From Peribacillus simplex (GTDB lineage: Bacteria; Bacillota; Bacilli; Bacillales; DSM-1321), in NCBI RefSeq assembly GCF_900156045.1, contig NZ_FTMX01000001.1:682001-746000 (forward strand): 64,000 nt of DNA. The letters run 5' to 3'. The notes beneath the pieces were generated by a model that saw nothing but the letters and a program-made list of their open reading frames with translations, was not told the origin of the DNA and ran no database searches. A program made the translations under genes and the position numbers. Below, piece by piece: positions 1 through 64,000 of this stretch; position 1 is the first letter of the stretch; every line of letters starts with the position of its first letter.

Positions 1-548
1 ATCATCATGAGTAGAAAACTGTTCTAACTTCTTAAATAGGAACTTTCACCTAGGAAAGTACTACATACAAATATTACATACGTTAAATTCAGTTCAAGAA
101 TATCAACTTAGCAAACTTGTGCTAAATAAGAAAATAAACGAGAAATAATTGCTCTTCACGTACCTAAGAAGCATTAAGCTAGAGGAATCTATCGAACTCT
201 TAGAGATGCTTTCTAATTCCCTCATTCTGAAGTGATGATACACTTAAATCAAAGTGTCCAAATACGCATCTAGAGTTTAATATTATCAATAGAGCATAAA
301 AATAATGACTCCAGCATAATACTGAAGTCATTTATTAGTTGCTTAAACTATATAGGTTTGTTTTTTTCAGATCATCAGTTATATATTGCACATTTCAGTG
401 TTTACTAATTTAACCAATTAACTTATTGACTGGTTAGCCATCTTTCGTTACTTGATGGGGACCCCGTATAGATTTATAAGTAGAGTAGTAATATTAACTT
501 CTTGGAAAAGGCTTTTTCATCGTATTCATTTTACAGTACAGTTTCTTA
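1..548. other. Non-coding left edge
   Basis: AT-rich stretch in which I see no convincing gene on either strand. Its one clear element is the hairpin at 304-333. The stop codon of the minus-strand beta-helix gene lies at its right end. Confidence 0.5.
304..333. terminator. Hairpin, probable bidirectional terminator
   Basis: Arms AATGACTcCAG and CTGaAGTCATT pair around a short AT loop, with A/T-rich runs on both sides. It could end the minus-strand gene whose stop lies at 549, or a plus-strand transcript entering from the left. Confidence 0.5.
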
Positions 549-1499
549 CTACTTTGAGTTTTTTAGAACATATTCTTCACCCATTTTTATATGTCCTGTT
601 AAGTGTCCTGGTATGAAAGTACCGATATTATCTCTTATCTGTTTCGTTTTGTGAATCTCTATGCTTACAGGATGTTTACTACCTGCAAAACCACTTAGAG
701 CAAATAATATCCCATAACCTTCGTTTTTTTCGGTAGTAGGATTAATAATTTTTATACCTTGCAGAAACTCTGAAGGATGGTTGGGTTCAAAATCAATCCC
801 ACTTGCTGGCGGAGTTCCATTCGTATTCGTTATTACAGGATTAATTATTTTTAAATTTATCGCTGAAATAACTGAAATGCCCTGTCTTCTGTTATTTTTT
901 ATGATAGGTTTCTCTATGGTAATATTTTTGCTGTAATTTTGTTGTTCTGTACTTCCAATATATATACCATCTCCCCAAAAATTTCGAATTGTATTATTTT
1001 TTATATATATATTCTCCGATCCCTTTATACTAATCCCAAATCCCCATTCTCCAGTTTTTCCTTTGTGTTCCTCTCTTTCTCCTAAAAGGGTCACGCCCCC
1101 TAATATAGACACATTTTTCACATTATGAATCCTTAAAATTTCATAACTTTCAGCATTGTTTGGAAGAGCCTTTAATGTAGTTCCTTCTTCAAATTTCAAG
1201 GTAATTTTATCTCGTAAATTTATAGACTTTAATGCATCAATTAAATATACTCCTTGTGAAAATGAAACAGTCCCCCCACCTTTTGTGTATACATGATCAA
1301 TAGCCTTTTGTATTTGATGGGTATCATCAATTTTATCATCAGCAATTGCATTAAAGGATTTAACATTCACAGTTATATTGTTGTCTAAACCCGTCTGAAC
1401 TTGTTTGGATTGGTGATTTGTTAATACAAAAGCGCCCCCTATTAAAACTAGGGTAATGAAAATATAAATTAATTTATGGTTTTTTATAATAATGATCAT
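549..1499 (-). CDS. Membrane-anchored right-handed beta-helix protein (pectate-lyase-like)
   Basis: About 316 residues. An N-terminal hydrophobic segment (roughly residues 8-26, rich in I/L/V) looks like a signal anchor. It is followed by a region typical of Pectate_lyase_3/PbH1 proteins: an early 'DDTHQIQKAID' and 'GGGTVSF' motif, then many short N/I-rich beta-strand rungs such as 'NNTIRNFWGDGIYIG' and 'GISVISAINLKIINP'. Such proteins often bind, cleave or modify polysaccharides at the cell surface, which fits a position beside a polymerase gene. The catalytic activity cannot be assigned. The frame is open up to a TTG at 1589, but that start has no ribosome binding site; the ATG at 1499 sits right behind a GGGGG tract, so the exact start is uncertain. 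Transcribed divergently from the next gene. Confidence 0.7.
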   Translation of the reverse strand: MIIIIKNHKLIYIFITLVLIGGAFVLTNHQSKQVQTGLDNNITVNVKSFNAIADDKIDDTHQIQKAIDHVYTKGGGTVSFSQGVYLIDALKSINLRDKITLKFEEGTTLKALPNNAESYEILRIHNVKNVSILGGVTLLGEREEHKGKTGEWGFGISIKGSENIYIKNNTIRNFWGDGIYIGSTEQQNYSKNITIEKPIIKNNRRQGISVISAINLKIINPVITNTNGTPPASGIDFEPNHPSEFLQGIKIINPTTEKNEGYGILFALSGFAGSKHPVSIEIHKTKQIRDNIGTFIPGHLTGHIKMGEEYVLKNSK

Positions 1500-1635
1500 C
1501 CCCCTACTATTATATATTTCTCTTTTGATAATACCATGCAATCCCTCTCTTTTTAGTATAAATATTTGGAATTTAGATTGTACTTCCAATGGTGTTCATA
1601 TAGAATAAGAGCTGATTACTAAAAGGTGGTGCTTC

Positions 1636-2889
1636 ATGAACAAGCTAATATATTTAATATTTCTATTAGGGGTGTTTTTTTCCCCATTTACAACTTTTTT
1701 GCCTCTTGGATTTAACGTTTCAATGTATGACATCATATTAATTAGTTGTTTTGGACTTATAATCGTTACTACAGCAATTCAATTTGAGGGTTACAATAAA
1801 ATTTTAAGTTCGAAAGAATACTTTCTACTTATTTTATTTGTTTTAGGTGGTTCAATATCTGCCTTTAATGCAGCATCTTTTTTTGGAAGTACATTAATAA
1901 TGGTTCAGTATTTGTTTGCAATTTTAATTCAAATAATAGTGATATCACACATTCTTACATATTCAAAAAATATAGATAAAAATTTATTTGGAATTTTAGA
2001 CACTTCCATTTATGCATTGATGGTGACTTTGAGCATTGGAGTTCTTGCCCAATTAGGACTTCTACCGAATAGCTCTGAGTTTTTCGCAGGTAATGGAAGA
2101 CTTATCTCAGTCCAAGGTAATGCAAACTCATTAGCAAAATACCTCGTGTGCTTTCTACCAATATTACTTTTTTATATTGACATAAAAAGAAAAACTTTGT
2201 TGTCCTTTTTTTTATTAGCTATGCTTATTATTAATTTATTTTTAACTGCTTCATTTGGGGGTATGGCATACGCATTAGCAACTTTTATATATTATTATAT
2301 GATAAAATCATTATTCATCACCAAACCTATACGATTTAAAAATGGAGAAGTATTTATTGTGAAAAAAATATTAAATGTAAGAAATGTTTTTATTATATTT
2401 TTTTCTGTTGCTATAGTTATATACGTTTTTGTCAATCCTCCTGAAATTTTTTCAAAAAGAGTTTTAGCTACAGATGATTTAGACGGTGCAGGTAGTTATA
2501 GTCTTAAAGTATCACTAATGAAAGAAGCATTAGAACTTATAGTTACTAAGTACGGTATTATAGGTATGGGACTTGGTAGTTACCCATTTGAAAGTCAATA
2601 TCATACAAATGTACACAACTTATATCTCCTTGTTTTTACAGAATCCGGGGTGTTAGGCTTTGTTGGTTTAATCGGATTATTGATATATACATTTTGTATT
2701 AGCCTCAGACTTATCAAACATGTAGGCAACACAACCAAATACATACTGATAGGTATGAACAGTTCGCTATTCGGCTTATTAGTTTCCGTTATTACCACAC
2801 CACATACTTATTCTCGAAGCACCTGGTTGTTGGTGATCCTCCTTTTATGTTACACAAAACATATCCAGAGAAAGAATTTTAATTTTTAA
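1636..2889 (+). CDS. Wzy-like O-antigen/exopolysaccharide polymerase
   Basis: 417 residues, very hydrophobic, with about ten predicted membrane spans and one larger extracytoplasmic loop before the motif 'MGLGSYPFESQYHTNVHNLYLLVFTE' (only its core needs noting: a G-G pair then H-N-x-x-L). That H-N-x-x-L pattern in a loop followed by a G-rich helix is typical of Wzy_C/O-antigen ligase proteins, which join lipid-linked repeat units or transfer glycans on the outer face of the membrane. AAGGTGG lies 7 nt before the ATG. It stands apart from the main polysaccharide operon, separated by a gene-poor stretch and by sinR, yet that operon has no polymerase of its own, so this gene may supply it. Confidence 0.7.
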   Translation: MNKLIYLIFLLGVFFSPFTTFLPLGFNVSMYDIILISCFGLIIVTTAIQFEGYNKILSSKEYFLLILFVLGGSISAFNAASFFGSTLIMVQYLFAILIQIIVISHILTYSKNIDKNLFGILDTSIYALMVTLSIGVLAQLGLLPNSSEFFAGNGRLISVQGNANSLAKYLVCFLPILLFYIDIKRKTLLSFFLLAMLIINLFLTASFGGMAYALATFIYYYMIKSLFITKPIRFKNGEVFIVKKILNVRNVFIIFFSVAIVIYVFVNPPEIFSKRVLATDDLDGAGSYSLKVSLMKEALELIVTKYGIIGMGLGSYPFESQYHTNVHNLYLLVFTESGVLGFVGLIGLLIYTFCISLRLIKHVGNTTKYILIGMNSSLFGLLVSVITTPHTYSRSTWLLVILLLCYTKHIQRKNFNF

Positions 2890-3079
2890 GGAAGAAGAAA
2901 TATTAATTAAATTGCTTCGTTTTTATGTGCTTTCCAGCGGAATGATAATGGGTAAAAGAACTTAGTTAGTACACAGTAGGTGGTAACTTTTTCGAGAGGA
3001 TTCGGACAGAGGACTTAATGTCAAACCTCCGAACAGACGACATATTAACCATTTTTGTAAATCTTTATAAAAAAAATTC

Positions 3080-3114
3080 CGATATTACCTAATGACCATC
3101 GTTGGGTAATATCG
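3080..3114 (-). terminator. Perfect 10-bp inverted repeat, possible minus-strand terminator
   Basis: CGATATTACC and GGTAATATCG form a perfect stem with a 15-nt loop. Read on the minus strand the stem is followed by GAATTTTTTTT, so it could end transcripts coming from sinR, about 740 bp away. An operator cannot be excluded. Confidence 0.4.
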
Positions 3115-3299
3115 AAAGTAATATATTGTAGAAGGAAAAAACAATACTCTCACAATAGAACTAAACCGAGAGTGTTAACTAAATTCAGATTGATGATTTA
3201 AATTAAGGATTTCTAGATACTTGATAGTTTTTTCGGTTTAACCTATCACATTCATGAGATAGATGGTACTTTTAACAATAATTCAACACTTTCGAGTAT

Positions 3300-3322
3300 C
3301 CAGCAGAAATGCTGGTTTTTTT
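3300..3322 (+). terminator. Intrinsic terminator
   Basis: CCAGCA and TGCTGG pair around a GAAA tetraloop and are followed by seven T. The nearest plus-strand gene is the polymerase, which ends about 400 bp upstream. Confidence 0.65.
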
Positions 3323-3857
3323 AAAAAAAATGTAAATTAGAAAGTTAATGAAATGTGGTAAATTGGGATAATCCGCCTTATTGCTGTATGGAAGAGTGAT
3401 TAAAAAGGAAAAAAACAAATAGAAATAGTGAAAAATATAAAGGTTGAATAAAAGCTTTCGTTACCCTATTCTAATGTTGGCTGTAAGAATCATTCCTCCA
3501 AATCCGGTCGCTAATGGTAAAACGGAGAATAGTTTATATTTGAATTATTTGGATAATATAAAAGGCTAGAGAAGATTATTAAAAAGGAATAAATTTACTT
3601 TTGTTTAAAAGTGTTGAAGAGACTGACTTAATGAAGAGGATATGAGATGGCTTGATATTTTCATAGATGATAACATCGAAATCAAAGGCATATCATCATA
3701 GAGCCTATGCGAATGACGTAAATGATTTTATTAAAAGTCAAAAATAGGTGTACTGAGTGAGAAATGGTTATACCTAATATTTCCTCTCTTGAAAAGTTTA
3801 AATAGTGTATGTTAAGTATGCTTTTCAATGAAGAGAGCAATTCATAAATGTTCATAT

Positions 3858-4169
3858 TTATCGAACATTACTTTTCCTAACCTCGATAAATTCGCGCATT
3901 TCCTCTTTCGAAATTCCTGCCCCCATAACATCCAGCATGATTTCCAACCACTCTTCATCCATCCCCTTGTCTGCTTGTTCATTCAACAGAGCATCGACCT
4001 TAATACAAAGGATTTTAGCGATTTTTTCCAAAACTAATATAGTAGGGTTTGTTTGAAGGTTTCTTTCCAGTGAGCTTATATAGGATTTGGCAACGCCGGA
4101 TTTTGAGGAGAGCTCACTAATTGACATTTTCCTTTCTTCCCTAAGCGACTTAACTCGGTAACCTATCAT
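3858..4169 (-). CDS. sinR: SinR-type biofilm master repressor
   Basis: 103 residues. An N-terminal XRE helix-turn-helix (residues about 1-60) contains 'SGVAKSYISSLERNLQTNP', nearly the sequence of Bacillus subtilis SinR. The C-terminal Sin domain (about 70-98) contains 'DEEWLEIMLDVMGAGISKEE', the surface used for tetramerisation and for SinI binding. SinR represses matrix genes in B. subtilis. The start is the ATG at 4169, because AGGTGTGG lies 5 nt before it; the GTG three codons earlier overlaps that binding site. It is divergent from the exopolysaccharide operon, which fits direct repression. No sinI lies next to it, but a SinI-like gene exists at 31604. Confidence 0.9.
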   Translation of the reverse strand: MIGYRVKSLREERKMSISELSSKSGVAKSYISSLERNLQTNPTILVLEKIAKILCIKVDALLNEQADKGMDEEWLEIMLDVMGAGISKEEMREFIEVRKSNVR

Positions 4170-4647
4170 TTTTACCACACCTAATCATTAATATAAAAAT
4201 TATATACTCATTTAAACTATCATTTTTAGTTTACACATTTTCCTTTCATTTTTAATGATAACTAGGAACTAAAATACTTGACATTATTAAATGTATAAAC
4301 TGATTTTTCTGTTTTGATAGGCATTTAGTTAGGTCATTTTCTAGAATATAAGGTAAAGTTTATAAATCATATAAGAAAAATTGGGATTTGTTGTCTACTT
4401 AGGTTTATTGAAATTTAAGTCACAAATATTCTGGAAAATGGGTTTTATAGATGTGATCAATGCAATATTTTAAAAAATAGAAATTATTTCCTTTGTATTG
4501 CTGTTTTCTTTTTTGTAAAATTACTTTGGCATTTGAAAAGTATTCTTAGAATGTAAGTTTCATGTAAATTTCCTTGAAAATACATAAAAATAGGTAATAT
4601 ATATGGTATAATGCAATAGGTCATTTTTAACATATCAGGAGGATAAA
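4170..4647 (+). promoter_or_regulatory. Divergent regulatory region between sinR and the EPS operon
   Basis: 478 bp of AT-rich sequence without a gene. A good extended -10, TGGTATAAT, lies at 4604-4612, placing an EPS transcription start near 4619; no strong -35 is present, so the promoter may need an activator or rely on the extended -10. T-rich elements near 4500 resemble half-sites of the SinR consensus (GTTCTYT) but none is exact. AGGAGG stands before the first EPS gene. Confidence 0.55.
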
Positions 4648-5337
4648 ATGGAAGAAACTATTAGTATTAAAGATATTTTTAAAACATTAAAGAAACGTTG
4701 GAAGCTAATCATGCTGCTAACATTAATTGCTGCTTTGATTAGTGGAACAATTTCTTATTTCTTATTAACACCGGTTTACCAATCTTCAACACAGATCCTC
4801 GTTAATCAGAAACAATCGGAGAACCAATTGGACTCGACTCAAATACGATCTAATATCGACATGATCAATACATACAGCGTGATCATAAAGAGCCCTGCCA
4901 TTTTGGAGATGGTGATTGATGAACTTGAACTAGAACAAAGCGTAGAACAACTTAGTCAAAAAATCACTATTAACAGCCAAGAAAATTCGCAGGTTTTCTC
5001 TTTAACGGTTCAAGATAGTAATCCATCGCAGGCTGTAGAAATAGCTAACACGGTATCTGAAACTTTTCAAAAGGAAATAAAGGACATAATGAACGTCGAT
5101 AATGTTAGCGTTCTTGCCAAGGCAGAAATTAAGGAGAATCCTACGCCAGTAAAGCCTAATCCAGTATTGAATATCGCTATTGCAGTGGTGGTCGGATTGA
5201 TGGCTGGAGTCGGCTTGGCATTCCTACTGGAGTATATGGACAATACGATCAAGGACGAGGATGATATAGAGAGACTACTGGAATTGCCTATCCTTGGATC
5301 GATTCAAAAAATTACACAGGTACATTATAAAGGATAA
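4648..5337 (+). CDS. Wzz-type chain-length regulator / BY-kinase activator (CapA/EpsA-like)
   Basis: 229 residues. A Wzz domain begins at residue 1 ('ISIKDIFKTLKKRWKLI'), with a membrane helix at about 18-40, an extracellular region rich in coiled segments, and a second helix at about 173-195 preceded by the proline-rich 'NPTPVKPNPVLN'. This is the membrane half of a Gram-positive tyrosine-kinase pair: it controls polysaccharide length and activates the cytoplasmic kinase encoded next. The short cytoplasmic tail after the second helix is where the kinase docks in the family. First gene of the operon. Confidence 0.9.
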   Translation: MEETISIKDIFKTLKKRWKLIMLLTLIAALISGTISYFLLTPVYQSSTQILVNQKQSENQLDSTQIRSNIDMINTYSVIIKSPAILEMVIDELELEQSVEQLSQKITINSQENSQVFSLTVQDSNPSQAVEIANTVSETFQKEIKDIMNVDNVSVLAKAEIKENPTPVKPNPVLNIAIAVVVGLMAGVGLAFLLEYMDNTIKDEDDIERLLELPILGSIQKITQVHYKG

Positions 5338-5373
5338 TCCGTATAAGAAGCAGTATGAAAGGAAGCGGGATTT

Positions 5374-6051
5374 TTGAGAAGTAAAGATAAAAAACAGGTG
5401 AATTTGATTGCACAAACTAATCCTAAATCACCTATCACTGAACAATATCGATTAATTAGAACGAATATTCAATTTGCCTCAGTCGATAAAGACATCCAAA
5501 CCATTGTGGTAACTTCTTCGGAGCCTAATGATGGGAAATCGACCACCGCTGCAAACCTCGCCATTGTTTTGGCACAGGAGGAAAAAAAAGTGGTGCTTGT
5601 GGATGCAGACTTAAGGAAACCATCGGTTCACTATGCTTTTAGCCTTAGTAATATAGAGGGACTTACGAGTGTGCTAACCAAGAAAATGAGCATAGAAAAA
5701 GCACTTTTCAAAACGAATGTGCCTAATCTGGAAATTCTGACGAGTGGACCGATTCCCCCTAATCCTTCAGAATTATTAAATTCCAAAGCGATAGAAACAG
5801 CTATTGATGAATTAAAAGGAATGTATGATTATATCATTTTTGACACACCGCCGGTTCTTGTAGTGCCGGATTCCCAGATTGTAGCCAATAAATGTGATGG
5901 AGTGATCATGGTAGTGGCGAGCGGCAAGACAAACAAACAAAGTGCAGTAAAAGCAAAAGAGCTTTTACTCAAAGCTAATACATCATTGCTTGGAGTCGTT
6001 TTGAATGGCGTTGAAACGGATAACAGCAATTATTATTACTATCAATCTTAA
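5374..6051 (+). CDS. Bacterial tyrosine kinase (CapB/EpsB-like)
   Basis: 225 residues. It has the BY-kinase P-loop 'SSEPNDGKSTTAANLA' (about residues 49-64), a Walker A' motif 'VVLVDADLRKPS', Walker B 'IIFDTPP', and a C-terminal tyrosine cluster (YYYY) that is autophosphorylated in this family. The cytoplasmic kinase works with the preceding membrane activator to control polysaccharide synthesis by phosphorylation cycling. The start is TTG, 36 nt after the previous stop, with AAAGGAAG upstream. Length is normal for stand-alone Gram-positive kinases. Confidence 0.92.
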   Translation: MRSKDKKQVNLIAQTNPKSPITEQYRLIRTNIQFASVDKDIQTIVVTSSEPNDGKSTTAANLAIVLAQEEKKVVLVDADLRKPSVHYAFSLSNIEGLTSVLTKKMSIEKALFKTNVPNLEILTSGPIPPNPSELLNSKAIETAIDELKGMYDYIIFDTPPVLVVPDSQIVANKCDGVIMVVASGKTNKQSAVKAKELLLKANTSLLGVVLNGVETDNSNYYYYQS

Positions 6052-6187
6052 AGAAAATAAAACAATTTTCGACAAAATAACACCCTGTTTAATGGCAGTT
6101 TTATATGCTACTATTAGTCAGGGTATTAATTCCTATCTGATTTCTTAGTGATTAAGCCTATTATCCCACAAAGGAAGTGTGTGAAAA

Positions 6188-6952
6188 TTGATTGACATAC
6201 ATTGTCACATTCTCCCAGGAGTTGATGATGGATCCGCTGACATGAAGGAAAGCTTGAGCATGGCAAAGAACGCGGCAAAAGCAGGAATCACCCATATATT
6301 TGCCACGCCACATCACTTAAATGAGAAATATGTAAATGTTAAGAGTAGCATCATTGACCGTGCAGTGCGGTTAAATGAGAGTTTACAACAAAACAATATA
6401 CCTCTTATCATCCATCCCGGTCAAGAAGTAAGAATACACCGAGACATATTTACTTCACTTGAAAACGAAGAAATCCTAACGTTAGACAATAATGGTACAT
6501 ATTTACTGCTAGAGCTTCCGTCGGGAAGGGTTCCTACATACACACAAGACGTGATTTATGAGCTGTTACTGAAAGGAATCACACCAATTATCGTACATCC
6601 GGAGAGAAATAAGGAATTGATTGAAAATCATAAACTATTATTTGAATTGGTCCAGGAGGGCGCGTTAACTCAACTTACCTCTGGCTGTATCATCGGGGAC
6701 TTCGGTAAAAGTATTCAATCATTTTCGAAAAAGATAATCGAACATAATCTGGCACATTTTATTGCAACAGATGCCCATAATATAGGCTCGAGAGGGTTCA
6801 CGTTACAACAAGCCTATGAAACAATTACTAAAGTATATGGGATAGAACGTACATTTTATTTTAAAGAAAATGCTGAACAGCTATTAAAGGACCAAAGTCC
6901 TGCTGTTGAAAAACCAGTACCATTCAAAAAGAAAATATTAGGAATCTTTTAG
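6188..6952 (+). CDS. PHP-type tyrosine-protein phosphatase (CapC/YwqE-like)
   Basis: 254 residues beginning with the metal-binding PHP signature 'MIDIHCHILPGVDDGS', followed by further metal ligands in 'FATPHH', 'HPERN' and 'ATDAHN'. CpsB/CapC phosphatases are manganese-dependent and remove phosphate from the BY-kinase tyrosine cluster, so this closes the kinase/phosphatase pair of the preceding genes. The start is TTG with AAGGAAGTG upstream. The 136 bp before it contains no gene. Confidence 0.92.
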   Translation: MIDIHCHILPGVDDGSADMKESLSMAKNAAKAGITHIFATPHHLNEKYVNVKSSIIDRAVRLNESLQQNNIPLIIHPGQEVRIHRDIFTSLENEEILTLDNNGTYLLLELPSGRVPTYTQDVIYELLLKGITPIIVHPERNKELIENHKLLFELVQEGALTQLTSGCIIGDFGKSIQSFSKKIIEHNLAHFIATDAHNIGSRGFTLQQAYETITKVYGIERTFYFKENAEQLLKDQSPAVEKPVPFKKKILGIF

Positions 6953-7394
6953 ATTTATAGTAAGTTAGGAAACGCTTTCATTATTATAATAAATAATATT
7001 CGTTAATGTGTAAAGTTTTTTGGGGGTCATTTGAAGTATTGGATTCGGTGTAAAAGGAATTAATAAGGAGATAGATTCGATTGAAAAGGTTGATGATAAT
7101 CCGAAATCTATAAAGAAAGTACTGCGTTACATACAACAAGTCGCCCCCTAAGTCTTGTTAAATCAATTAGAGACGAGCTTGGCAAAGTCTCTAAAGAAAA
7201 GAAAAGAAGCTCTACAGAAGAAGGAAAAGGAACTATGAAAGTCATTTGAAATATTAATGACAATACAAGGTTATGTTTTGGAATAAATTCATACCGGTTT
7301 TCATTTAAAAGTAAAGGCCTAGAACATTAGATTATTGCTTTTCCGGTATTAAAAAGTGAGTATCCTGATTTCATTATTAAAGGGGGAAATTTGG
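6953..7394. other. Intergenic region with cre-like site before the dehydratase gene
   Basis: About 440 bp without a gene. Besides the cre-like site it holds a TATAAT at 6984-6989 and a widely spaced inverted repeat (ATACCGG at 7291, CCGGTAT at 7343). Lysine-rich codons around 7080-7240 interrupted by stops hint at a decayed reading frame of unknown type. Confidence 0.4.
6967..6980 (+). promoter_or_regulatory. Candidate CcpA operator (cre)
   Basis: AGGAAACGCTTTCA differs from the cre consensus TGWAANCGNTNWCA only at its first bases and contains the palindromic core GAAACGCTTTC. A TATAAT lies just downstream, so carbon-catabolite control of the following EPS genes is plausible. Confidence 0.5.
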
Positions 7395-9224
7395 TTGGCC
7401 TACCGAAATCGACTAACACTACTGGCACTATTAGATTCCTTAATTGTATTATCGGCCATATACGTAAGTTATTTAGTACTACATCCATATTTAGAAATAT
7501 TTAAGCTAACAGCACTCTTAGTCAGTTCAGTCGCTCTATTAATAAGCCATCATATTTTTGCTTCGATTTATAAGCTATATAAAAAGGCTTGGGAGTATGC
7601 AAGTATCGGGGAATTGATATCCATAGTAAAAGCCGTAACCCTATCAGTTATCACTGTAGTTATAATTCAGGTTTTGGTTTTTCAGGATGTATATGTAAGA
7701 GCTATGGTATTAACGTGGATGATGCATGTAATCCTTATTGGTGGATCCCGTTTTTCATGGAGAATGCTGCGTGACCGTTTTATAAACAATCAATTAGATG
7801 TAAAAAATACATTGGTTATTGGCGCTGGATCAGCTGGGACCATGGTTGTTCGTCAACTACTGAATAATCATGAAACGGAACTCAAGCCTATTGCATTTAT
7901 TGATGACGATCCTAAGAAAGATAAATTAGATATCTTGGGTATACCTGTTGTTGGCAACTCTAAACATATTCCTGAAATGGTTGAAAAATATCATATTGAT
8001 AACATTGTCATTGCAATTCCTTCATTGAGTAAAAAAGAATTAAAGGTCATCTTTGATGAATGTGTGAAAACAAATGCAAAAACACAAATCATGCCGATGA
8101 TTGAAGATATTATGTTAGGAAAAGTAGCCGTTAATCAGTTTAAAGAAGTAGAAGTAGAAGATTTATTGGGAAGAGAACCTGTTGAATTAGATATGAATAG
8201 TATCTCGGGATACGTTACTGGTATGACAATTCTAGTAACGGGTGCGGGCGGCTCTATTGGTTCGGAAATTTGTCGTCAAATATGCAGATTCTCTCCAAAA
8301 AAAATTTTACTGCTCGGTCATGGTGAAAATAGTATTTATCAAATTGATATGGAATTGAAAAGATTGTATTCAGATCAAATAGAAATCATACCGGTTATTG
8401 CAGATATACAGGACCGAGAAAGAATATTTGAAGTAATGGACACCCAAAGACCAGATGTTATCTATCATGCGGCTGCACATAAACATGTGCCACTTATGGA
8501 GTACAATCCTCATGAGGCCGTAAAAAATAATGTTTTGGGAACTAAAAACGTAGCAGAAGCAGCAGATATTTATGGAGTATCCACTTTTGTTATGATCTCA
8601 TCCGATAAAGCTGTTAACCCAACGAATGTAATGGGGTCAACGAAGCGGATTGCTGAGATGGTCATACAACAGTTAGATAAACATAGTACAACAAAATTTG
8701 TAGCCGTCCGATTTGGAAATGTTCTTGGAAGCAGAGGAAGTGTAATCCCTCTATTCAAAAAGCAAATTCTAGCTGGTGGTCCTGTTACTGTTACGCACCC
8801 TGAAATGACACGTTATTTTATGACAATCCCTGAAGCATCCCGGTTAGTTATTCAAGCTGGATCTCTTGCAAGAGGAGGAGAAATCTTTGTTTTAGATATG
8901 GGGGAACCTGTGAAAATTGTAGATTTAGCTACTAATCTAATTCAATTATCGGGTTACTCAATTGAGGAAATCGGAATTGAGTATTCTGGTATACGGCCTG
9001 GAGAAAAAATGTATGAAGAACTACTAAATGAAAATGAAGTCTATGCAAAGCAAGTTTTTCCGAAGATTCATATTGGAAAAGCGGCTGTGGTTGAAGGAGA
9101 AGTTCTTTGGCAGTTTATTGATAGTCTCCCAGAGAAACAAACAGCTCTGTTGAAAGAACAGTTAATAGAGATTGCCAATGCTAAAGAAGGATTACAACAA
9201 GCTATGAAAGAAGCAATCTACTAA
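7395..9224 (+). CDS. UDP-GlcNAc 4,6-dehydratase (EpsC/CapD/PglF type)
   Basis: About 609 residues. Four N-terminal membrane helices (first ~130 residues) precede a CoA-binding-like Rossmann domain ('VIGAGSAGTMVVRQLL') and a C-terminal extended SDR domain with 'VTGAGGSIGSEICRQI' and 'HAAAHKHVPLME'. Family members of this length make the 4-keto-6-deoxy sugar that starts UDP-bacillosamine synthesis. The TTG at 7395 is chosen because AGGGGG lies 8 nt before it and the protein then begins MAYRNRLTLL, as in EpsC proteins; a GTG at 7356 is also in frame. It supplies the aminotransferase and acetyltransferase encoded at 17.3-19.1 kb. Confidence 0.9.
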   Translation: MAYRNRLTLLALLDSLIVLSAIYVSYLVLHPYLEIFKLTALLVSSVALLISHHIFASIYKLYKKAWEYASIGELISIVKAVTLSVITVVIIQVLVFQDVYVRAMVLTWMMHVILIGGSRFSWRMLRDRFINNQLDVKNTLVIGAGSAGTMVVRQLLNNHETELKPIAFIDDDPKKDKLDILGIPVVGNSKHIPEMVEKYHIDNIVIAIPSLSKKELKVIFDECVKTNAKTQIMPMIEDIMLGKVAVNQFKEVEVEDLLGREPVELDMNSISGYVTGMTILVTGAGGSIGSEICRQICRFSPKKILLLGHGENSIYQIDMELKRLYSDQIEIIPVIADIQDRERIFEVMDTQRPDVIYHAAAHKHVPLMEYNPHEAVKNNVLGTKNVAEAADIYGVSTFVMISSDKAVNPTNVMGSTKRIAEMVIQQLDKHSTTKFVAVRFGNVLGSRGSVIPLFKKQILAGGPVTVTHPEMTRYFMTIPEASRLVIQAGSLARGGEIFVLDMGEPVKIVDLATNLIQLSGYSIEEIGIEYSGIRPGEKMYEELLNENEVYAKQVFPKIHIGKAAVVEGEVLWQFIDSLPEKQTALLKEQLIEIANAKEGLQQAMKEAIY

Positions 9225-9364
9225 GAGGAGAATGAAAAAATTGCTTGTAAAGTAAGGGCTTGATTTTCCTCTTGTTTAATTAAATAAAGAAATGGTGTAA
9301 ATAAATTGTTTAAATAAGTCATTAAAAATAAAATTTCTAGAATTTTTATATAAGGGAAACTTAC

Positions 9365-10609
9365 ATGTGGAAAAAATTAAATAATATATTTTCTAAATTA
9401 TCATGGTCCTTGTTTGGGAATATAATTTATGCATTGTCCCAATGGATTATTATTACTATAATTGCCAGATTTGGCTCTACTGCTGACCTTGGAATCTACT
9501 CTCTTGGATTAGCAATTACTGCTCCCATTGTACTTTTTTTTAGCTTCCAATTAAGAACCTTTTTAGCGACTGACAGTAATAATGAATATAATTTCGCTCA
9601 ATATTTTGGTGGGAGAATTATACACTTAACTTTTTCTTTCATATTGATAATTCCTATAGCATTTTTTTATAGTAACAATATTGAAACTGTTTTAGTTATC
9701 ATATTATTGGGAATTATTAAGTATTTTGAAGGTTTAAGTGATATTTGTATGGGGTTTTATCAAAAGAAAAGCAAGATTGATATAATAGGAAAATCCCAAA
9801 TGTATAGAGGGATTTCTAGTATAATTGCAGTAGGTATCCTTTATTTTTATACTCGAAGCCTTATTTTCTCTCTTCTGGGGTTACTAATTGTAATGATAGT
9901 AAGATTAGTGAATTATGATCTGAAACATTTGAAACCGTTGGGGGAATATACTCCTGTATTTGATCGCAGTTCGATACAATTAATGAAGATGGCATTTCCA
10001 TTAGGAGTAGTTTCGTTGATTAGTTCCTTGAACACTAATATCCCAAAATACTTTCTTGAATATTTTTCAGGCACAGAAGAGGTAGGAATATTTTCAGCAT
10101 TATATTATATATTAATTGCTAGCAATATGCTCATTACACCAATTTCGTTACTGGTTGCCCCTGGAATTGCTAATGCATACAAACAAAATAAAATCAAAAA
10201 GTTTTTGAAGGTAAACTTGCAATTATCTATGGTCTCAGTAATAGTTTCTTTATTAATAATTACTTTAATTGTTCTACAGGGAGAATTTATACTGAATATT
10301 TTATATGGTAGTAAGTATACTCCCTATAATGATTCTTTTATAATAATTTCATCTTCCCTGATATTTGGTTTTCTTACAACCTTTTTCACTGTGTCCATTG
10401 TTGCTGCAAGAGCTATTCAAATACAACCCATAATGAATTTAATAGTAACTATTGTTACCATAATTAGTAGTTACTATTTCATTAGTACAGATGGTATTAA
10501 TGGAGCATCATATACCCTATTAATCTCTCGTATGTTTCAAGCTTTACTTAGTGGCAGTTTATTGTTTTATATTATATATAAAAAAAATAAATTATATCAT
10601 GTCAATTGA
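9365..10609 (+). CDS. Wzx-type polysaccharide flippase
   Basis: 414 residues, nearly all membrane helix (about 12 spans), with the Polysacc_synt/MATE layout and an N-terminal amphipathic 'KKLNNIFSKLSWSLFGN' start typical of lipid-linked oligosaccharide flippases. It would move undecaprenyl-linked repeat units outward for polymerisation. Very AT-rich codon use, lower in GC than the dehydratase gene before it, as is common for horizontally exchanged Wzx/Wzy genes. Confidence 0.82.
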   Translation: MWKKLNNIFSKLSWSLFGNIIYALSQWIIITIIARFGSTADLGIYSLGLAITAPIVLFFSFQLRTFLATDSNNEYNFAQYFGGRIIHLTFSFILIIPIAFFYSNNIETVLVIILLGIIKYFEGLSDICMGFYQKKSKIDIIGKSQMYRGISSIIAVGILYFYTRSLIFSLLGLLIVMIVRLVNYDLKHLKPLGEYTPVFDRSSIQLMKMAFPLGVVSLISSLNTNIPKYFLEYFSGTEEVGIFSALYYILIASNMLITPISLLVAPGIANAYKQNKIKKFLKVNLQLSMVSVIVSLLIITLIVLQGEFILNILYGSKYTPYNDSFIIISSSLIFGFLTTFFTVSIVAARAIQIQPIMNLIVTIVTIISSYYFISTDGINGASYTLLISRMFQALLSGSLLFYIIYKKNKLYHVN

Positions 10610-10972
10610 TTATCGCAATTGTGATAAATTTTTTTTTGTGAAGATAAAATCATTTGTTGATAAACACCAAAATTTGACCATGGAATTTCGGTGAAAATAA
10701 TTTGTGGGCACATAACCGATGTGAGTTTATTTACTAGGGTAGTGGGCAATAGAATCGTATTTAATCTTGTTAGATTAAGCGAAATTAATGATTAAAAAGC
10801 AAAGAGTTATGTCTCCGATTGCGATATTTTTTAGTTGACACCCTATAAAGCCTGTCATGGAAATGGTCTCTTTATTAGAAAAAGTGCCTGAGCTCATTAT
10901 CCGAGAGAAGTTATCCCGAGTCGCTAAGTGACATTGCATGTGATATTTCTATCTTAAGGGAGGTTTTATAAA
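10610..10972. other. Intergenic region with a possible gene remnant
   Basis: 363 bp without an intact gene. Around 10820-10930 one frame reads 'EMVSLLEKVPELIIREKL' between stops, which looks like a piece of a decayed coding sequence, but I cannot name its family. AAGGGAGG before 10973 belongs to the next gene. Confidence 0.35.
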
Positions 10973-11938
10973 ATGATTTTTCAAATCAAAAGTACGTTAA
11001 GAAAAATTTCTAATAGAAATAAATCAATAAAAAAACTATACCTATCAGCTAATAAAATTAAAGTTAGGGCAGTATCTAAAATAAGTGATGAAAGATTTGC
11101 TAAGATGAAATATAAAGAAAATACAGGTAAAAAATTGAATTTAGAAAATCCTGTATTATTTAATGAAAAATTATGGTGGTTGAAAATTAATAACAGAGAT
11201 CCTTTATTAACTATTTGTTCCGATAAATATAAAGTTAGAGAGTATATAAAAAAGTGTGGATTAGAACAAATATTGACCAATATTTATGGGGTATACAATA
11301 ATGCTGATGAAATTAAATTTGAAGAACTGCCAGATAAAGTTTTCATCAAATGCAATCATGGTTCAGGTACAAATATAATATATGATAGGAATACCTTTTT
11401 TGATGAAGAGAAATTTAAAAGGAATTTTAATTATGCTTTGAAACAAAACTATTATTTACAATCAAGAGAGTGGAATTATAAAAACATTAAACCTAAATTA
11501 ATAGTTGAAGAAGTATTAGAAAGTGAAGATAATAGTTCATTAATAGATTATCGATTTCTATGCTTTAAAGGAAAAGTAAAGTTAATATTTGTAGATATAG
11601 ATACAACTAATCCTGATGGATCTCATAGTGCAGATGCTCGAAGAAATATATATGATACAAATTTTAATCATCTAAATGTGAAAGTTGGAAGGGAACACTT
11701 TGATCAATCCTTAGTATCCAAACCTCAAAACTTAGATAAAATGATTGAATATGCAGAGATACTATCTAAACCGTTTCCTCACTGTAGGGTAGATTTGTAC
11801 AATATTAAAGGGAAAATTTATTTTGGAGAAATAACATTTTATCACGGTGGTGGTTCACAAAATATAACTCCGCTAGAGTGGGACAAAAAAATGGGTAGCT
11901 GGATAGATATAGAAAGTGAAACAGTAGTGAAAAAATAA
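10973..11938 (+). CDS. TupA-like ATP-grasp protein (glycan modification)
   Basis: 321 residues. Recognised by the ATPgrasp_TupA pattern: 'LFNEKLWWLKINNRDPLLT', 'CSDKYKVREYI', 'VFIKCNHGSG' and the late 'HCRVDLYNIKGKIYFGEITF'. Members occur in polysaccharide clusters; TupA itself is linked to teichuronopeptide synthesis, so peptide-like or amino-acid decoration of the glycan is possible. The N-terminus (~35 residues) is basic. GGGAGG lies 11 nt before the ATG. Confidence 0.75.
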   Translation: MIFQIKSTLRKISNRNKSIKKLYLSANKIKVRAVSKISDERFAKMKYKENTGKKLNLENPVLFNEKLWWLKINNRDPLLTICSDKYKVREYIKKCGLEQILTNIYGVYNNADEIKFEELPDKVFIKCNHGSGTNIIYDRNTFFDEEKFKRNFNYALKQNYYLQSREWNYKNIKPKLIVEEVLESEDNSSLIDYRFLCFKGKVKLIFVDIDTTNPDGSHSADARRNIYDTNFNHLNVKVGREHFDQSLVSKPQNLDKMIEYAEILSKPFPHCRVDLYNIKGKIYFGEITFYHGGGSQNITPLEWDKKMGSWIDIESETVVKK

Positions 11939-12075
11939 TTTTATAAAAATATAGTTAATTGTTTTTTGCTTATTAATTAATTTAATTCATTACTTTTATA
12001 CTTAAAGGGTAAAAATGAAATGTTTTATTAAATAAAATGAAGTAATAGAAATACATTAGGTGATGTGATAAAAAT

Positions 12076-13197
12076 ATGTCTAAGCTGAAAATTATCCACA
12101 TTATAGTTGGATTAAATGTGGGTGGCGCAGAAACTATGCTTTTTAAGCTGTTAAAAAATGCTGACCATACAAAGTTTGATTTCGAAGTTATCTCCATGAT
12201 GGATGAAGGGTTTTTCGGTCCTAAAATAAGAGAGTTAGGAATACCAGTACATACTCTAGGGATGAAAAGAGGTATAATTAATCCTTTTTTTATAAAAAGG
12301 GCTAGGTCTCTTGTTAAAGATGCACAGATTATTCAAACATGGATGTATCATGCAGATTTATTTGGTTTTTTAATTAAAAATCGTTCCACTAAACAAAAAC
12401 TTATATGGGGTATAAGGCATTCGAATCTTGAGAAAAATATGAATAAAAGTTTGGTATTAAAGATTGCTAAATTAAATGCATTACTTTCCAAAAAGGTAGA
12501 TTCTATAATCAGTTGCTCAATAAATGCATCAGAAATTCATGCGGAATTTGGTTACAGTACTTCTAATATGATAACAATACCAAATGGTTTTGAATTAGAT
12601 ACATTTTATAAAATACCTAATGCAAAGAGATTAATTGAGGAAGAAATAAAATTACCGAAAAATAAACCGCTTATAGTACATGTAGGAAGATGGAATGTCC
12701 AAAAGGATTACCCGAATTTAATAAAGGCAATTCATTTAATTCAGTTAAAGAGGTCAGATGTGAACTTTTTACTATGTGGAGTAAATATTGATGAAAATAA
12801 TAAAGAACTAATAGGATTATTAAAGCAAAATAAGGTTGAAGAAAATGTGTTTTTACTTGGTAAAAGAGAAGATGTACCGAAAATTCTCTCTGCTGCTGAT
12901 ATATTGATTTCATCATCCTCTGGAGAAGGTTTTTCAAATGTTATTGGTGAAGCTATGTCTTGTGAAACTCCATGTATTGTAACTGATGTTGGTGATTCGG
13001 CATTTATTGTCGGTCCTTATGGTGTAGTGGTTCCTCCTCGTAATGCTGAAATGCTTGCTCGTGCAACAAATGAATTTTTAAATAAAACCGAAGAAGAAAA
13101 AAAATTATTAGGTAAGCAAGCAAGAAAAAGGGTTATTGAGGAATTCGAAGTAAAGAAAATTGTAAGTAAATTCGAAGATCAATATAAATTCAAATAA
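12076..13197 (+). CDS. GT4 family glycosyltransferase
   Basis: 373 residues with the GT-B fold: N-terminal acceptor half beginning '[22 protein letters not shown]' (the GGAE motif), and a C-terminal donor half with '[19 protein letters not shown]' and '[20 protein letters not shown]', where the E-x7-E motif binds the nucleotide sugar. It would add one sugar to the lipid-linked repeat unit on the cytoplasmic side. The sugar specificity cannot be read from sequence. It is followed after 13 nt by the epimerase gene. Confidence 0.88.
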
Positions 13198-13210
13198 AGG
13201 GGTAATTATA

Positions 13211-14215
13211 ATGAAAGTATTAGTTACGGGTGCAGCTGGTTTCATAGGCTCTCATTTATCAAAAAAGTTATTAACAAACGGTATTACGGTTATTGGAATC
13301 GATAATTTAAATGACTACTATGATGTGAATTTAAAAAAATCTCGACTTTCGTTGATAGAGGATAAAAATTTTTATTTTGAGAAAACGAATCTCGAAGATC
13401 GCGAGAGCATTAATGCTATTTTTGAAAAATATATGCCAGACGCAGTTGTCAACTTAGCTGCTCAAGCAGGCGTACGCTATAGCTTAGAGAATCCACATGC
13501 ATACATTGAATCAAACATAGTGGGTTTTACTAACATTTTAGAAGCATGTCGCCACAACAAAGTTGGACAACTAATTTATGCCTCCTCGAGTTCAGTATAT
13601 GGTGCAAATACGAACCTTCCATTTTCTGTTCATGATAATGTGGATCATCCAATTAGTTTGTATGCTGCAACGAAGAAAGCAAATGAATTAATGGCACATA
13701 CATATAGTCACTTATATGGCTTGCCTACTACTGGACTTCGGTTCTTTACTGTATATGGTCCATGGGGTAGACCAGACATGGCCTTGTTCTTGTTTACAAA
13801 GGCAATTATCAACGGTGAACCTATAAAAGTATTTAATAACGGAAATATGATGCGCGACTTTACGTATGTTGATGATATTGTTGAAAGTATTTTTCGCTTG
13901 ATTCAACGAAAGCCAGAACCAAATTTAGAATGGAGCGGAAAGAAACCTGATCCAGGAACAAGTTATGCTCCATACAAGGTTTATAATATAGGAAATAACA
14001 ATCCAGTAACATTGATGGAGTTTATCAATGCTATCGAAGAAAAATTAGGAATTGAAGCTAAGAAAGAGTTTTTACCACTTCAAGCCGGTGATGTTCCGGA
14101 AACATATGCGGATGTTGAGGATTTATATCGTGATATCAATTTTAAACCTCAAACGGATATTAAAGATGGAATTAGCAACTTTATTGATTGGTACAGAGAA
14201 TATTATGGAGTGTGA
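13211..14215 (+). CDS. UDP-glucuronate 4-epimerase-like SDR
   Basis: 334 residues, extended SDR fold. NAD-binding '[12 protein letters not shown]' at residue 5, then '[14 protein letters not shown]' (typical of the UDP-GlcA 4-epimerase/CapI group), catalytic Y-x3-K in 'YAATKKANE', and substrate motif '[14 protein letters not shown]'. It would interconvert UDP-glucuronate and UDP-galacturonate. The adjacent dehydrogenase gene can supply uronic acids, so an acidic exopolysaccharide is likely. Confidence 0.88.
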
Positions 14216-14222
14216 TTTAGAG

Positions 14223-15503
14223 ATGAATAGAAAAATAGCAGTAGTTGGACTTGGATACGTAGGATTACCAGTAGCAGTTGCTTTTGGTAAAACACATCGC
14301 ATTGTTGGTTTTGATATTAATGAACACCGTATTAATACCTTAATAGATGGAATAGATTATACAAACGAAGTAGAGACTAATGATCTCGTAGCAGCTGAAA
14401 TTGAGTTTACCAATGATGGGTCTAGATTGCTTGATAGTGATTTTATTATTGTAGCTGTTCCAACCCCAATTAATGAAAATAAGCAACCAGATTTAACGCC
14501 ATTACTAAAGGCTTCAGAAACAGTAGGTGCAAATCTATCAAAAGGTACAATTGTTGTATATGAGTCAACTGTTTACCCTGGGGCAACAGAAGAAGAATGT
14601 GTTCCAGTACTGGAGAAAGCATCGGGCCTAAAAGCAGGGAAGGACTTCTTTGTAGGGTATTCACCTGAACGTATTAATCCAGGAGACAAGGAGCATAAAT
14701 TTACAACAATTACCAAGGTTGTATCAGGACAAAATGAAGATGTATTAGAAACTGTAGCTAGTGTGTATGGATCTGTAGTAGAAGCAGGTGTTTACCGTGC
14801 TAGTTCTATTAAGGTAGCAGAAGCTGCAAAAGTTATTGAAAATACCCAACGTGATCTTAACATTGCACTGATGAACGAGTTATCCATTATATTTGACCGT
14901 CTAAATATTGATACGAATGAAGTATTAAAGGCGGCTGGAACAAAATGGAACTTCCTGAAATTTTCCCCTGGTTTAGTTGGGGGACATTGTATTGGTGTTG
15001 ACCCATATTATTTAACTCATAAAGCAGAAAGCGTAGGTTATCACCCCGAAGTTATTTTAGCGGGCCGCCGAATTAATGATGAAATGGGTAAATTCATTGC
15101 AACTTCTTTGGTTAAACAAATGATTCATAAAAATATGCCTATACAAGGGGCAAGAGTAACTGTACTGGGTCTTACCTTTAAGGAAAATGTACCAGATCTT
15201 CGTAATTCTAAAGTAATAGATGTTATTCGAGAACTAGAGGAGTTTGGAATTGAGGTACAAGTCACAGATGCAATGGCCGACTTTGGTGAAGCAGTAAAAG
15301 AGTACGGGGTTGAATTAATTCCTCATAATCAACTTAAACCAGCAGATGTAGTTGTTTTTGCTGTAGCCCACGATGATTATATTCAAAAAGGGTGGGAACA
15401 ATTTAGTCAATTACTTAAGCATGGTAAAGGAATAGTTGTTGATATTAAGAGTGTGTTAGAAAGAGAAAGCTGCCCTGATAATATTACTCTTTGGAGATTA
15501 TAG
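14223..15503 (+). CDS. UDP-sugar 6-dehydrogenase (WecC/TviB type)
   Basis: 426 residues. N-terminal Rossmann motif 'VVGLGYVGLPVAVAFGK', central domain with the catalytic-cysteine region 'GLVGGHCIGVDPYYLTHKA', and C-terminal UDP-binding domain with 'VLGLTFKENVPDLRNSKV'. The GGHCIGVDPYY form is typical of UDP-N-acetylhexosamine dehydrogenases (TviB/WbpA/WecC) rather than UDP-glucose dehydrogenase, so the product is probably a UDP-HexNAc uronate. The ATG at 14223 is chosen because homology begins there; an upstream in-frame ATG lies inside the epimerase gene. 7 nt after the previous stop. Confidence 0.87.
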   Translation: MNRKIAVVGLGYVGLPVAVAFGKTHRIVGFDINEHRINTLIDGIDYTNEVETNDLVAAEIEFTNDGSRLLDSDFIIVAVPTPINENKQPDLTPLLKASETVGANLSKGTIVVYESTVYPGATEEECVPVLEKASGLKAGKDFFVGYSPERINPGDKEHKFTTITKVVSGQNEDVLETVASVYGSVVEAGVYRASSIKVAEAAKVIENTQRDLNIALMNELSIIFDRLNIDTNEVLKAAGTKWNFLKFSPGLVGGHCIGVDPYYLTHKAESVGYHPEVILAGRRINDEMGKFIATSLVKQMIHKNMPIQGARVTVLGLTFKENVPDLRNSKVIDVIRELEEFGIEVQVTDAMADFGEAVKEYGVELIPHNQLKPADVVVFAVAHDDYIQKGWEQFSQLLKHGKGIVVDIKSVLERESCPDNITLWRL

Positions 15504-15504
15504 T

Positions 15505-16698
15505 ATGCAAAATAAAAAAGTACTACAAATTTGTGCAATTGATTTGAGTGTTGATGCTCTATTAAAGCCATTGATACTCAAGTCAATGGAGGAAGGGTAT
15601 GAGGTACATAACGCATGTACAGACACAGGACGATTTGAAAGGTTAAGAACGGAAGGGTTGACGATGGTGGATATAAAAATTGATCGCCAAATCAACCCTG
15701 TTTCTAATCTCAAATCAGTTATTAAACTATTCAAGTTAATGAAAAGGGAAAAGTATGATATTGTCCATGTGCATACACCAATTGCCGCGTTAATAGGTAG
15801 GGTTGCAGCCAGACTGGCCGGTATAGAAAATATCATTTATACGGCTCACGGTTTTTATTTTCATGAAGATATGTCACCTAGACAATATAAACTTTTCTAT
15901 TATATCGAAAAATATGCTGCCCGCTTTTTGACAGATTGGCTCCTCTTACAAAGCAGAGAAGATTATGAGCTTGCTTTAAAAGATAAATTCTGTCATAAAG
16001 AAAATCGTATACTGCATTTGAGTAACGGTGTTGATATCCATAATAAATTTAACCCTAACCTGAAGTCACTATCGAAAATAGATGAACTTAGATCTAATCT
16101 TGGTATTGATCAGGGGGATGTTGTGTTTATGTTTGTAGGACGGTTAGTAAAAGAAAAAGGAATTTTTGAGCTATTAGAAGCTTTTAATGGTATTTCCAAA
16201 AAGCATAATAATATTAAACTGGTATTAATAGGAAGTCTGCTGGAAAGTGAACGTGACCAGAGTAGTTATCATAAGATGAAAGAGTTATTAAATAACACAG
16301 GGATTATCCAATTAGGATTTAGAAAAGATATTCCTGATCTAATGGCTATAACTGATGTATTTGTTCTGCCGTCTTATCGTGAAGGCTTACCAAGATCTAT
16401 TATTGAAGCAATGTCAATGAAGTTACCGGTTATTGCAACAAATATTAGGGGATGTCGGGAAGAAGTGTTTAACGAAAGAAACGGTTATTTGGTAAATAAA
16501 GGTTCATCAAAAGAATTATCTGACAAGATGATCCAACTTTTATTAAATAAAGATAAAAGAATAAAATTCGGAAACGAGAGCCGGAAAATTGTAGAAGAAC
16601 TATTTGATGAAGAAAAAGTGATAAATAAACAAATAAATTTATTTAACTATTTAATTTCTAAAAAGAAAAAGAGTGATTATATTGAAAAGACTATTTGA
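15505..16698 (+). CDS. GT4 family glycosyltransferase (EpsD-like)
   Basis: 397 residues. Glyco_transf_4 N-terminal half with '[23 protein letters not shown]' (H-x-H-x-P) and '[12 protein letters not shown]', and donor half with '[18 protein letters not shown]' and '[21 protein letters not shown]'. This arrangement matches EpsD/CapM-type transferases that act early on bacillosamine- or FucNAc-primed units. It begins 1 nt after the dehydrogenase stop and overlaps the next gene by 26 bp, so the genes are translationally linked. Confidence 0.85.
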
Positions 16699-17302
16699 TT
16701 TTATTTTCTCTTTTTTAGGGCTTATCTTTTTGTCACCCGTTTTTTTGATAACTGGTTTGCTTATAAGGTGTAAGTTAGGATCACCTATAATATTTAAACA
16801 ACAACGTCCTGGAATGTATGGAAAGTCGTTTAATGTTTACAAATTTCGCTCTATGACAGACGAGAGGGATGAAAAAGGTGAATTGCTGCCAGACCATGTG
16901 CGTTTAACAAAGTTTGGACAGTTACTCCGCAAGCTTAGTTTGGATGAATTGCCCCAACTGTTTAATGTATTAAAAGGTGATATTAGTCTAGTCGGTCCTC
17001 GTCCGTTATTAATAGAGTATTTGGAGTTATATACACCTGAGCAAGCTAGACGGCATGAAGTCCGTCCAGGTATTACTGGCTGGGCACAGGTAAATGGTCG
17101 AAATGCTATTTTATGGGAGGAAAAATTCAAATTGGATGTTTGGTATGTTGATAATCGTTCTTTTTGGTTGGATATGAAAATCCTATTTATGACAGTGCAT
17201 AAGGTGTTTAAGTCTGAAGGTATTAGTCAGAATGGCCATGTTACCATTGAAAAATTTAGAGGTACACATCAAAAAGACTCAATGCAAGAGAGGCGTGTAT
17301 GA
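16673..17302 (+). CDS. Priming undecaprenyl-phosphate sugar transferase (EpsL/PglC type)
   Basis: 209 residues. One N-terminal hydrophobic hairpin (about residues 5-28) then the bacterial sugar transferase core: '[24 protein letters not shown]', '[29 protein letters not shown]' and '[18 protein letters not shown]'. Short members lacking extra membrane helices are PglC-like monotopic phosphoglycosyl transferases that place the first sugar-1-phosphate on undecaprenyl phosphate. The acidic catalytic pair lies in 'SLDELP'. The start is uncertain between GTG 16673 and TTG 16682. Confidence 0.92.
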
Positions 17303-17922
17303 AAAAGATCTGTATTATTGGGCAGGGTGGCCATAGTAAAGTAATTAAGGATATCTTACTTTCTTTAAAGGAATACGAAATAGGGGCATATTTAGATGAC
17401 AGATTTATAGATACTAAACATAAGAATGGGACTTTATACGGTCCTATTTCCCTAGTTAATCAATTGATAAGTAACTCCCAATTTAGTTTTATTGTTGCAA
17501 TAGGAAATAATGAAATTCGTAAGAAAATTGTAGAAACATTAAAAATTCCGTACGACCGTTATGCACTTCTTATACATCGAAGTGCAATTATAAGCCCAAC
17601 CGCTTCAATAGGATTAGGAACGGTTGTAATGCCAGGTGCCATTATTAATGCAGATACTCAGGTTGGACAGCATGCTATAATAAACACAGGTGTGGTTGTA
17701 GAACATGAGAACAGAATTGGGAATTTTGTTCATCTCTCACCAAATGCTACATTAACTGGAAATGTTCAAGTAGATGAAGGAAGTCATATCGGCGCAGGTG
17801 TAACGGTTATTCCAAATATAACCATAGGTAATTGGTGTATTGTTGGTGCAGGAGCAACTGTTATACGAGATGTAGGGGAATTCAAAAAAGTAGCAGGGAC
17901 ACCTGCTAAATTAATAGAATAG
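17299..17922 (+). CDS. Sugar O/N-acetyltransferase (PglD/NeuD/EpsM type)
   Basis: 207 residues. The N-terminal PglD_N nucleotide-sugar domain starts '[19 protein letters not shown]'; the C-terminal half is a left-handed beta-helix of hexapeptide repeats ('[19 protein letters not shown]', '[13 protein letters not shown]') with the catalytic His in '[16 protein letters not shown]'. In diNAcBac synthesis this enzyme N-acetylates the 4-amino sugar. ATGA overlap with the preceding priming transferase. Confidence 0.9.
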
Positions 17923-17939
17923 TAAAAGGTCGTGATATT

Positions 17940-19103
17940 ATGACACAATCAACTATACAGCAGAAAAGAATATTTTTGTCATCACCACATATGAGTGGGA
18001 ACGAACAAAAATATATTAATGAAGCGTTTGAATCTAACTGGATTGCGCCGCTTGGTCCAAATGTTGACGCCTTTGAAAAAGAATTGGCTGAGTATGCGGG
18101 CACAAAGGGCGCAGCGGCACTCAGCTCCGGTACAGCAGCAATCCATTTAGCGTTACAATTGTTAGATGTAAAACAGAACGATAAAGTGTTCTGTTCCTCC
18201 CTTACATTTATTGCTAGCGCTAACCCGATTGTTTATCAGAAGGCAGAGCCAGTCTTTATTGATTCAGAGCCAGACACTTGGAATATGTCCCCAAAATCAT
18301 TAGAAAGGGCCCTTGTTGAGGCAAAGCAACAAGGCAATCTTCCAAAAGCAGTTATTGTGGTGAATTTATATGGCCAGAGTGCTAAGATGGATGAAATTGT
18401 ATCACTTTGTAATCAATATAGAGTGCCTATTATTGAAGATGCAGCTGAATCGATTGGTTCAACATATAAAGGAAAGAAAAGCGGAACTTTCGGTAAGTTT
18501 GGGATTTATTCATTTAATGGAAACAAAATTATTACTACATCTGGCGGTGGGATGCTCGTGTCAGATGATGAAGAATCGTTACGGAAAGCTAGATTTTTAG
18601 CCACGCAAGCACGTGATTCTGCTATGTATTACCAGCATAGTCAGATAGGTTTTAATTATCGTATGAGTAATATTCTTGCAGGTGTAGGACGTGCGCAGCT
18701 AGAGGTATTGGACAACCGTATAAATGCTAGACGGTTAGTTTTTCAACGATATGAACAAGCTCTAGAACAAATTGAAGGCTTACAATTTATGCCTGAACTA
18801 GAGGATACGTTTTCTAATCGTTGGTTAACTACTTTAACAGTAAATAACGAAAAACTCGGATTTTCTCCAGTGGATATAATTAATTCACTAGCGGATGTAA
18901 ATATTGAAGCAAGGCCTGTATGGAAACCACTTCATCTCCAGCCAATTTTTGAAGGGTGCAAATACTATTCCCATGATGAAAAGGTAAGTATCTCAGATCA
19001 CCTCTTTGCAAACGGTATCTGCTTGCCATCAGGTTCAAATATGACGATTGAAGAACAGGAAAGAGTAATTAACACTATTTTAGTTACACTTTCTAAAAAA
19101 TAA
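17940..19103 (+). CDS. DegT/DnrJ/EryC1 sugar aminotransferase (PglE/EpsN type)
   Basis: 387 residues. PLP-dependent sugar aminotransferase: 'ALSSGTAAIHLALQLL' near residue 60, 'IIEDAAESIGSTYKGKKSGTFG', and the Schiff-base lysine in 'SFNGNKIITTSGGGM'. It would aminate the 4-keto sugar made by the dehydratase at 7.4 kb, and the preceding acetyltransferase would complete UDP-N,N'-diacetylbacillosamine. The priming transferase - acetyltransferase - aminotransferase order matches epsL-epsM-epsN in B. subtilis. Probably the last gene of the EPS operon. Confidence 0.92.
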   Translation: MTQSTIQQKRIFLSSPHMSGNEQKYINEAFESNWIAPLGPNVDAFEKELAEYAGTKGAAALSSGTAAIHLALQLLDVKQNDKVFCSSLTFIASANPIVYQKAEPVFIDSEPDTWNMSPKSLERALVEAKQQGNLPKAVIVVNLYGQSAKMDEIVSLCNQYRVPIIEDAAESIGSTYKGKKSGTFGKFGIYSFNGNKIITTSGGGMLVSDDEESLRKARFLATQARDSAMYYQHSQIGFNYRMSNILAGVGRAQLEVLDNRINARRLVFQRYEQALEQIEGLQFMPELEDTFSNRWLTTLTVNNEKLGFSPVDIINSLADVNIEARPVWKPLHLQPIFEGCKYYSHDEKVSISDHLFANGICLPSGSNMTIEEQERVINTILVTLSKK

Positions 19104-19347
19104 TATTAATCAATTATTTTATTGAAAAATAAAATCTTTTTAATATCTTTATTATAAGCAATTAACAAGATGAAAATCATATGGCTGTTTTGAAATAACT
19201 GATACTATTAGTATCTCGTTATGATTACAGTCTTTTTTGAATGGGAATTTTTAGCCAAAAGTTTATCTTGAAGTAGTGGTACTAATATCAGGAAGAGTTC
19301 TAATGAGGGGAATTATCAAAATTAGTAAAATGCCTAAGGAGGAGTCA

Positions 19348-20577
19348 ATGGATAACAATTTCAATCTTGATTTTGATTTATTATCTAAGGAATTATGTTT
19401 GTTACTTGAGATCCTGAAGATAGAAGATGAAAATAGCATAAAGAAATTAAGTATTGAATTACCTAAAGATATTGATTGGGAGAAATTTCTGAGTTTAACA
19501 AGACATCATCGGGTTTATCCATTAATTTATTCAAAGTTAATTAAAATTGATGAAAAAATTGTTCCTTCACATGTTATTCAAACCTTGTACAATGATTATA
19601 AAAAAAATACGTTTCAAATGCTACACTTAAGCGGGGAAATGGAACAAGTAAGTAAAGTGTTTACAGAAAATCAGATTCGACTTCTTTTTTTGAAAGGTCC
19701 TGTAATTGCAGCGGACTTATATGGAGATATTTCCTTGAGAACTTCAAAGGATTTAGATATTCTAATTCAAATTACCGATTTAAAAAGAGCAGACGAGTTT
19801 TTATTGATTTTGGGTTATGAAAGAGAGGAAATCCCATGTGCCAAGTGGAAATGGATGAATCATCACGTAACCTATTTTCACCCTCAAAAGAGGATCGAGA
19901 TTGAACTTCATTGGAGAATCCACCCTTATCCTACAAAGGTGCCGAATTTTAATGAATTATGGGAACGTAAAAGGATTAGTGAAATCACAAGCTATCCTGT
20001 CTATTATCTTGGAGTAGATGATTTGTTTTTATTCCTAGTTGAACATGGTGCTAGACATGCTTGGTTTCGTCTACGTTGGTTGGTAGATATTGATCAAATT
20101 CTAAGAAAAAGAATTACTAACAATAATATATTACAAAAAAATCAGCAAAACAATCAGCAAAACAATCATTCAGGAGGGCAAGCAATTATATTAGCTTCTC
20201 AGCTATTAAACACTCCAATCAATCAAGAGATGCATCTATTATCAACTGAGAAACGTTCAAGAAAGCAAGCACAAATGGCGTACTTTTTCATAATAGAAAT
20301 GGGTAATTTAAATGAACTCCAGCATAAAGATAATATGGCTAATTATCAAAAGCATCATACGTTATTGACAAATGTGAAGAAATATTTCTCCCTTAATCGT
20401 TATTTATTTTCACAGAAGTCGAATGTGCATAAGTTTATATTTATTATTAAATTATTTTTCCCAAGTTCTATGGATGTAAATACTTTGAAGTTGCCTAAAT
20501 TCCTTCATTTTTTATATTTTCCATTACGTCCTTTTTTGTGGTTCTGGAGAAAGACAAGGTACAAAGTTCTTAAATAG
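19348..20577 (+). CDS. Lasso-cluster nucleotidyltransferase-family protein
   Basis: 409 residues of the NTP_transf_5 family (uncharacterised nucleotidyltransferases). The core reads 'LLFLKGPVIAADLYGDISLRTSKDLDILI' (only the G-S/T..D-x-D pattern matters), followed by 'HWRIHPYP' and 'GARHAWFRLRWLVDIDQIL'. Such genes recur in paeninodin-type lasso clusters of Firmicutes; their role is unproven, although nucleotidyl transfer to the peptide has been suggested. AAGGAGG lies 8 nt before the ATG at 19348, which decides the start over an upstream in-frame codon. A low-complexity Q/N stretch lies around residues 265-280. It is separated by 1.35 kb from the rest of the cluster. Confidence 0.8.
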   Translation: MDNNFNLDFDLLSKELCLLLEILKIEDENSIKKLSIELPKDIDWEKFLSLTRHHRVYPLIYSKLIKIDEKIVPSHVIQTLYNDYKKNTFQMLHLSGEMEQVSKVFTENQIRLLFLKGPVIAADLYGDISLRTSKDLDILIQITDLKRADEFLLILGYEREEIPCAKWKWMNHHVTYFHPQKRIEIELHWRIHPYPTKVPNFNELWERKRISEITSYPVYYLGVDDLFLFLVEHGARHAWFRLRWLVDIDQILRKRITNNNILQKNQQNNQQNNHSGGQAIILASQLLNTPINQEMHLLSTEKRSRKQAQMAYFFIIEMGNLNELQHKDNMANYQKHHTLLTNVKKYFSLNRYLFSQKSNVHKFIFIIKLFFPSSMDVNTLKLPKFLHFLYFPLRPFLWFWRKTRYKVLK

Positions 20578-21732
20578 AAAAAATATCTAAAACAAAAAAG
20601 TGTTAATTTAATAGTTTAGTATTTTGTGTTTTCTTTCTGCTGCATAGCTTTTCTATATCTATTTTTATTTCCATCATTTATATATTCTTTGGGCGTGACA
20701 ATTAATATGTGGGGTAGGGGAAAACACCCTATTCCTTAACTTTATATACGATAATCAAATCTAAACTGAAGAAAAAAATATACTTTCTGGCGATTTTGAA
20801 CACTGTTTGTTCATTAGCTTTGTACATTTTACACCTTAGAAATTCAGTAGTTATAACCACCCATCTCTGCCTCCTCCTTAAATTCGAATGGATTTCTATC
20901 CCATCAATAAAGTAATCCAGCGTTTTGGTATTTCTTAATCATTTATAAATGGTAAGCAAATCCTTATTTTTCATGAATGTGTTGGGAGTTAAAAAATCTT
21001 GATTGTTTTTTATGATTAAATAATTGAAAATTTATTTTGCTTACTGTAAAAACAGGTTTTTCTTTTTCCTATTTTCCCGGAATAAAAATTTTCATTCATA
21101 TCGGTCAATCAGGTAATTTTGAACGGAAAACTCCTTCCTTTCTACTCTTAATTTTACTTCATCATTAGGCAATATATCTTTTGAAAAGAGCTATTAGAGC
21201 AAAAGATAGTGCGTTTCTTAGGCCTCTTCAACGTCATCTCCAAATAATTTTATACAATAGTTGTGATATTTTGTAATGATTTGCAATCTGTAGAATAAAA
21301 AACTTTTATTCTTCCATTTAATGTATATTTATATAGTATAAATTATTTTCTTTACGTTTTTACCCCCTAAAACAAAAATATAATTAGCATAAGATAATGA
21401 GTTTATTTATTCACAAAAGTGTTTAATCATTGTTGAATATAATGTTTCAAATGTTAGATTTCGAGAATTTCCTTCTTCACCATTTTGATAGCTTCTTTCC
21501 CACTGACTGGCCTTTCTGTATGCTAAAGAAGGTGTAATGCGTGTGGCTAAAATAGCTAATTTATGCAGCCTGTTCTCTAAGTCACAATCATTGTGAAGGA
21601 TGTATTTTAAATTGACACAGAGAAAAATAAATGATATTTTTAACTTAGTGGATTCGTTATAAAGAACGAAATATTCTTAGTGAAGTACGAGTGAGAATGT
21701 ATATTCATATGTTGAGGAAAGGATGAATATAA
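20578..21732. other. Non-coding stretch inside the lasso region
   Basis: About 1.15 kb of AT-rich sequence without an intact gene. I could not recognise any decayed family. Near its right end there is a candidate promoter for the downstream genes. Confidence 0.45.
21612..21640 (+). promoter_or_regulatory. Candidate sigma-A promoter of the lasso operon
   Basis: A consensus -35 TTGACA (21612-21617) is followed after 17 nt by TATTTT (21635-21640), a weak -10. It would drive the small basic protein gene and the macrocyclase operon. Confidence 0.4.
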
Positions 21733-21858
21733 ATGCCTCTATTTCTAATGAAAGAAATATGGACACCTTTAAAATTAGTCGGGGTTAAATTCTTTAAATC
21801 AGATGATAGAAGTATTTTCATCAAAATAATGAACCAACGTAGAAGGAAGTTAAAATAA
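21733..21858 (+). CDS. Unrecognised 41-residue basic protein, copy 1
   Basis: 41 residues starting MPLFLMKEIWTPLKLVG and ending in a basic tail (NQRRRKLK). A near-identical protein is encoded at 28202 on the other side of the lasso cluster. The two DNA copies differ at many third codon positions while the protein is conserved, which argues for real translation. GGAAAGG lies about 10 nt before the ATG. The gene is 71 bp upstream of the macrocyclase and probably in its transcript. I do not recognise the family; no signal peptide or full membrane helix is apparent. A role in self-protection or in regulation of the lasso peptide is possible, but that is only inference from position. Confidence 0.7.
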   Translation: MPLFLMKEIWTPLKLVGVKFFKSDDRSIFIKIMNQRRRKLK

Positions 21859-21929
21859 GTATACTTGATGTTCATAACCTAAATGAGTTAAAGGTATCGA
21901 TATATTAACATAACAAGCAGGGGGAAAAC

Positions 21930-23867
21930 ATGAGTGCTATAGCCGGTATTTATCATTTGAATGAAGAGCCTGTAAATCTCCAGTATGGTCGTAATTTAAT
22001 GACGGCTTTACAGAAATACCCTGCTGATTCTATCCAAATATGGCATTCAGAAAAGGTCTTTCTCGGTTGCCACGCTCAATGGATTACTCCTGAATCTGTA
22101 GGTGAACAGCTTCCGTACCACGATTCTGAAAGGCAGTGTACAATCACAGCTGACGCTATTATTGATAATCGTGAAGAATTATTCGACAAACTACATACTA
22201 GTAAAATTGATAGAAGTATTCTAACTGATAGTCAACTTATTCTATTAAGTTATCAAAAATGGGGAGAAGAAACTCCTAAGCATTTAATCGGTGACTTTGC
22301 ATTTATGATTTGGGATCAGAAGAAAAGAAAGTTATTTGGGGCAAGAGATTTCGCAGGGAGTAGAACGCTTTATTATCACAAAAATCATGAGAAATTTGCT
22401 TTTTGTACAACTATTGAACCTCTTCTTACATTACCATATATCGAAAAAAAACTGAATGAGCAGTGGTTAGCGGAGTTTTTAGCAATTCCAGGGATGAATG
22501 ATACTGTAGATGCTTTTTCAACAGTCTATAAAAATATAGATCAAATACCTCCCTCCCATACAATATCAATAGTGGAAAATAAAGTAATACTTTCGAGATA
22601 TTGTTCCATAGTAGATAGTGAGAAATTGCACTTGAAATCAAATAACGAATACGAAGAGGCTTTTAGAGATGTTTTTCAAAGAGCAGCTACTTCGAGATTA
22701 CGTACACACCGTAAAGTGGGAGCCAATTTAAGCGGTGGATTGGATTCAGGATCGGTTGTCAGCTTTGCTGCAAATACCCTCCGAAACCAAAACAAAAAAT
22801 TATATACCTTTAGCTCTATCCCTATTGATGAATTTGATGATTGGACCCCAAAACAACGATTAGCAGATGAGAGACCACTTATTAAATATACAGTTAATCA
22901 TGTTGGAAATATCAATGCTAAGTATTTAAAGTTTGAAGGCCAAAGCTCATTATCAGTACTAGATGATTGGCTAGAAATAATGGAAATGCCCTATAAGTTT
23001 TTTGAAAATTCCGTCTGGGTGAAGGGTATATATGAAGAGGCTAACAAGCTTGGAATAGGAGTATTGTTAAACGGTGCAAGGGGGAATTTTACAATTTCTT
23101 GGGGACCGACTTTTGATTACTATGCCTTATTATTAAGAAAAATGAGATGGATCCGCCTTTATCATGAAGTAAATTCTTATAGCAAAAATATGGGAGTAAA
23201 AAGATCGAGAGTAATGAAAGTGATTGGAAAAAAGGCTTATCCTTTTCATTCTAATATCAAAGCAAATAATCAAGATGATTCGCCATTATTAATTAATGAT
23301 GATTTTGCTCGGAGAACTAAAGTTTTTTCTAAACTAGAGGAACAAGGAATCAATATAATGGGCGTTAATCCTACAAATATTAATGAGATTAGGAAAAATC
23401 ATTTTGGTTATCTGAATGTGTGGAATCCAACGGGAACAAGTGGAACTAAATTATCCTTGCTGTATTCATTACAGGGACATGACCCTACGAATGATTTACG
23501 AGTTATTCAATTTTGTTTATCCCTTCCTTTGGAACAATTTGTGCAGAATGGTTTAGATCGATCACTCATTAGACGATCCACAAAAGGGTATTTGCCTGAT
23601 GACATTAGATTAAACCAGAAAACTAGGGGAGTTCAGGGTGCAGATACCATTGCTAGAATGCTCCCAAACTGGAATGCATTTATTGGTGAAGTGGAACAGC
23701 TTAGTCAGGATCCGTTAATAGCTAATTTTTTGAATATGGGAGCAATTAAGAAGGCACTTAACAAGTTTCGCACAGAACCCCAGCCTAATGTAGCCTTTGA
23801 TTCTGAATTTAGAATTTTAATGAGAGGTTTAATTGTTTATCGTTTTCTTAAAAGGCTATGTTTATGA
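21930..23867 (+). CDS. Lasso peptide macrocyclase, asparagine-synthetase-like (C protein)
   Basis: 645 residues. The N-terminal half resembles a class II glutamine amidotransferase, but residue 2 is Ser, not the catalytic Cys, so glutaminase activity is lost as usual in lasso cyclases. The C-terminal half is an asparagine synthetase domain with the ATP pyrophosphatase P-loop SGGLDS (residues 268-273). It adenylates the side-chain carboxylate of Asp9 of the core and joins it to the core N-terminus to close the macrolactam. GCAGGGGGAAAAC precedes the ATG. The precursor gene follows after 79 bp. Confidence 0.93.
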   Translation: MSAIAGIYHLNEEPVNLQYGRNLMTALQKYPADSIQIWHSEKVFLGCHAQWITPESVGEQLPYHDSERQCTITADAIIDNREELFDKLHTSKIDRSILTDSQLILLSYQKWGEETPKHLIGDFAFMIWDQKKRKLFGARDFAGSRTLYYHKNHEKFAFCTTIEPLLTLPYIEKKLNEQWLAEFLAIPGMNDTVDAFSTVYKNIDQIPPSHTISIVENKVILSRYCSIVDSEKLHLKSNNEYEEAFRDVFQRAATSRLRTHRKVGANLSGGLDSGSVVSFAANTLRNQNKKLYTFSSIPIDEFDDWTPKQRLADERPLIKYTVNHVGNINAKYLKFEGQSSLSVLDDWLEIMEMPYKFFENSVWVKGIYEEANKLGIGVLLNGARGNFTISWGPTFDYYALLLRKMRWIRLYHEVNSYSKNMGVKRSRVMKVIGKKAYPFHSNIKANNQDDSPLLINDDFARRTKVFSKLEEQGINIMGVNPTNINEIRKNHFGYLNVWNPTGTSGTKLSLLYSLQGHDPTNDLRVIQFCLSLPLEQFVQNGLDRSLIRRSTKGYLPDDIRLNQKTRGVQGADTIARMLPNWNAFIGEVEQLSQDPLIANFLNMGAIKKALNKFRTEPQPNVAFDSEFRILMRGLIVYRFLKRLCL

Positions 23868-23946
23868 TGATGGTTGAAAAAAGAAGAATCAACCATATAG
23901 TTTAACAGAGCCTATTAAATAACCTCATTGAAGGGAGGTGACAAAA

Positions 23947-24072
23947 ATGAAAAAAGAATGGCAAACTCCAAAATTAGAAGTACTTAACATTAACATGACT
24001 ATGGCAGGTCCTGGTATAACCATCCCTGATGCTACGCAGAATGATCCAGATGAAACGGTTCACCATAGTTAA
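23947..24072 (+). CDS. Lasso peptide precursor, paeninodin-like (A protein)
   Basis: 41 residues with a near-perfect Shine-Dalgarno (AGGGAGGTG) 5-6 nt before the ATG. The 19-residue leader keeps the RRE-binding pattern as W5-x-x-P8-x-L10 (Trp in place of the common Tyr) and the Thr at -2 (T18). The 22-residue core runs from A20 to S41, starting AGPGITIPD; ring closure would link A20 to D28 (core Asp9), giving a nine-residue ring. The acidic tail ends in VHHS; the terminal Ser is the site phosphorylated in paeninodin. By hand calculation the cyclised core is about 2253.03 Da monoisotopic, or about 2333.0 Da with one phosphate. Confidence 0.93.
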   Translation: MKKEWQTPKLEVLNINMTMAGPGITIPDATQNDPDETVHHS

Positions 24073-24171
24073 TTAAAGATTTGATTGTTTTCCCCAAGTA
24101 ATAACTGCTCTTATACAATTTTTAAGGTATAAGGGCTTTGATTAATTTTTCTAGTATTTGGAGTGAAAGAG

Positions 24172-25110
24172 ATGGTAGAGATTGTACAAAATTTAGGTTA
24201 TAGAGCTTTCGGATTGAACCTTTTTAGTGAAATACCCCTTCCTGAAGTACCCAGACTCGGAATTTCCAAGGACATGACCGATGTGGAAATTGAATACGGG
24301 GATTTATCAGAGCTTTGGGAGAAGCAAGTTCTTTTGCCAAAACAAAAATATGTTGTTGAGGATCATATGGTTATGTTTCAAGTTCCAGGCATTGCCATAT
24401 TCAAGATTCAAGAAGGAAAGAAAATTACCATTTCACCTATATCAAATTCCGATAAGGATCATATTCGACTATATATTCTTGGAACATGTATGGGGATTAT
24501 CTTACTTCAGAAAAAAGTATTACCTTTGCATGGAAGTGCAATAGATATAAATGGGAAGGCATATGCTTTTATTGGTGATTCAGGGGCGGGGAAATCAACA
24601 CTTGCTGCTGCCTTTTTAAATGAAGGATTTCAACTTTTAAGTGATGATGTTATCCCTGTTTCTCTATCAAAAGACAATAAACCTTTTATAACTCCCTCAT
24701 ATCCACAACAAAAACTATGGCAAGAAAGTTTACAAGCTTTTGGAATAGAAAAGAAAGATTACCAGCCTTTATTTGAAAGGGAAACAAAATTTTCTGTACC
24801 AGTTGCGTCTAGTTTTTCAAATGAACCTTTACCATTAAGCTCTGTATTCGAATTAGTAAAAACAGAGCATGGAGAAGTTACACTACAAAAAATAAATCAA
24901 CTAGAACGTTTCCGAACTTTATTCTGTCATACATATCGTAATTTTCTAGTCCCACGATTAGGCTTAATGGAGTGGCATTTTATGGAATCGGTAAATATTT
25001 TAAATAAAATCCATATGTATAAATTGCATCGGCCTAACACAGGATTTACAGTCAATAATCTTGTATCTCAAATATTAGAAAATATAAACGAGGAGGATTC
25101 TTTATTTTGA
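24172..25110 (+). CDS. HPr-kinase-like lasso tailoring kinase (K protein)
   Basis: About 312 residues. A P-loop GDSGAGKST at residues 135-143 is followed by 'LLSDDVIPV', the Walker-B-like acidic pair of HPr kinase/phosphorylase proteins. The N-terminal ~110 residues are family specific. In the paeninodin pathway the homologous kinase phosphorylates the side chain of the C-terminal Ser of the precursor, and this precursor does end in Ser. The ATG at 24172 is chosen because GGAG lies 8 nt before it; a GTG at 24163 overlaps that site. The stop overlaps the start of the next gene (TTGA). Confidence 0.88.
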   Translation: MVEIVQNLGYRAFGLNLFSEIPLPEVPRLGISKDMTDVEIEYGDLSELWEKQVLLPKQKYVVEDHMVMFQVPGIAIFKIQEGKKITISPISNSDKDHIRLYILGTCMGIILLQKKVLPLHGSAIDINGKAYAFIGDSGAGKSTLAAAFLNEGFQLLSDDVIPVSLSKDNKPFITPSYPQQKLWQESLQAFGIEKKDYQPLFERETKFSVPVASSFSNEPLPLSSVFELVKTEHGEVTLQKINQLERFRTLFCHTYRNFLVPRLGLMEWHFMESVNILNKIHMYKLHRPNTGFTVNNLVSQILENINEEDSLF

Positions 25111-25409
25111 AAACACAACAAATTACGTTAGAAAAAGCAATTCTACAAAGTCCAGGAAACATTGTTAGTGACATGGATGGAGAAAAAGTGATGTTAAGTG
25201 TTCAAAAAGGAAAGTATTATAATTTAGGTAAATTGGGTGGAGAGATATGGGATCTAATGAAGGAGCCCATTACGATTCATGAGTTAATTACAACATTACA
25301 GTCTCAATATGATGTAGCACAAACAGAGTGTGAGGAGCAAGTTACGGAATTTATAAATCAATTGTTAGAGCAAGGCCTAGTTAAAATAGAAGATAGAATC
25401 AATTCCTAG
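25107..25409 (+). CDS. PqqD-like RRE protein (B1 protein)
   Basis: 100 residues of the PqqD family: 'VSDMDGEKVMLSVQKGKYYNLGKLGGEIWDLM' covers the beta-strand pair and helix of the RiPP recognition element (key residues D, G-x-Y-y-L and G-x-x-I-W). It binds the leader peptide and delivers the precursor to the protease and cyclase. TTG start overlapping the kinase stop codon, with GAGGAGG upstream, so the two genes are translationally coupled. Confidence 0.93.
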   Translation: MKTQQITLEKAILQSPGNIVSDMDGEKVMLSVQKGKYYNLGKLGGEIWDLMKEPITIHELITTLQSQYDVAQTECEEQVTEFINQLLEQGLVKIEDRINS

Positions 25410-25440
25410 TATCATGAATGTCTAGCTCTAGGAGGAAACA

Positions 25441-25917
25441 ATGAATATCACAAAGAAAGCTCGTAATTTTCTTCGATTGAATTATAAAACAAAGCTGCTG
25501 CTTATTGAAGCCTTTTTACATTTAGGTAGAGCCCGTTATCTTAAGAGCATCTCATTTTCAAAAGTTGCTCCTTCACTTGGTGAACAAATGAAAGAGACCT
25601 CATATACCTTCAATTCATCGAATAAAGAGGTATTAGCCAGTATATCGCGAGCTATTCATATTATGAGTCGCTATACTTTTTGGGAAAGCCAATGCCTTGT
25701 AAAAGCAATGGCTGGAATGAAAATGCTGGAGAAAAGAAATATTGATAGTACTCTTTATTTAGGGACAGCTAAAGGTGAGAATGGAGAACTCATTGCACAT
25801 GCTTGGCTACGCAGCGGTCCTTTTTATATTACAGGTGCTGAAGTGATGGATAGGTTCACGGTCGTTTCTAAATTCGCTAAAGAGAACAGCAATGAAAAGG
25901 TACAAGAATCTAGTTAA
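25441..25917 (+). CDS. Lasso leader peptidase, transglutaminase-like (B2 protein)
   Basis: 158 residues, Transglut_core3 fold. The catalytic Cys is C85 in 'FWESQCLVKA' and the His is H120 in 'LIAHAWL'; an acidic third residue would follow in the 'GAEVMDRF' region. It cuts the leader after the -1 Met (residue 19) of the precursor. TAGGAGGAAACA precedes the ATG. Stand-alone B1 and B2 genes, as here, are the usual arrangement in Firmicutes clusters. Confidence 0.92.
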   Translation: MNITKKARNFLRLNYKTKLLLIEAFLHLGRARYLKSISFSKVAPSLGEQMKETSYTFNSSNKEVLASISRAIHIMSRYTFWESQCLVKAMAGMKMLEKRNIDSTLYLGTAKGENGELIAHAWLRSGPFYITGAEVMDRFTVVSKFAKENSNEKVQESS

Positions 25918-26187
25918 CGTTCTCGATACCTATTATTATAGGGGGAATGTTTAACACGATCTCCTCCGGAAACGGTTGTTTATAATAGAGTGTATATAAA
26001 GAAACAAATTCCTATTTCTACGAATCACCAACCCCATTCGTATTCTATTATATCCATTAGGTCGAAGTTCTTATAAACCTACAATGTGCCCCAATACCCT
26101 TCCTTCAAATGTCGTAACTCAGCAAAATTGTAAAATGCTATGTAGACATTCGGGATAAAAAAGAAACAAGCTCTGTGATAGGAGGAT

Positions 26188-27993
26188 ATGATTTTGAAGC
26201 ATCTCTTGCATTTTACCAAGCGGATACATGATTATTCGGGGAAAATTCTATATATCAATCTTATTTGTATGATTTTAATAGGTTTATTAGAGGGTGTAGG
26301 AATTTTCTTATTAATCCCGTTGATTGGATTGACCGGTATTTTAGATATTAGTACAGAGGAAGTTCCTTTTTTAAGTTGGGTTAATGAATTATTCATAGGA
26401 ATTCCTGAAACGATTAGTCTTTTATTGATACTGGGAGTTTACGTGTCATTAATGGTAGGACAAAGTATTTTTAAGCGGAATCAAACAATCTTAGGTGTGA
26501 AAATCCAACAAGGTTTTATTAGACATTTAAGAGATGAGGCCTATGGAGGTTTGCTGCAAGTAAATTGGGGATTTTACCTGAAAAAGAGGAAAACTGATAT
26601 CATCAACATCATGACAAATGAAACCTTCAAAGTGAGTGCAGGTATTAATTTATTCTTACAGTTCTTATCTTCTCTTATTTTTACTTTCATTCAAATCGTT
26701 ATAGCACTTTATCTATCTGTTACAATGACTAGTTTTATTATAGTTTTTGGATTGATCCTAATCTTCTTCTCCAGGAAATTCATCAAAAGGTCTCAGGCTT
26801 TAGGAAAAGAAAGCTTCCAACAAACACAAACATACTTAGCTGGCATTACGGATCACCTTAATGGAATGAAGGATATCAAAAGTAATTCATTAGAAGATTC
26901 TCATTTGAGTTGGTTTCTTTCCTTAACTGAAAAAATGGAAAAAAACAGAATTAAGTTAACTACATTAAATACAACTTCTCAAATGATCTTCAAAATTGTT
27001 TCTTCATTTTTAATTGCGATTTTTGTCTTTTTTTCAATAAAAATGTTCATGGCCCAGCCAGCACAATTAATGTTGATAATGGTTATTTTTTCAAGGTTAT
27101 GGCCAAGGTTTACAAGTATCCAATCTAATTTAGAGCAAATAGGATCTACTCTTCCATCTTTTAAGGCATTGTTAGATTTACAAAATGAATGCAGGGAAGC
27201 AAGAGAGTTATATGATTCGGATTATAAATATAGTAAGCCTATTGAAATAAAACATGGGTTAGATTGTCGTAATGTTTATTTTAGGTATAATCCAAATGAA
27301 AACACCTATTCACTTAAAAATATAAATGTACAAATACCTTCTAACCGTATGACGGCTATTGTTGGCCGATCAGGGGCGGGAAAAAGTACTTTAATTGATA
27401 TTTTAATGGGATTAAATCAACCCGATCGGGGCGAGGTCAGTATAGATGGTATCCCACTTACTAGTGATCACTTATTATCACTAAGGAAATCGATTAGTTA
27501 TATACCGCAGGATCCGTTTCTCTTTAATGCAACTATACGGGAAAATTTGATGATTATTGACCCGAATGCAAGTGATGAATCTATTTGGGAGTCTTTAGGG
27601 TTCGCCGCTGCAGATGATTTTGTCAGTAAGCTTCCACAAGGTCTTGATACACTCATTGGTGATAGAGGAATTCGACTGTCAGGAGGAGAAAGACAACGAC
27701 TTGTACTAGCTCGTGCTATTTTACGTAAACCATCTATCCTTGTCTTAGATGAGGCAACAAGTGCTTTAGATACGGAAAATGAAGCGAAGATTCAAGCCGC
27801 TATTGAAAGGTTAAAAGGAACGATGACCATTATTGTCATTGCTCATCGGTTATCGACAATTCGTAATGCGGATCAAGTATTGGTAATGGATCAGGGAGAA
27901 ATTATTCAAGTCGGTGAATATAACCAACTAGCGAGTGAAAAAAGAGGGATGTTTAGCAATTTACTAGGTATCCAAATAGAATCAAGTATGTGA
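26188..27993 (+). CDS. Lasso peptide ABC exporter (D protein)
   Basis: 601 residues. An N-terminal membrane domain of six helices is fused to a nucleotide-binding domain with Walker A GRSGAGKST (about residue 393), Q-loop 'YIPQDPFLFN', signature LSGGERQR, Walker B 'ILVLDEATSALD' and H-loop 'VIAHRLST'. It would export the mature lasso peptide and give immunity. AGGAGG is only 2 nt from the ATG at 26188 but 8 nt from the TTG at 26194, so translation may start two codons later. A 270 bp gap separates it from the B2 gene and may hold its own promoter (TATAAT at 25981). Confidence 0.92.
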   Translation: MILKHLLHFTKRIHDYSGKILYINLICMILIGLLEGVGIFLLIPLIGLTGILDISTEEVPFLSWVNELFIGIPETISLLLILGVYVSLMVGQSIFKRNQTILGVKIQQGFIRHLRDEAYGGLLQVNWGFYLKKRKTDIINIMTNETFKVSAGINLFLQFLSSLIFTFIQIVIALYLSVTMTSFIIVFGLILIFFSRKFIKRSQALGKESFQQTQTYLAGITDHLNGMKDIKSNSLEDSHLSWFLSLTEKMEKNRIKLTTLNTTSQMIFKIVSSFLIAIFVFFSIKMFMAQPAQLMLIMVIFSRLWPRFTSIQSNLEQIGSTLPSFKALLDLQNECREARELYDSDYKYSKPIEIKHGLDCRNVYFRYNPNENTYSLKNINVQIPSNRMTAIVGRSGAGKSTLIDILMGLNQPDRGEVSIDGIPLTSDHLLSLRKSISYIPQDPFLFNATIRENLMIIDPNASDESIWESLGFAAADDFVSKLPQGLDTLIGDRGIRLSGGERQRLVLARAILRKPSILVLDEATSALDTENEAKIQAAIERLKGTMTIIVIAHRLSTIRNADQVLVMDQGEIIQVGEYNQLASEKRGMFSNLLGIQIESSM

Positions 27994-28201
27994 TTCTCTA
28001 ATTAAATCCGATTTGCCGACCTTTCTTAATAACATTGGGTAGACACAAAAAAATGAATTTCTTTATGCGGATTAATCAATCAAATAATGGGTATTATTAT
28101 ATGAATTAAATAAAGAGTAACTATTTAAAGCAATGACTCATATCTAGAGAGCGGTTGCTCTATTGACTGGGTTAATTAAGAAAGGGTGAATTTTTTTAAA
28201 A

Positions 28202-28327
28202 ATGCCTTTATACCAAATGAGAGAAATATGGACACCCTTAAAATTAGTAGGAGTTAAGTTTTTTAAATCCGATGATAATAGTATTTTCATCAAGGTTTTT
28301 AACCAACATCGAAGAAGGTTAAAGTAA
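28202..28327 (+). CDS. Unrecognised 41-residue basic protein, copy 2
   Basis: 41 residues starting MPLYQMREIWTPLKLVG and ending NQHRRRLK, the paralogue of the protein encoded at 21733. The identity is strongest in residues 8-31, and most DNA differences are synonymous. AAAGGGTGAA lies 10-15 nt upstream. The homology between the two copies extends about 35 bp past the stop codons (shared AACCTAAATG). No cyclase gene follows this copy; instead a terminator and a broken exporter fragment come next, as if the rest of a second cluster had been lost. Confidence 0.62.
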   Translation: MPLYQMREIWTPLKLVGVKFFKSDDNSIFIKVFNQHRRRLK

Positions 28328-28436
28328 TATGTTTTGATATAATGAGTATTAACCTAAATGTACCTCCATAGTGTTAGGAGAACCACTTTAGCAAAGCATC
28401 TAGCGTGTTAAATAAAACTCATTAGTTTGTTTATTG

Positions 28437-28468
28437 AGAGCCTAAAATAAAAAAGTTTTAGGCTCTTT
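28437..28468 (+). terminator. Intrinsic terminator
   Basis: GAGAGCCTAAAA pairs with TTTTAGGCTCTTT around a short A-rich loop. It ends the transcript carrying the second 41-residue protein gene. The long A/T part of the stem also gives a U-tract on the minus strand. Confidence 0.7.
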
Positions 28469-28495
28469 AGTATGCTTGGTTTTAAAGATCCATCA

Positions 28496-28657
28496 TGTAC
28501 TAGCCCGAGGAATTTTACGTAAACCATCGATCCTTGTTCTAGATGAAACAACAAGTGCCCGAAAGACACAAAGGAACCTTGACCAATATTGTAATTGCTC
28601 ATCGGTTATAGACGATTCGTAATGTGGATTAGTATTGGTTTTGGAGTAGGGTGAAGA
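28496..28657 (+). pseudogene. Fragment of a second lasso ABC exporter gene (nucleotide-binding domain)
   Basis: The DNA closely follows bases around 27703-27900 of the intact exporter: 'LARGILRKPSILVLDET' (Walker B region) and then the H-loop 'VIAHRL' followed by a stop. About 45 bp in the middle is deleted, so the frame is broken. It has no start and no function as a protein. The match stops where the sequence corresponding to 'QGE' ends; the next part of the gene appears 2.3 kb away at 30995. Confidence 0.8.
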
Positions 28658-28827
28658 AGCCTAGTAACACGAAACTCTTAAATCCCGGTTCAGCATAAAC
28701 TTGAACACCTTAAAAAAGTTGTATAGATAAGTGTAGTCCATCCATTTGGAGAGAGAAAGAAAGAGAGAGGTAAGTAATTGTAAGTGGTAAGAGAAAACAG
28801 TGACAAAATCCATGGTTTAATAGTAGG

Positions 28828-28884
28828 AAAATGGCAGGCATCACACAAAGACAGTTGTTTTTGTGTGGGTGCCTGCCATTTTTA
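28828..28884. terminator. Strong bidirectional terminator downstream of purF
   Basis: Thirteen-base arms AAAATGGCAGGCA and TGCCTGCCATTTT, extended inward by CACAC/GTGTG pairing, with T-runs on both sides. It lies 22 bp past the purF stop (minus strand). Confidence 0.8.
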
Positions 28885-28905
28885 TCCTACTTAAGCGGTA
28901 TCACT

Positions 28906-30276
28906 TCAAATATTAGTTGGGTATGCACCACTAAAACAGGCTACACAGCGACTGCTAGTTTCTCCAAGATCCACATCTACAGCCTCTAATAACCCTTCGG
29001 TGCTTAAAAAGGCTAATGAATCTGCCCCGATAACCTGTCCCATAGCTCGTTCGTGTTCGTGTTTGTTGGCAAATAGTTCTTCCTTAGTTGGCATATCCAC
29101 TCCATAAAAACAAGGGTTTCTAACCATAGGTGAACTAATTCTTACATGGACTTCCTTGGCACCTGCTTGTCTAATCAATTGGACAATGCGCTTGCTTGTC
29201 GTTCCCCTAACAATCGAATCATCGACTAATACCACCCTTTTTCCTTCCAAAATTTCTTGCACAGCGCTTAATTTCAGTCGAACAGCTAAGTCGCGCAATT
29301 CTTGCGTGGGCTCAATAAAAGAACGACCAGCATAAGGGTTTTTAATAATCCCCATTTCATATGGAATTCCTGATTGTTGGGAAAAACCAATGGCGGCAGG
29401 GACACTTGATTCGGGAACTGCAACGACAACATCAGCTTGTGTCGGATGTTCTTTTGACAGAATTTGACCTAATTCCTTCCGGATTGTTAAGACACTTCTT
29501 CCTTGAATAACGCTATCTGGACGGGCAAAATAGACAAATTCAAAGGAACAAAGGGATACCTTACCTTTTTCCGCAAATCTTCCAGTTTGAATTCCATTTT
29601 CGTCTATAAGAAGCCATTCACCTGGTTCAACTTCCCGCCAGAACTTAGCATCAACCGCATTTAAAGCGCATGTTTCTGAGGAGGCGATGATTGATTCACC
29701 AATTTTTCCAAGGCTAAGCGGACGTAACCCATGACGATCCAGGGCAATTAGCATTTGTTTTTCAGTCATTATAATCAAGGCAAATGAACCGTCGATACGT
29801 TTAAGCATATCAGGTGCGCTTTCTGCGAAATGCTGTTTACTTGAACGAGCTATTAAGTGAGCAATAATTTCAGTATCGGTCGTTGTTTGAAATATGCTTC
29901 CCTGCTGTTGTAACACATCCCGTTCTATCCTTGCATTTACGAGGTTGCCATTATGAGCAACAGCCAGGTCCCCCTCGCTATATTTAAAAACGAGGGGTTG
30001 TGCGTTTTGCAGTAAACTTTCACCAGAGGTTGAATATCGTACATGGCCAATGGCCATATTTCCAATTAGTCCATCAAGGATGTCCCGTGAAAATACATGG
30101 GTAACTAATCCCATTCCCCTGTGATTCCTGAATGATTTCCCATCACTAGCCACAATTCCTGCACTCTCCTGACCACGGTGTTGAAGTGCATGAAGTCCGT
30201 AATAAGTTAATTCGGCTGCTTTGGGGTGATTAAATACTCCAAATACCCCACATTTCTCCTGCATTTCTGAATCCAT
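28906..30276 (-). CDS. purF: Amidophosphoribosyltransferase (orphan PurF paralogue)
   Basis: 456 residues. A propeptide of eight residues precedes Cys9 (MDSEMQEKCGVFG), the Ntn-type glutaminase nucleophile. The glutaminase domain contains 'HNGNLVN', and the PRPP site 'VVLVDDSIVRGTTS' is intact. Late cysteines ('CFYGVD', 'CVACF') match the Fe-S ligands of the B. subtilis type. It would make 5-phosphoribosylamine from PRPP and glutamine, the first step of purine synthesis. No other pur gene is nearby, and I see no purine riboswitch upstream, so it is probably a second copy outside the pur operon. The C-terminus is about 20 residues shorter than the B. subtilis enzyme. GGGAGG lies 9 nt before the ATG. 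Confidence 0.9.
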   Translation of the reverse strand: MDSEMQEKCGVFGVFNHPKAAELTYYGLHALQHRGQESAGIVASDGKSFRNHRGMGLVTHVFSRDILDGLIGNMAIGHVRYSTSGESLLQNAQPLVFKYSEGDLAVAHNGNLVNARIERDVLQQQGSIFQTTTDTEIIAHLIARSSKQHFAESAPDMLKRIDGSFALIIMTEKQMLIALDRHGLRPLSLGKIGESIIASSETCALNAVDAKFWREVEPGEWLLIDENGIQTGRFAEKGKVSLCSFEFVYFARPDSVIQGRSVLTIRKELGQILSKEHPTQADVVVAVPESSVPAAIGFSQQSGIPYEMGIIKNPYAGRSFIEPTQELRDLAVRLKLSAVQEILEGKRVVLVDDSIVRGTTSKRIVQLIRQAGAKEVHVRISSPMVRNPCFYGVDMPTKEELFANKHEHERAMGQVIGADSLAFLSTEGLLEAVDVDLGETSSRCVACFSGAYPTNI

Positions 30277-30610
30277 TTTTCTCTTCCTCCCGTTGATATC
30301 CTTTTTGTTATTTTTGGCAAAAGGTGAATTTCTATCCTTTTTATTTACTAATTAGTAAATGGATAGGGATTAAATTAATTGCAGCCATAAAACAGCTCTA
30401 TGGAATAGGTAGGGATAATTACTTAGCATTATTATCTTGGTATAAAAGACTTTTGGGTATAATGGAATATTTTGAATTTAGGTAATTTGTATGATTTATA
30501 GTAAACTATATAGTAAAGAACAGATATTAATTTATAAGATCTAGCCCATTATAAAAATAGTGAATAATACAGTTAATATTTTTGCAGATTTGAAGATACT
30601 TTAATATGAA
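30277..30610. other. Intergenic region upstream of purF and cassette A
   Basis: About 330 bp of AT-rich sequence containing the divergent control regions of purF (minus) and the first small-membrane-protein cassette (plus). No G-box purine aptamer pattern was found. Nothing else is recognisable. Confidence 0.4.
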
Positions 30611-30658
30611 GATCAAGCAAAGGGACTTCGCAGAAAGCGCTGTCAGATAGCTGCCATC
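30611..30658 (+). promoter_or_regulatory. Conserved structured leader, copy A
   Basis: 48 nt, 44 of them identical to the leader at 32145. The constant parts are GATCAAGCAAAGGGAC and TGTCAGATAGCTGCCATC; the differences fall in a hairpin between them (GAC..TCGC / GCG..GTC). It ends about 20 nt before the start codon of a small membrane protein. I cannot assign it to a known riboswitch class. A cis-acting RNA or protein-binding leader is likely. Confidence 0.55.
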
Positions 30659-30679
30659 AAAATATAAGGAGAATATTTG

Positions 30680-30817
30680 ATGACAAAAAACAAATTTATT
30701 ACGTTCGAGGAAGCTTATGAAAAGAAAAAAAGAAGTAAGAAAATTTTTATTGGGTCTTATATTACTATTATTTTAATTTTAATTTCTTTATTGACTTTTT
30801 TTCTTGGAAAATCATAA
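30680..30817 (+). CDS. Small single-span membrane protein, copy A
   Basis: 45 residues: a charged N-terminal half (FITFEEAYEKKKRSKK) and one membrane helix (about 22-43, IFIGSYITIILILISLL). AAGGAG lies 9 nt before the ATG. The paralogue at 32214 differs at about ten positions, all conservative. Function unknown; inside-positive topology (K/R-rich N-terminal half in the cytoplasm) is expected. Confidence 0.72.
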   Translation: MTKNKFITFEEAYEKKKRSKKIFIGSYITIILILISLLTFFLGKS

Positions 30818-30830
30818 CGGGAGTTAAATA

Positions 30831-30856
30831 GGGCTGAGAAATCAGGCCTTTTTTTG
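30831..30856 (+). terminator. Terminator of cassette A
   Basis: GGGCTGA-GAAA-TCAGGCC followed by seven T (one internal mismatch). The same kind of hairpin follows copy B. Confidence 0.65.
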
Positions 30857-30994
30857 TGTTAAGAAGGTGAATGAGGAAGTATGCAGTGAACTCTCCTTTT
30901 GTCGAAATGGTTAGTCAAAGGAGCTAAGAGTCTAAAACTACAAAAGAGATGATTATTTTCAGAAGTTCTATTTAGTAATAATAATTGAAAGGTT

Positions 30995-31089
30995 AAATTA
31001 TTCAAGTCGGTGAATATAATCAACTAGCGAGTGAAAAAGGAGGGAAGTTTAGCAATTTATTAGGTATCCAAATGGAATCAAGTGTTTAA
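30995..31089 (+). pseudogene. 3'-terminal fragment of the second lasso ABC exporter gene
   Basis: The frame reads 'IIQVGEYNQLASEKGGKF' and continues to a stop, nearly identical to the last 31 codons of the intact exporter. It begins at the codon after the point where the fragment at 28496-28657 ends, so the two are halves of one broken gene. Confidence 0.82.
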
Positions 31090-31121
31090 ATATTTATTGA
31101 AGTCACGAACAGTCAGGTTAC

Positions 31122-31154
31122 AGCCATATTATGGTTTGTAATGCTGGCTTTTTT
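31122..31154 (+). terminator. Terminator behind the exporter remnant
   Basis: AGCCAtATTA pairs with TAATgcTGGCT and is followed by six T. It is a relic of the end of the second exporter transcript, or still used. Confidence 0.6.
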
Positions 31155-31507
31155 CTTAGGGTAAATAAATTAAAACTGAATCTCTTAGTCCACTTGAATG
31201 AAAATATTATTTTTTTGGAATAGTAATTTCGGGATTATTTATGCTATTATAAATCTACTTTTAATAAAAAAGTTGTAAAGAAAGCGTGTTATACCAGTGT
31301 TTTCCTATTATAATGTCACTTTTTGATGAATGATGTTGAAAAATGACAGAAAAAAACGAATAGTATTAAGAGCTATTATTACGTTTTTAAGTATAATTAA
31401 CATTAATATAGTTTTAATTAAGGGGAAATTTTTTAGGGCATCATGGTTTAAACAGGGAATTCAAGAGATTTATTAATCTTGGAGAATAATTTATGTTAAA
31501 TATTCTT

Positions 31508-31583
31508 GAGAAAGGCAAACCTATTGAAAAGTAGGGACGCAAAATTACAGGTCTAAGGCCTTGCTAAGACGGCTGTTTTACCA
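31508..31583 (+). promoter_or_regulatory. Class I cyclic-di-GMP riboswitch (GEMM-I)
   Basis: All hallmark parts are present in order: GGCAAACC, a P2 helix closed by a GAAA tetraloop (CCTATT-GAAA-AGTAGG), then GGACGCAAA, the P3 arms ACAG/CTGT with GTCTAAG, and the closing strand GTTTTACC. It ends about 20 nt before the start codon of a SinI-like gene, and the GGGTGGG ribosome binding site follows at once. No terminator lies between aptamer and start codon, so control of translation initiation is the simplest model. Confidence 0.87.
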
Positions 31584-31603
31584 CAAGTTGGGTGGGATTT
31601 ATC

Positions 31604-31708
31604 ATGGAAGCTAACAATGAACGGGAAGAATGGGTTTATCTAATGTTAGAGGCTAAAAATCTAGGATTATCTATTGAAGATGTGCGGAAGTTCATAAAAG
31701 GAAAATGA
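31604..31708 (+). CDS. SinI-like anti-repressor
   Basis: 34 residues, essentially one Sin dimerisation domain: 'EREEWVYLMLEAKNLGLS' then 'IEDVRKFIKGK'. B. subtilis SinI has the same pattern (EWVxLMxEAKxxxIS-x-EEIRKYL). The C-terminal region of SinR from this window (DEEWLEIMLDVMGAGIS) is the matching partner surface. SinI titrates SinR and so releases matrix genes. GGGTGGG lies 6 nt before the ATG, directly behind the c-di-GMP aptamer. Shorter than SinI (57 residues) because it lacks the N-terminal extension, as in other SinI-domain proteins. Confidence 0.85.
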   Translation: MEANNEREEWVYLMLEAKNLGLSIEDVRKFIKGK

Positions 31709-31743
31709 AATGGAAAACGCAAATCAGGGGAAAAAATTATGTT

Positions 31744-31774
31744 AGAGGAGGCTGTTATACAGTCTTCTTTTTTT
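31744..31774 (+). terminator. Terminator of the sinI-like transcript
   Basis: AGAGGAGGCTGT pairs with ACAGTCTTCTTT around a three-base loop, followed by a T-run. It lies 36 bp behind the SinI-like stop codon. Confidence 0.7.
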
Positions 31775-31858
31775 GGTTTCATTAACGTAAAAGGTATCCA
31801 GAAAAATAAACATGGCGATAATAATAAAAATGCAACCTTATTGAGGGGGATTTTTATT

Positions 31859-31972
31859 ATGGATGTACCTATTGCCTTTTTGAAGGGATTAATGTGGGGA
31901 ACTTTATTTAGTGTACCGTTATGGTTGGCATTTTGCGGTTGGATAAATATAATCATGAATTTTATAAAGTAA
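31859..31972 (+). CDS. 37-residue hydrophobic membrane peptide
   Basis: 37 residues beginning MDVPIAFLKGLMWGTLF, with one long hydrophobic helix containing two Gly/Trp positions and ending NFIK. GAGGGGG lies about 9 nt before the ATG. The reading frame extends further upstream, but the earlier ATG sits in the terminator hairpin, so the short form is preferred. Family unknown. It lies between the SinI-like gene and cassette B. Confidence 0.5.
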   Translation: MDVPIAFLKGLMWGTLFSVPLWLAFCGWINIIMNFIK

Positions 31973-32144
31973 GCGCTTAATTAAACTGGTGCCTAGGCAG
32001 GATTCAGCATGATAATCATAGAATTTAGTTGTTGTACATAATGCGTTAGTCTTAACCTTCTACATACTTAAGAAATATAGCCTATAGAAAAATAGTTAAT
32101 AATACTTAAATATTTTTAGCGTAGTGCCGATACTACAATATAAA

Positions 32145-32192
32145 GATCAAGCAAAGGGACCTCGCAAAAGGCGATGTCAGATAGCTGCCATC
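32145..32192 (+). promoter_or_regulatory. Conserved structured leader, copy B
   Basis: 48 nt matching copy A (30611) without gaps. Its hairpin has an additional U-A pair where copy A has U-C, and the rest of the stem is kept, which supports a structured RNA. It ends 21 nt before the start codon at 32214. Confidence 0.55.
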
Positions 32193-32213
32193 AAAATAGA
32201 AGGAGATTATTTG

Positions 32214-32351
32214 ATGACAAAAAATAAATTCATTACGTTCGAGGAAGTTTATGAAAAGAAACAAAGAAGTAAGAAAATTTTTATTGGGACTTATATTACT
32301 ATTACTTTAGTATTGATTTCATTAATGACTTATTTTATGGGACAAGCATAA
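32214..32351 (+). CDS. Small single-span membrane protein, copy B
   Basis: 45 residues: FITFEEVYEKKQRSKK followed by a membrane helix (IFIGTYITITLVLISLM). Paralogue of the protein at 30680; similarity covers leader, gene and terminator, so the whole transcription unit was duplicated. GAAGGAG lies 9 nt before the ATG. Function unknown. Confidence 0.75.
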   Translation: MTKNKFITFEEVYEKKQRSKKIFIGTYITITLVLISLMTYFMGQA

Positions 32352-32365
32352 TATGAATTATCGAA

Positions 32366-32390
32366 GGGGCTGAGGAATCAGTCCTTTTTT
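32366..32390 (+). terminator. Terminator of cassette B
   Basis: AGGGGCTGA-GGAA-TCAGTCCTTTTTT, the counterpart of the terminator behind cassette A. Confidence 0.65.
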
Positions 32391-32606
32391 GTTTTCTTAT
32401 ATCCACACGTATTTACCTAAAACTTACTAGTATTCATTCCTAAGGGATATTTCAGAAATGTTAAAATTGGGTAAATTTTTGGTTTTTAAACTAGTTTATG
32501 CTTGCCAACCCCAACAATATATGTGATTATCAAAGATATGAGCTATATTCCTTATTTTGAAAAAAGAATTGGGACAACTTATGAAATATTGGAGTGGAAA
32601 TTTCTA

Positions 32607-32738
32607 ATGGATTTTTTTGATATTTTAAAAGACACTTTTGCAAAAGGTGAGTTTGGACAAGATGTTACTGTAAATGAACTTGTGGAAGAGATTAAGGAGA
32701 AATTAAGCGGGATCATTGAACAACCTGAAAGAATATGA
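32607..32738 (+). CDS. 43-residue hypothetical protein
   Basis: 43 residues starting MDFFDILKDTFAKGEFG and continuing with an acidic amphipathic helix (ELVEEIKEKLSGII). GGAGTGG lies 9 nt before the ATG; a longer in-frame form starting at 32502 has no binding site. The stop overlaps the start of the VanZ-like remnant (ATGA), so the two were one operon. Family not recognised. Confidence 0.45.
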   Translation: MDFFDILKDTFAKGEFGQDVTVNELVEEIKEKLSGIIEQPERI

Positions 32739-33053
32739 TCCGTAGATACATATTCCCCATTTTGCTCATTTCATGGGCGATGGTCATCTTCTTTTTTTCC
32801 TCGCAGACGTATGAGGAGCAAAGCATTACCCCTTTTTTAGCGCAGTTCAATACCCCATATTGGTATGATAAGCTCATGGATGGTGCAGGGGCTCTTAGTC
32901 CTTTTTTATGCGAGTGCGGACGAACTGCATCAAAAATTAACCGGTGGCCGAACTCCCTTGTGGCAGGATATCATGCTTGACACGTTTGGCGGTTTGCTAG
33001 GAATCTTCTGTTTTCTTTTCTTATATCGATGGAGAAGACGTCATCGAATCTGA
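32735..33053 (+). pseudogene. VanZ-family membrane protein, frameshifted and internally deleted
   Basis: The first part (32735 to about 32860) reads 'RRYIFPILLISWAMVIFFFSSQ', the typical VanZ start with its S-S-Q motif. The C-terminal part is in another frame and reads 'LFYASADELHQKLTGGRTP' plus 'LWQDIMLDTFGGLLGI', the strongly conserved VanZ ending with its D-E-x-x-Q and GR motif. The middle membrane helices between them are missing, and the frame changes near 32870-32890. A sequencing error alone would not explain the missing middle. Confidence 0.75.
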
Positions 33054-33167
33054 AGAACTCAGTTCCAATAATTTTTAATGAAGGAGCAAGTTTAACAACA
33101 TGCTTCTTTTTTATGGTTTTCCCTATATAAATATATAAATGGAAGATAACCTGTGAGGGTGATGAGG

Positions 33168-33626
33168 GTGAGCAGACACAGTAAGATCCCAATAGGAGTA
33201 TTGACGGCTATTCTCGTGGTTTTAATTGCAGGAGCGTGTATCATTTTTCTTTTTCCGAGCGGATCAGAAAGCGTGGTTGAAGATTTTTATGAGTATGAAA
33301 GTGAAGCGGAGTTCGGGAAATCCTGGGATTTGTTAAGTTCTGAAATGAAGCAGCGGTTTCCGGATCGGGCAGATTATGTGCAAAATCGGTCACATGTATT
33401 TTTACAGCATATGGATGTGGAGTCCTTTCAGTATGATGTAGGACGTTCTAAGAAAGTGAAGAACTGGAAGTTGGATAAGAGTGGAAGGCTGCATAAAACG
33501 GCCTATGAAATTCCAGTTACACAGGTCTTCAATTCTCGCTTTGGAATGTTTACTTTGGAACAAAATTGCTATGTCGTCAAAGAAAAAGGCGAATGGCGTA
33601 TATTATGGGATTATCGGTTTGAATAG
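33168..33626 (+). CDS. Membrane-anchored NTF2-like protein
   Basis: About 152 residues. One N-terminal helix (about 8-28) anchors an extracytoplasmic domain beginning 'SESVVEDFYEYESEAEFGKSWDLLSSEMKQRF', a pattern of NTF2-like/DUF4878 lipoproteins and anchors in Bacillus. The end '...KGEWRILWDYRF' is typical of the last strand of that fold. GAGGG lies 8 nt before the GTG at 33168; in-frame GTG and ATG codons at 33153 and 33162 are too close to it. Exact function unknown. Confidence 0.65.
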   Translation: MSRHSKIPIGVLTAILVVLIAGACIIFLFPSGSESVVEDFYEYESEAEFGKSWDLLSSEMKQRFPDRADYVQNRSHVFLQHMDVESFQYDVGRSKKVKNWKLDKSGRLHKTAYEIPVTQVFNSRFGMFTLEQNCYVVKEKGEWRILWDYRFE

Positions 33627-34042
33627 ATTCCTCTCCTTTTTCAGGCTCAAGTTCATTTTATTGAAAAGGGAGAGGCGTTGCTCTCATATAATGCCGAATG
33701 GATTTACTTCTCATGAAACATATTTCATTCTTGAACGATCACTGATGGCTTTCAGAATAAACATTTTGTCCTGTGTGCTTAGCATAGCCCAGCTGCCTGC
33801 TTTGATTTTCATTTAAATACACTCCTTTTGTTTAGGTTTATTTATGATAGTAGATATATGTTGGTTGTGGAATTCCGGGTCCAAAGAATAATTGTGTCTA
33901 GTGTTGAAAGGGGCAAGGGGAGATGGAATATTCAGCTCATATTAGATTATACCGTCTTTTAATGCCTAATAAACAACAAAAATTCCAACAAATCTCTACA
34001 ATTGGTGTTCGTTTTTTGTCAGAATATTGGACGGAGAAAATG
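33627..34042. other. Non-coding stretch between the NTF2-like gene and tagU
   Basis: About 415 bp. I see no convincing gene. An open frame from 33923 with a fair ribosome binding site runs into the tagU terminator and its 3' end, and is probably chance. Confidence 0.45.
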
Positions 34043-34074
34043 AAAAAGCTGTCAGGATGCGGGTCCGGACAGCT
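34043..34074 (-). terminator. Terminator of tagU
   Basis: On the minus strand AGCTGTC and GACAGCT pair around a 13-nt loop and are followed by TTTTTCATTTT. It starts 13 bp after the tagU stop codon. Confidence 0.75.
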
Positions 34075-34087
34075 CTTACATTTTTTC

Positions 34088-35017
34088 TTATTTGATGGAT
34101 AATTGTTCTTTTAATTCGGATTGGACCTTTTCTTTTTCTTCATCCGACACAATATTATAGTAGACTCCGTCGATTTTCGTTCCATTTCCTGGAATGGTTG
34201 CTTGGGTTATGCTTTTGCTTGCGTCCCTGTAGTTCTTTTGGATGTCCATCATGTCATCAAACGTCAGATTAGTCTGGATATTTTTACTTAATGCATCGAA
34301 AACATCATCGTATTTCGTCAGGGAGGAAAGGCTAGCGCCTTCTTTGATGACAGCTTCGATGATGGCACGTTGTCTGGATTGACGGCCATAATCACCATTC
34401 GGATCTTCATACCTCATTCGTGAATATTTAAGCGCATCTTCTCCATTTAGATTAATGCTTCCCTTTGCAAAATGGACGCCTTCATAAGTGAAGTCCAAAT
34501 CGTTTTGAACGGTCACGCCGCCGACTGCGTCAACGATATCCTTGAAGCCTTCCATATTGATCTTCATATAATAGTCGATTGGGATATCAAGGAAGTTTTC
34601 AACGGTATCCATGGACATTTTCGCGCCGCCGAAGGCAAATGCATGGTTGATTTTATCCTGTGTACCATGACCGACGATCTCGGTCCGTGTATCACGGGGA
34701 ATGCTTAGCATTTTGACCGATTTCTTTTGTGGATTGACTGTCAAGACGATCATTGTATCTGAACGGCCTTTGTCGCCATCACGTTCATCGACGCCAAGCA
34801 TGAGCATCGAGAATGGCTCCTGATCTGATAGTGCAAGGTCTTTTGTTCGTTTATCCGTGTTACGGTCTATTGGTGTATGCATCGTGTCAACGGTTTTTGT
34901 CAGTGAATTCCATACGGAGTAGGCAAAAGCTCCCCCGGCTAATATGAAAAGTAGGACAATTATCCCGACTACCTTCAGCCATGTCCGTTTCTTTTTCTTC
35001 TTTTTTTCATGTCTCAT
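34088..35017 (-). CDS. tagU: LytR-CpsA-Psr family cell-wall glycopolymer ligase
   Basis: 309 residues. A lysine-rich cytoplasmic start (MRHEKKKKKKR) precedes one membrane helix (about 13-33) and an extracellular LCP domain. Conserved features seen are 'LMLGVDERDGDKGRSDTMIVLTV' (the Arg/Asp pair), 'MLSIPRDT' and 'YSRMRYEDPNGDYGRQSRQR', which bind the polyprenyl pyrophosphate substrate. LCP proteins attach teichoic acid or other anionic polymers to peptidoglycan, and might also attach the acidic polymer made by the left-hand locus. Closest in layout to TagU (YwtF). Confidence 0.88.
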   Translation of the reverse strand: MRHEKKKKKKRTWLKVVGIIVLLFILAGGAFAYSVWNSLTKTVDTMHTPIDRNTDKRTKDLALSDQEPFSMLMLGVDERDGDKGRSDTMIVLTVNPQKKSVKMLSIPRDTRTEIVGHGTQDKINHAFAFGGAKMSMDTVENFLDIPIDYYMKINMEGFKDIVDAVGGVTVQNDLDFTYEGVHFAKGSINLNGEDALKYSRMRYEDPNGDYGRQSRQRAIIEAVIKEGASLSSLTKYDDVFDALSKNIQTNLTFDDMMDIQKNYRDASKSITQATIPGNGTKIDGVYYNIVSDEEKEKVQSELKEQLSIK

Positions 35018-35821
35018 ATTTTACTTCCTTCCTCTTTTTCTGACCACTTCATCTATTATATTTAATTTCGTAGTAAAAGAATAGTATATTTTACTATTTT
35101 ATAATACCTTTTACATATTTTGGTGTGCTATTTGCTAGTAACTAGAACAAATCTGAGGGAGTAGGAAGTTAGATTCATTTAAAGTTTAATATAGTGAATG
35201 ATTGGGAAATCTACACTTTTTTCGTTGTTGGGTGTGTAATTTGACCTAGTGTTTATTCTTTTGTTTACTTCCAGATATTTAGAGGTTGCAAGTCTTTTTA
35301 TAATCATGATCTTACAGCCATTTGTTATGTTCTCTTACATTATTAAATGTTTGGAGATGCAATTGTGGATATACAATCCTCAGTCTGCTGCGATGTTGCT
35401 TGAAAGTAAAATATTGTGACGGCGGTAGGTTTTGTCATCACCATGTTTATGTGTGTTTATGGGGAGTGTTTCATGAACTCGAAAGGATTCAACGACTGTT
35501 GTGTCACTTCAGTTTATAGAAATGGCTTTGTTGAAAAATTGGGTGGGCCATACAATGGTATATCAGAAACTGGAATATATGTGGGCCGTACCGGCTTTTA
35601 GCGGTTCGTTATTAAGATTCCGAGGTTATTTTTTTCCAAGGAGAAAAGTTTTTGAATCTAATGAATTTGACCAGTCAAAATGGATTTGTCGAATTTTTCA
35701 AAATGGATGGAGTGTTACTTTAAAATGGGTGATAAGGAAAGTCCCTATTAGAAAGCAGGCGCATATATATGCAGTACGGATATCCCTAAAGAATAAATGA
35801 ATATTGGAGGCTAAAGAATAA
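35018..35821. other. Region upstream of the Ser/Glu-rich genes; doubtful reading frame
   Basis: About 800 bp. A weak frame from 35522 to 35800 (MALLKNWVGHTMVYQKLEY..., ending LKWVIRKVPIRKQ) has no ribosome binding site. Its last 30 codons are repeated upstream of the second Ser/Glu-rich gene with an in-frame 15-base deletion, which hints at former coding. I do not call it a gene. Confidence 0.35.
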
Positions 35822-36254
35822 ATGGAATATTCAACGGAAAGTTCAGCATACGAAAGCGATTTAACGGAAAGCCCAACAAACGAGAGTGAATCAGCGGAAA
35901 GCTCATCGTACGAAAGTGAATCAACCGAAAGTGAATCAGCGGAAAGCTCAGCGGACGAGGGTGAAACAACGGAAAGCTTAGCGGACGAGGATGAATCAGC
36001 GGACGAGGATGAATCAACGGAAGGCTTAGCGGACGAGGATGAATCAGCGGAAAGCACAGCCGATGAGGATGAATCAGCGGAAGGCTAATCGGATTTAATA
36101 AATATTTAAATTAGAAGATTACTTTAAAATGGGTGATAAGTAAAATCCCTATTAGATATGCAATGCGGATATCCCTAAGGATAATAAATATTGGAGGCTA
36201 AAGAACAAATGGAATATTCAACGGAAAGTTCAGCGTACGAAAGTGATACGACGG
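35711..36254 (+). repeat. Tandem duplication covering upstream region and start of the Ser/Glu-rich genes
   Basis: Bases 35711-35866 reappear at 36116-36254 with a 15-base deletion and scattered changes. The shared part includes TTACTTTAAAATGGGTGATAA, the ribosome binding site ATTGGAGGCTAAAGAA and the first ~15 codons of each gene. Confidence 0.75.
35822..36088 (+). CDS. Ser/Glu/Asp-rich disordered protein, copy 1
   Basis: 88 residues made almost only of S, E, D, T and A with periodic Y near the start (MEYSTESSAYESDLTES). The tail repeats 'SADEDES' and 'LADEDES'. Strongly acidic, no membrane segment, probably intrinsically disordered. TTGGAGG lies 13 nt before the ATG. It lacks the basic C-terminal module of copy 2, so it may be a truncated copy. 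Function unknown; highly acidic Ser-rich proteins can act in spore coats, mineral or cation binding, or serve as kinase substrates, but nothing here decides. Confidence 0.6.
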   Translation: MEYSTESSAYESDLTESPTNESESAESSSYESESTESESAESSADEGETTESLADEDESADEDESTEGLADEDESAESTADEDESAEG

Positions 36255-36610
36255 AAAGCTCAACATACGAGAGTGATACAACGGAGAGCTCAACATACGT
36301 GACTGAATCAACGGAGAGCTCATCGGACGAAAGCAGCTCAACGGAAAGCTCATCAGATGAAAGCAGTTTAACAGAAAGCTCATCGGATGAAAGCAGCTCA
36401 ATGGAAAGTTCATCAGATGAAAGTAGCTCAACGGAAAGTTCGGCAGATGAAGGGAGTTCAACTGAAATCCTTACCGAGGCCGCAGAAGAAACTGAAAATT
36501 CAACTGAGGCTGAAGAGAATGGCACTCCTCGTCGTGTGAATGTGTTTAAGAAAATGTGGCTGGAAAATATGATTAAAGCTTCAAAGGGTATCTATAAAGA
36601 CGAAGATTGA
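36209..36610 (+). CDS. Ser/Glu-rich disordered protein with basic C-terminal module, copy 2
   Basis: 133 residues. The start MEYSTESSAYESDTTES matches copy 1. A central block holds five units of a ten-residue repeat (SSSDESSSTE) at about residues 37-86, then a Glu-rich linker, then a compact non-repetitive end 'RRVNVFKKMWLENMIKASKG' followed by IYKDED. The last part has the look of an amphipathic basic helix that might bind a partner or membrane while the acidic part stays unfolded. TTGGAGG lies 13 nt before the ATG; an in-frame GTG/ATG further upstream is not used because the conserved start is here. Followed by a terminator. Confidence 0.65.
   Translation: MEYSTESSAYESDTTESSTYESDTTESSTYVTESTESSSDESSSTESSSDESSLTESSSDESSSMESSSDESSSTESSADEGSSTEILTEAAEETENSTEAEENGTPRRVNVFKKMWLENMIKASKGIYKDED
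36317..36466 (+). repeat. Five tandem 30-bp coding repeats
   Basis: Five 30-base units beginning AGYTC encode SSSDESSSTE with small changes (one unit has L for S, one has M for T, the last reads SSADEGSSTE). Third-base changes are frequent, so the array is not brand new. Confidence 0.8.
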
Positions 36611-36616
36611 CCACAC

Positions 36617-36650
36617 AGGTACAGCAACTAAAAAGTTGTTGTGCCTTCTT
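36617..36650 (+). terminator. Terminator behind the Ser/Glu-rich genes
   Basis: AGGTACAGCAACT pairs with AGTTGTTGTGCCT around AAAA, followed by TCTT. The stem is long; the T-run is short. Confidence 0.6.
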
Positions 36651-37187
36651 ATGAAAAGGGACATGCCGGTATCAGTGGTAATCCTCTTACTAAGTACGTG
36701 CATGCAATTATCAGAAATTCAATGCTGTAAAAGTTATCGGGTACAATCATATATTGAAATGTTGTTTCTGCCCTTGATGAAACCTTAACAGATTGCGGAC
36801 CAATTTCCGGGAAAGATTGGCCAAGCAAGGCGATTCAAAGGGATTTTAGCTTTAGAGTTCCGGTTTCTGGGAAAGTCATAGCCGGAGCGTTTGAGTGACA
36901 TTTGTACATACTGCCTGTGGATGATTTTGGCGATATAAGTTGTTTTTACGGTTACTAAATGATATCTAAATTTATTGGTCAATATAACTAGAACTCTCTG
37001 GAATTATTCATCTAGTTGGGATTTTAATAGAAGTAAGTTTCGAAATGATGTTCGAAAAGGAGAAATGTGCCGAAGTGGAATGCAGCTGTACACTTTTCGG
37101 TGAAAGTTGGCATCATGGAGAAGGTGAATGCTCAAGGGGAGGAGGATTTTTGTCAACATGAGGCATGTTAAAAGATTTCATTTTCCA
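36651..37187. other. Non-coding stretch before rarA
   Basis: About 540 bp of mixed composition. No gene with a start signal on either strand. A palindromic GGCCAAGC region around 36820 is the only visible structure. Confidence 0.4.
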
Positions 37188-37220
37188 CAAAAAAACCTCC
37201 GGATCTGAAGTGATCCGGAG
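37188..37220 (-). terminator. Terminator of rarA
   Basis: On the minus strand CTCCGGATC and GATCCGGAG pair around a six-base loop and are followed by GTTTTTTTG. It begins right at the rarA stop codon. Confidence 0.85.
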
Positions 37221-38492
37221 TTATTTTTTCTTCTCGATATTTTCATAGACCGAGGCAAGGGCTTGTTCAAATTTCCCGCTCTTTTTCGGTTTGTAATATG
37301 TTTTGCTGCGCAGTTTGTCCGGTAAGTATTGTTGCTTCACCCAGCCATTCTCGTAGTCATGCGGATAAAGGTAGCCGATGCCTCGTCCGAGATCTGTGGC
37401 CCCTTTGTAATGGGCATCCTTAAGATGATCCGGTACATCTCCGCTATGGCCGCTGCGAATGTCGGAAAGTGCTGCATCAATGGCGGCAATGGCCGTGTTT
37501 GATTTGGGTGATAGGCATAACTCGATCACTGAGTTGGCAAGTGGAATCCGGGCTTCAGGAAAGCCGAGTCGTTCAGCGGCTTCGACTGCAGCGAGGGCTC
37601 TGGGACCAGCCTGCGGATTGGCCAGAGCTATGTCTTCGTAAGCGATGACCACCAAGCGGCGGGCAATGCTGACAAGATCACCTGCTTCGACCAAGCGCCC
37701 CAGATAATGAAGGGCTGCATTCACATCACTTCCGCGAATTGATTTTTGGAAAGCCGAGAGAACATCATAATGGGCATCTCCATCCTTGTCATGTGAGAAG
37801 CTTTTTTTTTGCATGCATTCTTCGGCAATTTGCACATCTATATGAATGGTTCCGGATTCATCGGGTTCGGTGGAAATGACGGCGAGCTCAAGAGCGTTAA
37901 GGGCACTGCGGACATCTCCGTTCGAAGCGGTCGCGAAATGGGTAAGGGCATCAAAGCCGACATCGGTTTTATACGCACCAAGCCCCCGCTCTTCATCATG
38001 AAGTGCCCGTTCCAGGGCTTTGGTTATATCATTGGTTTCCAATGATTTGAGCTCGAAAATCTGGCACCGGCTTCTGATGGCCGGATTGATTGCATGATAG
38101 GGATTGCTGGTCGTTGCACCGATCAAGGTGATCATCCCGTTTTCAAGATAAGGCAATAGGAAGTCCTGCTTCGCCTTATCGAGTCGATGAACTTCATCAA
38201 GCAGCAGGATCACTTTCCCAGACATCTTAGCCTCGGCTGCCACGATTTCCATATCCTTTTTATTATTGGTCACCGCGTTCAGCGTCCGGAAAGCAAACTT
38301 CGTGCTTCCGGCAATCGCACTTGCAATCGATGTCTTGCCAATTCCCGGCGGACCATACAGGATCATGGAAGAAAGCTGTTTGGCTTTCACCATCCTTGCG
38401 ATGATTTTTCCTTCACCGACCAGATGCTCCTGCCCGATGATCTCATCAATCGATCGAGGCCGCATCCGGAAAGCAAGCGGTTTTATATTCAT
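37221..38492 (-). CDS. rarA: Replication-associated recombination protein A (AAA+ ATPase)
   Basis: 423 residues. AAA+ domain: Walker A 'GPPGIGKTS' near residue 47, Walker B 'LLLDEVHR', sensor 1 'GATTSNPY', arginine finger region 'RSRCQIFEL'. The C-terminal MgsA-type tetramerisation domain contains 'RLVVIAYEDIALANPQ' and 'YLYPHDYENGWVKQQYLPD'. RarA/MgsA acts at stalled replication forks. In Bacillus it lies divergent from cymR as here. ATG with AGGAGAGGTG upstream on the minus strand. Confidence 0.93.
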   Translation of the reverse strand: MNIKPLAFRMRPRSIDEIIGQEHLVGEGKIIARMVKAKQLSSMILYGPPGIGKTSIASAIAGSTKFAFRTLNAVTNNKKDMEIVAAEAKMSGKVILLLDEVHRLDKAKQDFLLPYLENGMITLIGATTSNPYHAINPAIRSRCQIFELKSLETNDITKALERALHDEERGLGAYKTDVGFDALTHFATASNGDVRSALNALELAVISTEPDESGTIHIDVQIAEECMQKKSFSHDKDGDAHYDVLSAFQKSIRGSDVNAALHYLGRLVEAGDLVSIARRLVVIAYEDIALANPQAGPRALAAVEAAERLGFPEARIPLANSVIELCLSPKSNTAIAAIDAALSDIRSGHSGDVPDHLKDAHYKGATDLGRGIGYLYPHDYENGWVKQQYLPDKLRSKTYYKPKKSGKFEQALASVYENIEKKK

Positions 38493-39010
38493 TGCGCACC
38501 TCTCCTTTTTATATAAGGTATCACAACTGATGGGGGAAATGCGCTGATTATGCTGTAAAAGAAGTCGAAATCGATTATGGGAGTTCCTTTGGGGATTTAA
38601 TTTGTGCTGTATGGTTGATAAATCGACCTCTACTTCTTATGAGAGAATTTAAACTCTGCCTTTAGTCTAGCCGAAATGGGCTGTTTGTAATGGTAGGTTT
38701 AACAAGGTATAGAAAATCGTGAAGTGCCTAAATGTGAGTATCAAGGGAAATATCCAAATAGGTACGGCATATCCGCTTTCTTGATTGCCGCTCCAGGGAA
38801 TCGTTTTATTGTTCTAGTAGAATGGATTGCAGCGTTATATTTGTTATTTCATTCAGCAATCTAAAAGCATTCCATTCTTTTCTCCCATTTTACCTACCTC
38901 TCCAATTAGGATAATTTGACAAATGGAGGGCGGGTGAATGCATTTCCAGCGGGAATATGCTATAATTTCAAAAGAATTTAGAAACGGATAAATAATTTGA
39001 GGTGTATATT
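38493..39010. other. Divergent intergenic region rarA/cymR
   Basis: 518 bp with no gene. An extended -10, TGCTATAAT at 38958-38966, is the likely cymR promoter (start near 38973). A TTGACA at 38916 is too far from it (39 nt). GAGGTG precedes the cymR start. Confidence 0.5.
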
Positions 39011-39430
39011 ATGAAGATATCTACTAAAGGCCGTTATGGTTTGACGATCATGATCGAGCTTGCTAAACATTATGGAGAAGGCCCGAAGAGTTTGAAATCG
39101 ATTGCCCAGACGCATAATCTGTCGGAGCATTATTTGGAGCAGTTGATTGCGCCGCTTCGTAATGCGGGGTTGGTGAAGAGTGTCCGCGGTGCGTATGGCG
39201 GGTATATCCTGTCTAAAGATCCTCAGGAGATTACTTCTGGAGATGTCATTCGCGTATTGGAAGGCCCGATTACCCCTGTTGAAGGAATTGAGGATGAGGA
39301 GCCGGTGAAGCGCCAGCTTTGGATCCGGATTCGCGATGCCGTGAAGGATGTATTGGATAATACGACGCTTATGGATTTGGCGAGCTACAAGGATACGGGT
39401 GAAATCGATTCATATATGTACTATATTTAA
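39011..39430 (+). CDS. cymR: Rrf2-family cysteine metabolism repressor
   Basis: 139 residues, all helical with an N-terminal winged helix ('MKISTKGRYGLTIMIELA', then 'SIAQTHNLSEHYLEQLIAPL'). No Fe-S cysteine triad is present, which separates CymR from IscR. CymR represses sulfur assimilation genes together with CysK. Likely targets in this window are yrrT-mtnN. ATG at 39011 with TTGAGGTG upstream; the GTG at 39002 lies inside that site. Confidence 0.92.
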   Translation: MKISTKGRYGLTIMIELAKHYGEGPKSLKSIAQTHNLSEHYLEQLIAPLRNAGLVKSVRGAYGGYILSKDPQEITSGDVIRVLEGPITPVEGIEDEEPVKRQLWIRIRDAVKDVLDNTTLMDLASYKDTGEIDSYMYYI

Positions 39431-39490
39431 GTGATTAGCAATGCGCCTATTATGTAGGCGCTTGCGTTTTTTAATGGAGGCGACAAAAAA

Positions 39491-40636
39491 GTGGACAGAA
39501 TATATTTAGATCATGCTGCGACTTCACCGATGCATCCGAAGGTGATCGATAGGATGATGACAGTCATGAGCCATGACTTCGGAAATCCGTCGAGCATTCA
39601 TGCTTTCGGGCGGGAGGCACGCCATGTTTTGGATGAGGCGCGTTCGAGTATTGCGACGAGCATCGGTGCGGGGCGGAATGAAATCATTTTCACGAGCGGT
39701 GGAACCGAGGCTGATAATACGGCGATCATTGGTGTTGCGAATGCTTATAAAGAAAAAGGAAAGCACATCATAACGACGGAGATAGAGCATCATGCGGTTT
39801 TGCATACATGCCAATACCTTGAGAAGTCTGGCTTTGAGGTCACATATTTACCTGTGAATGAAGCGGGGCTTATTTCAATTGCCGATGTAAAGGCGGCATT
39901 GCGGGACGACACGATTTTGGTTTCGGTCATGTTCGGCAATAATGAGGTTGGAACGATCCAGCCGATTGCTGAAATTGGACAGCTGCTCAAGGGGCATCAA
40001 GCCATTTTCCATACGGATGCGGTTCAGGCATATGGTTTGATCTCTATCGACGTTCGTGAGTTGGGTGTGGATTTACTGAGTGTATCCGCGCATAAAATCA
40101 ACGGTCCTAAAGGAATCGGCTTTCTTTATATGCGTGAAGGCTTGAAGCTGAATCCGCAATTATATGGCGGGGAACAAGAACGTAAGCGCCGTGCTGGTAC
40201 GGAGAGTGTGCCGGCCATTGCCGGTTTTTCAGAAGCCGTTTCCATTGCACAAAGCACGATGGAAAAGAAAAAGGAGCAATACAAGCGATTTAAAGACGTA
40301 TTGCTTGCCGTCTTTGATGAGGCGGATGTACAATATGAAATTAACGGATCTATGGAACAGTCGCTGCCGCATTTGCTGAATGTCAGTTTTCCGGGTACGA
40401 ATGTGGAATCGATGCTCGTCAATATGGACTTGGCAGGCGTTGCTGTATCGAGCGGATCCGCTTGTACTGCTGGGTCAATCGATCCGTCGCATGTGCTTGT
40501 GGCGATGTTCGGGAAAGATTCGGAGCGGACGAAGAATTCGATTCGTTTCAGCTTCGGTCTGAACAATACGGAAGAGGAAGTAAGGCAGGCGGCTGAAACC
40601 ACCGTGAAAATCGTTAATAGATTAGTGGGAAGATAA
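39491..40636 (+). CDS. Cysteine desulfurase (IscS/NifS family)
   Basis: 381 residues, class V PLP enzyme. Lysine of the Schiff base is in 'LLSVSAHKINGPKGIGF', the persulfide cysteine in 'SSGSACTAGS' (NifS-type loop), and 'FHTDAVQAYG' binds cofactor. It mobilises cysteine sulfur and passes it to MnmA, encoded next, for tRNA 2-thiolation. In B. subtilis the equivalent is YrvO. GTG start with ATGGAGG upstream. A hairpin AATGCGCCTATTATGTAGGCGCTT lies between cymR and this gene and may attenuate readthrough. Confidence 0.92.
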   Translation: MDRIYLDHAATSPMHPKVIDRMMTVMSHDFGNPSSIHAFGREARHVLDEARSSIATSIGAGRNEIIFTSGGTEADNTAIIGVANAYKEKGKHIITTEIEHHAVLHTCQYLEKSGFEVTYLPVNEAGLISIADVKAALRDDTILVSVMFGNNEVGTIQPIAEIGQLLKGHQAIFHTDAVQAYGLISIDVRELGVDLLSVSAHKINGPKGIGFLYMREGLKLNPQLYGGEQERKRRAGTESVPAIAGFSEAVSIAQSTMEKKKEQYKRFKDVLLAVFDEADVQYEINGSMEQSLPHLLNVSFPGTNVESMLVNMDLAGVAVSSGSACTAGSIDPSHVLVAMFGKDSERTKNSIRFSFGLNNTEEEVRQAAETTVKIVNRLVGR

Positions 40637-40656
40637 TTCCCTCTTTAAATAAATGA

Positions 40657-41781
<1,125 letters not shown>

Positions 41782-41790
41782 AATAAGCAT

Positions 41791-41825
41791 GTCCCCAGCT
41801 GTGTTTGCGGTTGGGGACTTCTTTT
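41791..41825 (+). terminator. Terminator behind mnmA
   Basis: GTCCCCA pairs with TGGGGAC, extended by GC/GC partial pairing, followed by TTCTTTT. Confidence 0.75.
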
Positions 41826-41896
41826 GGATTGCGGGTGTACCGCTGAATTCGACTACTGGCTTATGCTATACTTTTTAATATAAAAATGGAGTGTGA

Positions 41897-42568
41897 ATGG
41901 ATATGGATAAGAATCAACAAGGAATTGAATTTATGCAGCAAGGGAAATACGAAGAAGCGGCAAAGGTTTTTAATGAGGCGATCGAGGAAAATCCGAATGA
42001 GCCTGTTGCTTACATAAACTTTGGGAATGTATTGACTGCCGTGGGTGAAACGGATAAAGCGGTCAAGTTTTACAAAAAGGCGATTGAGCTGGATGAAAAT
42101 GCAGCAGCGGCTTACTATTCATTAGGAAATTTATATTATGAATCCGATTCTAAACTGGTCGAAGCGAAGGATATGTTTGAAAAGGCAATCCGTTTGGGAC
42201 TGGATAACAGCGATGCATACTTCATGCTTGGTTTGACATTGATGGCGTTAGATCAACCGAAATTGGCGATGCCTTATTTACAGAGAACGGTGGAGCTGAG
42301 CCCTGAGGACGTTGATGCGAGATTCCAATATGCACTTTGTCTTGCTAATGCGGAATTGTATGATGAATTGATCAATCAATTGAATTTGGTGGTGGAACAG
42401 GATCCGGGCCATGCGGATGCTTATTATAATTTAGGCGTTGCGTTTGCAGGGTACCGTGAGGATGCGCAAGCTGCGATGGTTTATTTTGATAAGGCTTTAG
42501 AAGCACAGCCGGATCATATGCTTGCTGCGCACGGAAAGAAACTGATGGAAGAAATGAATGCTGAGTAA
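41897..42568 (+). CDS. yrrB: Tetratricopeptide repeat protein
   Basis: 223 residues composed of about six TPR units, for example 'AAKVFNEAIEENPNEPVAYINFGNVL' and 'AVKFYKKAIELDENAAAAYYSLGNLY' patterns (W/Y-G-A-P positions conserved). A scaffold for protein interactions; YrrB is the Bacillus equivalent at this position, thought to bind neighbours in the tRNA-modification group. No membrane helix. GGAG lies 6 nt before the first ATG; a second ATG two codons later is also possible. Confidence 0.88.
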   Translation: MDMDKNQQGIEFMQQGKYEEAAKVFNEAIEENPNEPVAYINFGNVLTAVGETDKAVKFYKKAIELDENAAAAYYSLGNLYYESDSKLVEAKDMFEKAIRLGLDNSDAYFMLGLTLMALDQPKLAMPYLQRTVELSPEDVDARFQYALCLANAELYDELINQLNLVVEQDPGHADAYYNLGVAFAGYREDAQAAMVYFDKALEAQPDHMLAAHGKKLMEEMNAE

Positions 42569-42604
42569 ATAAACGGCATATGCATGGAAAGGTGGGGAGA
42601 AGCG

Positions 42605-45010
42605 TTGAGCCAGCAAGATTCGTTGGATTTGTTTTCAGAAGAGAAAATGTTCATGAAAGGTAGTCATTTAGTGACGATCTTTCATAATGAAGAAAACATG
42701 TACTCGGTTGTAAGAATTCGCGTGCATGAAACGAATCTGAATTATGAAGAGAAGGAAGCGGTCGTAACAGGTTATTTTCCAAGGATGCATGAGGATGAGA
42801 TCTATATTTTTTATGGGGCCATGAAGGAACATCCGCGTTTTGGCCTTCAATACCATGTAGAGCATTTTCGTAAGGATCTGCCTCAATCCAAGGAAGGAAT
42901 CGTCAGTTATTTATCCGGTGACCTTTTCAAGGGGATTGGGAAAAAAACAGCTGAAAGCATTGTTGAGACACTGGGTGAAAAGGCCATTTCAAAAATTCTG
43001 GCTCAGCCTTCGCTACTTGATGACATTCCGAAGCTATCCGGGGAAAAGGCAAAGGGTCTATATGATACATTGGTCGAGCATCAAGGTCTGGAACAGGTGA
43101 TGATTGCCCTGAATCAATATGGCTTCGGTCCGCAGCTGTCTATGAAAATCTATCAAATGTATAAGCAGGATACGATCACGATGGTTCAGGGAAATCCGTA
43201 TAAGCTCGTTGAGGATATTGAAGGGATTGGTTTTGGACGGGCGGATGAGCTTGGGCATCAATTGGGCATTTCCGGCAGCCATCCCGACCGAATCAAGGCT
43301 GCATGCTTGTATACGCTTGAATCACAATGCCTCCAGGACGGAAATATCTACATAGAAGCCGAGCAGCTATTGGAGGCCGTCAAACGTCTGCTGGAGGAAA
43401 ATAAACGGGATCGCATTGAGTTCACGAACATTTCCTCGGAAATAATCGAATTGACGCAAGAGGGGAAAATAGTTGTCGAGGATCAACGAATTTATCCGCC
43501 TTCGCTTTTCTATTCGGAAAAGGGAATCGTGATGAACATCAAGAGGCTGCTTGCCCAAACCGAGTATGAGGACCAGTTCCCGGAATCGGAGTTCTTGCTG
43601 GCACTTGGGGAGCTTGAAGAGCGGCTGGGTGTTTCCTATGCACCGGCCCAAAAGGAAGCGATCCAGACAGCCCTCCAATCACCCATGTTAATCTTGACGG
43701 GTGGACCGGGTACCGGTAAGACGACAGTCATCAAAGGCATCGTTGAGCTATATGCCGAGCTGCATGGTGTATCCATGGACATTAACGATTATAAAAAAGA
43801 AGGAAGCGATCCATTTCCATTCGTACTTGCGGCCCCTACTGGCCGTGCAGCGAAACGAATGGCCGAATCGACTGGGCTCCCCGCCGTCACGATCCATCGT
43901 TTGCTGGGGTGGAACGGGAGTGAAGGCTTTTCCCATGATGAGGATAATCAGCTGGATGGCCGCATCGTGATCATCGATGAGGTTTCCATGGTGGATACGT
44001 GGCTGGCCCATCAATTATTTAAAGCTCTGCCGGAAAATGTCCAAGTGATATTGGTTGGTGATGAAGATCAGCTGCCATCTGTTGGCCCTGGGCAGGTTTT
44101 AAAGGATTTGCTTGCATCGAATTGTGTACCGACTGTCAGTCTGGAACATATTTATCGTCAAGCTGATGGCTCATCGATCATTGAATTGGCCCATGAAATC
44201 AAAAAAGGCAGGCTTCCGGCTGATGTCACGAAACAGCAGGAAGATCGATCGTTCATTCGCTGCCAAACAGGTCAAATCCCCCAAGTGATCGAGAAAGTGG
44301 TTGCAAATGCCAGGACGAAAGGTTTCACGGCAAAGGATATACAGGTGCTGGCTCCGATGTATAGAGGGCCTGCAGGGATTGATGCCCTGAATAAAATGCT
44401 TCAGGAAGTGTTCAATGGCAATGCGAATGAAAAGCGCAGGGAAATAAAATTCGGAGATGTGATATACAGAACGGGAGATAAGGTGCTTCAACTGGTGAAC
44501 CAGCCAGAGGAGGGTGTCTTTAATGGAGATATGGGTGAAATCGTGTCCATATTGTTCGCTAAAGAAAATACCGATCATGTCGATAAAGTCATCATATCGT
44601 TCGAAGGCATCGAAGTGACTTACACGAAACAGGACTTGAACCAGATTACACATGCCTATTGCTGCTCCATCCATAAGTCGCAGGGTAGCGAATTCCCCAT
44701 TGTCATTTTACCTGTAGTGAAAAGTTATTATCGGATGCTCCGCCGTAATTTATTGTATACGGCGATTACGCGCAGTAAAAATTTCTTGATCCTTTGCGGT
44801 GAAGAAGATGCATTCCGTTTAGGGATCGAACGTAATGATGAGATGCGCCGGAAAACGACTTTACGTGAAAAGCTGCGGGAGATTTTGAGTGAAGAAGAAA
44901 TGCCGGTGGAAAAGGGAGAAGAACAGCAACAATCGAGTTATCTTGATATTCTCATGCATGCTGACCCAATGATCGGAATGGAGAATGTCACGCCATATGA
45001 TTTTATGTAG
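42605..45010 (+). CDS. recD2: RecD2 DNA helicase
   Basis: About 801 residues. Long N-terminal region with helix-hairpin-helix segments ('GIGKKTAESIVETLGEKA'), then SF1B helicase motifs: Walker A 'LTGGPGTGKTTVIKG', 'APTGRAAKRM', Walker B 'VIIDEVSMVD', 'LVGDEDQLPSVGPG', and the late 'CSIHKSQGSEFPIVILPV' and 'YTAITRSK'. A 5'-3' helicase without RecBC partners, acting in DNA repair. The TTG at 42605 is chosen because AGGTGGGGAG lies 6 nt before it; the ATG at 42584 precedes that site. Confidence 0.95.
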   Translation: MSQQDSLDLFSEEKMFMKGSHLVTIFHNEENMYSVVRIRVHETNLNYEEKEAVVTGYFPRMHEDEIYIFYGAMKEHPRFGLQYHVEHFRKDLPQSKEGIVSYLSGDLFKGIGKKTAESIVETLGEKAISKILAQPSLLDDIPKLSGEKAKGLYDTLVEHQGLEQVMIALNQYGFGPQLSMKIYQMYKQDTITMVQGNPYKLVEDIEGIGFGRADELGHQLGISGSHPDRIKAACLYTLESQCLQDGNIYIEAEQLLEAVKRLLEENKRDRIEFTNISSEIIELTQEGKIVVEDQRIYPPSLFYSEKGIVMNIKRLLAQTEYEDQFPESEFLLALGELEERLGVSYAPAQKEAIQTALQSPMLILTGGPGTGKTTVIKGIVELYAELHGVSMDINDYKKEGSDPFPFVLAAPTGRAAKRMAESTGLPAVTIHRLLGWNGSEGFSHDEDNQLDGRIVIIDEVSMVDTWLAHQLFKALPENVQVILVGDEDQLPSVGPGQVLKDLLASNCVPTVSLEHIYRQADGSSIIELAHEIKKGRLPADVTKQQEDRSFIRCQTGQIPQVIEKVVANARTKGFTAKDIQVLAPMYRGPAGIDALNKMLQEVFNGNANEKRREIKFGDVIYRTGDKVLQLVNQPEEGVFNGDMGEIVSILFAKENTDHVDKVIISFEGIEVTYTKQDLNQITHAYCCSIHKSQGSEFPIVILPVVKSYYRMLRRNLLYTAITRSKNFLILCGEEDAFRLGIERNDEMRRKTTLREKLREILSEEEMPVEKGEEQQQSSYLDILMHADPMIGMENVTPYDFM

Positions 45011-45100
45011 CTGGTTCCATTTGATGAATTTTGTTTAAAGTTCATAGTTTTGGTGGAACTATAGAATATAACTTATATGTGGAAGAGTAGGGGGGATTTG

Positions 45101-45667
45101 ATGAAAAAGGGTTGGATTATCGGGATAGTCGTTGTCGTTTTGCTGGTCATTTTTGGGGCATCTTCGTACAACGGCCTTGTAAGTGCCAGTGAAGACGTCG
45201 ACAATAAATGGTCACAGGTGGATAACCAATTAAAACGAAGAGCGGATTTGATTCCGAATCTTGTGGAAACGGTTAAGGGGTATGCTTCGCATGAAACGGA
45301 AGCCATTAAAGCGGTGAGTGATGCACGCTCGAAGCTGGCTGGTGCCAATTCGACTGAAGATGCGATTGATGCCGATCAAGAATTGAGTGGGGCCTTGAGC
45401 CGGCTTTTGGTGGTTGTCGAGAACTATCCGGATTTAAAGGCTAATGAGAACTTTAAGGGTCTCATGGATAGTTTGGAAGGAACGGAAAATCGGCTGACGG
45501 TAGCACGAAAAGACTATAATGATGAAGTTACCAACTATAATAAAATGATTAAACGCTTTCCGAAGAATATGATGGCAGGAGCATTCGGGTTCGATGCCAA
45601 ACCATATTTTGAAGTGACCGATCAAGAAAAAGAAACGCCAAAGGTGGATTTCGGGAGCGATAAATAA
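45101..45667 (+). CDS. LemA family protein
   Basis: 188 residues. One N-terminal membrane helix (KKGWIIGIVVVVLLVIFGA) then the helical LemA domain with 'YNGLVSASEDVDNKWSQVDNQLKRRADLIPNLVETVKGYASHE' signature (positions about 23-65). Membrane-anchored protein of unknown biochemistry, usually paired with a TPM-domain protein as here. AGGGGGG lies 6 nt before the ATG at 45101, so an upstream in-frame ATG is not used. Confidence 0.92.
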   Translation: MKKGWIIGIVVVVLLVIFGASSYNGLVSASEDVDNKWSQVDNQLKRRADLIPNLVETVKGYASHETEAIKAVSDARSKLAGANSTEDAIDADQELSGALSRLLVVVENYPDLKANENFKGLMDSLEGTENRLTVARKDYNDEVTNYNKMIKRFPKNMMAGAFGFDAKPYFEVTDQEKETPKVDFGSDK

Positions 45668-46440
45668 TGAAAAAACTCGCTGTGTTTGCGCTATTCTTCA
45701 TCCTCACGTTCAGTTTAGTAAACGTGGCCGCAGCACAACCTAACATTCCTGAACCAGTTGGGGATATATATGTTCAGGACTTTGCCGAAGTCCTGGATGA
45801 TCAGGAAAAATCCGAACTCATCGAACTTGGGAAACGATTGGATGATGCCACAAAAGCACAAATTTCCGTTTTGACGGTGGATTCGATGGAAGGATCCGAA
45901 ATCGAGGAGTACTCGGTCGAGGCATTGAGATCATTCAAGCTTGGGGATGCCGAGCTGAACAATGGAGTCCTCATTGTGCTGGCCATGGAAGAACAGAAAA
46001 TCCGTATTGAAGTGGGTTACGGTTTGGAAGGGGCCATTACCGATATCAAATCTGGACAGATTTTGGACAATGTGGCCATCCCTGCGCTGAAAGAGGGTAA
46101 ATATGATGTTGCCCTGACGGAAACCTATAAGGCCGTATATAACGATGTCACGAAAGAATACAACCTAGGTGACGAGTTTTATCAAGATCTCTCCGTTCAG
46201 CCCGAGTCAGAAACCTTTCAGCCATCAGCTTTACAGATTTTCCTGATCATCATCGTTGTCATCATCGTATTCATCCTCGATGCCAAGTTCTTTAAAGGAT
46301 TTTTCCTTCAAACGCTCATCAATATCCTTTTGATATTCATCAGTCGCGGAGGCGGCGGCGGCCGTGGAGGCGGCAGCGGCGGTCCACGGGGCGGCGGCGG
46401 AGGAAGTTCCGGTGGCGGAGGTGCCAGCAGAGGATGGTAA
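45667..46440 (+). CDS. TPM-domain (YgcG family) membrane protein
   Basis: 257 residues. Signal peptide (about 1-23, ending AAAQ), a TPM domain from 'VYVQDFAEVLDDQEKSELIELGKRL'-like sequence through 'RIEVGYGLEGAITD' (the GYGLEG motif is diagnostic), one or two membrane helices at about 182-225, and a tail of Gly and Ser/Arg (GGGGGRGGGSGGPRGGGG). Start overlaps the lemA stop (TAATG). LemA/TPM pairs may work together at the membrane; their function is not established. Confidence 0.9.
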   Translation: MKKLAVFALFFILTFSLVNVAAAQPNIPEPVGDIYVQDFAEVLDDQEKSELIELGKRLDDATKAQISVLTVDSMEGSEIEEYSVEALRSFKLGDAELNNGVLIVLAMEEQKIRIEVGYGLEGAITDIKSGQILDNVAIPALKEGKYDVALTETYKAVYNDVTKEYNLGDEFYQDLSVQPESETFQPSALQIFLIIIVVIIVFILDAKFFKGFFLQTLINILLIFISRGGGGGRGGGSGGPRGGGGGSSGGGGASRGW

Positions 46441-46452
46441 AGCAGTGGGTCT

Positions 46453-46475
46453 GACCGGGAAACCGGTCTTTTTTT
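46453..46475 (+). terminator. Terminator of lemA-TPM operon
   Basis: GACCGG-GAAA-CCGGTC followed by seven T. It directly abuts the repeat element copy 1. Confidence 0.88.
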
Positions 46476-46477
46476 AT

Positions 46478-46695
46478 GCTCTTTTCGTAAAGATTGTTGT
46501 TTTTAAAACGAAACGATTTAAGGTTGATTGGAGCGGAAGTGCGAGACTCCCGCGGGAGCAGCGGGACAGGTGAGACCCCGCAGGCGTTCACGCCGAGGAG
46601 GCTCACCGCCCGCCCCGAGGAAAGCGAGCATTGGAGGGGAAATCAACCACACCGCATTACTTGGTGAATAGCAACAAAGTATGCGAAAACAGCCT
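46478..46695 (+). repeat. Bacillaceae intergenic repeat, copy 1
   Basis: 218 bp, GC-rich centre with long complementary segments (GTGCGAGACTCCCGCGGGAG, GGTGAGACCCCGCAGGCG, GCCGAGGAGGCTCACC) framed by GTTGATTGG and AATCAACC. Copy 2 at 54639 matches almost base for base, including AT-rich flanks GCTCTTTTCGTAAAG and AACAAAGTATGCGAAAACAG. No coding capacity. The same type of element is common in Bacillus-related genomes. Confidence 0.88.
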
Positions 46696-46804
46696 TTTTT
46701 TTCATGGTCCCTGTATTTTAAGGAAGTTGGACCAACAATGGAAAACCTTTCAGCACATCTATTTTCAGCAGGAAAGAGATAATAAAAATGTTCGGAAAGG
46801 CGGG

Positions 46805-47269
46805 ATGACCTTGCGGACGTTTTCTTTATTGAAAGGAATGCCGGTTTTTACAATCAAAGGAGAAAGAATCGGCACGGTCCACGATTTATCAATTTCGGAA
46901 ATGGGACAGGTAACAGGGCTGGTCGTTCATCAGCAAGCTTTGTTCAAAAGGGCTTTTCATTTGAAACTTGACGATATTTCAACATTCGGTCCAGATGGGG
47001 TCGTGATCGGGCAACAAGATTCAGCCTTAAGTAAAATGCCTGCGGATTCCATTTGCTTATCGAAGGACGAGTTATTGGGACGCATGCTTTTTTCAGAAAT
47101 GGGCGAAGAGCTTGGTTTACTGCAGGATGTATATTTCAAGGAGAAAATGGGCACGATTATAGCGTATGAAACAACGGATGGATTTTTCTCTGAGTCGACA
47201 GTGATAAAATCAAAACAGCCGCCTGCATTAGGGAAGGATACCATCATTGTTTCAGTTTATGAACAGTGA
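46805..47269 (+). CDS. yrrD: PRC-barrel domain protein
   Basis: 154 residues with two PRC-barrel halves: 'SLLKGMPVFTIKGERIGTVHDLSISEMGQVTGLVV' (about 6-40) and 'LLGRMLFSEMGEELGLLQDVYFKEKMGTIIAY' (about 93-125). Function unknown; the fold binds RNA or proteins. Its position next to yrzR/yrzQ/yrrI is as in Bacillus. The ATG at 46805 has only a poor Shine-Dalgarno; TTG 46811 is an alternative. An upstream open frame runs into the repeat element and is not believed. Confidence 0.8.
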   Translation: MTLRTFSLLKGMPVFTIKGERIGTVHDLSISEMGQVTGLVVHQQALFKRAFHLKLDDISTFGPDGVVIGQQDSALSKMPADSICLSKDELLGRMLFSEMGEELGLLQDVYFKEKMGTIIAYETTDGFFSESTVIKSKQPPALGKDTIIVSVYEQ

Positions 47270-47279
47270 GGTGTCCATT

Positions 47280-47474
47280 TTGGAAATTAAATGTCCGAAT
47301 TGCCGCAGTAAAGATGTTGGGAAGATTGGCGTAAATCAATATTATTGCTGGAATTGCTTTATTGAAATGACTCTATCCGAAGGGCTCATTAATACGCATC
47401 AGGTCGAGGAAGATGGAAGTTTAAGCTCATTGGACGATTTGTTTGAGGAAAATGACCGCCGCTTCAGTATGTAA
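47280..47474 (+). CDS. yrzR: Small zinc-ribbon protein
   Basis: 64 residues. Two C-x2-C knuckles (CPNC at residues 5-8 and CWNC near 23) form a zinc ribbon; the rest is acidic and ends 'SLDDLFEENDRRFSM'. TTG start at 47280 with GTGAGGTG upstream; overlap with yrrD is avoided by this start. The symbol is a positional assignment (between yrrD and yrrI in Bacillus). Confidence 0.75.
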   Translation: MEIKCPNCRSKDVGKIGVNQYYCWNCFIEMTLSEGLINTHQVEEDGSLSSLDDLFEENDRRFSM

Positions 47475-47495
47475 TTAACGGAAGAGGTGTTTGCA

Positions 47496-47609
47496 ATGGC
47501 TAGACGTTCACGCAATACTCTAATGAATATGGGTTCGGACTTGATGAACTCGAAGATGGTCAAACGGAACATGAAGAAAATACGCAAAAGATTAAAGTCA
47601 TTATTATAG
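47496..47609 (+). CDS. yrzQ: 37-residue basic protein
   Basis: 37 residues starting MARRSRNTLMNMGSDLM and ending in a very basic stretch (KRNMKKIRKRLKSLL). GAAGAGGTG lies 8 nt before the ATG. Too short for standard length cut-offs but positioned as the small basic gene yrzQ in Bacillus. Function unknown; RNA or membrane binding is possible. Confidence 0.65.
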   Translation: MARRSRNTLMNMGSDLMNSKMVKRNMKKIRKRLKSLL

Positions 47610-47702
47610 CAGGAATGGGTGTCCTGAATTAATGAGGGCACTCTTTTTTATGTATGAAAACCTTCCGCCTTTCGAAGAATAAATGAGCGGGAGGTGTTTA
47701 TT

Positions 47703-48779
47703 GTGAGTATTCGTTTAAAGTGGTTTTATCGCCTGGGTTTTTTATTGCTCTTATTTTTCGTTATCTATATTTTTATGAAACTTAAGCCCATGTGGGGACC
47801 TGCCGTTACTGTATGCGTGACGGTATTGCTGCCTTTTTTGATTGGTGCGTTCATCAGTTACTTGCTGCACCCTGTAGTGGAATATTTAAATGAGAAAGGG
47901 ATGCGTCGCTGGCTTTCAATTACAATCATCTATTTGTTGTTTTTCGGTGGGATCGGCTTTGCTGTCTATAAAGGTATTCCCGTGATCGTCAGCCAGGTTC
48001 GCGAGCTGTCAGAAAGCGTGCCGGAACTGGTTGAACAGTACCGGGGCAGGATCGATAAGCTCAATCATCAAACGGCTGCATGGCCGTTCGGGATTCATGA
48101 AAGATTCGAGGAAGGCGTCACCCTTTTCGAAGGTTGGCTGAAGCGCATTCCTGAAAAGGCGATGGAGTATGCAATGAAGATGATAGATTTCATCGTCCTG
48201 ATTGCGTTGATTCCATTCATTGCTTTTTATATCCTGAAAGATTTCACTGTGTTAAAAAAAATGGCATGGTATATGACCCCGAAAAAATGGCGCAAGCAGG
48301 GGCGGGCATTCGTTCGTGATGTGGATGCGTCGCTTGGCGGCTATATCCGCGGACAAATCATCGTTTGTGTCGTGATCGGTTTGATTTCCTCGCTGCTCTT
48401 CTGGATATTCGGAATGAAATATCCGCTTCTATTGGGGGCGATAATCGGAATAACGAATGTCATCCCGTATTTCGGGCCGATTATCGGGGCCATTCCTGCA
48501 GTGGTCATCGCCGCGACAATGTCAGTTAAAATGGTGTTGATCATCGCGGTCATCGTGCTCGTACTTCAATTTCTTGAGGGAAATATCCTGTCGCCGTTAA
48601 TAGTCGGTAAAAGCCTCCATATGCATCCGCTGTTCATCATGCTTGCATTATTGGCCGGGGGCGAAATAGGCGGTATCGTGGGCATGGTCCTTTCGATTCC
48701 CATCTTGGCTGTGTTGAAAGTTTTTGTGCTTCATGCCCGCGTTCACTTTAGAAAGAAGCCGCCGCTTATTGACAAATAA
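47703..48779 (+). CDS. yrrI: AI-2E family transporter
   Basis: 358 residues, seven to eight membrane helices: two at the N-terminus, a soluble section (about 85-150), then a cluster ending 'GNILSPLIVGKSLHMHPLFIMLALLAGGEIGGIVGM', the conserved family motif. Substrate unproven (some members export autoinducer-2 or move Na+/H+). The GTG at 47703 is chosen because GGAGGTG lies 6 nt before it. The alaS promoter begins inside its last codons. Confidence 0.88.
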   Translation: MSIRLKWFYRLGFLLLLFFVIYIFMKLKPMWGPAVTVCVTVLLPFLIGAFISYLLHPVVEYLNEKGMRRWLSITIIYLLFFGGIGFAVYKGIPVIVSQVRELSESVPELVEQYRGRIDKLNHQTAAWPFGIHERFEEGVTLFEGWLKRIPEKAMEYAMKMIDFIVLIALIPFIAFYILKDFTVLKKMAWYMTPKKWRKQGRAFVRDVDASLGGYIRGQIIVCVVIGLISSLLFWIFGMKYPLLLGAIIGITNVIPYFGPIIGAIPAVVIAATMSVKMVLIIAVIVLVLQFLEGNILSPLIVGKSLHMHPLFIMLALLAGGEIGGIVGMVLSIPILAVLKVFVLHARVHFRKKPPLIDK

Positions 48780-48797
48780 AAGTCTTGTGAATATAAT
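48769..48797 (+). promoter_or_regulatory. Sigma-A promoter of alaS
   Basis: Exact consensus TTGACA (48769-48774), 17-nt spacer, exact TATAAT (48792-48797). The -35 lies across the yrrI stop codon. Transcription would begin near 48804 and lead into the T-box. Confidence 0.88.
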
Positions 48798-48803
48798 CCA
48801 TTA

Positions 48804-49055
48804 CATAAGATAATTCGTTGAAGGATGAAGTATGCTGAAGTCCATCTAAAAGAGAGGGGTCCCCTAGGCTGAAAGGGACTGCCAGGTGAAGAGCAGCAGA
48901 AAGCTAGTCCTGAGAGCAGCTAATACCTGCCGTCATGCCGCGTTAAGGCTTTTATGAAGGTGATGGGCCTGGGTGAATTCCTGCGTCCATAATCAGGGTG
49001 GTACCGCGAGTCAACTCTCGTCCCTGTTTTTGGGATGGGGGTTTTTTGTGTGCTC
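48804..49055 (+). promoter_or_regulatory. T-box leader of alaS
   Basis: The T-box sequence AGGGTGGTACCGCG is at 48995-49008 and is followed by the competing terminator (CTCTCGTCCC ... GGGATGGGGG, T6). Upstream is a long stem I region with the AGAGAG-like and 'GCTGAAAG' segments expected. Uncharged tRNA-Ala would stabilise the antiterminator and allow alaS transcription. The specifier codon was not worked out by full folding. Confidence 0.9.
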
Positions 49056-49088
49056 AAAATTACATAATTTTCAAAGGAGGATATATAT

Positions 49089-51725
49089 ATGAAGTATTTA
49101 ACTGGTGCTCAAATCCGCCAAATGTATTTAGATTTTTTTAGTGAAAAAGGCCATAACATCGAACCAAGTGCGTCATTGGTTCCTCATGAAGATCCATCAT
49201 TGCTTTGGATCAATTCCGGGGTGGCGACGTTAAAGAAATATTTTGATGGACGGGTGATTCCTGAAAATCCAAGGATTACAAATGCCCAAAAGGCCATCCG
49301 TACGAACGATATTGAAAACGTAGGGAAAACGGCACGTCATCATACGTTTTTCGAAATGCTCGGAAACTTCTCCATTGGTGAATACTTCAAAGAAGAAGCC
49401 ATCACATGGGCTTGGGAGTTTTTGACGGATGAAAAATGGATTGGCTTCGACAAAGAGAAATTGGCTGTGACGATCCATCCTGAAGATGATGAAGCATTCG
49501 AACTCTGGAATAAGAAAATCGGTGTTCCTGCTGAAAGGATCATTCGCCTGGAAGAAAACTTCTGGGATATCGGTGAGGGTCCAAGCGGCCCGAATACAGA
49601 GATTTTCTATGACCGCGGACCGGCATATGGCGATGATCCGAATGATCCGGAACTATATCCAGGCGGGGAAAATGAACGTCATCTGGAAGTCTGGAACCTT
49701 GTGTTTTCTCAGTTCAACCATAATCCTGATGGTTCATACACACCGCTTCCAAAGAAGAATATCGATACAGGCATGGGTCTTGAACGTATGGCTTCCGTCG
49801 TTCAAGATGTGGCGACGAACTATGATACGGATTTATTCATGCCAATCATCCGTGCAGTCGAAGAGATTTCCGATGTGAAGTATGGTGTTGATACAGAAAA
49901 AGATGTGGCATTCAAGGTCATTGCCGACCATATCCGTACGGTAGCCTTTGCTGTAGGTGACGGGGCTCTACCATCCAACGAAGGCCGCGGTTATGTATTG
50001 CGCCGTTTACTTCGCAGGGCGGTTCGATATGCTAAGCAAATCAACATCAATCGACCATTCATGTTCGAGCTTGTGACGGTCGTAGGCGAAATCATGAAAG
50101 ACTTCTACCCTGAAGTCCTCAACAATAAAGAGTTCATTGCAAAAGTAATCAAAAATGAAGAGGAACGCTTCCATGAAACTCTAAATGATGGACTGTCCAT
50201 CCTTTCTGAAGTCATTAAAAAGGAAAAGGAAAAAGGCGGTACGACCATTCCGGGCAGTGATGCATTCCGTTTATATGACACATATGGTTTCCCGATTGAG
50301 TTAACGGAAGAATATGCAGAAGAAGAAGGCATGACGGTCGATCAAGCCGGATTTGAAAAAGAGATGGATGCACAGCGTGAACGTGCCCGTTCAGCGCGTC
50401 AAGATGTGGATTCCATGCAAATACAAGGCGGGGTATTGGGCGATATAAAAGTTGAAAGTGAATTTGTCGGCTATGATCAAATAGCTGTCGACGCGAAAGT
50501 TGCTGCCATCATTAAAAATGGCGAGCTTGTTACGGAGGCAGAAGAAGGGGAAGAAGTTCAAGTGATACTGGACAAGACTCCTTTCTACGCGGAAAGCGGC
50601 GGACAAATAGCCGATACAGGAACGATGGCCAGTGAATCCGTGAAGGTTGATGTCCATGATGTCCAAAAAGCTCCTAATGGCCAAAATCTGCACCGTGTGA
50701 CAGTTACTGCCGGCACTTTAACAGCAGATTCCAATATCGTTGCTGCGGTAAATCAAGAAAACCGCATCCATATCACGAAAAACCATACAGCGACGCACCT
50801 TCTGCATCAAGCGTTAAAAGATGTGCTTGGTACACATGTCAACCAAGCTGGTTCACTCGTACAGGCTGAGCGCCTTCGCTTCGACTTCTCTCATTTTGGT
50901 CAGATAACGGCGGAAGAGATTGAAAGAATCGAAACGATTGTTAATGAAAAGATTTGGCAAAGCTTACAAGTGAATACGGACTATAAAAACATCGATGAAG
51001 CCAAGGCTATGGGCGCAATGGCCTTGTTCGGCGAAAAATATGGCAAGATTGTCCGTGTCGTTCAAATAGGCGATTACAGTCTAGAACTTTGCGGCGGTGT
51101 CCATGTCCCGAATACAGCGGTAATCGGCTTGTTCAAAATCGTTTCCGAAAGCGGCATCGGTGCAGGGACTCGCCGTATAGAAGCGGTAACGGGTGCCGGG
51201 GCATACAAATTGATGACTGAGCAAATCGGTGTCTTGAAAGACGCGGCTGCTAAATTGAAAACGAACTTGAAAGACGTACCTTCAAGAATTGAAACGGTAC
51301 TTGCTGAAGTGAAGGATCTTCATCGTGAGAATGAAAGCCTTACTGCAAAATTAAGTAATATCGAAGCAAGCAGCCTTGTTTCTAACGTAAAAGACATAAA
51401 TGGGGTTCAAGTATTGGTGGCGAAGGTTCAAGCTACCGACATGAATAATCTGCGTGCCATGGCGGATGATTTGAAACAAAAGCTCGATTCTGTCATCATC
51501 GTATTAGGTTCGGCCCAAGGTGATAAAGTCAATTTGATTGCCGGGGTGACCAAGGATTACATCGATCGCGGTTTCCATGCTGGTAAATTGGTCAAAGAAG
51601 TTGCTTCCCGTTGCGGCGGTGGCGGTGGCGGACGTCCAGATATGGCCCAAGCCGGCGGAAAAGACCCTGAAAAATTGGATGCAGCACTTAATTTTGTTGA
51701 AGAATGGGTCTTATCGATTTCATAA
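49089..51725 (+). CDS. alaS: Alanyl-tRNA synthetase
   Basis: 878 residues. Class II catalytic core begins '[29 protein letters not shown]' and includes '[32 protein letters not shown]'; the editing domain has the zinc motif H-x3-H ('[12 protein letters not shown]') and 'CGGVHV'; the C-Ala domain ends with '[20 protein letters not shown]'. Charges tRNA-Ala and hydrolyses mischarged Ser/Gly. AAAGGAGG precedes the ATG. Confidence 0.97.
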
Positions 51726-51791
51726 TCAATGGAAAGTGTTGTACAATGTAGGTAATAGTGGATTCTGGACGCTGAGGAGAGGTGCATGTTA

Positions 51792-52061
51792 ATGAGTTCC
51801 TTTGATAAAACGATGAAATTTAATTTTCCCGAAGAACCATTCGAAAGAGATGTACAAGAAGTATTGTCTCAAGTATATGTTGCACTTCAGGAAAAAGGTT
51901 ATAACCCGATAAACCAGATTGTCGGTTATCTATTATCTGGTGACCCGGCCTACATCCCGCGCCATATGGATGCTCGGAACATTATTCGTAAGCTTGAACG
52001 CGATGAAATCATCGAAGAATTGGTTAAGTCGTATCTTAAGAACCATCGAGAGGAATACTAA
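51792..52061 (+). CDS. yrzL: IreB-family regulatory protein (UPF0297)
   Basis: 89 residues with the invariant core '[21 protein letters not shown]' and '[17 protein letters not shown]'. In enterococci IreB is phosphorylated by a Ser/Thr kinase and modulates antibiotic tolerance. The ATG at 51792 has GGAGAGGTG 7 nt upstream; the earlier ATG at 51786 is 1 nt from that site. It overlaps ruvX by one base (TAATG). Confidence 0.92.
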
Positions 52062-52486
52062 TGCGCACAATGGGACTTGATTTAGGTTCAAAAACCATCG
52101 GCGTCGCCCTGAGTGACGCGATGGGCTGGACTGCACAAGGATTGGAAACGATCAAAATTAACGAAGCTGGAAATGACTTCGGCTTTAAACGCCTCAATGA
52201 AATTATAAAAGAGCATGATGTTTCTAAAATTGTCCTCGGTTTACCTAAAAACATGAATGGGACTGTTGGACCGCGAGGCGAGATCAGCCAAGATTTCGCA
52301 AAGCGATTAGAAAACAAATTCAAGCTGCCGGTGTTTCTCTGGGATGAACGGTTGACAACTATGGCGGCTGAACGTGTCCTTCTTGAGGCGGACGTGAGCC
52401 GAAGCAAGCGCAAGAAAGTCATTGATAAAATGGCAGCTGTCATGATCCTGCAAGGATTCTTGGACAGACAAACAAATTCAATATGA
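52061..52486 (+). CDS. yrrK: Holliday junction resolvase-like protein YqgF/RuvX (YrrK)
   Basis: 141 residues, RNase H-like fold: '[22 protein letters not shown]' with first catalytic Asp, '[16 protein letters not shown]', and '[16 protein letters not shown]' with the other acidic residues. Members process pre-16S rRNA or Holliday junctions. Start overlaps the yrzL stop. Confidence 0.93.
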
Positions 52487-52497
52487 GGTGAATACTA

Positions 52498-52788
52498 ATG
52501 GAACACGGCGAAAACAACATTACAGTAGTAGATGAAAACGGAAACGAGCAGCTTTGCGAAATCCTTTTCACATTCGATTCAGATAAATTCAACAAATCTT
52601 ATGTACTTTACTATCCGATGTCTGCAGAAGATGACGAGGAAGAAATTGAAATCCACGCTTCATCATTCGTACCAAGCGAAGATAATAAAGATGGTGAACT
52701 TACACCGATCGAAACAGAAGAAGAATGGGATCTTGTCGAAGAAATGTTAAATACATTCCTTGACCAAGAAGAAGCGGAAGAAGAATAA
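52498..52788 (+). CDS. yrzB: UPF0473 (DUF1292) acidic protein
   Basis: 96 residues, strongly acidic, with '[28 protein letters not shown]' and an all-acid tail (DQEEAEEE). Always behind yrzL and ruvX in Bacillus. Function unknown. GAGGTG lies 8 nt before the ATG. It is followed by a terminator. Confidence 0.9.
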
Positions 52789-52799
52789 GATTGGAAAAA

Positions 52800-52829
52800 A
52801 ACCGGCCCCTAAAGGTCGGTTCTTTTTTT
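52800..52829 (+). terminator. Terminator of yrzL-yrrK-yrzB
   Basis: AACCGGCC-CCTAA-AGGTCGGTT (one G-T pair) followed by CTTTTTTT. Confidence 0.8.
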
Positions 52830-52840
52830 GACAAAGGGGC

Positions 52841-52960
52841 AAGTTGATTGGAATAGGTGTGCGAGACTCCTGCTTAGAAAAGCGTGTCAAGGGGAGACCC
52901 CGAAGGCGCAAAGGCTCCGAGGAGGCTCCCGGACCGCCCGCGGAAAACGAGTGCCTGGAA
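52841..52960 (+). repeat. Bacillaceae intergenic repeat, divergent copy 3
   Basis: Begins AAGTTGATTGGAATAGGTGTGCGAGACTCCTGC and keeps GGGGAGACCCCG, GCCTCCGAGGAGGCTCCCGG-like and GCGGAAAACGAG segments of the family (only these short pieces align). The closing AATCAACC arm is missing, so it is degenerate. Confidence 0.7.
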
Positions 52961-53004
52961 AGCCCTTAAAAGGCCGGTTTTTTCATTTAAGTACCAGTAA
53001 CACC

Positions 53005-53181
53005 TTATCTTTTCTCTGCGAATAAAAGTATAAATGTAGCGAGCGGACCCAAAAATAATGATAGCAAGAACCAATTCAACGCCGTCCTATTTTTACCTTG
53101 AGCAAGTCCGGCGTTTATGAGCGCCAATGTCCCCCAACCTACAAAATAAGAATTATCCAACTCCTTCACACCTTTCTTCAT
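53005..53181 (-). CDS. 58-residue two-span membrane protein
   Basis: 58 residues on the minus strand: 'MKKGVKELDNSYFVGWGTLA', a helix ending at NAGLAQGKNRTALN, then a second helix (WFLLSLFLGPLATFILLFAEKR). The 'NW-LLS-FLGP-ATF' pattern is seen in small immunity-like or phage-type membrane proteins, but I cannot name the family. The ATG at 53181 has a weak binding site; a downstream TTG behind AAAGGTG could be the real start. It is the only minus-strand gene between yrrI and yrzA. Confidence 0.55.
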   Translation of the reverse strand: MKKGVKELDNSYFVGWGTLALINAGLAQGKNRTALNWFLLSLFLGPLATFILLFAEKR

Positions 53182-53495
53182 CTTAAATGAATAGTACCAT
53201 TCCTACATGGATATTCCTGTAATTTCCTGAAATGCCTAATACGGGAAGGGAACAATTTAGAGTGCATCTTTTAAGCTGAAGAAATTAGATATCACTATTT
53301 TCCTGTTAAATAACATCTGAATATTGACAAAAGTAGTGCATTTTTGCCATAAATAGAGTATTAATGAATGTAGTTTTGCAAAAAACATGTAATTATTTGT
53401 TGATTTTAGTATAATGTTCGAAGCAAAGATTAATTAGAGAAAGCATCATCTAGAAACCATTCTGTAGTTGGTGTGAGTTTGCAGGGGGAATGAAA
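53182..53495. other. Upstream region of mltG
   Basis: About 315 bp. A TTGACA at 53324 with CATAAA after 18 nt and a TATAAT at 53410-53415 are both possible promoter parts for mltG. No gene seen. Confidence 0.45.
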
Positions 53496-54632
53496 ATGGA
53501 TGAAAAAGATAAAAATTTATCTAAAAAGGAACACATCCGAATGAAATTGTTAGAACAGCAAGGAGAAGCCAAGCTGGTTCGTAAAATCATCATGATTACG
53601 ATAGCTTCGCTTATTTTACTAATTGGGATTGTTGGTCTTGTGGGCTTTTTATATATCAACTCAGCCATGAAACCAGTCGATCCGGATGATGACACCATCA
53701 AGAAAGTGAAAATCCCAATCGGTTCTTCCGTTAACGGAATTTCAACACTGCTTGAAGAGCAGGGAATAATCAAGGACGCACGCGTATTCAAATATTATAT
53801 TAAATTCCGCAATGAATCCGGTTTTCAGGCAGGGGAGTATAAATTATCACCTTCCATGCCAATTGAAGATATCGTCACAAGCATCAAAACCGGAAAACTC
53901 ATGAAGGAAGCTGCAATGAAGATAACGATTCCTGAAGGAAAGCAGCTTATCCAAATTGCCGATATCATCGCAGTGAAGACGGGTGAAGATCCGAAAAAGG
54001 TCTTTAAGAAATTGAATGATAAGAAGTTCGTAAATTCCATGCAAGAGAAATTTCCGCAGCTCCTGACCTCGGAAATTGAAAATGAAAAGGTTCTATATCC
54101 GCTTGAAGGGTACCTTTTCCCGGCTACTTATGACTTTTATGAGGAAAAGCCGACCCTGGAATCGATCGTCATCGAGATGCTGAAGAAAACGGAAGAAACA
54201 TTGCAGGCTTACGAGAGCCAAATGGACAAGAACGATTATTCCGTACACCAGATGCTGACCTTCGCTTCGCTTGTTGAAGAAGAGGCGACGGCGCAAGTCG
54301 ATCGCGGAAAAATAGCTTCCGTCTTTTACAATCGTATTGAGGAAGGTATGCCGCTTCAAACGGATCCGACCGTTTTGTATGCAAAGGGTTCACATAAGAG
54401 CAGGGTGTATTATAAAGACCTTGAGGTGAAATCCCCTTATAATACGTATAAGAACAAGGGGCTGCCGCCAGGACCGATTGCCAATGCCGGAACGACATCG
54501 ATCGATGCGGTACTGAAGCCTGAGAAAACGGATTATCTGTACTTTTTGGCAACACCTGAAGGGGAAGTCCTTTACTCCAAGACTTTGGATGACCACAATA
54601 ACAAAAAGGCAGAGCATATTTCCAATAAATAA
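53496..54632 (+). CDS. mltG: Endolytic murein transglycosylase
   Basis: 378 residues. N-terminal helix (about 30-52, IASLILLIGIVGLVGFLYI), a LysM-like domain, then the YceG catalytic domain: 'LTFASLVEEEATAQVDRGKIASVFYNRI' holds the catalytic Glu, followed by 'LQTDPTVLYA' and 'SPYNTYKNKGLPPGPIANAG'. Cuts nascent glycan strands and sets chain length. The ATG at 53496 has AGGGGGA 6 nt upstream; an ATG two codons earlier touches that site. B. subtilis yrrL is the equivalent. Confidence 0.93.
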   Translation: MDEKDKNLSKKEHIRMKLLEQQGEAKLVRKIIMITIASLILLIGIVGLVGFLYINSAMKPVDPDDDTIKKVKIPIGSSVNGISTLLEEQGIIKDARVFKYYIKFRNESGFQAGEYKLSPSMPIEDIVTSIKTGKLMKEAAMKITIPEGKQLIQIADIIAVKTGEDPKKVFKKLNDKKFVNSMQEKFPQLLTSEIENEKVLYPLEGYLFPATYDFYEEKPTLESIVIEMLKKTEETLQAYESQMDKNDYSVHQMLTFASLVEEEATAQVDRGKIASVFYNRIEEGMPLQTDPTVLYAKGSHKSRVYYKDLEVKSPYNTYKNKGLPPGPIANAGTTSIDAVLKPEKTDYLYFLATPEGEVLYSKTLDDHNNKKAEHISNK

Positions 54633-54638
54633 ATGAAA

Positions 54639-54853
54639 GCTCTTTTCGTAAAGCTTGTTGTTTTTATAACGAAACGATTTAAGGTTGATTGGAGCGGAAG
54701 TGCGAGACTCCTGCAGGAGCAGCGGGACAGGTGAGACCCCACAGGCGTTTACGCCGAGGAGGCTCACCGCCCGCCCCGCGGAAAGCGAGCAATGGAGAGG
54801 AAATCAACCACACCGCAATACTTGGTTAGGAACAAAGTATGCGAAAACAGCCT
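54639..54853 (+). repeat. Bacillaceae intergenic repeat, copy 2
   Basis: 215 bp, nearly identical to the element at 46478 over its whole length including AT-rich flanks. It sits directly behind the mltG stop codon, whereas copy 1 sits directly behind a terminator, so both are placed just past the end of a gene. Confidence 0.88.
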
Positions 54854-54876
54854 AAATGAAAAATAGCAATGAGACT

Positions 54877-54987
54877 GTGGGGGGAGAGATATTACTTTCC
54901 CCTTGTTTTTATGATAGAATAGTACAAGTGAATTTTTGATCCGATTCTAAATCGGTGACGTAACTCGGCGAATGCCGGGTTTTATTT
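54877..54987 (+). terminator. Two hairpins upstream of trmR
   Basis: A stem GGGGGGAGAG/TTTCCCCTTG followed by TTTTT (54877-54908) could end mltG transcripts. A second hairpin ACTCGGC-GAAT-GCCGGGT followed by TTTATTTT (54963-54987) lies in front of trmR; between them TATGATAGAATAG may be a promoter. A short leader with attenuation is possible. Confidence 0.5.
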
Positions 54988-55113
54988 TGAAAGATAAGGA
55001 AATGTAGATCGTCAAGCATACTTGTTTCAGCTCCTTGTGAAGAAATTGCCCAATCAATTTTTTCATGTTACTGACCAAGCGCTTTTGTTTTCCTTATAAA
55101 TGGAGGAAACGTT

Positions 55114-55779
55114 TTGAACGGAAAAATAGAACAATATCTTCATTCCTTAATTCCGGAGCGTACGGGTTTGCTTAAGGAGTTGGAAGATTTTGCGATGGAA
55201 AATAATGTGCCGATCATGGAGCCCGAAGGCATTGAGGTACTGCTTCAGATTTTAAGGCTTCATCAGCCAAAGGCGATATTGGAAGTGGGTTCGGCAATTG
55301 GCTATTCGGCCATTAGGATGGCTGAGACCCTTCCGGAAGCTCGAATCGTCACACTTGAACGGAATGAAGCCCGTATTGAGCAGGCAAGGGCTAACTTCAA
55401 GAAGGCGGGACTGTCGGAAAGGATCACCCTCATTGAAGGGGATGCTCTTGAAGCGGGCCCGAAAGTGATGGAACACGGTCCGTTTGATATCATCTTCGTT
55501 GATGCAGCTAAAGGGCAGTACAAGCGATTCTTTGAACTGTTTGAACCATTCCTTGCCGGTGCTGGCATTATCATTACTGATAATGTTTTATTTAAAGGCT
55601 TGGTTGCTGAAAACATTGAAGAAATGGAAATGACGAGAAGAAAGCGAGCTCTTATTAAAAAAATCAGAGACTTTAACATCTGGTTACATGACCATCCCAA
55701 CTTCGATACCGTAATTTTGCCGATTGGTGATGGTGTGGCCATTAGTAAACATAGAGGTGACAAAAATGAAAAAGCCTGA
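55114..55779 (+). CDS. trmR: tRNA 5-hydroxyuridine methyltransferase
   Basis: 221 residues, class I SAM fold of the O-methyltransferase_3 type: 'ILEVGSAIGYSAIRMAETLP' (motif I), 'IFVDAAKGQYKRFFELF' and 'ITDNVLFKG'. TrmR (YrrM) methylates 5-hydroxyuridine at tRNA position 34 to 5-methoxyuridine; the next two genes supply the hydroxyl group. TTG start with ATGGAGG upstream. It overlaps yrrN by 14 bases. Confidence 0.92.
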   Translation: MNGKIEQYLHSLIPERTGLLKELEDFAMENNVPIMEPEGIEVLLQILRLHQPKAILEVGSAIGYSAIRMAETLPEARIVTLERNEARIEQARANFKKAGLSERITLIEGDALEAGPKVMEHGPFDIIFVDAAKGQYKRFFELFEPFLAGAGIIITDNVLFKGLVAENIEEMEMTRRKRALIKKIRDFNIWLHDHPNFDTVILPIGDGVAISKHRGDKNEKA

Positions 55780-56695
55780 ATTACTTGTGACTCCGACAAG
55801 TGTCGATCATATAACGAAACTCATCGATGCTGGCGCCGACGCCTTCGTCATTGGCGAACAACGTTATGCGCTAAGGCTGGCAGGGGAGTTCAAACGTGAA
55901 GATGTAGAGAAGGCGATTGAGCTAGCACATGCTGCGGGCAAGAAAGTGTACGTATCCATGAACGCCATTTTCCATAATGAAAAAGTGGACGAGCTTGAAG
56001 GGTATGTCACATTCCTTAAAGAGGCTGGTGCCGACCGGATCATATTCGGTGATCCCGCAGTCTTGATGGCTGTCCGTGCCGTAGCACCTGATATGCCCCT
56101 GCACTGGAATACAGAGATGACGGTAACGAACTGGTACACATGTAATTATTGGGGGAAACGCGGTGCTGTCCGTGCCGTTGCTGCCCGTGAGATAAGTCTG
56201 GACGAGATAGTCGAAATGAAGGAAAATGCCGAAGTGGAGATTGAAGTCCAAGTGCATGGCATGACATGCATGTTCCAATCGAAGCGTACGCTCCTTGGCA
56301 ATTACTTTGAATACCAAGGCAAGGCATTGGAAGTGGAAAATCGGAAGGAACATAGAAATATGTTCTTGCATGATAAGGAACGTGAAAATAAATATCCGAT
56401 TTATGAAGATGAAAATGGTACACATATCATGAGTCCGAACGATATGTGCATGATTGATGAACTTCAGGAATTGATTGAAGCGGAAATCGATTCACTGAAA
56501 ATCGAAGGATTATTACAAACACCGGAATATATCATTGAAATGACAAAGTTATATCGGGAAGCGATTGACGTATGTGCTGAAGACCCTGACCGCTATGATG
56601 ATATGAAACCGGAACTTTTTGAAAAAGTCAAAGCGATTCAGCCGGATAACCGTGAGTTGGATACCGGATTCTTCTTTAAAGAATCGGTTTATTAA
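55766..56695 (+). CDS. yrrN: Peptidase U32-family tRNA hydroxylation protein TrhP1
   Basis: 309 residues of the U32 family ('LLVTPTSVDHITKLIDAGADAFVIG', 'VQVHGMTCMFQSKRTLLGNYF', 'IDSLKIEGLLQ'). With YrrO it forms the prephenate-dependent TrhP branch that makes ho5U34 in tRNA, though the family was first called a peptidase. The ATG at 55766, within the end of trmR, has AGAGGTG upstream. Confidence 0.9.
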   Translation: MKKPELLVTPTSVDHITKLIDAGADAFVIGEQRYALRLAGEFKREDVEKAIELAHAAGKKVYVSMNAIFHNEKVDELEGYVTFLKEAGADRIIFGDPAVLMAVRAVAPDMPLHWNTEMTVTNWYTCNYWGKRGAVRAVAAREISLDEIVEMKENAEVEIEVQVHGMTCMFQSKRTLLGNYFEYQGKALEVENRKEHRNMFLHDKERENKYPIYEDENGTHIMSPNDMCMIDELQELIEAEIDSLKIEGLLQTPEYIIEMTKLYREAIDVCAEDPDRYDDMKPELFEKVKAIQPDNRELDTGFFFKESVY

Positions 56696-56727
56696 AGAAA
56701 AGGGTAAGAGAAAGAGGAGGAATAGCC

Positions 56728-57999
56728 TTGAATGCTATTGCTGATAAAATTTCCAAGATCGTTGATGGAAAGAGAGTCATTGTAAAAAAACCGGAATTGC
56801 TGGCTCCGGCCGGCAACCTTGAAAAATTAAAAATTGCCGTCCATTACGGCGCGGATGCCGTGTTCATTGGCGGTCAGGAATATGGTCTTCGTTCCAATGC
56901 AGGCAACTTCACGTTTGAGGAAATGAAGGAAGGCGTCGAATTCGCTAATAAGTATGGTGCTAAAGTATATGTAACCACAAATATCTTCGCACATAATGAA
57001 AATATCGATGGTCTGGATGAATACCTGGAAGGTCTTCAGGAGGCTGGGGTACATGGTATCATCGTCGCCGATCCATTAATCATCGAAACATGTAAAAGGG
57101 TCGCTCCGAACCTCGAGATCCATTTAAGCACGCAGCAATCGCTTTCGAACTGGAAGGCTGTTCAGTATTGGAAAGAGGAAGGCTTGGAACGGGTAGTTTT
57201 GGCACGTGAGACGAGTGCTGATGAAATCCGTGAAATGAAGGAGAAGGTCGATATCGAAATCGAGGCTTTCGTTCATGGGGCCATGTGCATTGCCTATTCT
57301 GGACGCTGCACGCTTTCGAACCATATGACGGCACGTGATTCGAACCGCGGCGGCTGCTGTCAGTCTTGCCGTTGGGATTATGATTTATATGAGTTGGATC
57401 AAGACGGGGAAAAGGCTTTATTCGATAAAGAAGATGCTCCATTCGCAATGAGTCCAAAAGACTTGAAGCTGATTGAATCACTGCCAGGCATGATTGAAAT
57501 TGGCATAGACAGCTTAAAAGTCGAAGGAAGAATGAAATCGATCCATTATATTGCAACAGTTGTCAGCGTCTATCGTAAAGTGATTGATGCGTATTGTGCC
57601 GATCCCGACAATTTCAAGATTAAACAAGAATGGCTGGAAGAGCTTGATAAGTGTGCGAACCGTGAGACGGCATCATCGTTCATGGAAGGGGAAATTCCTG
57701 GGTATAAACAACAAATGTTCGGGAATCATACCGTAAAGACTCGCTTCGACTTCGCAGGATTGGTGCTTGATTACAATGAGGAAACTAAAATCGTTACCAT
57801 GCAGCAACGTAATTTCTTCAAGCCTGGGGATGAAGTCGAGTTTTTTGGACCGGAAATCGAAAACTTCACTCAAAAAATCGGTACGATCTGGGATGAGTCA
57901 GGTAAGGAGCTGGAGGCAGCCCGCCATCCGCTTCAAATTGTCCGCATTCAAGTAGATAAAAAAGTTTATGTGAACAATATGATGCGGAAGGAGAATTGA
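56728..57999 (+). CDS. yrrO: Peptidase U32-family tRNA hydroxylation protein TrhP2
   Basis: 423 residues. U32 core '[27 protein letters not shown]' and the cysteine-rich '[33 protein letters not shown]' region (Cys ligands of an Fe-S cluster), plus a C-terminal beta domain. TTG start with AGAGGAGG upstream. It completes the wobble-uridine set trmR-yrrN-yrrO. Confidence 0.92.
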
Positions 58000-58000
58000 T

Positions 58001-58639
58001 ATGACAAGAAAGAAACCAGTGGTCATCGGAGTTACCGGAGGGTCGGGATCAGGTAAAACAAGTGTTACCCGTTCCATTTTTGAATTCTTTCAAGGACATT
58101 CCATCTTGATGATCGAACAAGATTATTACTATAAAGATCAAAGTCATCTGCCTTTTGAAGAGCGCTTGAAAACGAACTATGATCATCCGCTTGCATTTGA
58201 TAATGATTTGCTAATCGATCACATTAACGCATTGCTGCGCTATGAAACGATAGAAAAACCCGTTTATGATTATTCGATCCATACGCGTTCAGAAGAAGTC
58301 ATCACAGTTGAGCCCCAGGATGTCATCATCCTTGAAGGGATTCTTGTGCTGGAGGATGAGCGCCTACGGGACCTGATGGATATGAAGCTATATGTTGATA
58401 CGGACGCAGACTTGCGGATCCTTCGCCGGATGACCCGTGATATTAAAGAACGCGGCCGTTCCATAGATTCCGTCATCGAACAATACATCAGTGTCGTCCG
58501 TCCGATGCATAATCAGTTCATAGAACCGACGAAGCGTTATGCCGACATCATCATACCAGAAGGCGGTCAGAACCATGTGGCGATTGACCTTATGGTGACA
58601 AAAATTCAAACAATCCTTGAACAAAAGTCTTTTTTGTAA
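58001..58639 (+). CDS. udk: Uridine kinase
   Basis: 212 residues. P-loop '[13 protein letters not shown]' at residue 9, '[10 protein letters not shown]' for nucleoside binding, and '[21 protein letters not shown]' lid. Phosphorylates uridine and cytidine in pyrimidine salvage. It starts two bases after the yrrO stop. Confidence 0.95.
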
Positions 58640-58941
58640 TAACATAGCATAAATAATGATAGGTGCCATTTTCCTTCGTTTATTTAAATAATCCCATTTA
58701 TTTATTGGGAAAGACTGGACAAATGTTGGAAAACGCAATACTCTATTGATACAGAACGAACCGGCTGCTCACCGCAGTCGGTTTATATACTAAGGAACGG
58801 ATTGTTTCTTAGTATCGAAGCGCGTACTTTTTAAGTCGCGCAATTATATATTTTGACTCAATTTCAGGGTTAAGCACTATATAGTACATAAACTTGTCAC
58901 AGTGAAAGCTTGCTGTAAAGAATTTGAAGGAGTGAAGGGTT
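58640..58941. other. Intergenic region udk/greA with hairpin
   Basis: 302 bp. AACCGGCTGC and GCAGTCGGTT (58759-58783) form a stem followed by TATATAC, a weak terminator. GAAGGAG before 58942 is the greA binding site. Confidence 0.5.
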
Positions 58942-59418
58942 TTGGCAATTGAAAAAGAATATCCAATGACTAAAGAAGGTAAGTTAAAGCTTGAACAGGA
59001 ACTGGAACAGTTAAAAACGGTTAAACGTAAAGAAGTGGTGGAAAGAATCAAAATCGCCCGCAGTTTTGGGGACCTTTCCGAGAACTCGGAGTACGATTCC
59101 GCAAAAGAAGAGCAGGCTTTCGTTGAAGGACGCATCACAACAATCGAAAACATGATCCGTAATGCAAAAATCATTGAAGGCGATGATTCGAATACAGATA
59201 CAGTTTCACTAGGGAAGTCGGTAACATTCGTGGAACTTCCAAATGGTGACGAAGAAACATATTCCATCGTAGGAAGCGTTGAAGCGGACCCATTCGAAGG
59301 GAAAATCTCCAATGATTCCCCGATCGCGAAAAGCCTGATCGGGAAAAGGGTCGGCGACAAGGTATCGATCATGACACCTGGCGGCGAAATGAGCGTGAAG
59401 ATTGTATCCATCGACTAA
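58942..59418 (+). CDS. greA: Transcription elongation factor GreA
   Basis: 158 residues. N-terminal coiled coil with the tip acidic residues ('[19 protein letters not shown]') that reach the RNA polymerase active site, then the FKBP-like domain '[18 protein letters not shown]'-type ending. Rescues backtracked polymerase. TTG start with GAAGGAG upstream. Confidence 0.97.
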
Positions 59419-59426
59419 ATGAAAGC

Positions 59427-59461
59427 AAAAGAGGATGTCCATAGGGGCATCCTCTTTTTTA
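59427..59461 (+). terminator. Terminator of greA
   Basis: AAAAGAGGATG pairs with CATCCTCTTTTTT around a ten-base loop. Confidence 0.88.
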
Positions 59462-59541
59462 TCGGAAAAGTGCCGTGTTAAATTTGTTCATAATTGTTTA
59501 AAAATTCGCACCTCGTCAACAATGGTTACGAGGTGTATTTT

Positions 59542-61293
59542 ATGAAAAAGAAACGAATGAGGTTGCTGGCTGTTTTTTTGACGACTTTCATGCTGATGCT
59601 CATAGGCAGACTTGCCTACATCCAACTTGTATCGACAGAATCTTTTTCAAAGCATGATGTGAACCTATTAGAAGCGAGCGTAAATCAGCGTTCACAGATA
59701 TTAAAGATTGATGATGGACGCGGAAAGTTTTATGACAGAAATGGAGAACCGCTTGCACATGAAGAAATCCCGACTCTCGTCCTATTTCCATTTTTAAAAA
59801 AAATGATCTGGCCCATAGATGAAGTGGCCTCGATAATAGGAAAATCGGAAGCGGAGTTAAAACGGGCGATAGAACAAGCGGATGAACCATTCGTATTTGG
59901 CGGAGATGAACCGATAGAGTTGACGTCCAGCCAATCCAAGGCAATCAATGAATTGAAGATTCCCGGGGTCTTTGCCGTGAAAGAGAAATTATATCATGAT
60001 CAAACCCCTGCAGCGCAATTGATCGGAACGACGAATATATCGGATGCGGAAAAGAAAAAACGTTATCCGGACATGAATTTATCTCCTGAAACGAAAATAG
60101 GCAATACGGGACTGCAAAGGACCTTCGATGAGTTCTTGCTTTCCTCTGGGGAATCGAAGCTCGTTTTTCATGTGGACGCCAGTGGAGGCCCAATGTTCGG
60201 TGTCGATGTTAAATATGTGGAACCTGCAAATCCGCTTTACCCGGTGAAGGTCGTGACGACGATCGATAAAGAAATTCAGGAGAAAGCGGAGAAGCTCGTC
60301 GATGAACGCGGGATAAAAAAAGGCGGTCTCGTTCTGATCGATATCGAAAAAAGTGAAATCGTCGCCATGGTATCACGTCCGGCGCTTAATGTAAAAGATC
60401 CGAATGGCGAAGGGGCCGTCAATATGATGCTGACTCAAAAAACGCCGGGTTCCGTCTTCAAAACGGTCACGGCAGCAGCGGCCATCGATTATGAAGCGGC
60501 TAGTCCCACCCGGACATTCAATTGTAATTTGACGATAGACGGCAAAACGGATAAACAGAGGGAACTGGGCATGCTTAATTTTGAAAATAGCTTTGCCCAA
60601 AGCTGCAACAGGACGTTTGCCGAATTGTCACAGGAAATAGCAGAGAAGGATCCGGAATTTTTGGACAAATATGCAAAAATGTTAGGGCTTGTTGGTGAAA
60701 CGGGATGGCAAGGGGACGTCTATCACACTGAAGTCACTCAGTTGCATCATGAACAAACCGGGAAAGTCTGGCATGATGACGATTTAAAAAAAGACCCTAA
60801 AATGATTGCCAAAACAGCAATTGGCCAGCAGGATGTCCAAACGACACCGCTTGCGATAGCGAATATGATGGCGACGATTGCCCGCGGCGGCAAGAAGGAA
60901 CAGGTTAAAGCCGTTTCCAAGGTCGAATTTAACAATAGTACGACCGTAGTCGATTTTCCCAATCAAAGTATTGGCGGCGAGACACTGTCTCCATATACAA
61001 CGATGAAGTTGCAGCATCTTCTTAGGAAGGTCGTGACGGAAGAGAAAGGGACAGGCGCTTCCTTGAGAGATTTGCCTGTGGAGGTCGCCGGCAAGTCTGG
61101 AACGGCTCAGACCAATATTGAAAAAGGGCAGCTGAATAAATGGTTTGCGGGCTACTTTCCATATAAAGAGCCCAAATATGCTCTTGTTACCGTAAGTTTT
61201 GAAACGAAGGAAAACAGTTCCAGCATGACGCCTCTTTTTTCAGATATTGTAAAAGTCCTGTACTCCAAGGACCAGGACAAAAACGAGAATTGA
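59542..61293 (+). CDS. pbpI: Class B penicillin-binding protein
   Basis: 584 residues. N-terminal membrane helix (about 6-25), a dimerisation region, and transpeptidase motifs S304-V-F-K307, S354-C-N356 and K518-S-G. The 'GRGKFYDRNGEPLA' segment is typical of PBP2b/SpoVD-type proteins. It cross-links peptidoglycan; B. subtilis PbpI (YrrR) is the positional match. The ATG at 59542 has CGAGGTG upstream; an earlier in-frame codon has no site. Confidence 0.92.
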   Translation: MKKKRMRLLAVFLTTFMLMLIGRLAYIQLVSTESFSKHDVNLLEASVNQRSQILKIDDGRGKFYDRNGEPLAHEEIPTLVLFPFLKKMIWPIDEVASIIGKSEAELKRAIEQADEPFVFGGDEPIELTSSQSKAINELKIPGVFAVKEKLYHDQTPAAQLIGTTNISDAEKKKRYPDMNLSPETKIGNTGLQRTFDEFLLSSGESKLVFHVDASGGPMFGVDVKYVEPANPLYPVKVVTTIDKEIQEKAEKLVDERGIKKGGLVLIDIEKSEIVAMVSRPALNVKDPNGEGAVNMMLTQKTPGSVFKTVTAAAAIDYEAASPTRTFNCNLTIDGKTDKQRELGMLNFENSFAQSCNRTFAELSQEIAEKDPEFLDKYAKMLGLVGETGWQGDVYHTEVTQLHHEQTGKVWHDDDLKKDPKMIAKTAIGQQDVQTTPLAIANMMATIARGGKKEQVKAVSKVEFNNSTTVVDFPNQSIGGETLSPYTTMKLQHLLRKVVTEEKGTGASLRDLPVEVAGKSGTAQTNIEKGQLNKWFAGYFPYKEPKYALVTVSFETKENSSSMTPLFSDIVKVLYSKDQDKNEN

Positions 61294-61382
61294 CGAAAAG
61301 TGTAGGAAACCCTTCCCTTCTATCTCTGGCTAAATCATGTTAAAATGAGAGGCAGTAAGAAATGGTAAGGGAGGAATGGACC

Positions 61383-62090
61383 TTGGGCTCACGTTTTAAT
61401 CAGAGAGATCAAAAAAGAAAAGTAAATAAAATATATAATATTGCAATCACCATCGTTTCCATTTTAATCGTCATTGTCGCAGTCTCGATTTTCTTAAGTG
61501 ATGATGGCACCGAAACAAAAAAAGCCACGACTGAACCAAAGCAAATCGCCGATACAGATTCGGGGAAAGTAGCGGACAAGCCTGCTGGCAAAGAAGAAGA
61601 AACGGAATCTGAGAAGGAAGACGCAGTAGGAGATAGTGAAGCAACAGAAGAAGATGCAGCAGATGAAGATAGTAAAGCAACAGAGGAAGATGCAGAAGAG
61701 AAGGCTGAAGATGGTGCAGATTCAGAAAAAGCGGGAGATGCCGAACTTGTGGAAGTGGAAGGCAGCGGAGATGGCAATGTTGCGTCAACATATACGAGTG
61801 AGGGCTGGAAACCAGTAGGAACTGAGCAATCCGGGGAGCACACTACAAGCTTCGAAAAGGGCTCGGTCGATTGGAATGAAATGAGTAAAGCCATAGCAAG
61901 CGGGGCTGGAATCGATGAAGGCAGCATGAAGCTATGGTGGCTGCAAAACGGCGGTTCATCCAGCACGGCAATTGGTACCGTTTCTGAAGGCGATGATCCT
62001 AAAACCTTCCGCGTTTATATTGAATGGGTGGACGGATCAGGTTGGAAACCTGTAAAAGTCGAAGAGCTGAAGACAAACGATAAAAGGTAA
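61383..62090 (+). CDS. yrrS: DUF1510 membrane protein
   Basis: 235 residues. Basic N-terminus (MGSRFNQRDQKRKVNK), one membrane helix (IYNIAITIVSILIVIVAVSIFL), a long acidic linker of E/D/A/T runs (about residues 60-115), and a C-terminal DUF1510 domain ('YTSEGWKPVGTEQSGEHTTSF', 'MKLWWLQNGG'). Linked to pbpI in Bacillus. TTG at 61383 with GGGAGGAATG upstream. Confidence 0.9.
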   Translation: MGSRFNQRDQKRKVNKIYNIAITIVSILIVIVAVSIFLSDDGTETKKATTEPKQIADTDSGKVADKPAGKEEETESEKEDAVGDSEATEEDAADEDSKATEEDAEEKAEDGADSEKAGDAELVEVEGSGDGNVASTYTSEGWKPVGTEQSGEHTTSFEKGSVDWNEMSKAIASGAGIDEGSMKLWWLQNGGSSSTAIGTVSEGDDPKTFRVYIEWVDGSGWKPVKVEELKTNDKR

Positions 62091-62110
62091 TGGTCAAAAA
62101 TTCATAAACG

Positions 62111-62149
62111 AAAACCCCCGAAAGGAATTCCACTTTTCGGGGGTTTTTT
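62111..62149. terminator. Terminator between yrrS and yrzA
   Basis: AAAACCCCCGAAA pairs with TTTTCGGGGGTTTT, followed by TTC. The A/T ends allow use from both sides; yrzA converges from the right. Confidence 0.88.
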
Positions 62150-62157
62150 CATGGTGA

Positions 62158-62370
62158 TCATTTTTTTGCTTTAAAGTGGACGACTGCACTATAAAAACGT
62201 CTGCCTTCTTCACTTACATACATTTGGTGTGACACGGATTCCACCTGAAGCATGATCGCTTTATTGATTTCAATTTGTGCTTGGATTTTTTCTTCAAGAT
62301 TCTTAATGCTTTCTGCCTCGAAAAATTCTATTTTATCTTCGAATAAGTTTAAGTCGAGTTGAAAACTCAT
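62158..62370 (-). CDS. yrzA: DUF2536 small protein
   Basis: 70 residues: 'MSFQLDLNLFEDKIEFFEAE', a helix rich in E/K, and 'GRRFYSAVVHFKAKK' at the end. Function unknown. The ATG at 62370 has GGAGGGG 7 nt upstream on the minus strand; a longer in-frame form has none. Between yrrS and yrrT as in Bacillus. Confidence 0.85.
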   Translation of the reverse strand: MSFQLDLNLFEDKIEFFEAESIKNLEEKIQAQIEINKAIMLQVESVSHQMYVSEEGRRFYSAVVHFKAKK

Positions 62371-62527
62371 GACTGTTCCCCTCCAACATTTAGATACTGT
62401 TAGTTTAACACCATTTTGGCCGAATCTGAACCGAATGAATGATTTGCCTAAAAACAAGAACTGTTTCTGTGTTTAATTCATATTATGCTTATAGGTTTTA
62501 TTATCTTATCATAAAAGGTGATTAAAA

Positions 62528-63166
62528 ATGGGCAGAGAATTTATAGATTTATTTGAAGAATGGTCAAAATCGTATGATGATACGGTTGGTGGACACGATA
62601 TTGAGTATCAAGAGGTTTTTAAACATTATGATAACATATTGGAAAGCGTCACGGATAGGGCTCATGGCCATGTGCTCGAGTTCGGAGTAGGTACCGGGAA
62701 TTTGACGGAAAGGCTTTTGAAGAAAGGCCTGAAGGTATCGGGAATAGAACCTTCACCTGCGATGAGGGAAATAGCGGTATGCAAGCTCGGCGGAAAAACA
62801 GAAATTGTCGATGGCGATTTTATCGATTTTCCGAAGCCGGAACAGGTTGATTCGATCGTGAGTACGTACGCTTTTCACCATTTAACCGATGAAGAAAAAG
62901 AAAAAGCTATAGCCAACTATGGAAAGTTACTGAATACTGGTGGTAAAATAGTGTTTGCGGATACGATGTATCAATCAAGGGAAGCGCATGAACGAGCGAT
63001 TCAAGATGCAAGTCAGGCAGGCTTTCATAATTTGGCAAACGATTTGCAAACGGAATATTATACTACGATTCCTTTTTTGGAAAGTGTGCTTGAAGCAAAT
63101 GGATATAAAGTGAGCTTCGAGCGCTGCAATCAATTTGTCTGGATTATGGAGGCGGAAAAATTATAG
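62528..63166 (+). CDS. yrrT: Class I SAM-dependent methyltransferase
   Basis: 212 residues. Motif I '[19 protein letters not shown]' near residue 48, then '[22 protein letters not shown]' (motif II/III). YrrT heads the methionine-to-cysteine operon in B. subtilis and is followed by mtnN here too. AAAGGTG precedes the ATG. The upstream TTAATTCATATTAT could belong to a CymR box. Confidence 0.9.
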
Positions 63167-63182
63167 GAAGAGGTTTTTACTA

Positions 63183-63878
63183 ATGAAGGTAGCCATAATC
63201 GGAGCAATGGAAGAAGAAGTTACGATTTTACGTGATAAATTGGAAGGTTTGGAGCAGGTGACCATTGCCGGTTCCGAGTTCAATACAGGCAAACTGAATG
63301 GTGTCGAGGTCATTTTGCTTAAATCGGGAATCGGTAAAGTGAATGCGGCAATGTCCACTGCGATCCTGTTAGAAAAATTCAAACCGGATGCAGTCATCAA
63401 TACTGGCTCTGCCGGCGGTTATCATCCAGCACTTAATGTAGGGGATGTGGTCATATCCTCGGAAGTACGGCACCATGATGTCGATGTGACGATTTTCGGA
63501 TATGAATACGGTCAAGTCCCTCAGCTGCCTGCAGCTTTCATCCCGGATGAGAAGCTTTTCGCAATAGCGGAAGAAGCAGCAAAAGAAATCGAGGATATAC
63601 AAGTGGCCAAAGGGTTGATCGTGACGGGGGATTCTTTCATGAATGATCCTGACAGGGTTGAATTCGTCAGAGGGAAATTCTCCGATTTATACGCGGTGGA
63701 AATGGAAGCGGCAGCCATTGCACAGGTAGCCTTCCAATTCAAGACACCGTTTGTCATCATTCGTTCCCTTTCGGATATCGCAGGTAAGGAGTCCAATATT
63801 TCCTTTGATAAATTCTTGGAAACTGCGGCTCTTCATTCAGCGGCACTGATTTTGAAAATGGTTGAAAAAATGAAATGA
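63183..63878 (+). CDS. mtnN: 5'-methylthioadenosine/S-adenosylhomocysteine nucleosidase
   Basis: 231 residues of the PNP/MTAN fold: '[20 protein letters not shown]' (catalytic Glu12 region), '[30 protein letters not shown]', and '[13 protein letters not shown]' with the ribose-binding Glu and 'RSLSDIA' Asp. Cleaves MTA and SAH to adenine and a thioribose or S-ribosylhomocysteine (AI-2 precursor). The ATG at 63183 has AGGAAGAGG upstream; an earlier frame overlaps yrrT. Confidence 0.95.
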
Positions 63879-63887
63879 ATGGTAAGT

Positions 63888-63922
63888 GATCAGCGGAAGC
63901 CTTTCTGCTGATCATTCTTTAT
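63888..63922 (+). terminator. Terminator of yrrT-mtnN
   Basis: GATCAGCGGAA pairs with TTCTGCTGATC around GCCT and is followed by ATTCTTTATT. Confidence 0.75.
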
Positions 63923-63954
63923 TGCATAATTCTTATTAAGTTGGTAGGATAACT

Positions 63955-64000
63955 ATGAAAGGATGTCCGAATATGAAAGTCTTTCAAAATATTCATGAGT
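63955..64000 (+). CDS. Start of a gene running off the right edge
   Basis: Two in-frame ATGs at 63955 and 63973 begin MKGCPNMKVFQNIHE; GGTAGGA and AAAGGATG precede the first and second. Only about 15 codons are visible, so the product cannot be named. Confidence 0.35.
   Translation, partial: MKGCPNMKVFQNIHE

Follow-up and report, generated by a model that had tools for sequence, protein, structure and literature searches.

A c-di-GMP-I riboswitch directly precedes a SinI anti-repressor gene in Peribacillus simplex and in many of its relatives

In Bacillus subtilis, a SinI-domain anti-repressor and the repressor SinR, which is composed of an HTH and a Sin domain, form a switch whose output is the matrix, and c-di-GMP is often said to have little part in it. 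The Peribacillus simplex locus described here resembles this system in its SinI-domain anti-repressor, its SinR-like protein with an HTH and a putative Sin domain, and its presumed matrix output. It differs in that sinI and sinR are adjacent in B. subtilis and 27 kb apart here, and in the c-di-GMP-I riboswitch (Rfam RF01051), which is absent there. The same wiring has been predicted in B. methanolicus MGA3, where a transcriptome study of 2015, based on RNA-seq leaders and Rfam, listed a putative c-di-GMP riboswitch before sinI ("(c-di-GMP)-sinI", Table 4) and described sinI as encoding the antagonist of the biofilm regulator SinR (PMC4342826). In the passages of that article dealing with sinI, the prediction occupies one sentence and one table row, without a platform, a distribution or the sinR context. 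A c-di-GMP-I riboswitch has also been linked with SinR in Paenibacillus, and the pertinent section explains it differently, as an antisense RNA on a SinR-like gene (PMC9943018). In B. thuringiensis, likewise a member of Bacillales with c-di-GMP riboswitches, the described targets are an adhesin (cbpA) and a chemoreceptor (mcpA) and not an anti-repressor; array data are cited in which sinI is up at high c-di-GMP, and the relevant passages name no riboswitch for sinI (PMC7793685). The earlier note on this DNA was not aware of any description of the wiring, a view that the B. methanolicus entry overturns; the wiring is not wholly new, and it is the scale that looks new. In the parts of the open PubMed Central literature covered (subscription papers and preprints lay outside the scope), no mention was found of a platform stem, of an order-wide distribution or of a B. 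subtilis remnant, nor was any experiment on the RNA considered here. The riboswitch–sinI arrangement is real and well conserved, with one earlier prediction found.

The window, meaning the whole 64-kb stretch of DNA that was analysed, contains a single Rfam match at gathering threshold. It is the c-di-GMP-I (GEMM-I) aptamer at 31504-31585 (+), found by cmscan of the whole window, full length and with two flagged non-standard pairs; its score of 68.2 bits is well above the gathering score, 35. The complete GEMM-I aptamer that the earlier note had read from the letters was thereby confirmed by an Infernal search, and the motifs it had named (GGCAAACC, a GAAA loop, GGACGCAAA and GTCTAAG) all lie within the alignment. 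The aptamer carries G at model column 11 (31514), which we take to be position 20 (G20), the ligand-specificity position. A candidate P1 5′ strand, CUUG at 31505-31508 (+) with its partner CAAG at 31584-31587, can be read from the sequence. The Rfam match ends 18 nt before the ATG of a 34-codon gene at 31604-31708 (+), whose product matches PF08671 with 45 bits (cut-off 31.4, E 9.2e-12) and shows no HTH match in Pfam, and the Sin-domain gene and its direct cis position behind the aptamer both hold as first described. The top sequence matches of this SinI in the PDB are SinI chains (E 0.0016), while the NCBIfam equivalog NF046031, which represents the B. subtilis type, was not reached (24.8 of 80 bits). 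An intrinsic-terminator-like stem shortly 3′ of the stop codon (31744-31770, +; one found, 0.2 expected in shuffles) indicates that the riboswitch–sinI unit is probably monocistronic. Two copies of a gene of about 45 codons flank sinI (30575-30826 and 32109-32360, both +), 85% identical over 252 nt and sharing the conserved leader AAGCAAAGGGAC...AGATAGCTGCCATC; no further Rfam match at E ≤ 1 was obtained in this region. Among eight genomes searched, the flanking gene lies at most about 2.5 kb from the sinI gene of the window kind in G000, G001, G005, G010 and G022, G029 has no more than a 32-nt match elsewhere, and none was found in G003 and G035.

The 6.08-Mb genome contains three RF01051 matches, two of which directly precede a SinI gene. 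It also contains seven places that match PF08671 (E ≤ 1), of which two fall within SinR proteins, and encodes three GGDEF proteins; a plasmid search gave no match. The second riboswitch–sinI unit, on contig C13, is convergent with its own sinR, and a terminator-like inverted repeat is visible by eye between the two genes. The third riboswitch (contig C15, L001 1501-1863) precedes an 86-codon frame with a zinc-ribbon-like CxC...CxxC pattern and no Pfam match above cut-off. A chance adjacency of aptamer and sinI was ruled out, because two of three riboswitches in the genome precede SinI and the pairing recurs in relatives. In a set of 32 genomes (30 of the genus, the own genome included, and two of the same family), a SinI domain lies 36-64 nt downstream on the same strand of 47 of 104 riboswitches, and a riboswitch is present at 47 of 90 short SinI frames. 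At least one such pair occurs in 28 of the 32 genomes, and none in G002, G011, G015 and G023. Five genomes with 8 to 17 riboswitches each (G008, G009, G018, G027, G032) stand outside this count. The pairs fall into class A, 27 loci beside a convergent SinR, to which the C13 unit belongs, and class B, the window kind, 20 loci without SinR within 1 kb. The class-B SinI coding sequence has a pN/pS of 0.33 (22-codon core, 19 copies). Its ATG is replaced by ATA in G022 and by ATC in G033 (L053, L059), so that translation there may begin at an uncommon start codon or at a GTG further upstream.

Beyond this set, 16 of 129 riboswitches pair with SinI in 27 further genomes, which comprise G008, G009 and G027 together with 24 genomes that each represent a different further family of the order (G018 and G032 are in neither set). 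Nine of the 24 have a riboswitch–SinI pair, six of these as a riboswitch–sinI–sinR operon. The DNA signature of the platform stem described below was found in 111 stretches of a named genome collection (84,980 species), and the following details rest on the 80 of them that were listed. Nearly all belong by title to Bacillaceae-type genera. For 79 of them, the start of a SinI-domain ORF lies within 45 nt (Pfam E ≤ 0.001 in 79 of 79), the exception being a Flavobacterium record. An aptamer lies upstream of the stem in 69 of the 80, of which 50 were used to build the model R1 and 19 more score at least 96 bits with it; the rest consists of nine loci from the B. pumilus group, the Flavobacterium record and a single locus truncated in the stored sequence. 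Within the order, 63 of 397 genomes and 19 of 135 genera carry the signature, and a reversed control signature had none among the matches listed for these 397 genomes.

The likely partner of the window SinI is a SinR-like repressor, SinR-B, encoded at 3858-4178 (-), with an HTH_3 domain above cut-off (50.6 bits) and a Sin domain below it (28.3 bits against 31.4, E 1.5e-6). Divergent from sinR is the first part of an exopolysaccharide cluster (4648-15503, +), with genes for Wzz, an AAA_31 kinase-like ATPase, CpsB/CapC, Polysacc_synt_2, a flippase-like Polysacc_synt, a TupA-like ATP-grasp protein, a glycosyltransferase, an epimerase and a UDP-glucose/GDP-mannose dehydrogenase. Pfam thus verified the divergent arrangement claimed earlier for the genes to 15503; later genes extend to 27993. 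Of the 32 genomes, 18 encode a close homologue of this SinR (79-99% identity), and the class-B pair is present in all 18, versus 2 of the 14 without SinR-B (G021 and G029, both divergent in sequence). This co-occurrence supports the suggested link to the exopolysaccharide-associated SinR and favours the protein at 3858-4178 as the most likely target of the window SinI, with the qualification that the two genes are linked and their joint inheritance counts for less than independent evidence would. The B. subtilis-type SinR operator motif, GTTCTYT, was not present between sinR and the exopolysaccharide genes. The gap between them (window 4150-4380) contains the blocks ACCTAACCATTAA, AACTAGGCACTAAAA and GGCATTTAGTTAGG, conserved in 18 genomes, which are candidate operators differing from GTTCTYT.

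The way in which the aptamer may act on sinI is best seen in class A and in the leaders of the sinR-linked type. In both, the final CC of the aptamer begins CCUGAAAUAC, complementary to GUAUUUUAGG, which extends into the ribosome-binding site, and a stem joining the aptamer CC to the ribosome-binding site points to a translational ON switch. Seventy-three such leaders were gathered without selection for the stem, L251 and L260 with their broken aptamers having been excluded beforehand, and 71 were scored (in G038 and G055b the SD was not recognised). At least 10 contiguous pairs from CC to SD occur in 50 of the 71 and are missing in 21, compared with a 10-pair stem frequency of 0 to 1.4% for shuffled linkers. 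A further comparison covered 33 distinct stems chosen for having the stem, with stemless leaders and four that have a shortened arm set aside; in it, 99.4% of cells are paired, as opposed to 29-54% when the partner is slid, and two-sided changes are seen in two stem pairs, both from the single leader L295. In alignment A1, the rows L143, L172, L182 and L203 are without the aptamer 5′ part. Taken together, the class-A and sinR-linked leaders argue for an SD-sequestering helix. A P1 helix UCAG/CUGA in the sinR-linked type would share CUGA with the stem; at least four pairs are possible in 31 of 40 leaders, and the mean complementarity was reached by none of 400 shuffles. Peribacillus class A lacks such complementarity (259 of 400 shuffles did as well), and class B shows it weakly (31 of 400).

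The accessibility of the SD was modelled in ViennaRNA by forcing the ligand-bound aptamer, with 60 shuffled linkers per leader, in 20 of the 27 class-A leaders and in 19 class-B leaders (G021 skipped). In class A, the bound state raised accessibility in 19 of 20 leaders, on average from 0.39 to 0.71, with a mean gain of 0.18 for shuffled linkers; individually, only 5 of the 20 were equalled by no more than 3 of their 60 shuffles, and the class-A copy of the own genome was unremarkable (equalled by 51 of 60). In class B, accessibility rose from 0.35 to 0.62 over the 19 leaders, a rise comparable to the one that shuffled linkers produce (mean gain 0.22), and in the window from 0.20 to 0.43 (47 of 60 shuffles as good). 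The window leader also folds no better than its shuffles (z -0.27). Its candidate SD-sequestering helix would pair UUACC at the aptamer end (31578-31582, +) with GGUGG (31591-31595, +) in the ribosome-binding site GGGUGGG (31590-31596, +). This pairing is kept in 72 of 75 cells over 15 distinct, hand-typed class-B segments, a sample that excludes G021 as well as G012 and G034, which have a one-base deletion, and its covariation does not reach significance (182 of 500 shuffles; 15 segments). The alternative helix CCAC/GUGG did worse. A transcription terminator as platform was rejected, for no terminator-like stem was found between aptamer and sinI.

We regard it as reasonably probable that the window c-di-GMP-I riboswitch is a translational ON switch of a monocistronic sinI, whose product titrates SinR and derepresses exopolysaccharide synthesis. 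Without ligand, UUACC would pair with GGUGG; binding of c-di-GMP would draw the C residues of UUACC into the bound aptamer, freeing the ribosome-binding site, so that SinI is made, and SinI would then titrate SinR, most likely the protein at 3858-4178, and derepress the exopolysaccharide cluster. We infer the ON direction of the window copy from the overlap between the last strand of the aptamer and the ribosome-binding site and from analogy with class A; the SinR target and the exopolysaccharide output are likewise inferred. The same parts could also form an OFF switch, in which c-di-GMP binding lowers SinI. Such a reading would suit a class-B platform that neither accessibility nor covariation establishes; moreover, the pertinent parts of published work name both an 'on' (cbpA) and an 'off' (mcpA) c-di-GMP riboswitch in B. 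thuringiensis (PMC7793685) and describe homologous cyclic-dinucleotide aptamers serving as ON or OFF switches (PMC9262584). However, class A on average points to ON, and the missing terminator-like stem between aptamer and sinI also disfavours OFF. In addition, the SD-complementary stretch overlaps the C residues that are presumed to contact the ligand, so binding should open the stretch. An OFF switch is therefore considered unlikely. A change of ligand or a loss of function in the window class appears very unlikely, since the window aptamer keeps G at column 11 and scores well above the gathering threshold. The two non-standard pairs of the window aptamer would fit such a change, and column 11 is A in 5 of 20 class-B aptamers (L043, L046, L049, L057, L060), which makes ligand drift within the class possible; a G20A variant binds 3′,3′-cGAMP, according to the passage concerned (PMC6274999). 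By eye, L119 has C at this column.

With regard to the target, a working riboswitch might serve a SinI directed at another Sin-domain regulator, for example the SinR of C13, and the seven PF08671 places of the genome, including the two in SinR proteins, offer room for this. It is nevertheless a somewhat unlikely arrangement: class-A sinI adjoins its own SinR, and class-B sinI tracks SinR-B, evidence that is not independent given the linkage of the genes. Scarcely credible is an action of the riboswitch as an antisense RNA on sinR, as the pertinent section proposes for the Paenibacillus c-di-GMP-I riboswitch (PMC9943018). The convergence of the C13 unit with sinR would permit it, but an inverted repeat resembling a terminator separates sinI from sinR there, the window sinR is 27 kb distant, and a SinI gene stands directly 3′ of the riboswitch.

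The translational ON switch proposed above would act on a transcript whose own control may differ between the types. According to the earlier note, the riboswitch replaces the Spo0A-driven sinI promoter of B. subtilis. Spo0A boxes (0A boxes) were counted in the 160 nt upstream of aptamers, with expectations from first-order random sequences. In the 39 sinR-linked leaders, 15 boxes are exact (0.8 expected), and allowing one mismatch gives 73 (18.5 expected). These counts speak against replacement; riboswitch and Spo0A boxes seem to coexist at these loci. Class-A leaders have 19 boxes (6.2 expected), and the 20 class-B leaders 10 with at most one mismatch (5.5 expected) and none exact, and over the whole window boxes are at chance level (191 found, 191.3 expected). 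Replacement could perhaps hold for the window type alone. The C13 locus and many relatives combine a 10-bp anti-SD stem with 0A-like boxes upstream, which suggests a two-key gate there, with Spo0A~P needed for transcription and c-di-GMP for translation.

The distribution at sinR loci was followed with the B. subtilis SinR sequence as query (threshold E ≤ 1e-40). Among the 397 genomes of the order, 79 have SinR orthologues at this threshold, and 70 of 80 places were examined, 30 loci in a first set and 40 in a second. Outside Bacillus sensu stricto, a c-di-GMP-I aptamer above gathering score lies upstream at 18 of 20 first-set loci; at the second-set loci, R2, an aptamer-only covariance model, gives a match in 25 cases (one weak) and no match in 15. 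An ORF for SinI follows 42 of 44 aptamer places read at sinR loci (Pfam 42 of 42), the others being the broken L251 and L260. At L251 (about 2331-2480), sinR is preceded by a shortened c-di-GMP-I aptamer (42.4 bits) that has a Bacillaceae-1 RNA (RF01690) next to it, and at L260 the aptamer match is stretched over 183 nt. The aptamer is absent at all 10 Bacillus sensu stricto sinI loci and at all six B. pumilus-group named loci tested, and RF01051 had no match in the control genomes, B. subtilis included. The sinI leaders of Bacillus sensu stricto retain the hairpin. In the subtilis group, GTCATGGCCGGA(C/T)TGGC stands in register with the aptamer 3′ end (p 5e-5 to 2.5e-4 in five of five near-related leaders). 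For the pumilus group, the in-register test gave p 0.01-0.03 only, and all 14 near-related leaders have GACGCAA, a motif picked post hoc, at position -57 or -58. Because of the hairpin, the in-register result and this motif, these leaders may be read as carrying remnants of a decayed ancestral riboswitch, and B. subtilis looks like a lineage that lost it. Within the same family, the other genera g63 and g127 have intact copies. The model R2 recovered no Bacillus sensu stricto sinI leader at E ≤ 5, with the exception of the pumilus-group copy L166 (11.3 bits, E 1.3). In a SinR tree made by a quick method (68 rows, L279 and L293 left out), the riboswitch label changes nine times, and 32 of 64 inner branches are open and eight starred; given this poor resolution, the tree does not separate gain from loss of the riboswitch.

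Summarizing, the Sin switch of Bacillaceae may ancestrally have been a two-key device, in which Spo0A~P drove transcription from the sinI promoter while translation of SinI depended on c-di-GMP, sensed by a leader riboswitch whose anti-SD stem is conserved. The c-di-GMP key would have been lost in Bacillus sensu stricto, B. subtilis among them, where a decayed riboswitch was kept, and Peribacillus would have gained a second copy, that of the window, for an exopolysaccharide locus with its own SinR, apparently without the Spo0A key. We are evenly divided on this scenario as a whole, and a c-di-GMP key on the Sin switch, lost by B. subtilis, is the interesting part of the picture. If it is true, the B. 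subtilis sinI leader gains an explanation. If the riboswitch–sinI unit is ancestral, a direct RNA step would join c-di-GMP to the best-studied Gram-positive biofilm switch in much of Bacillaceae, and the model organism B. subtilis would be the exception.
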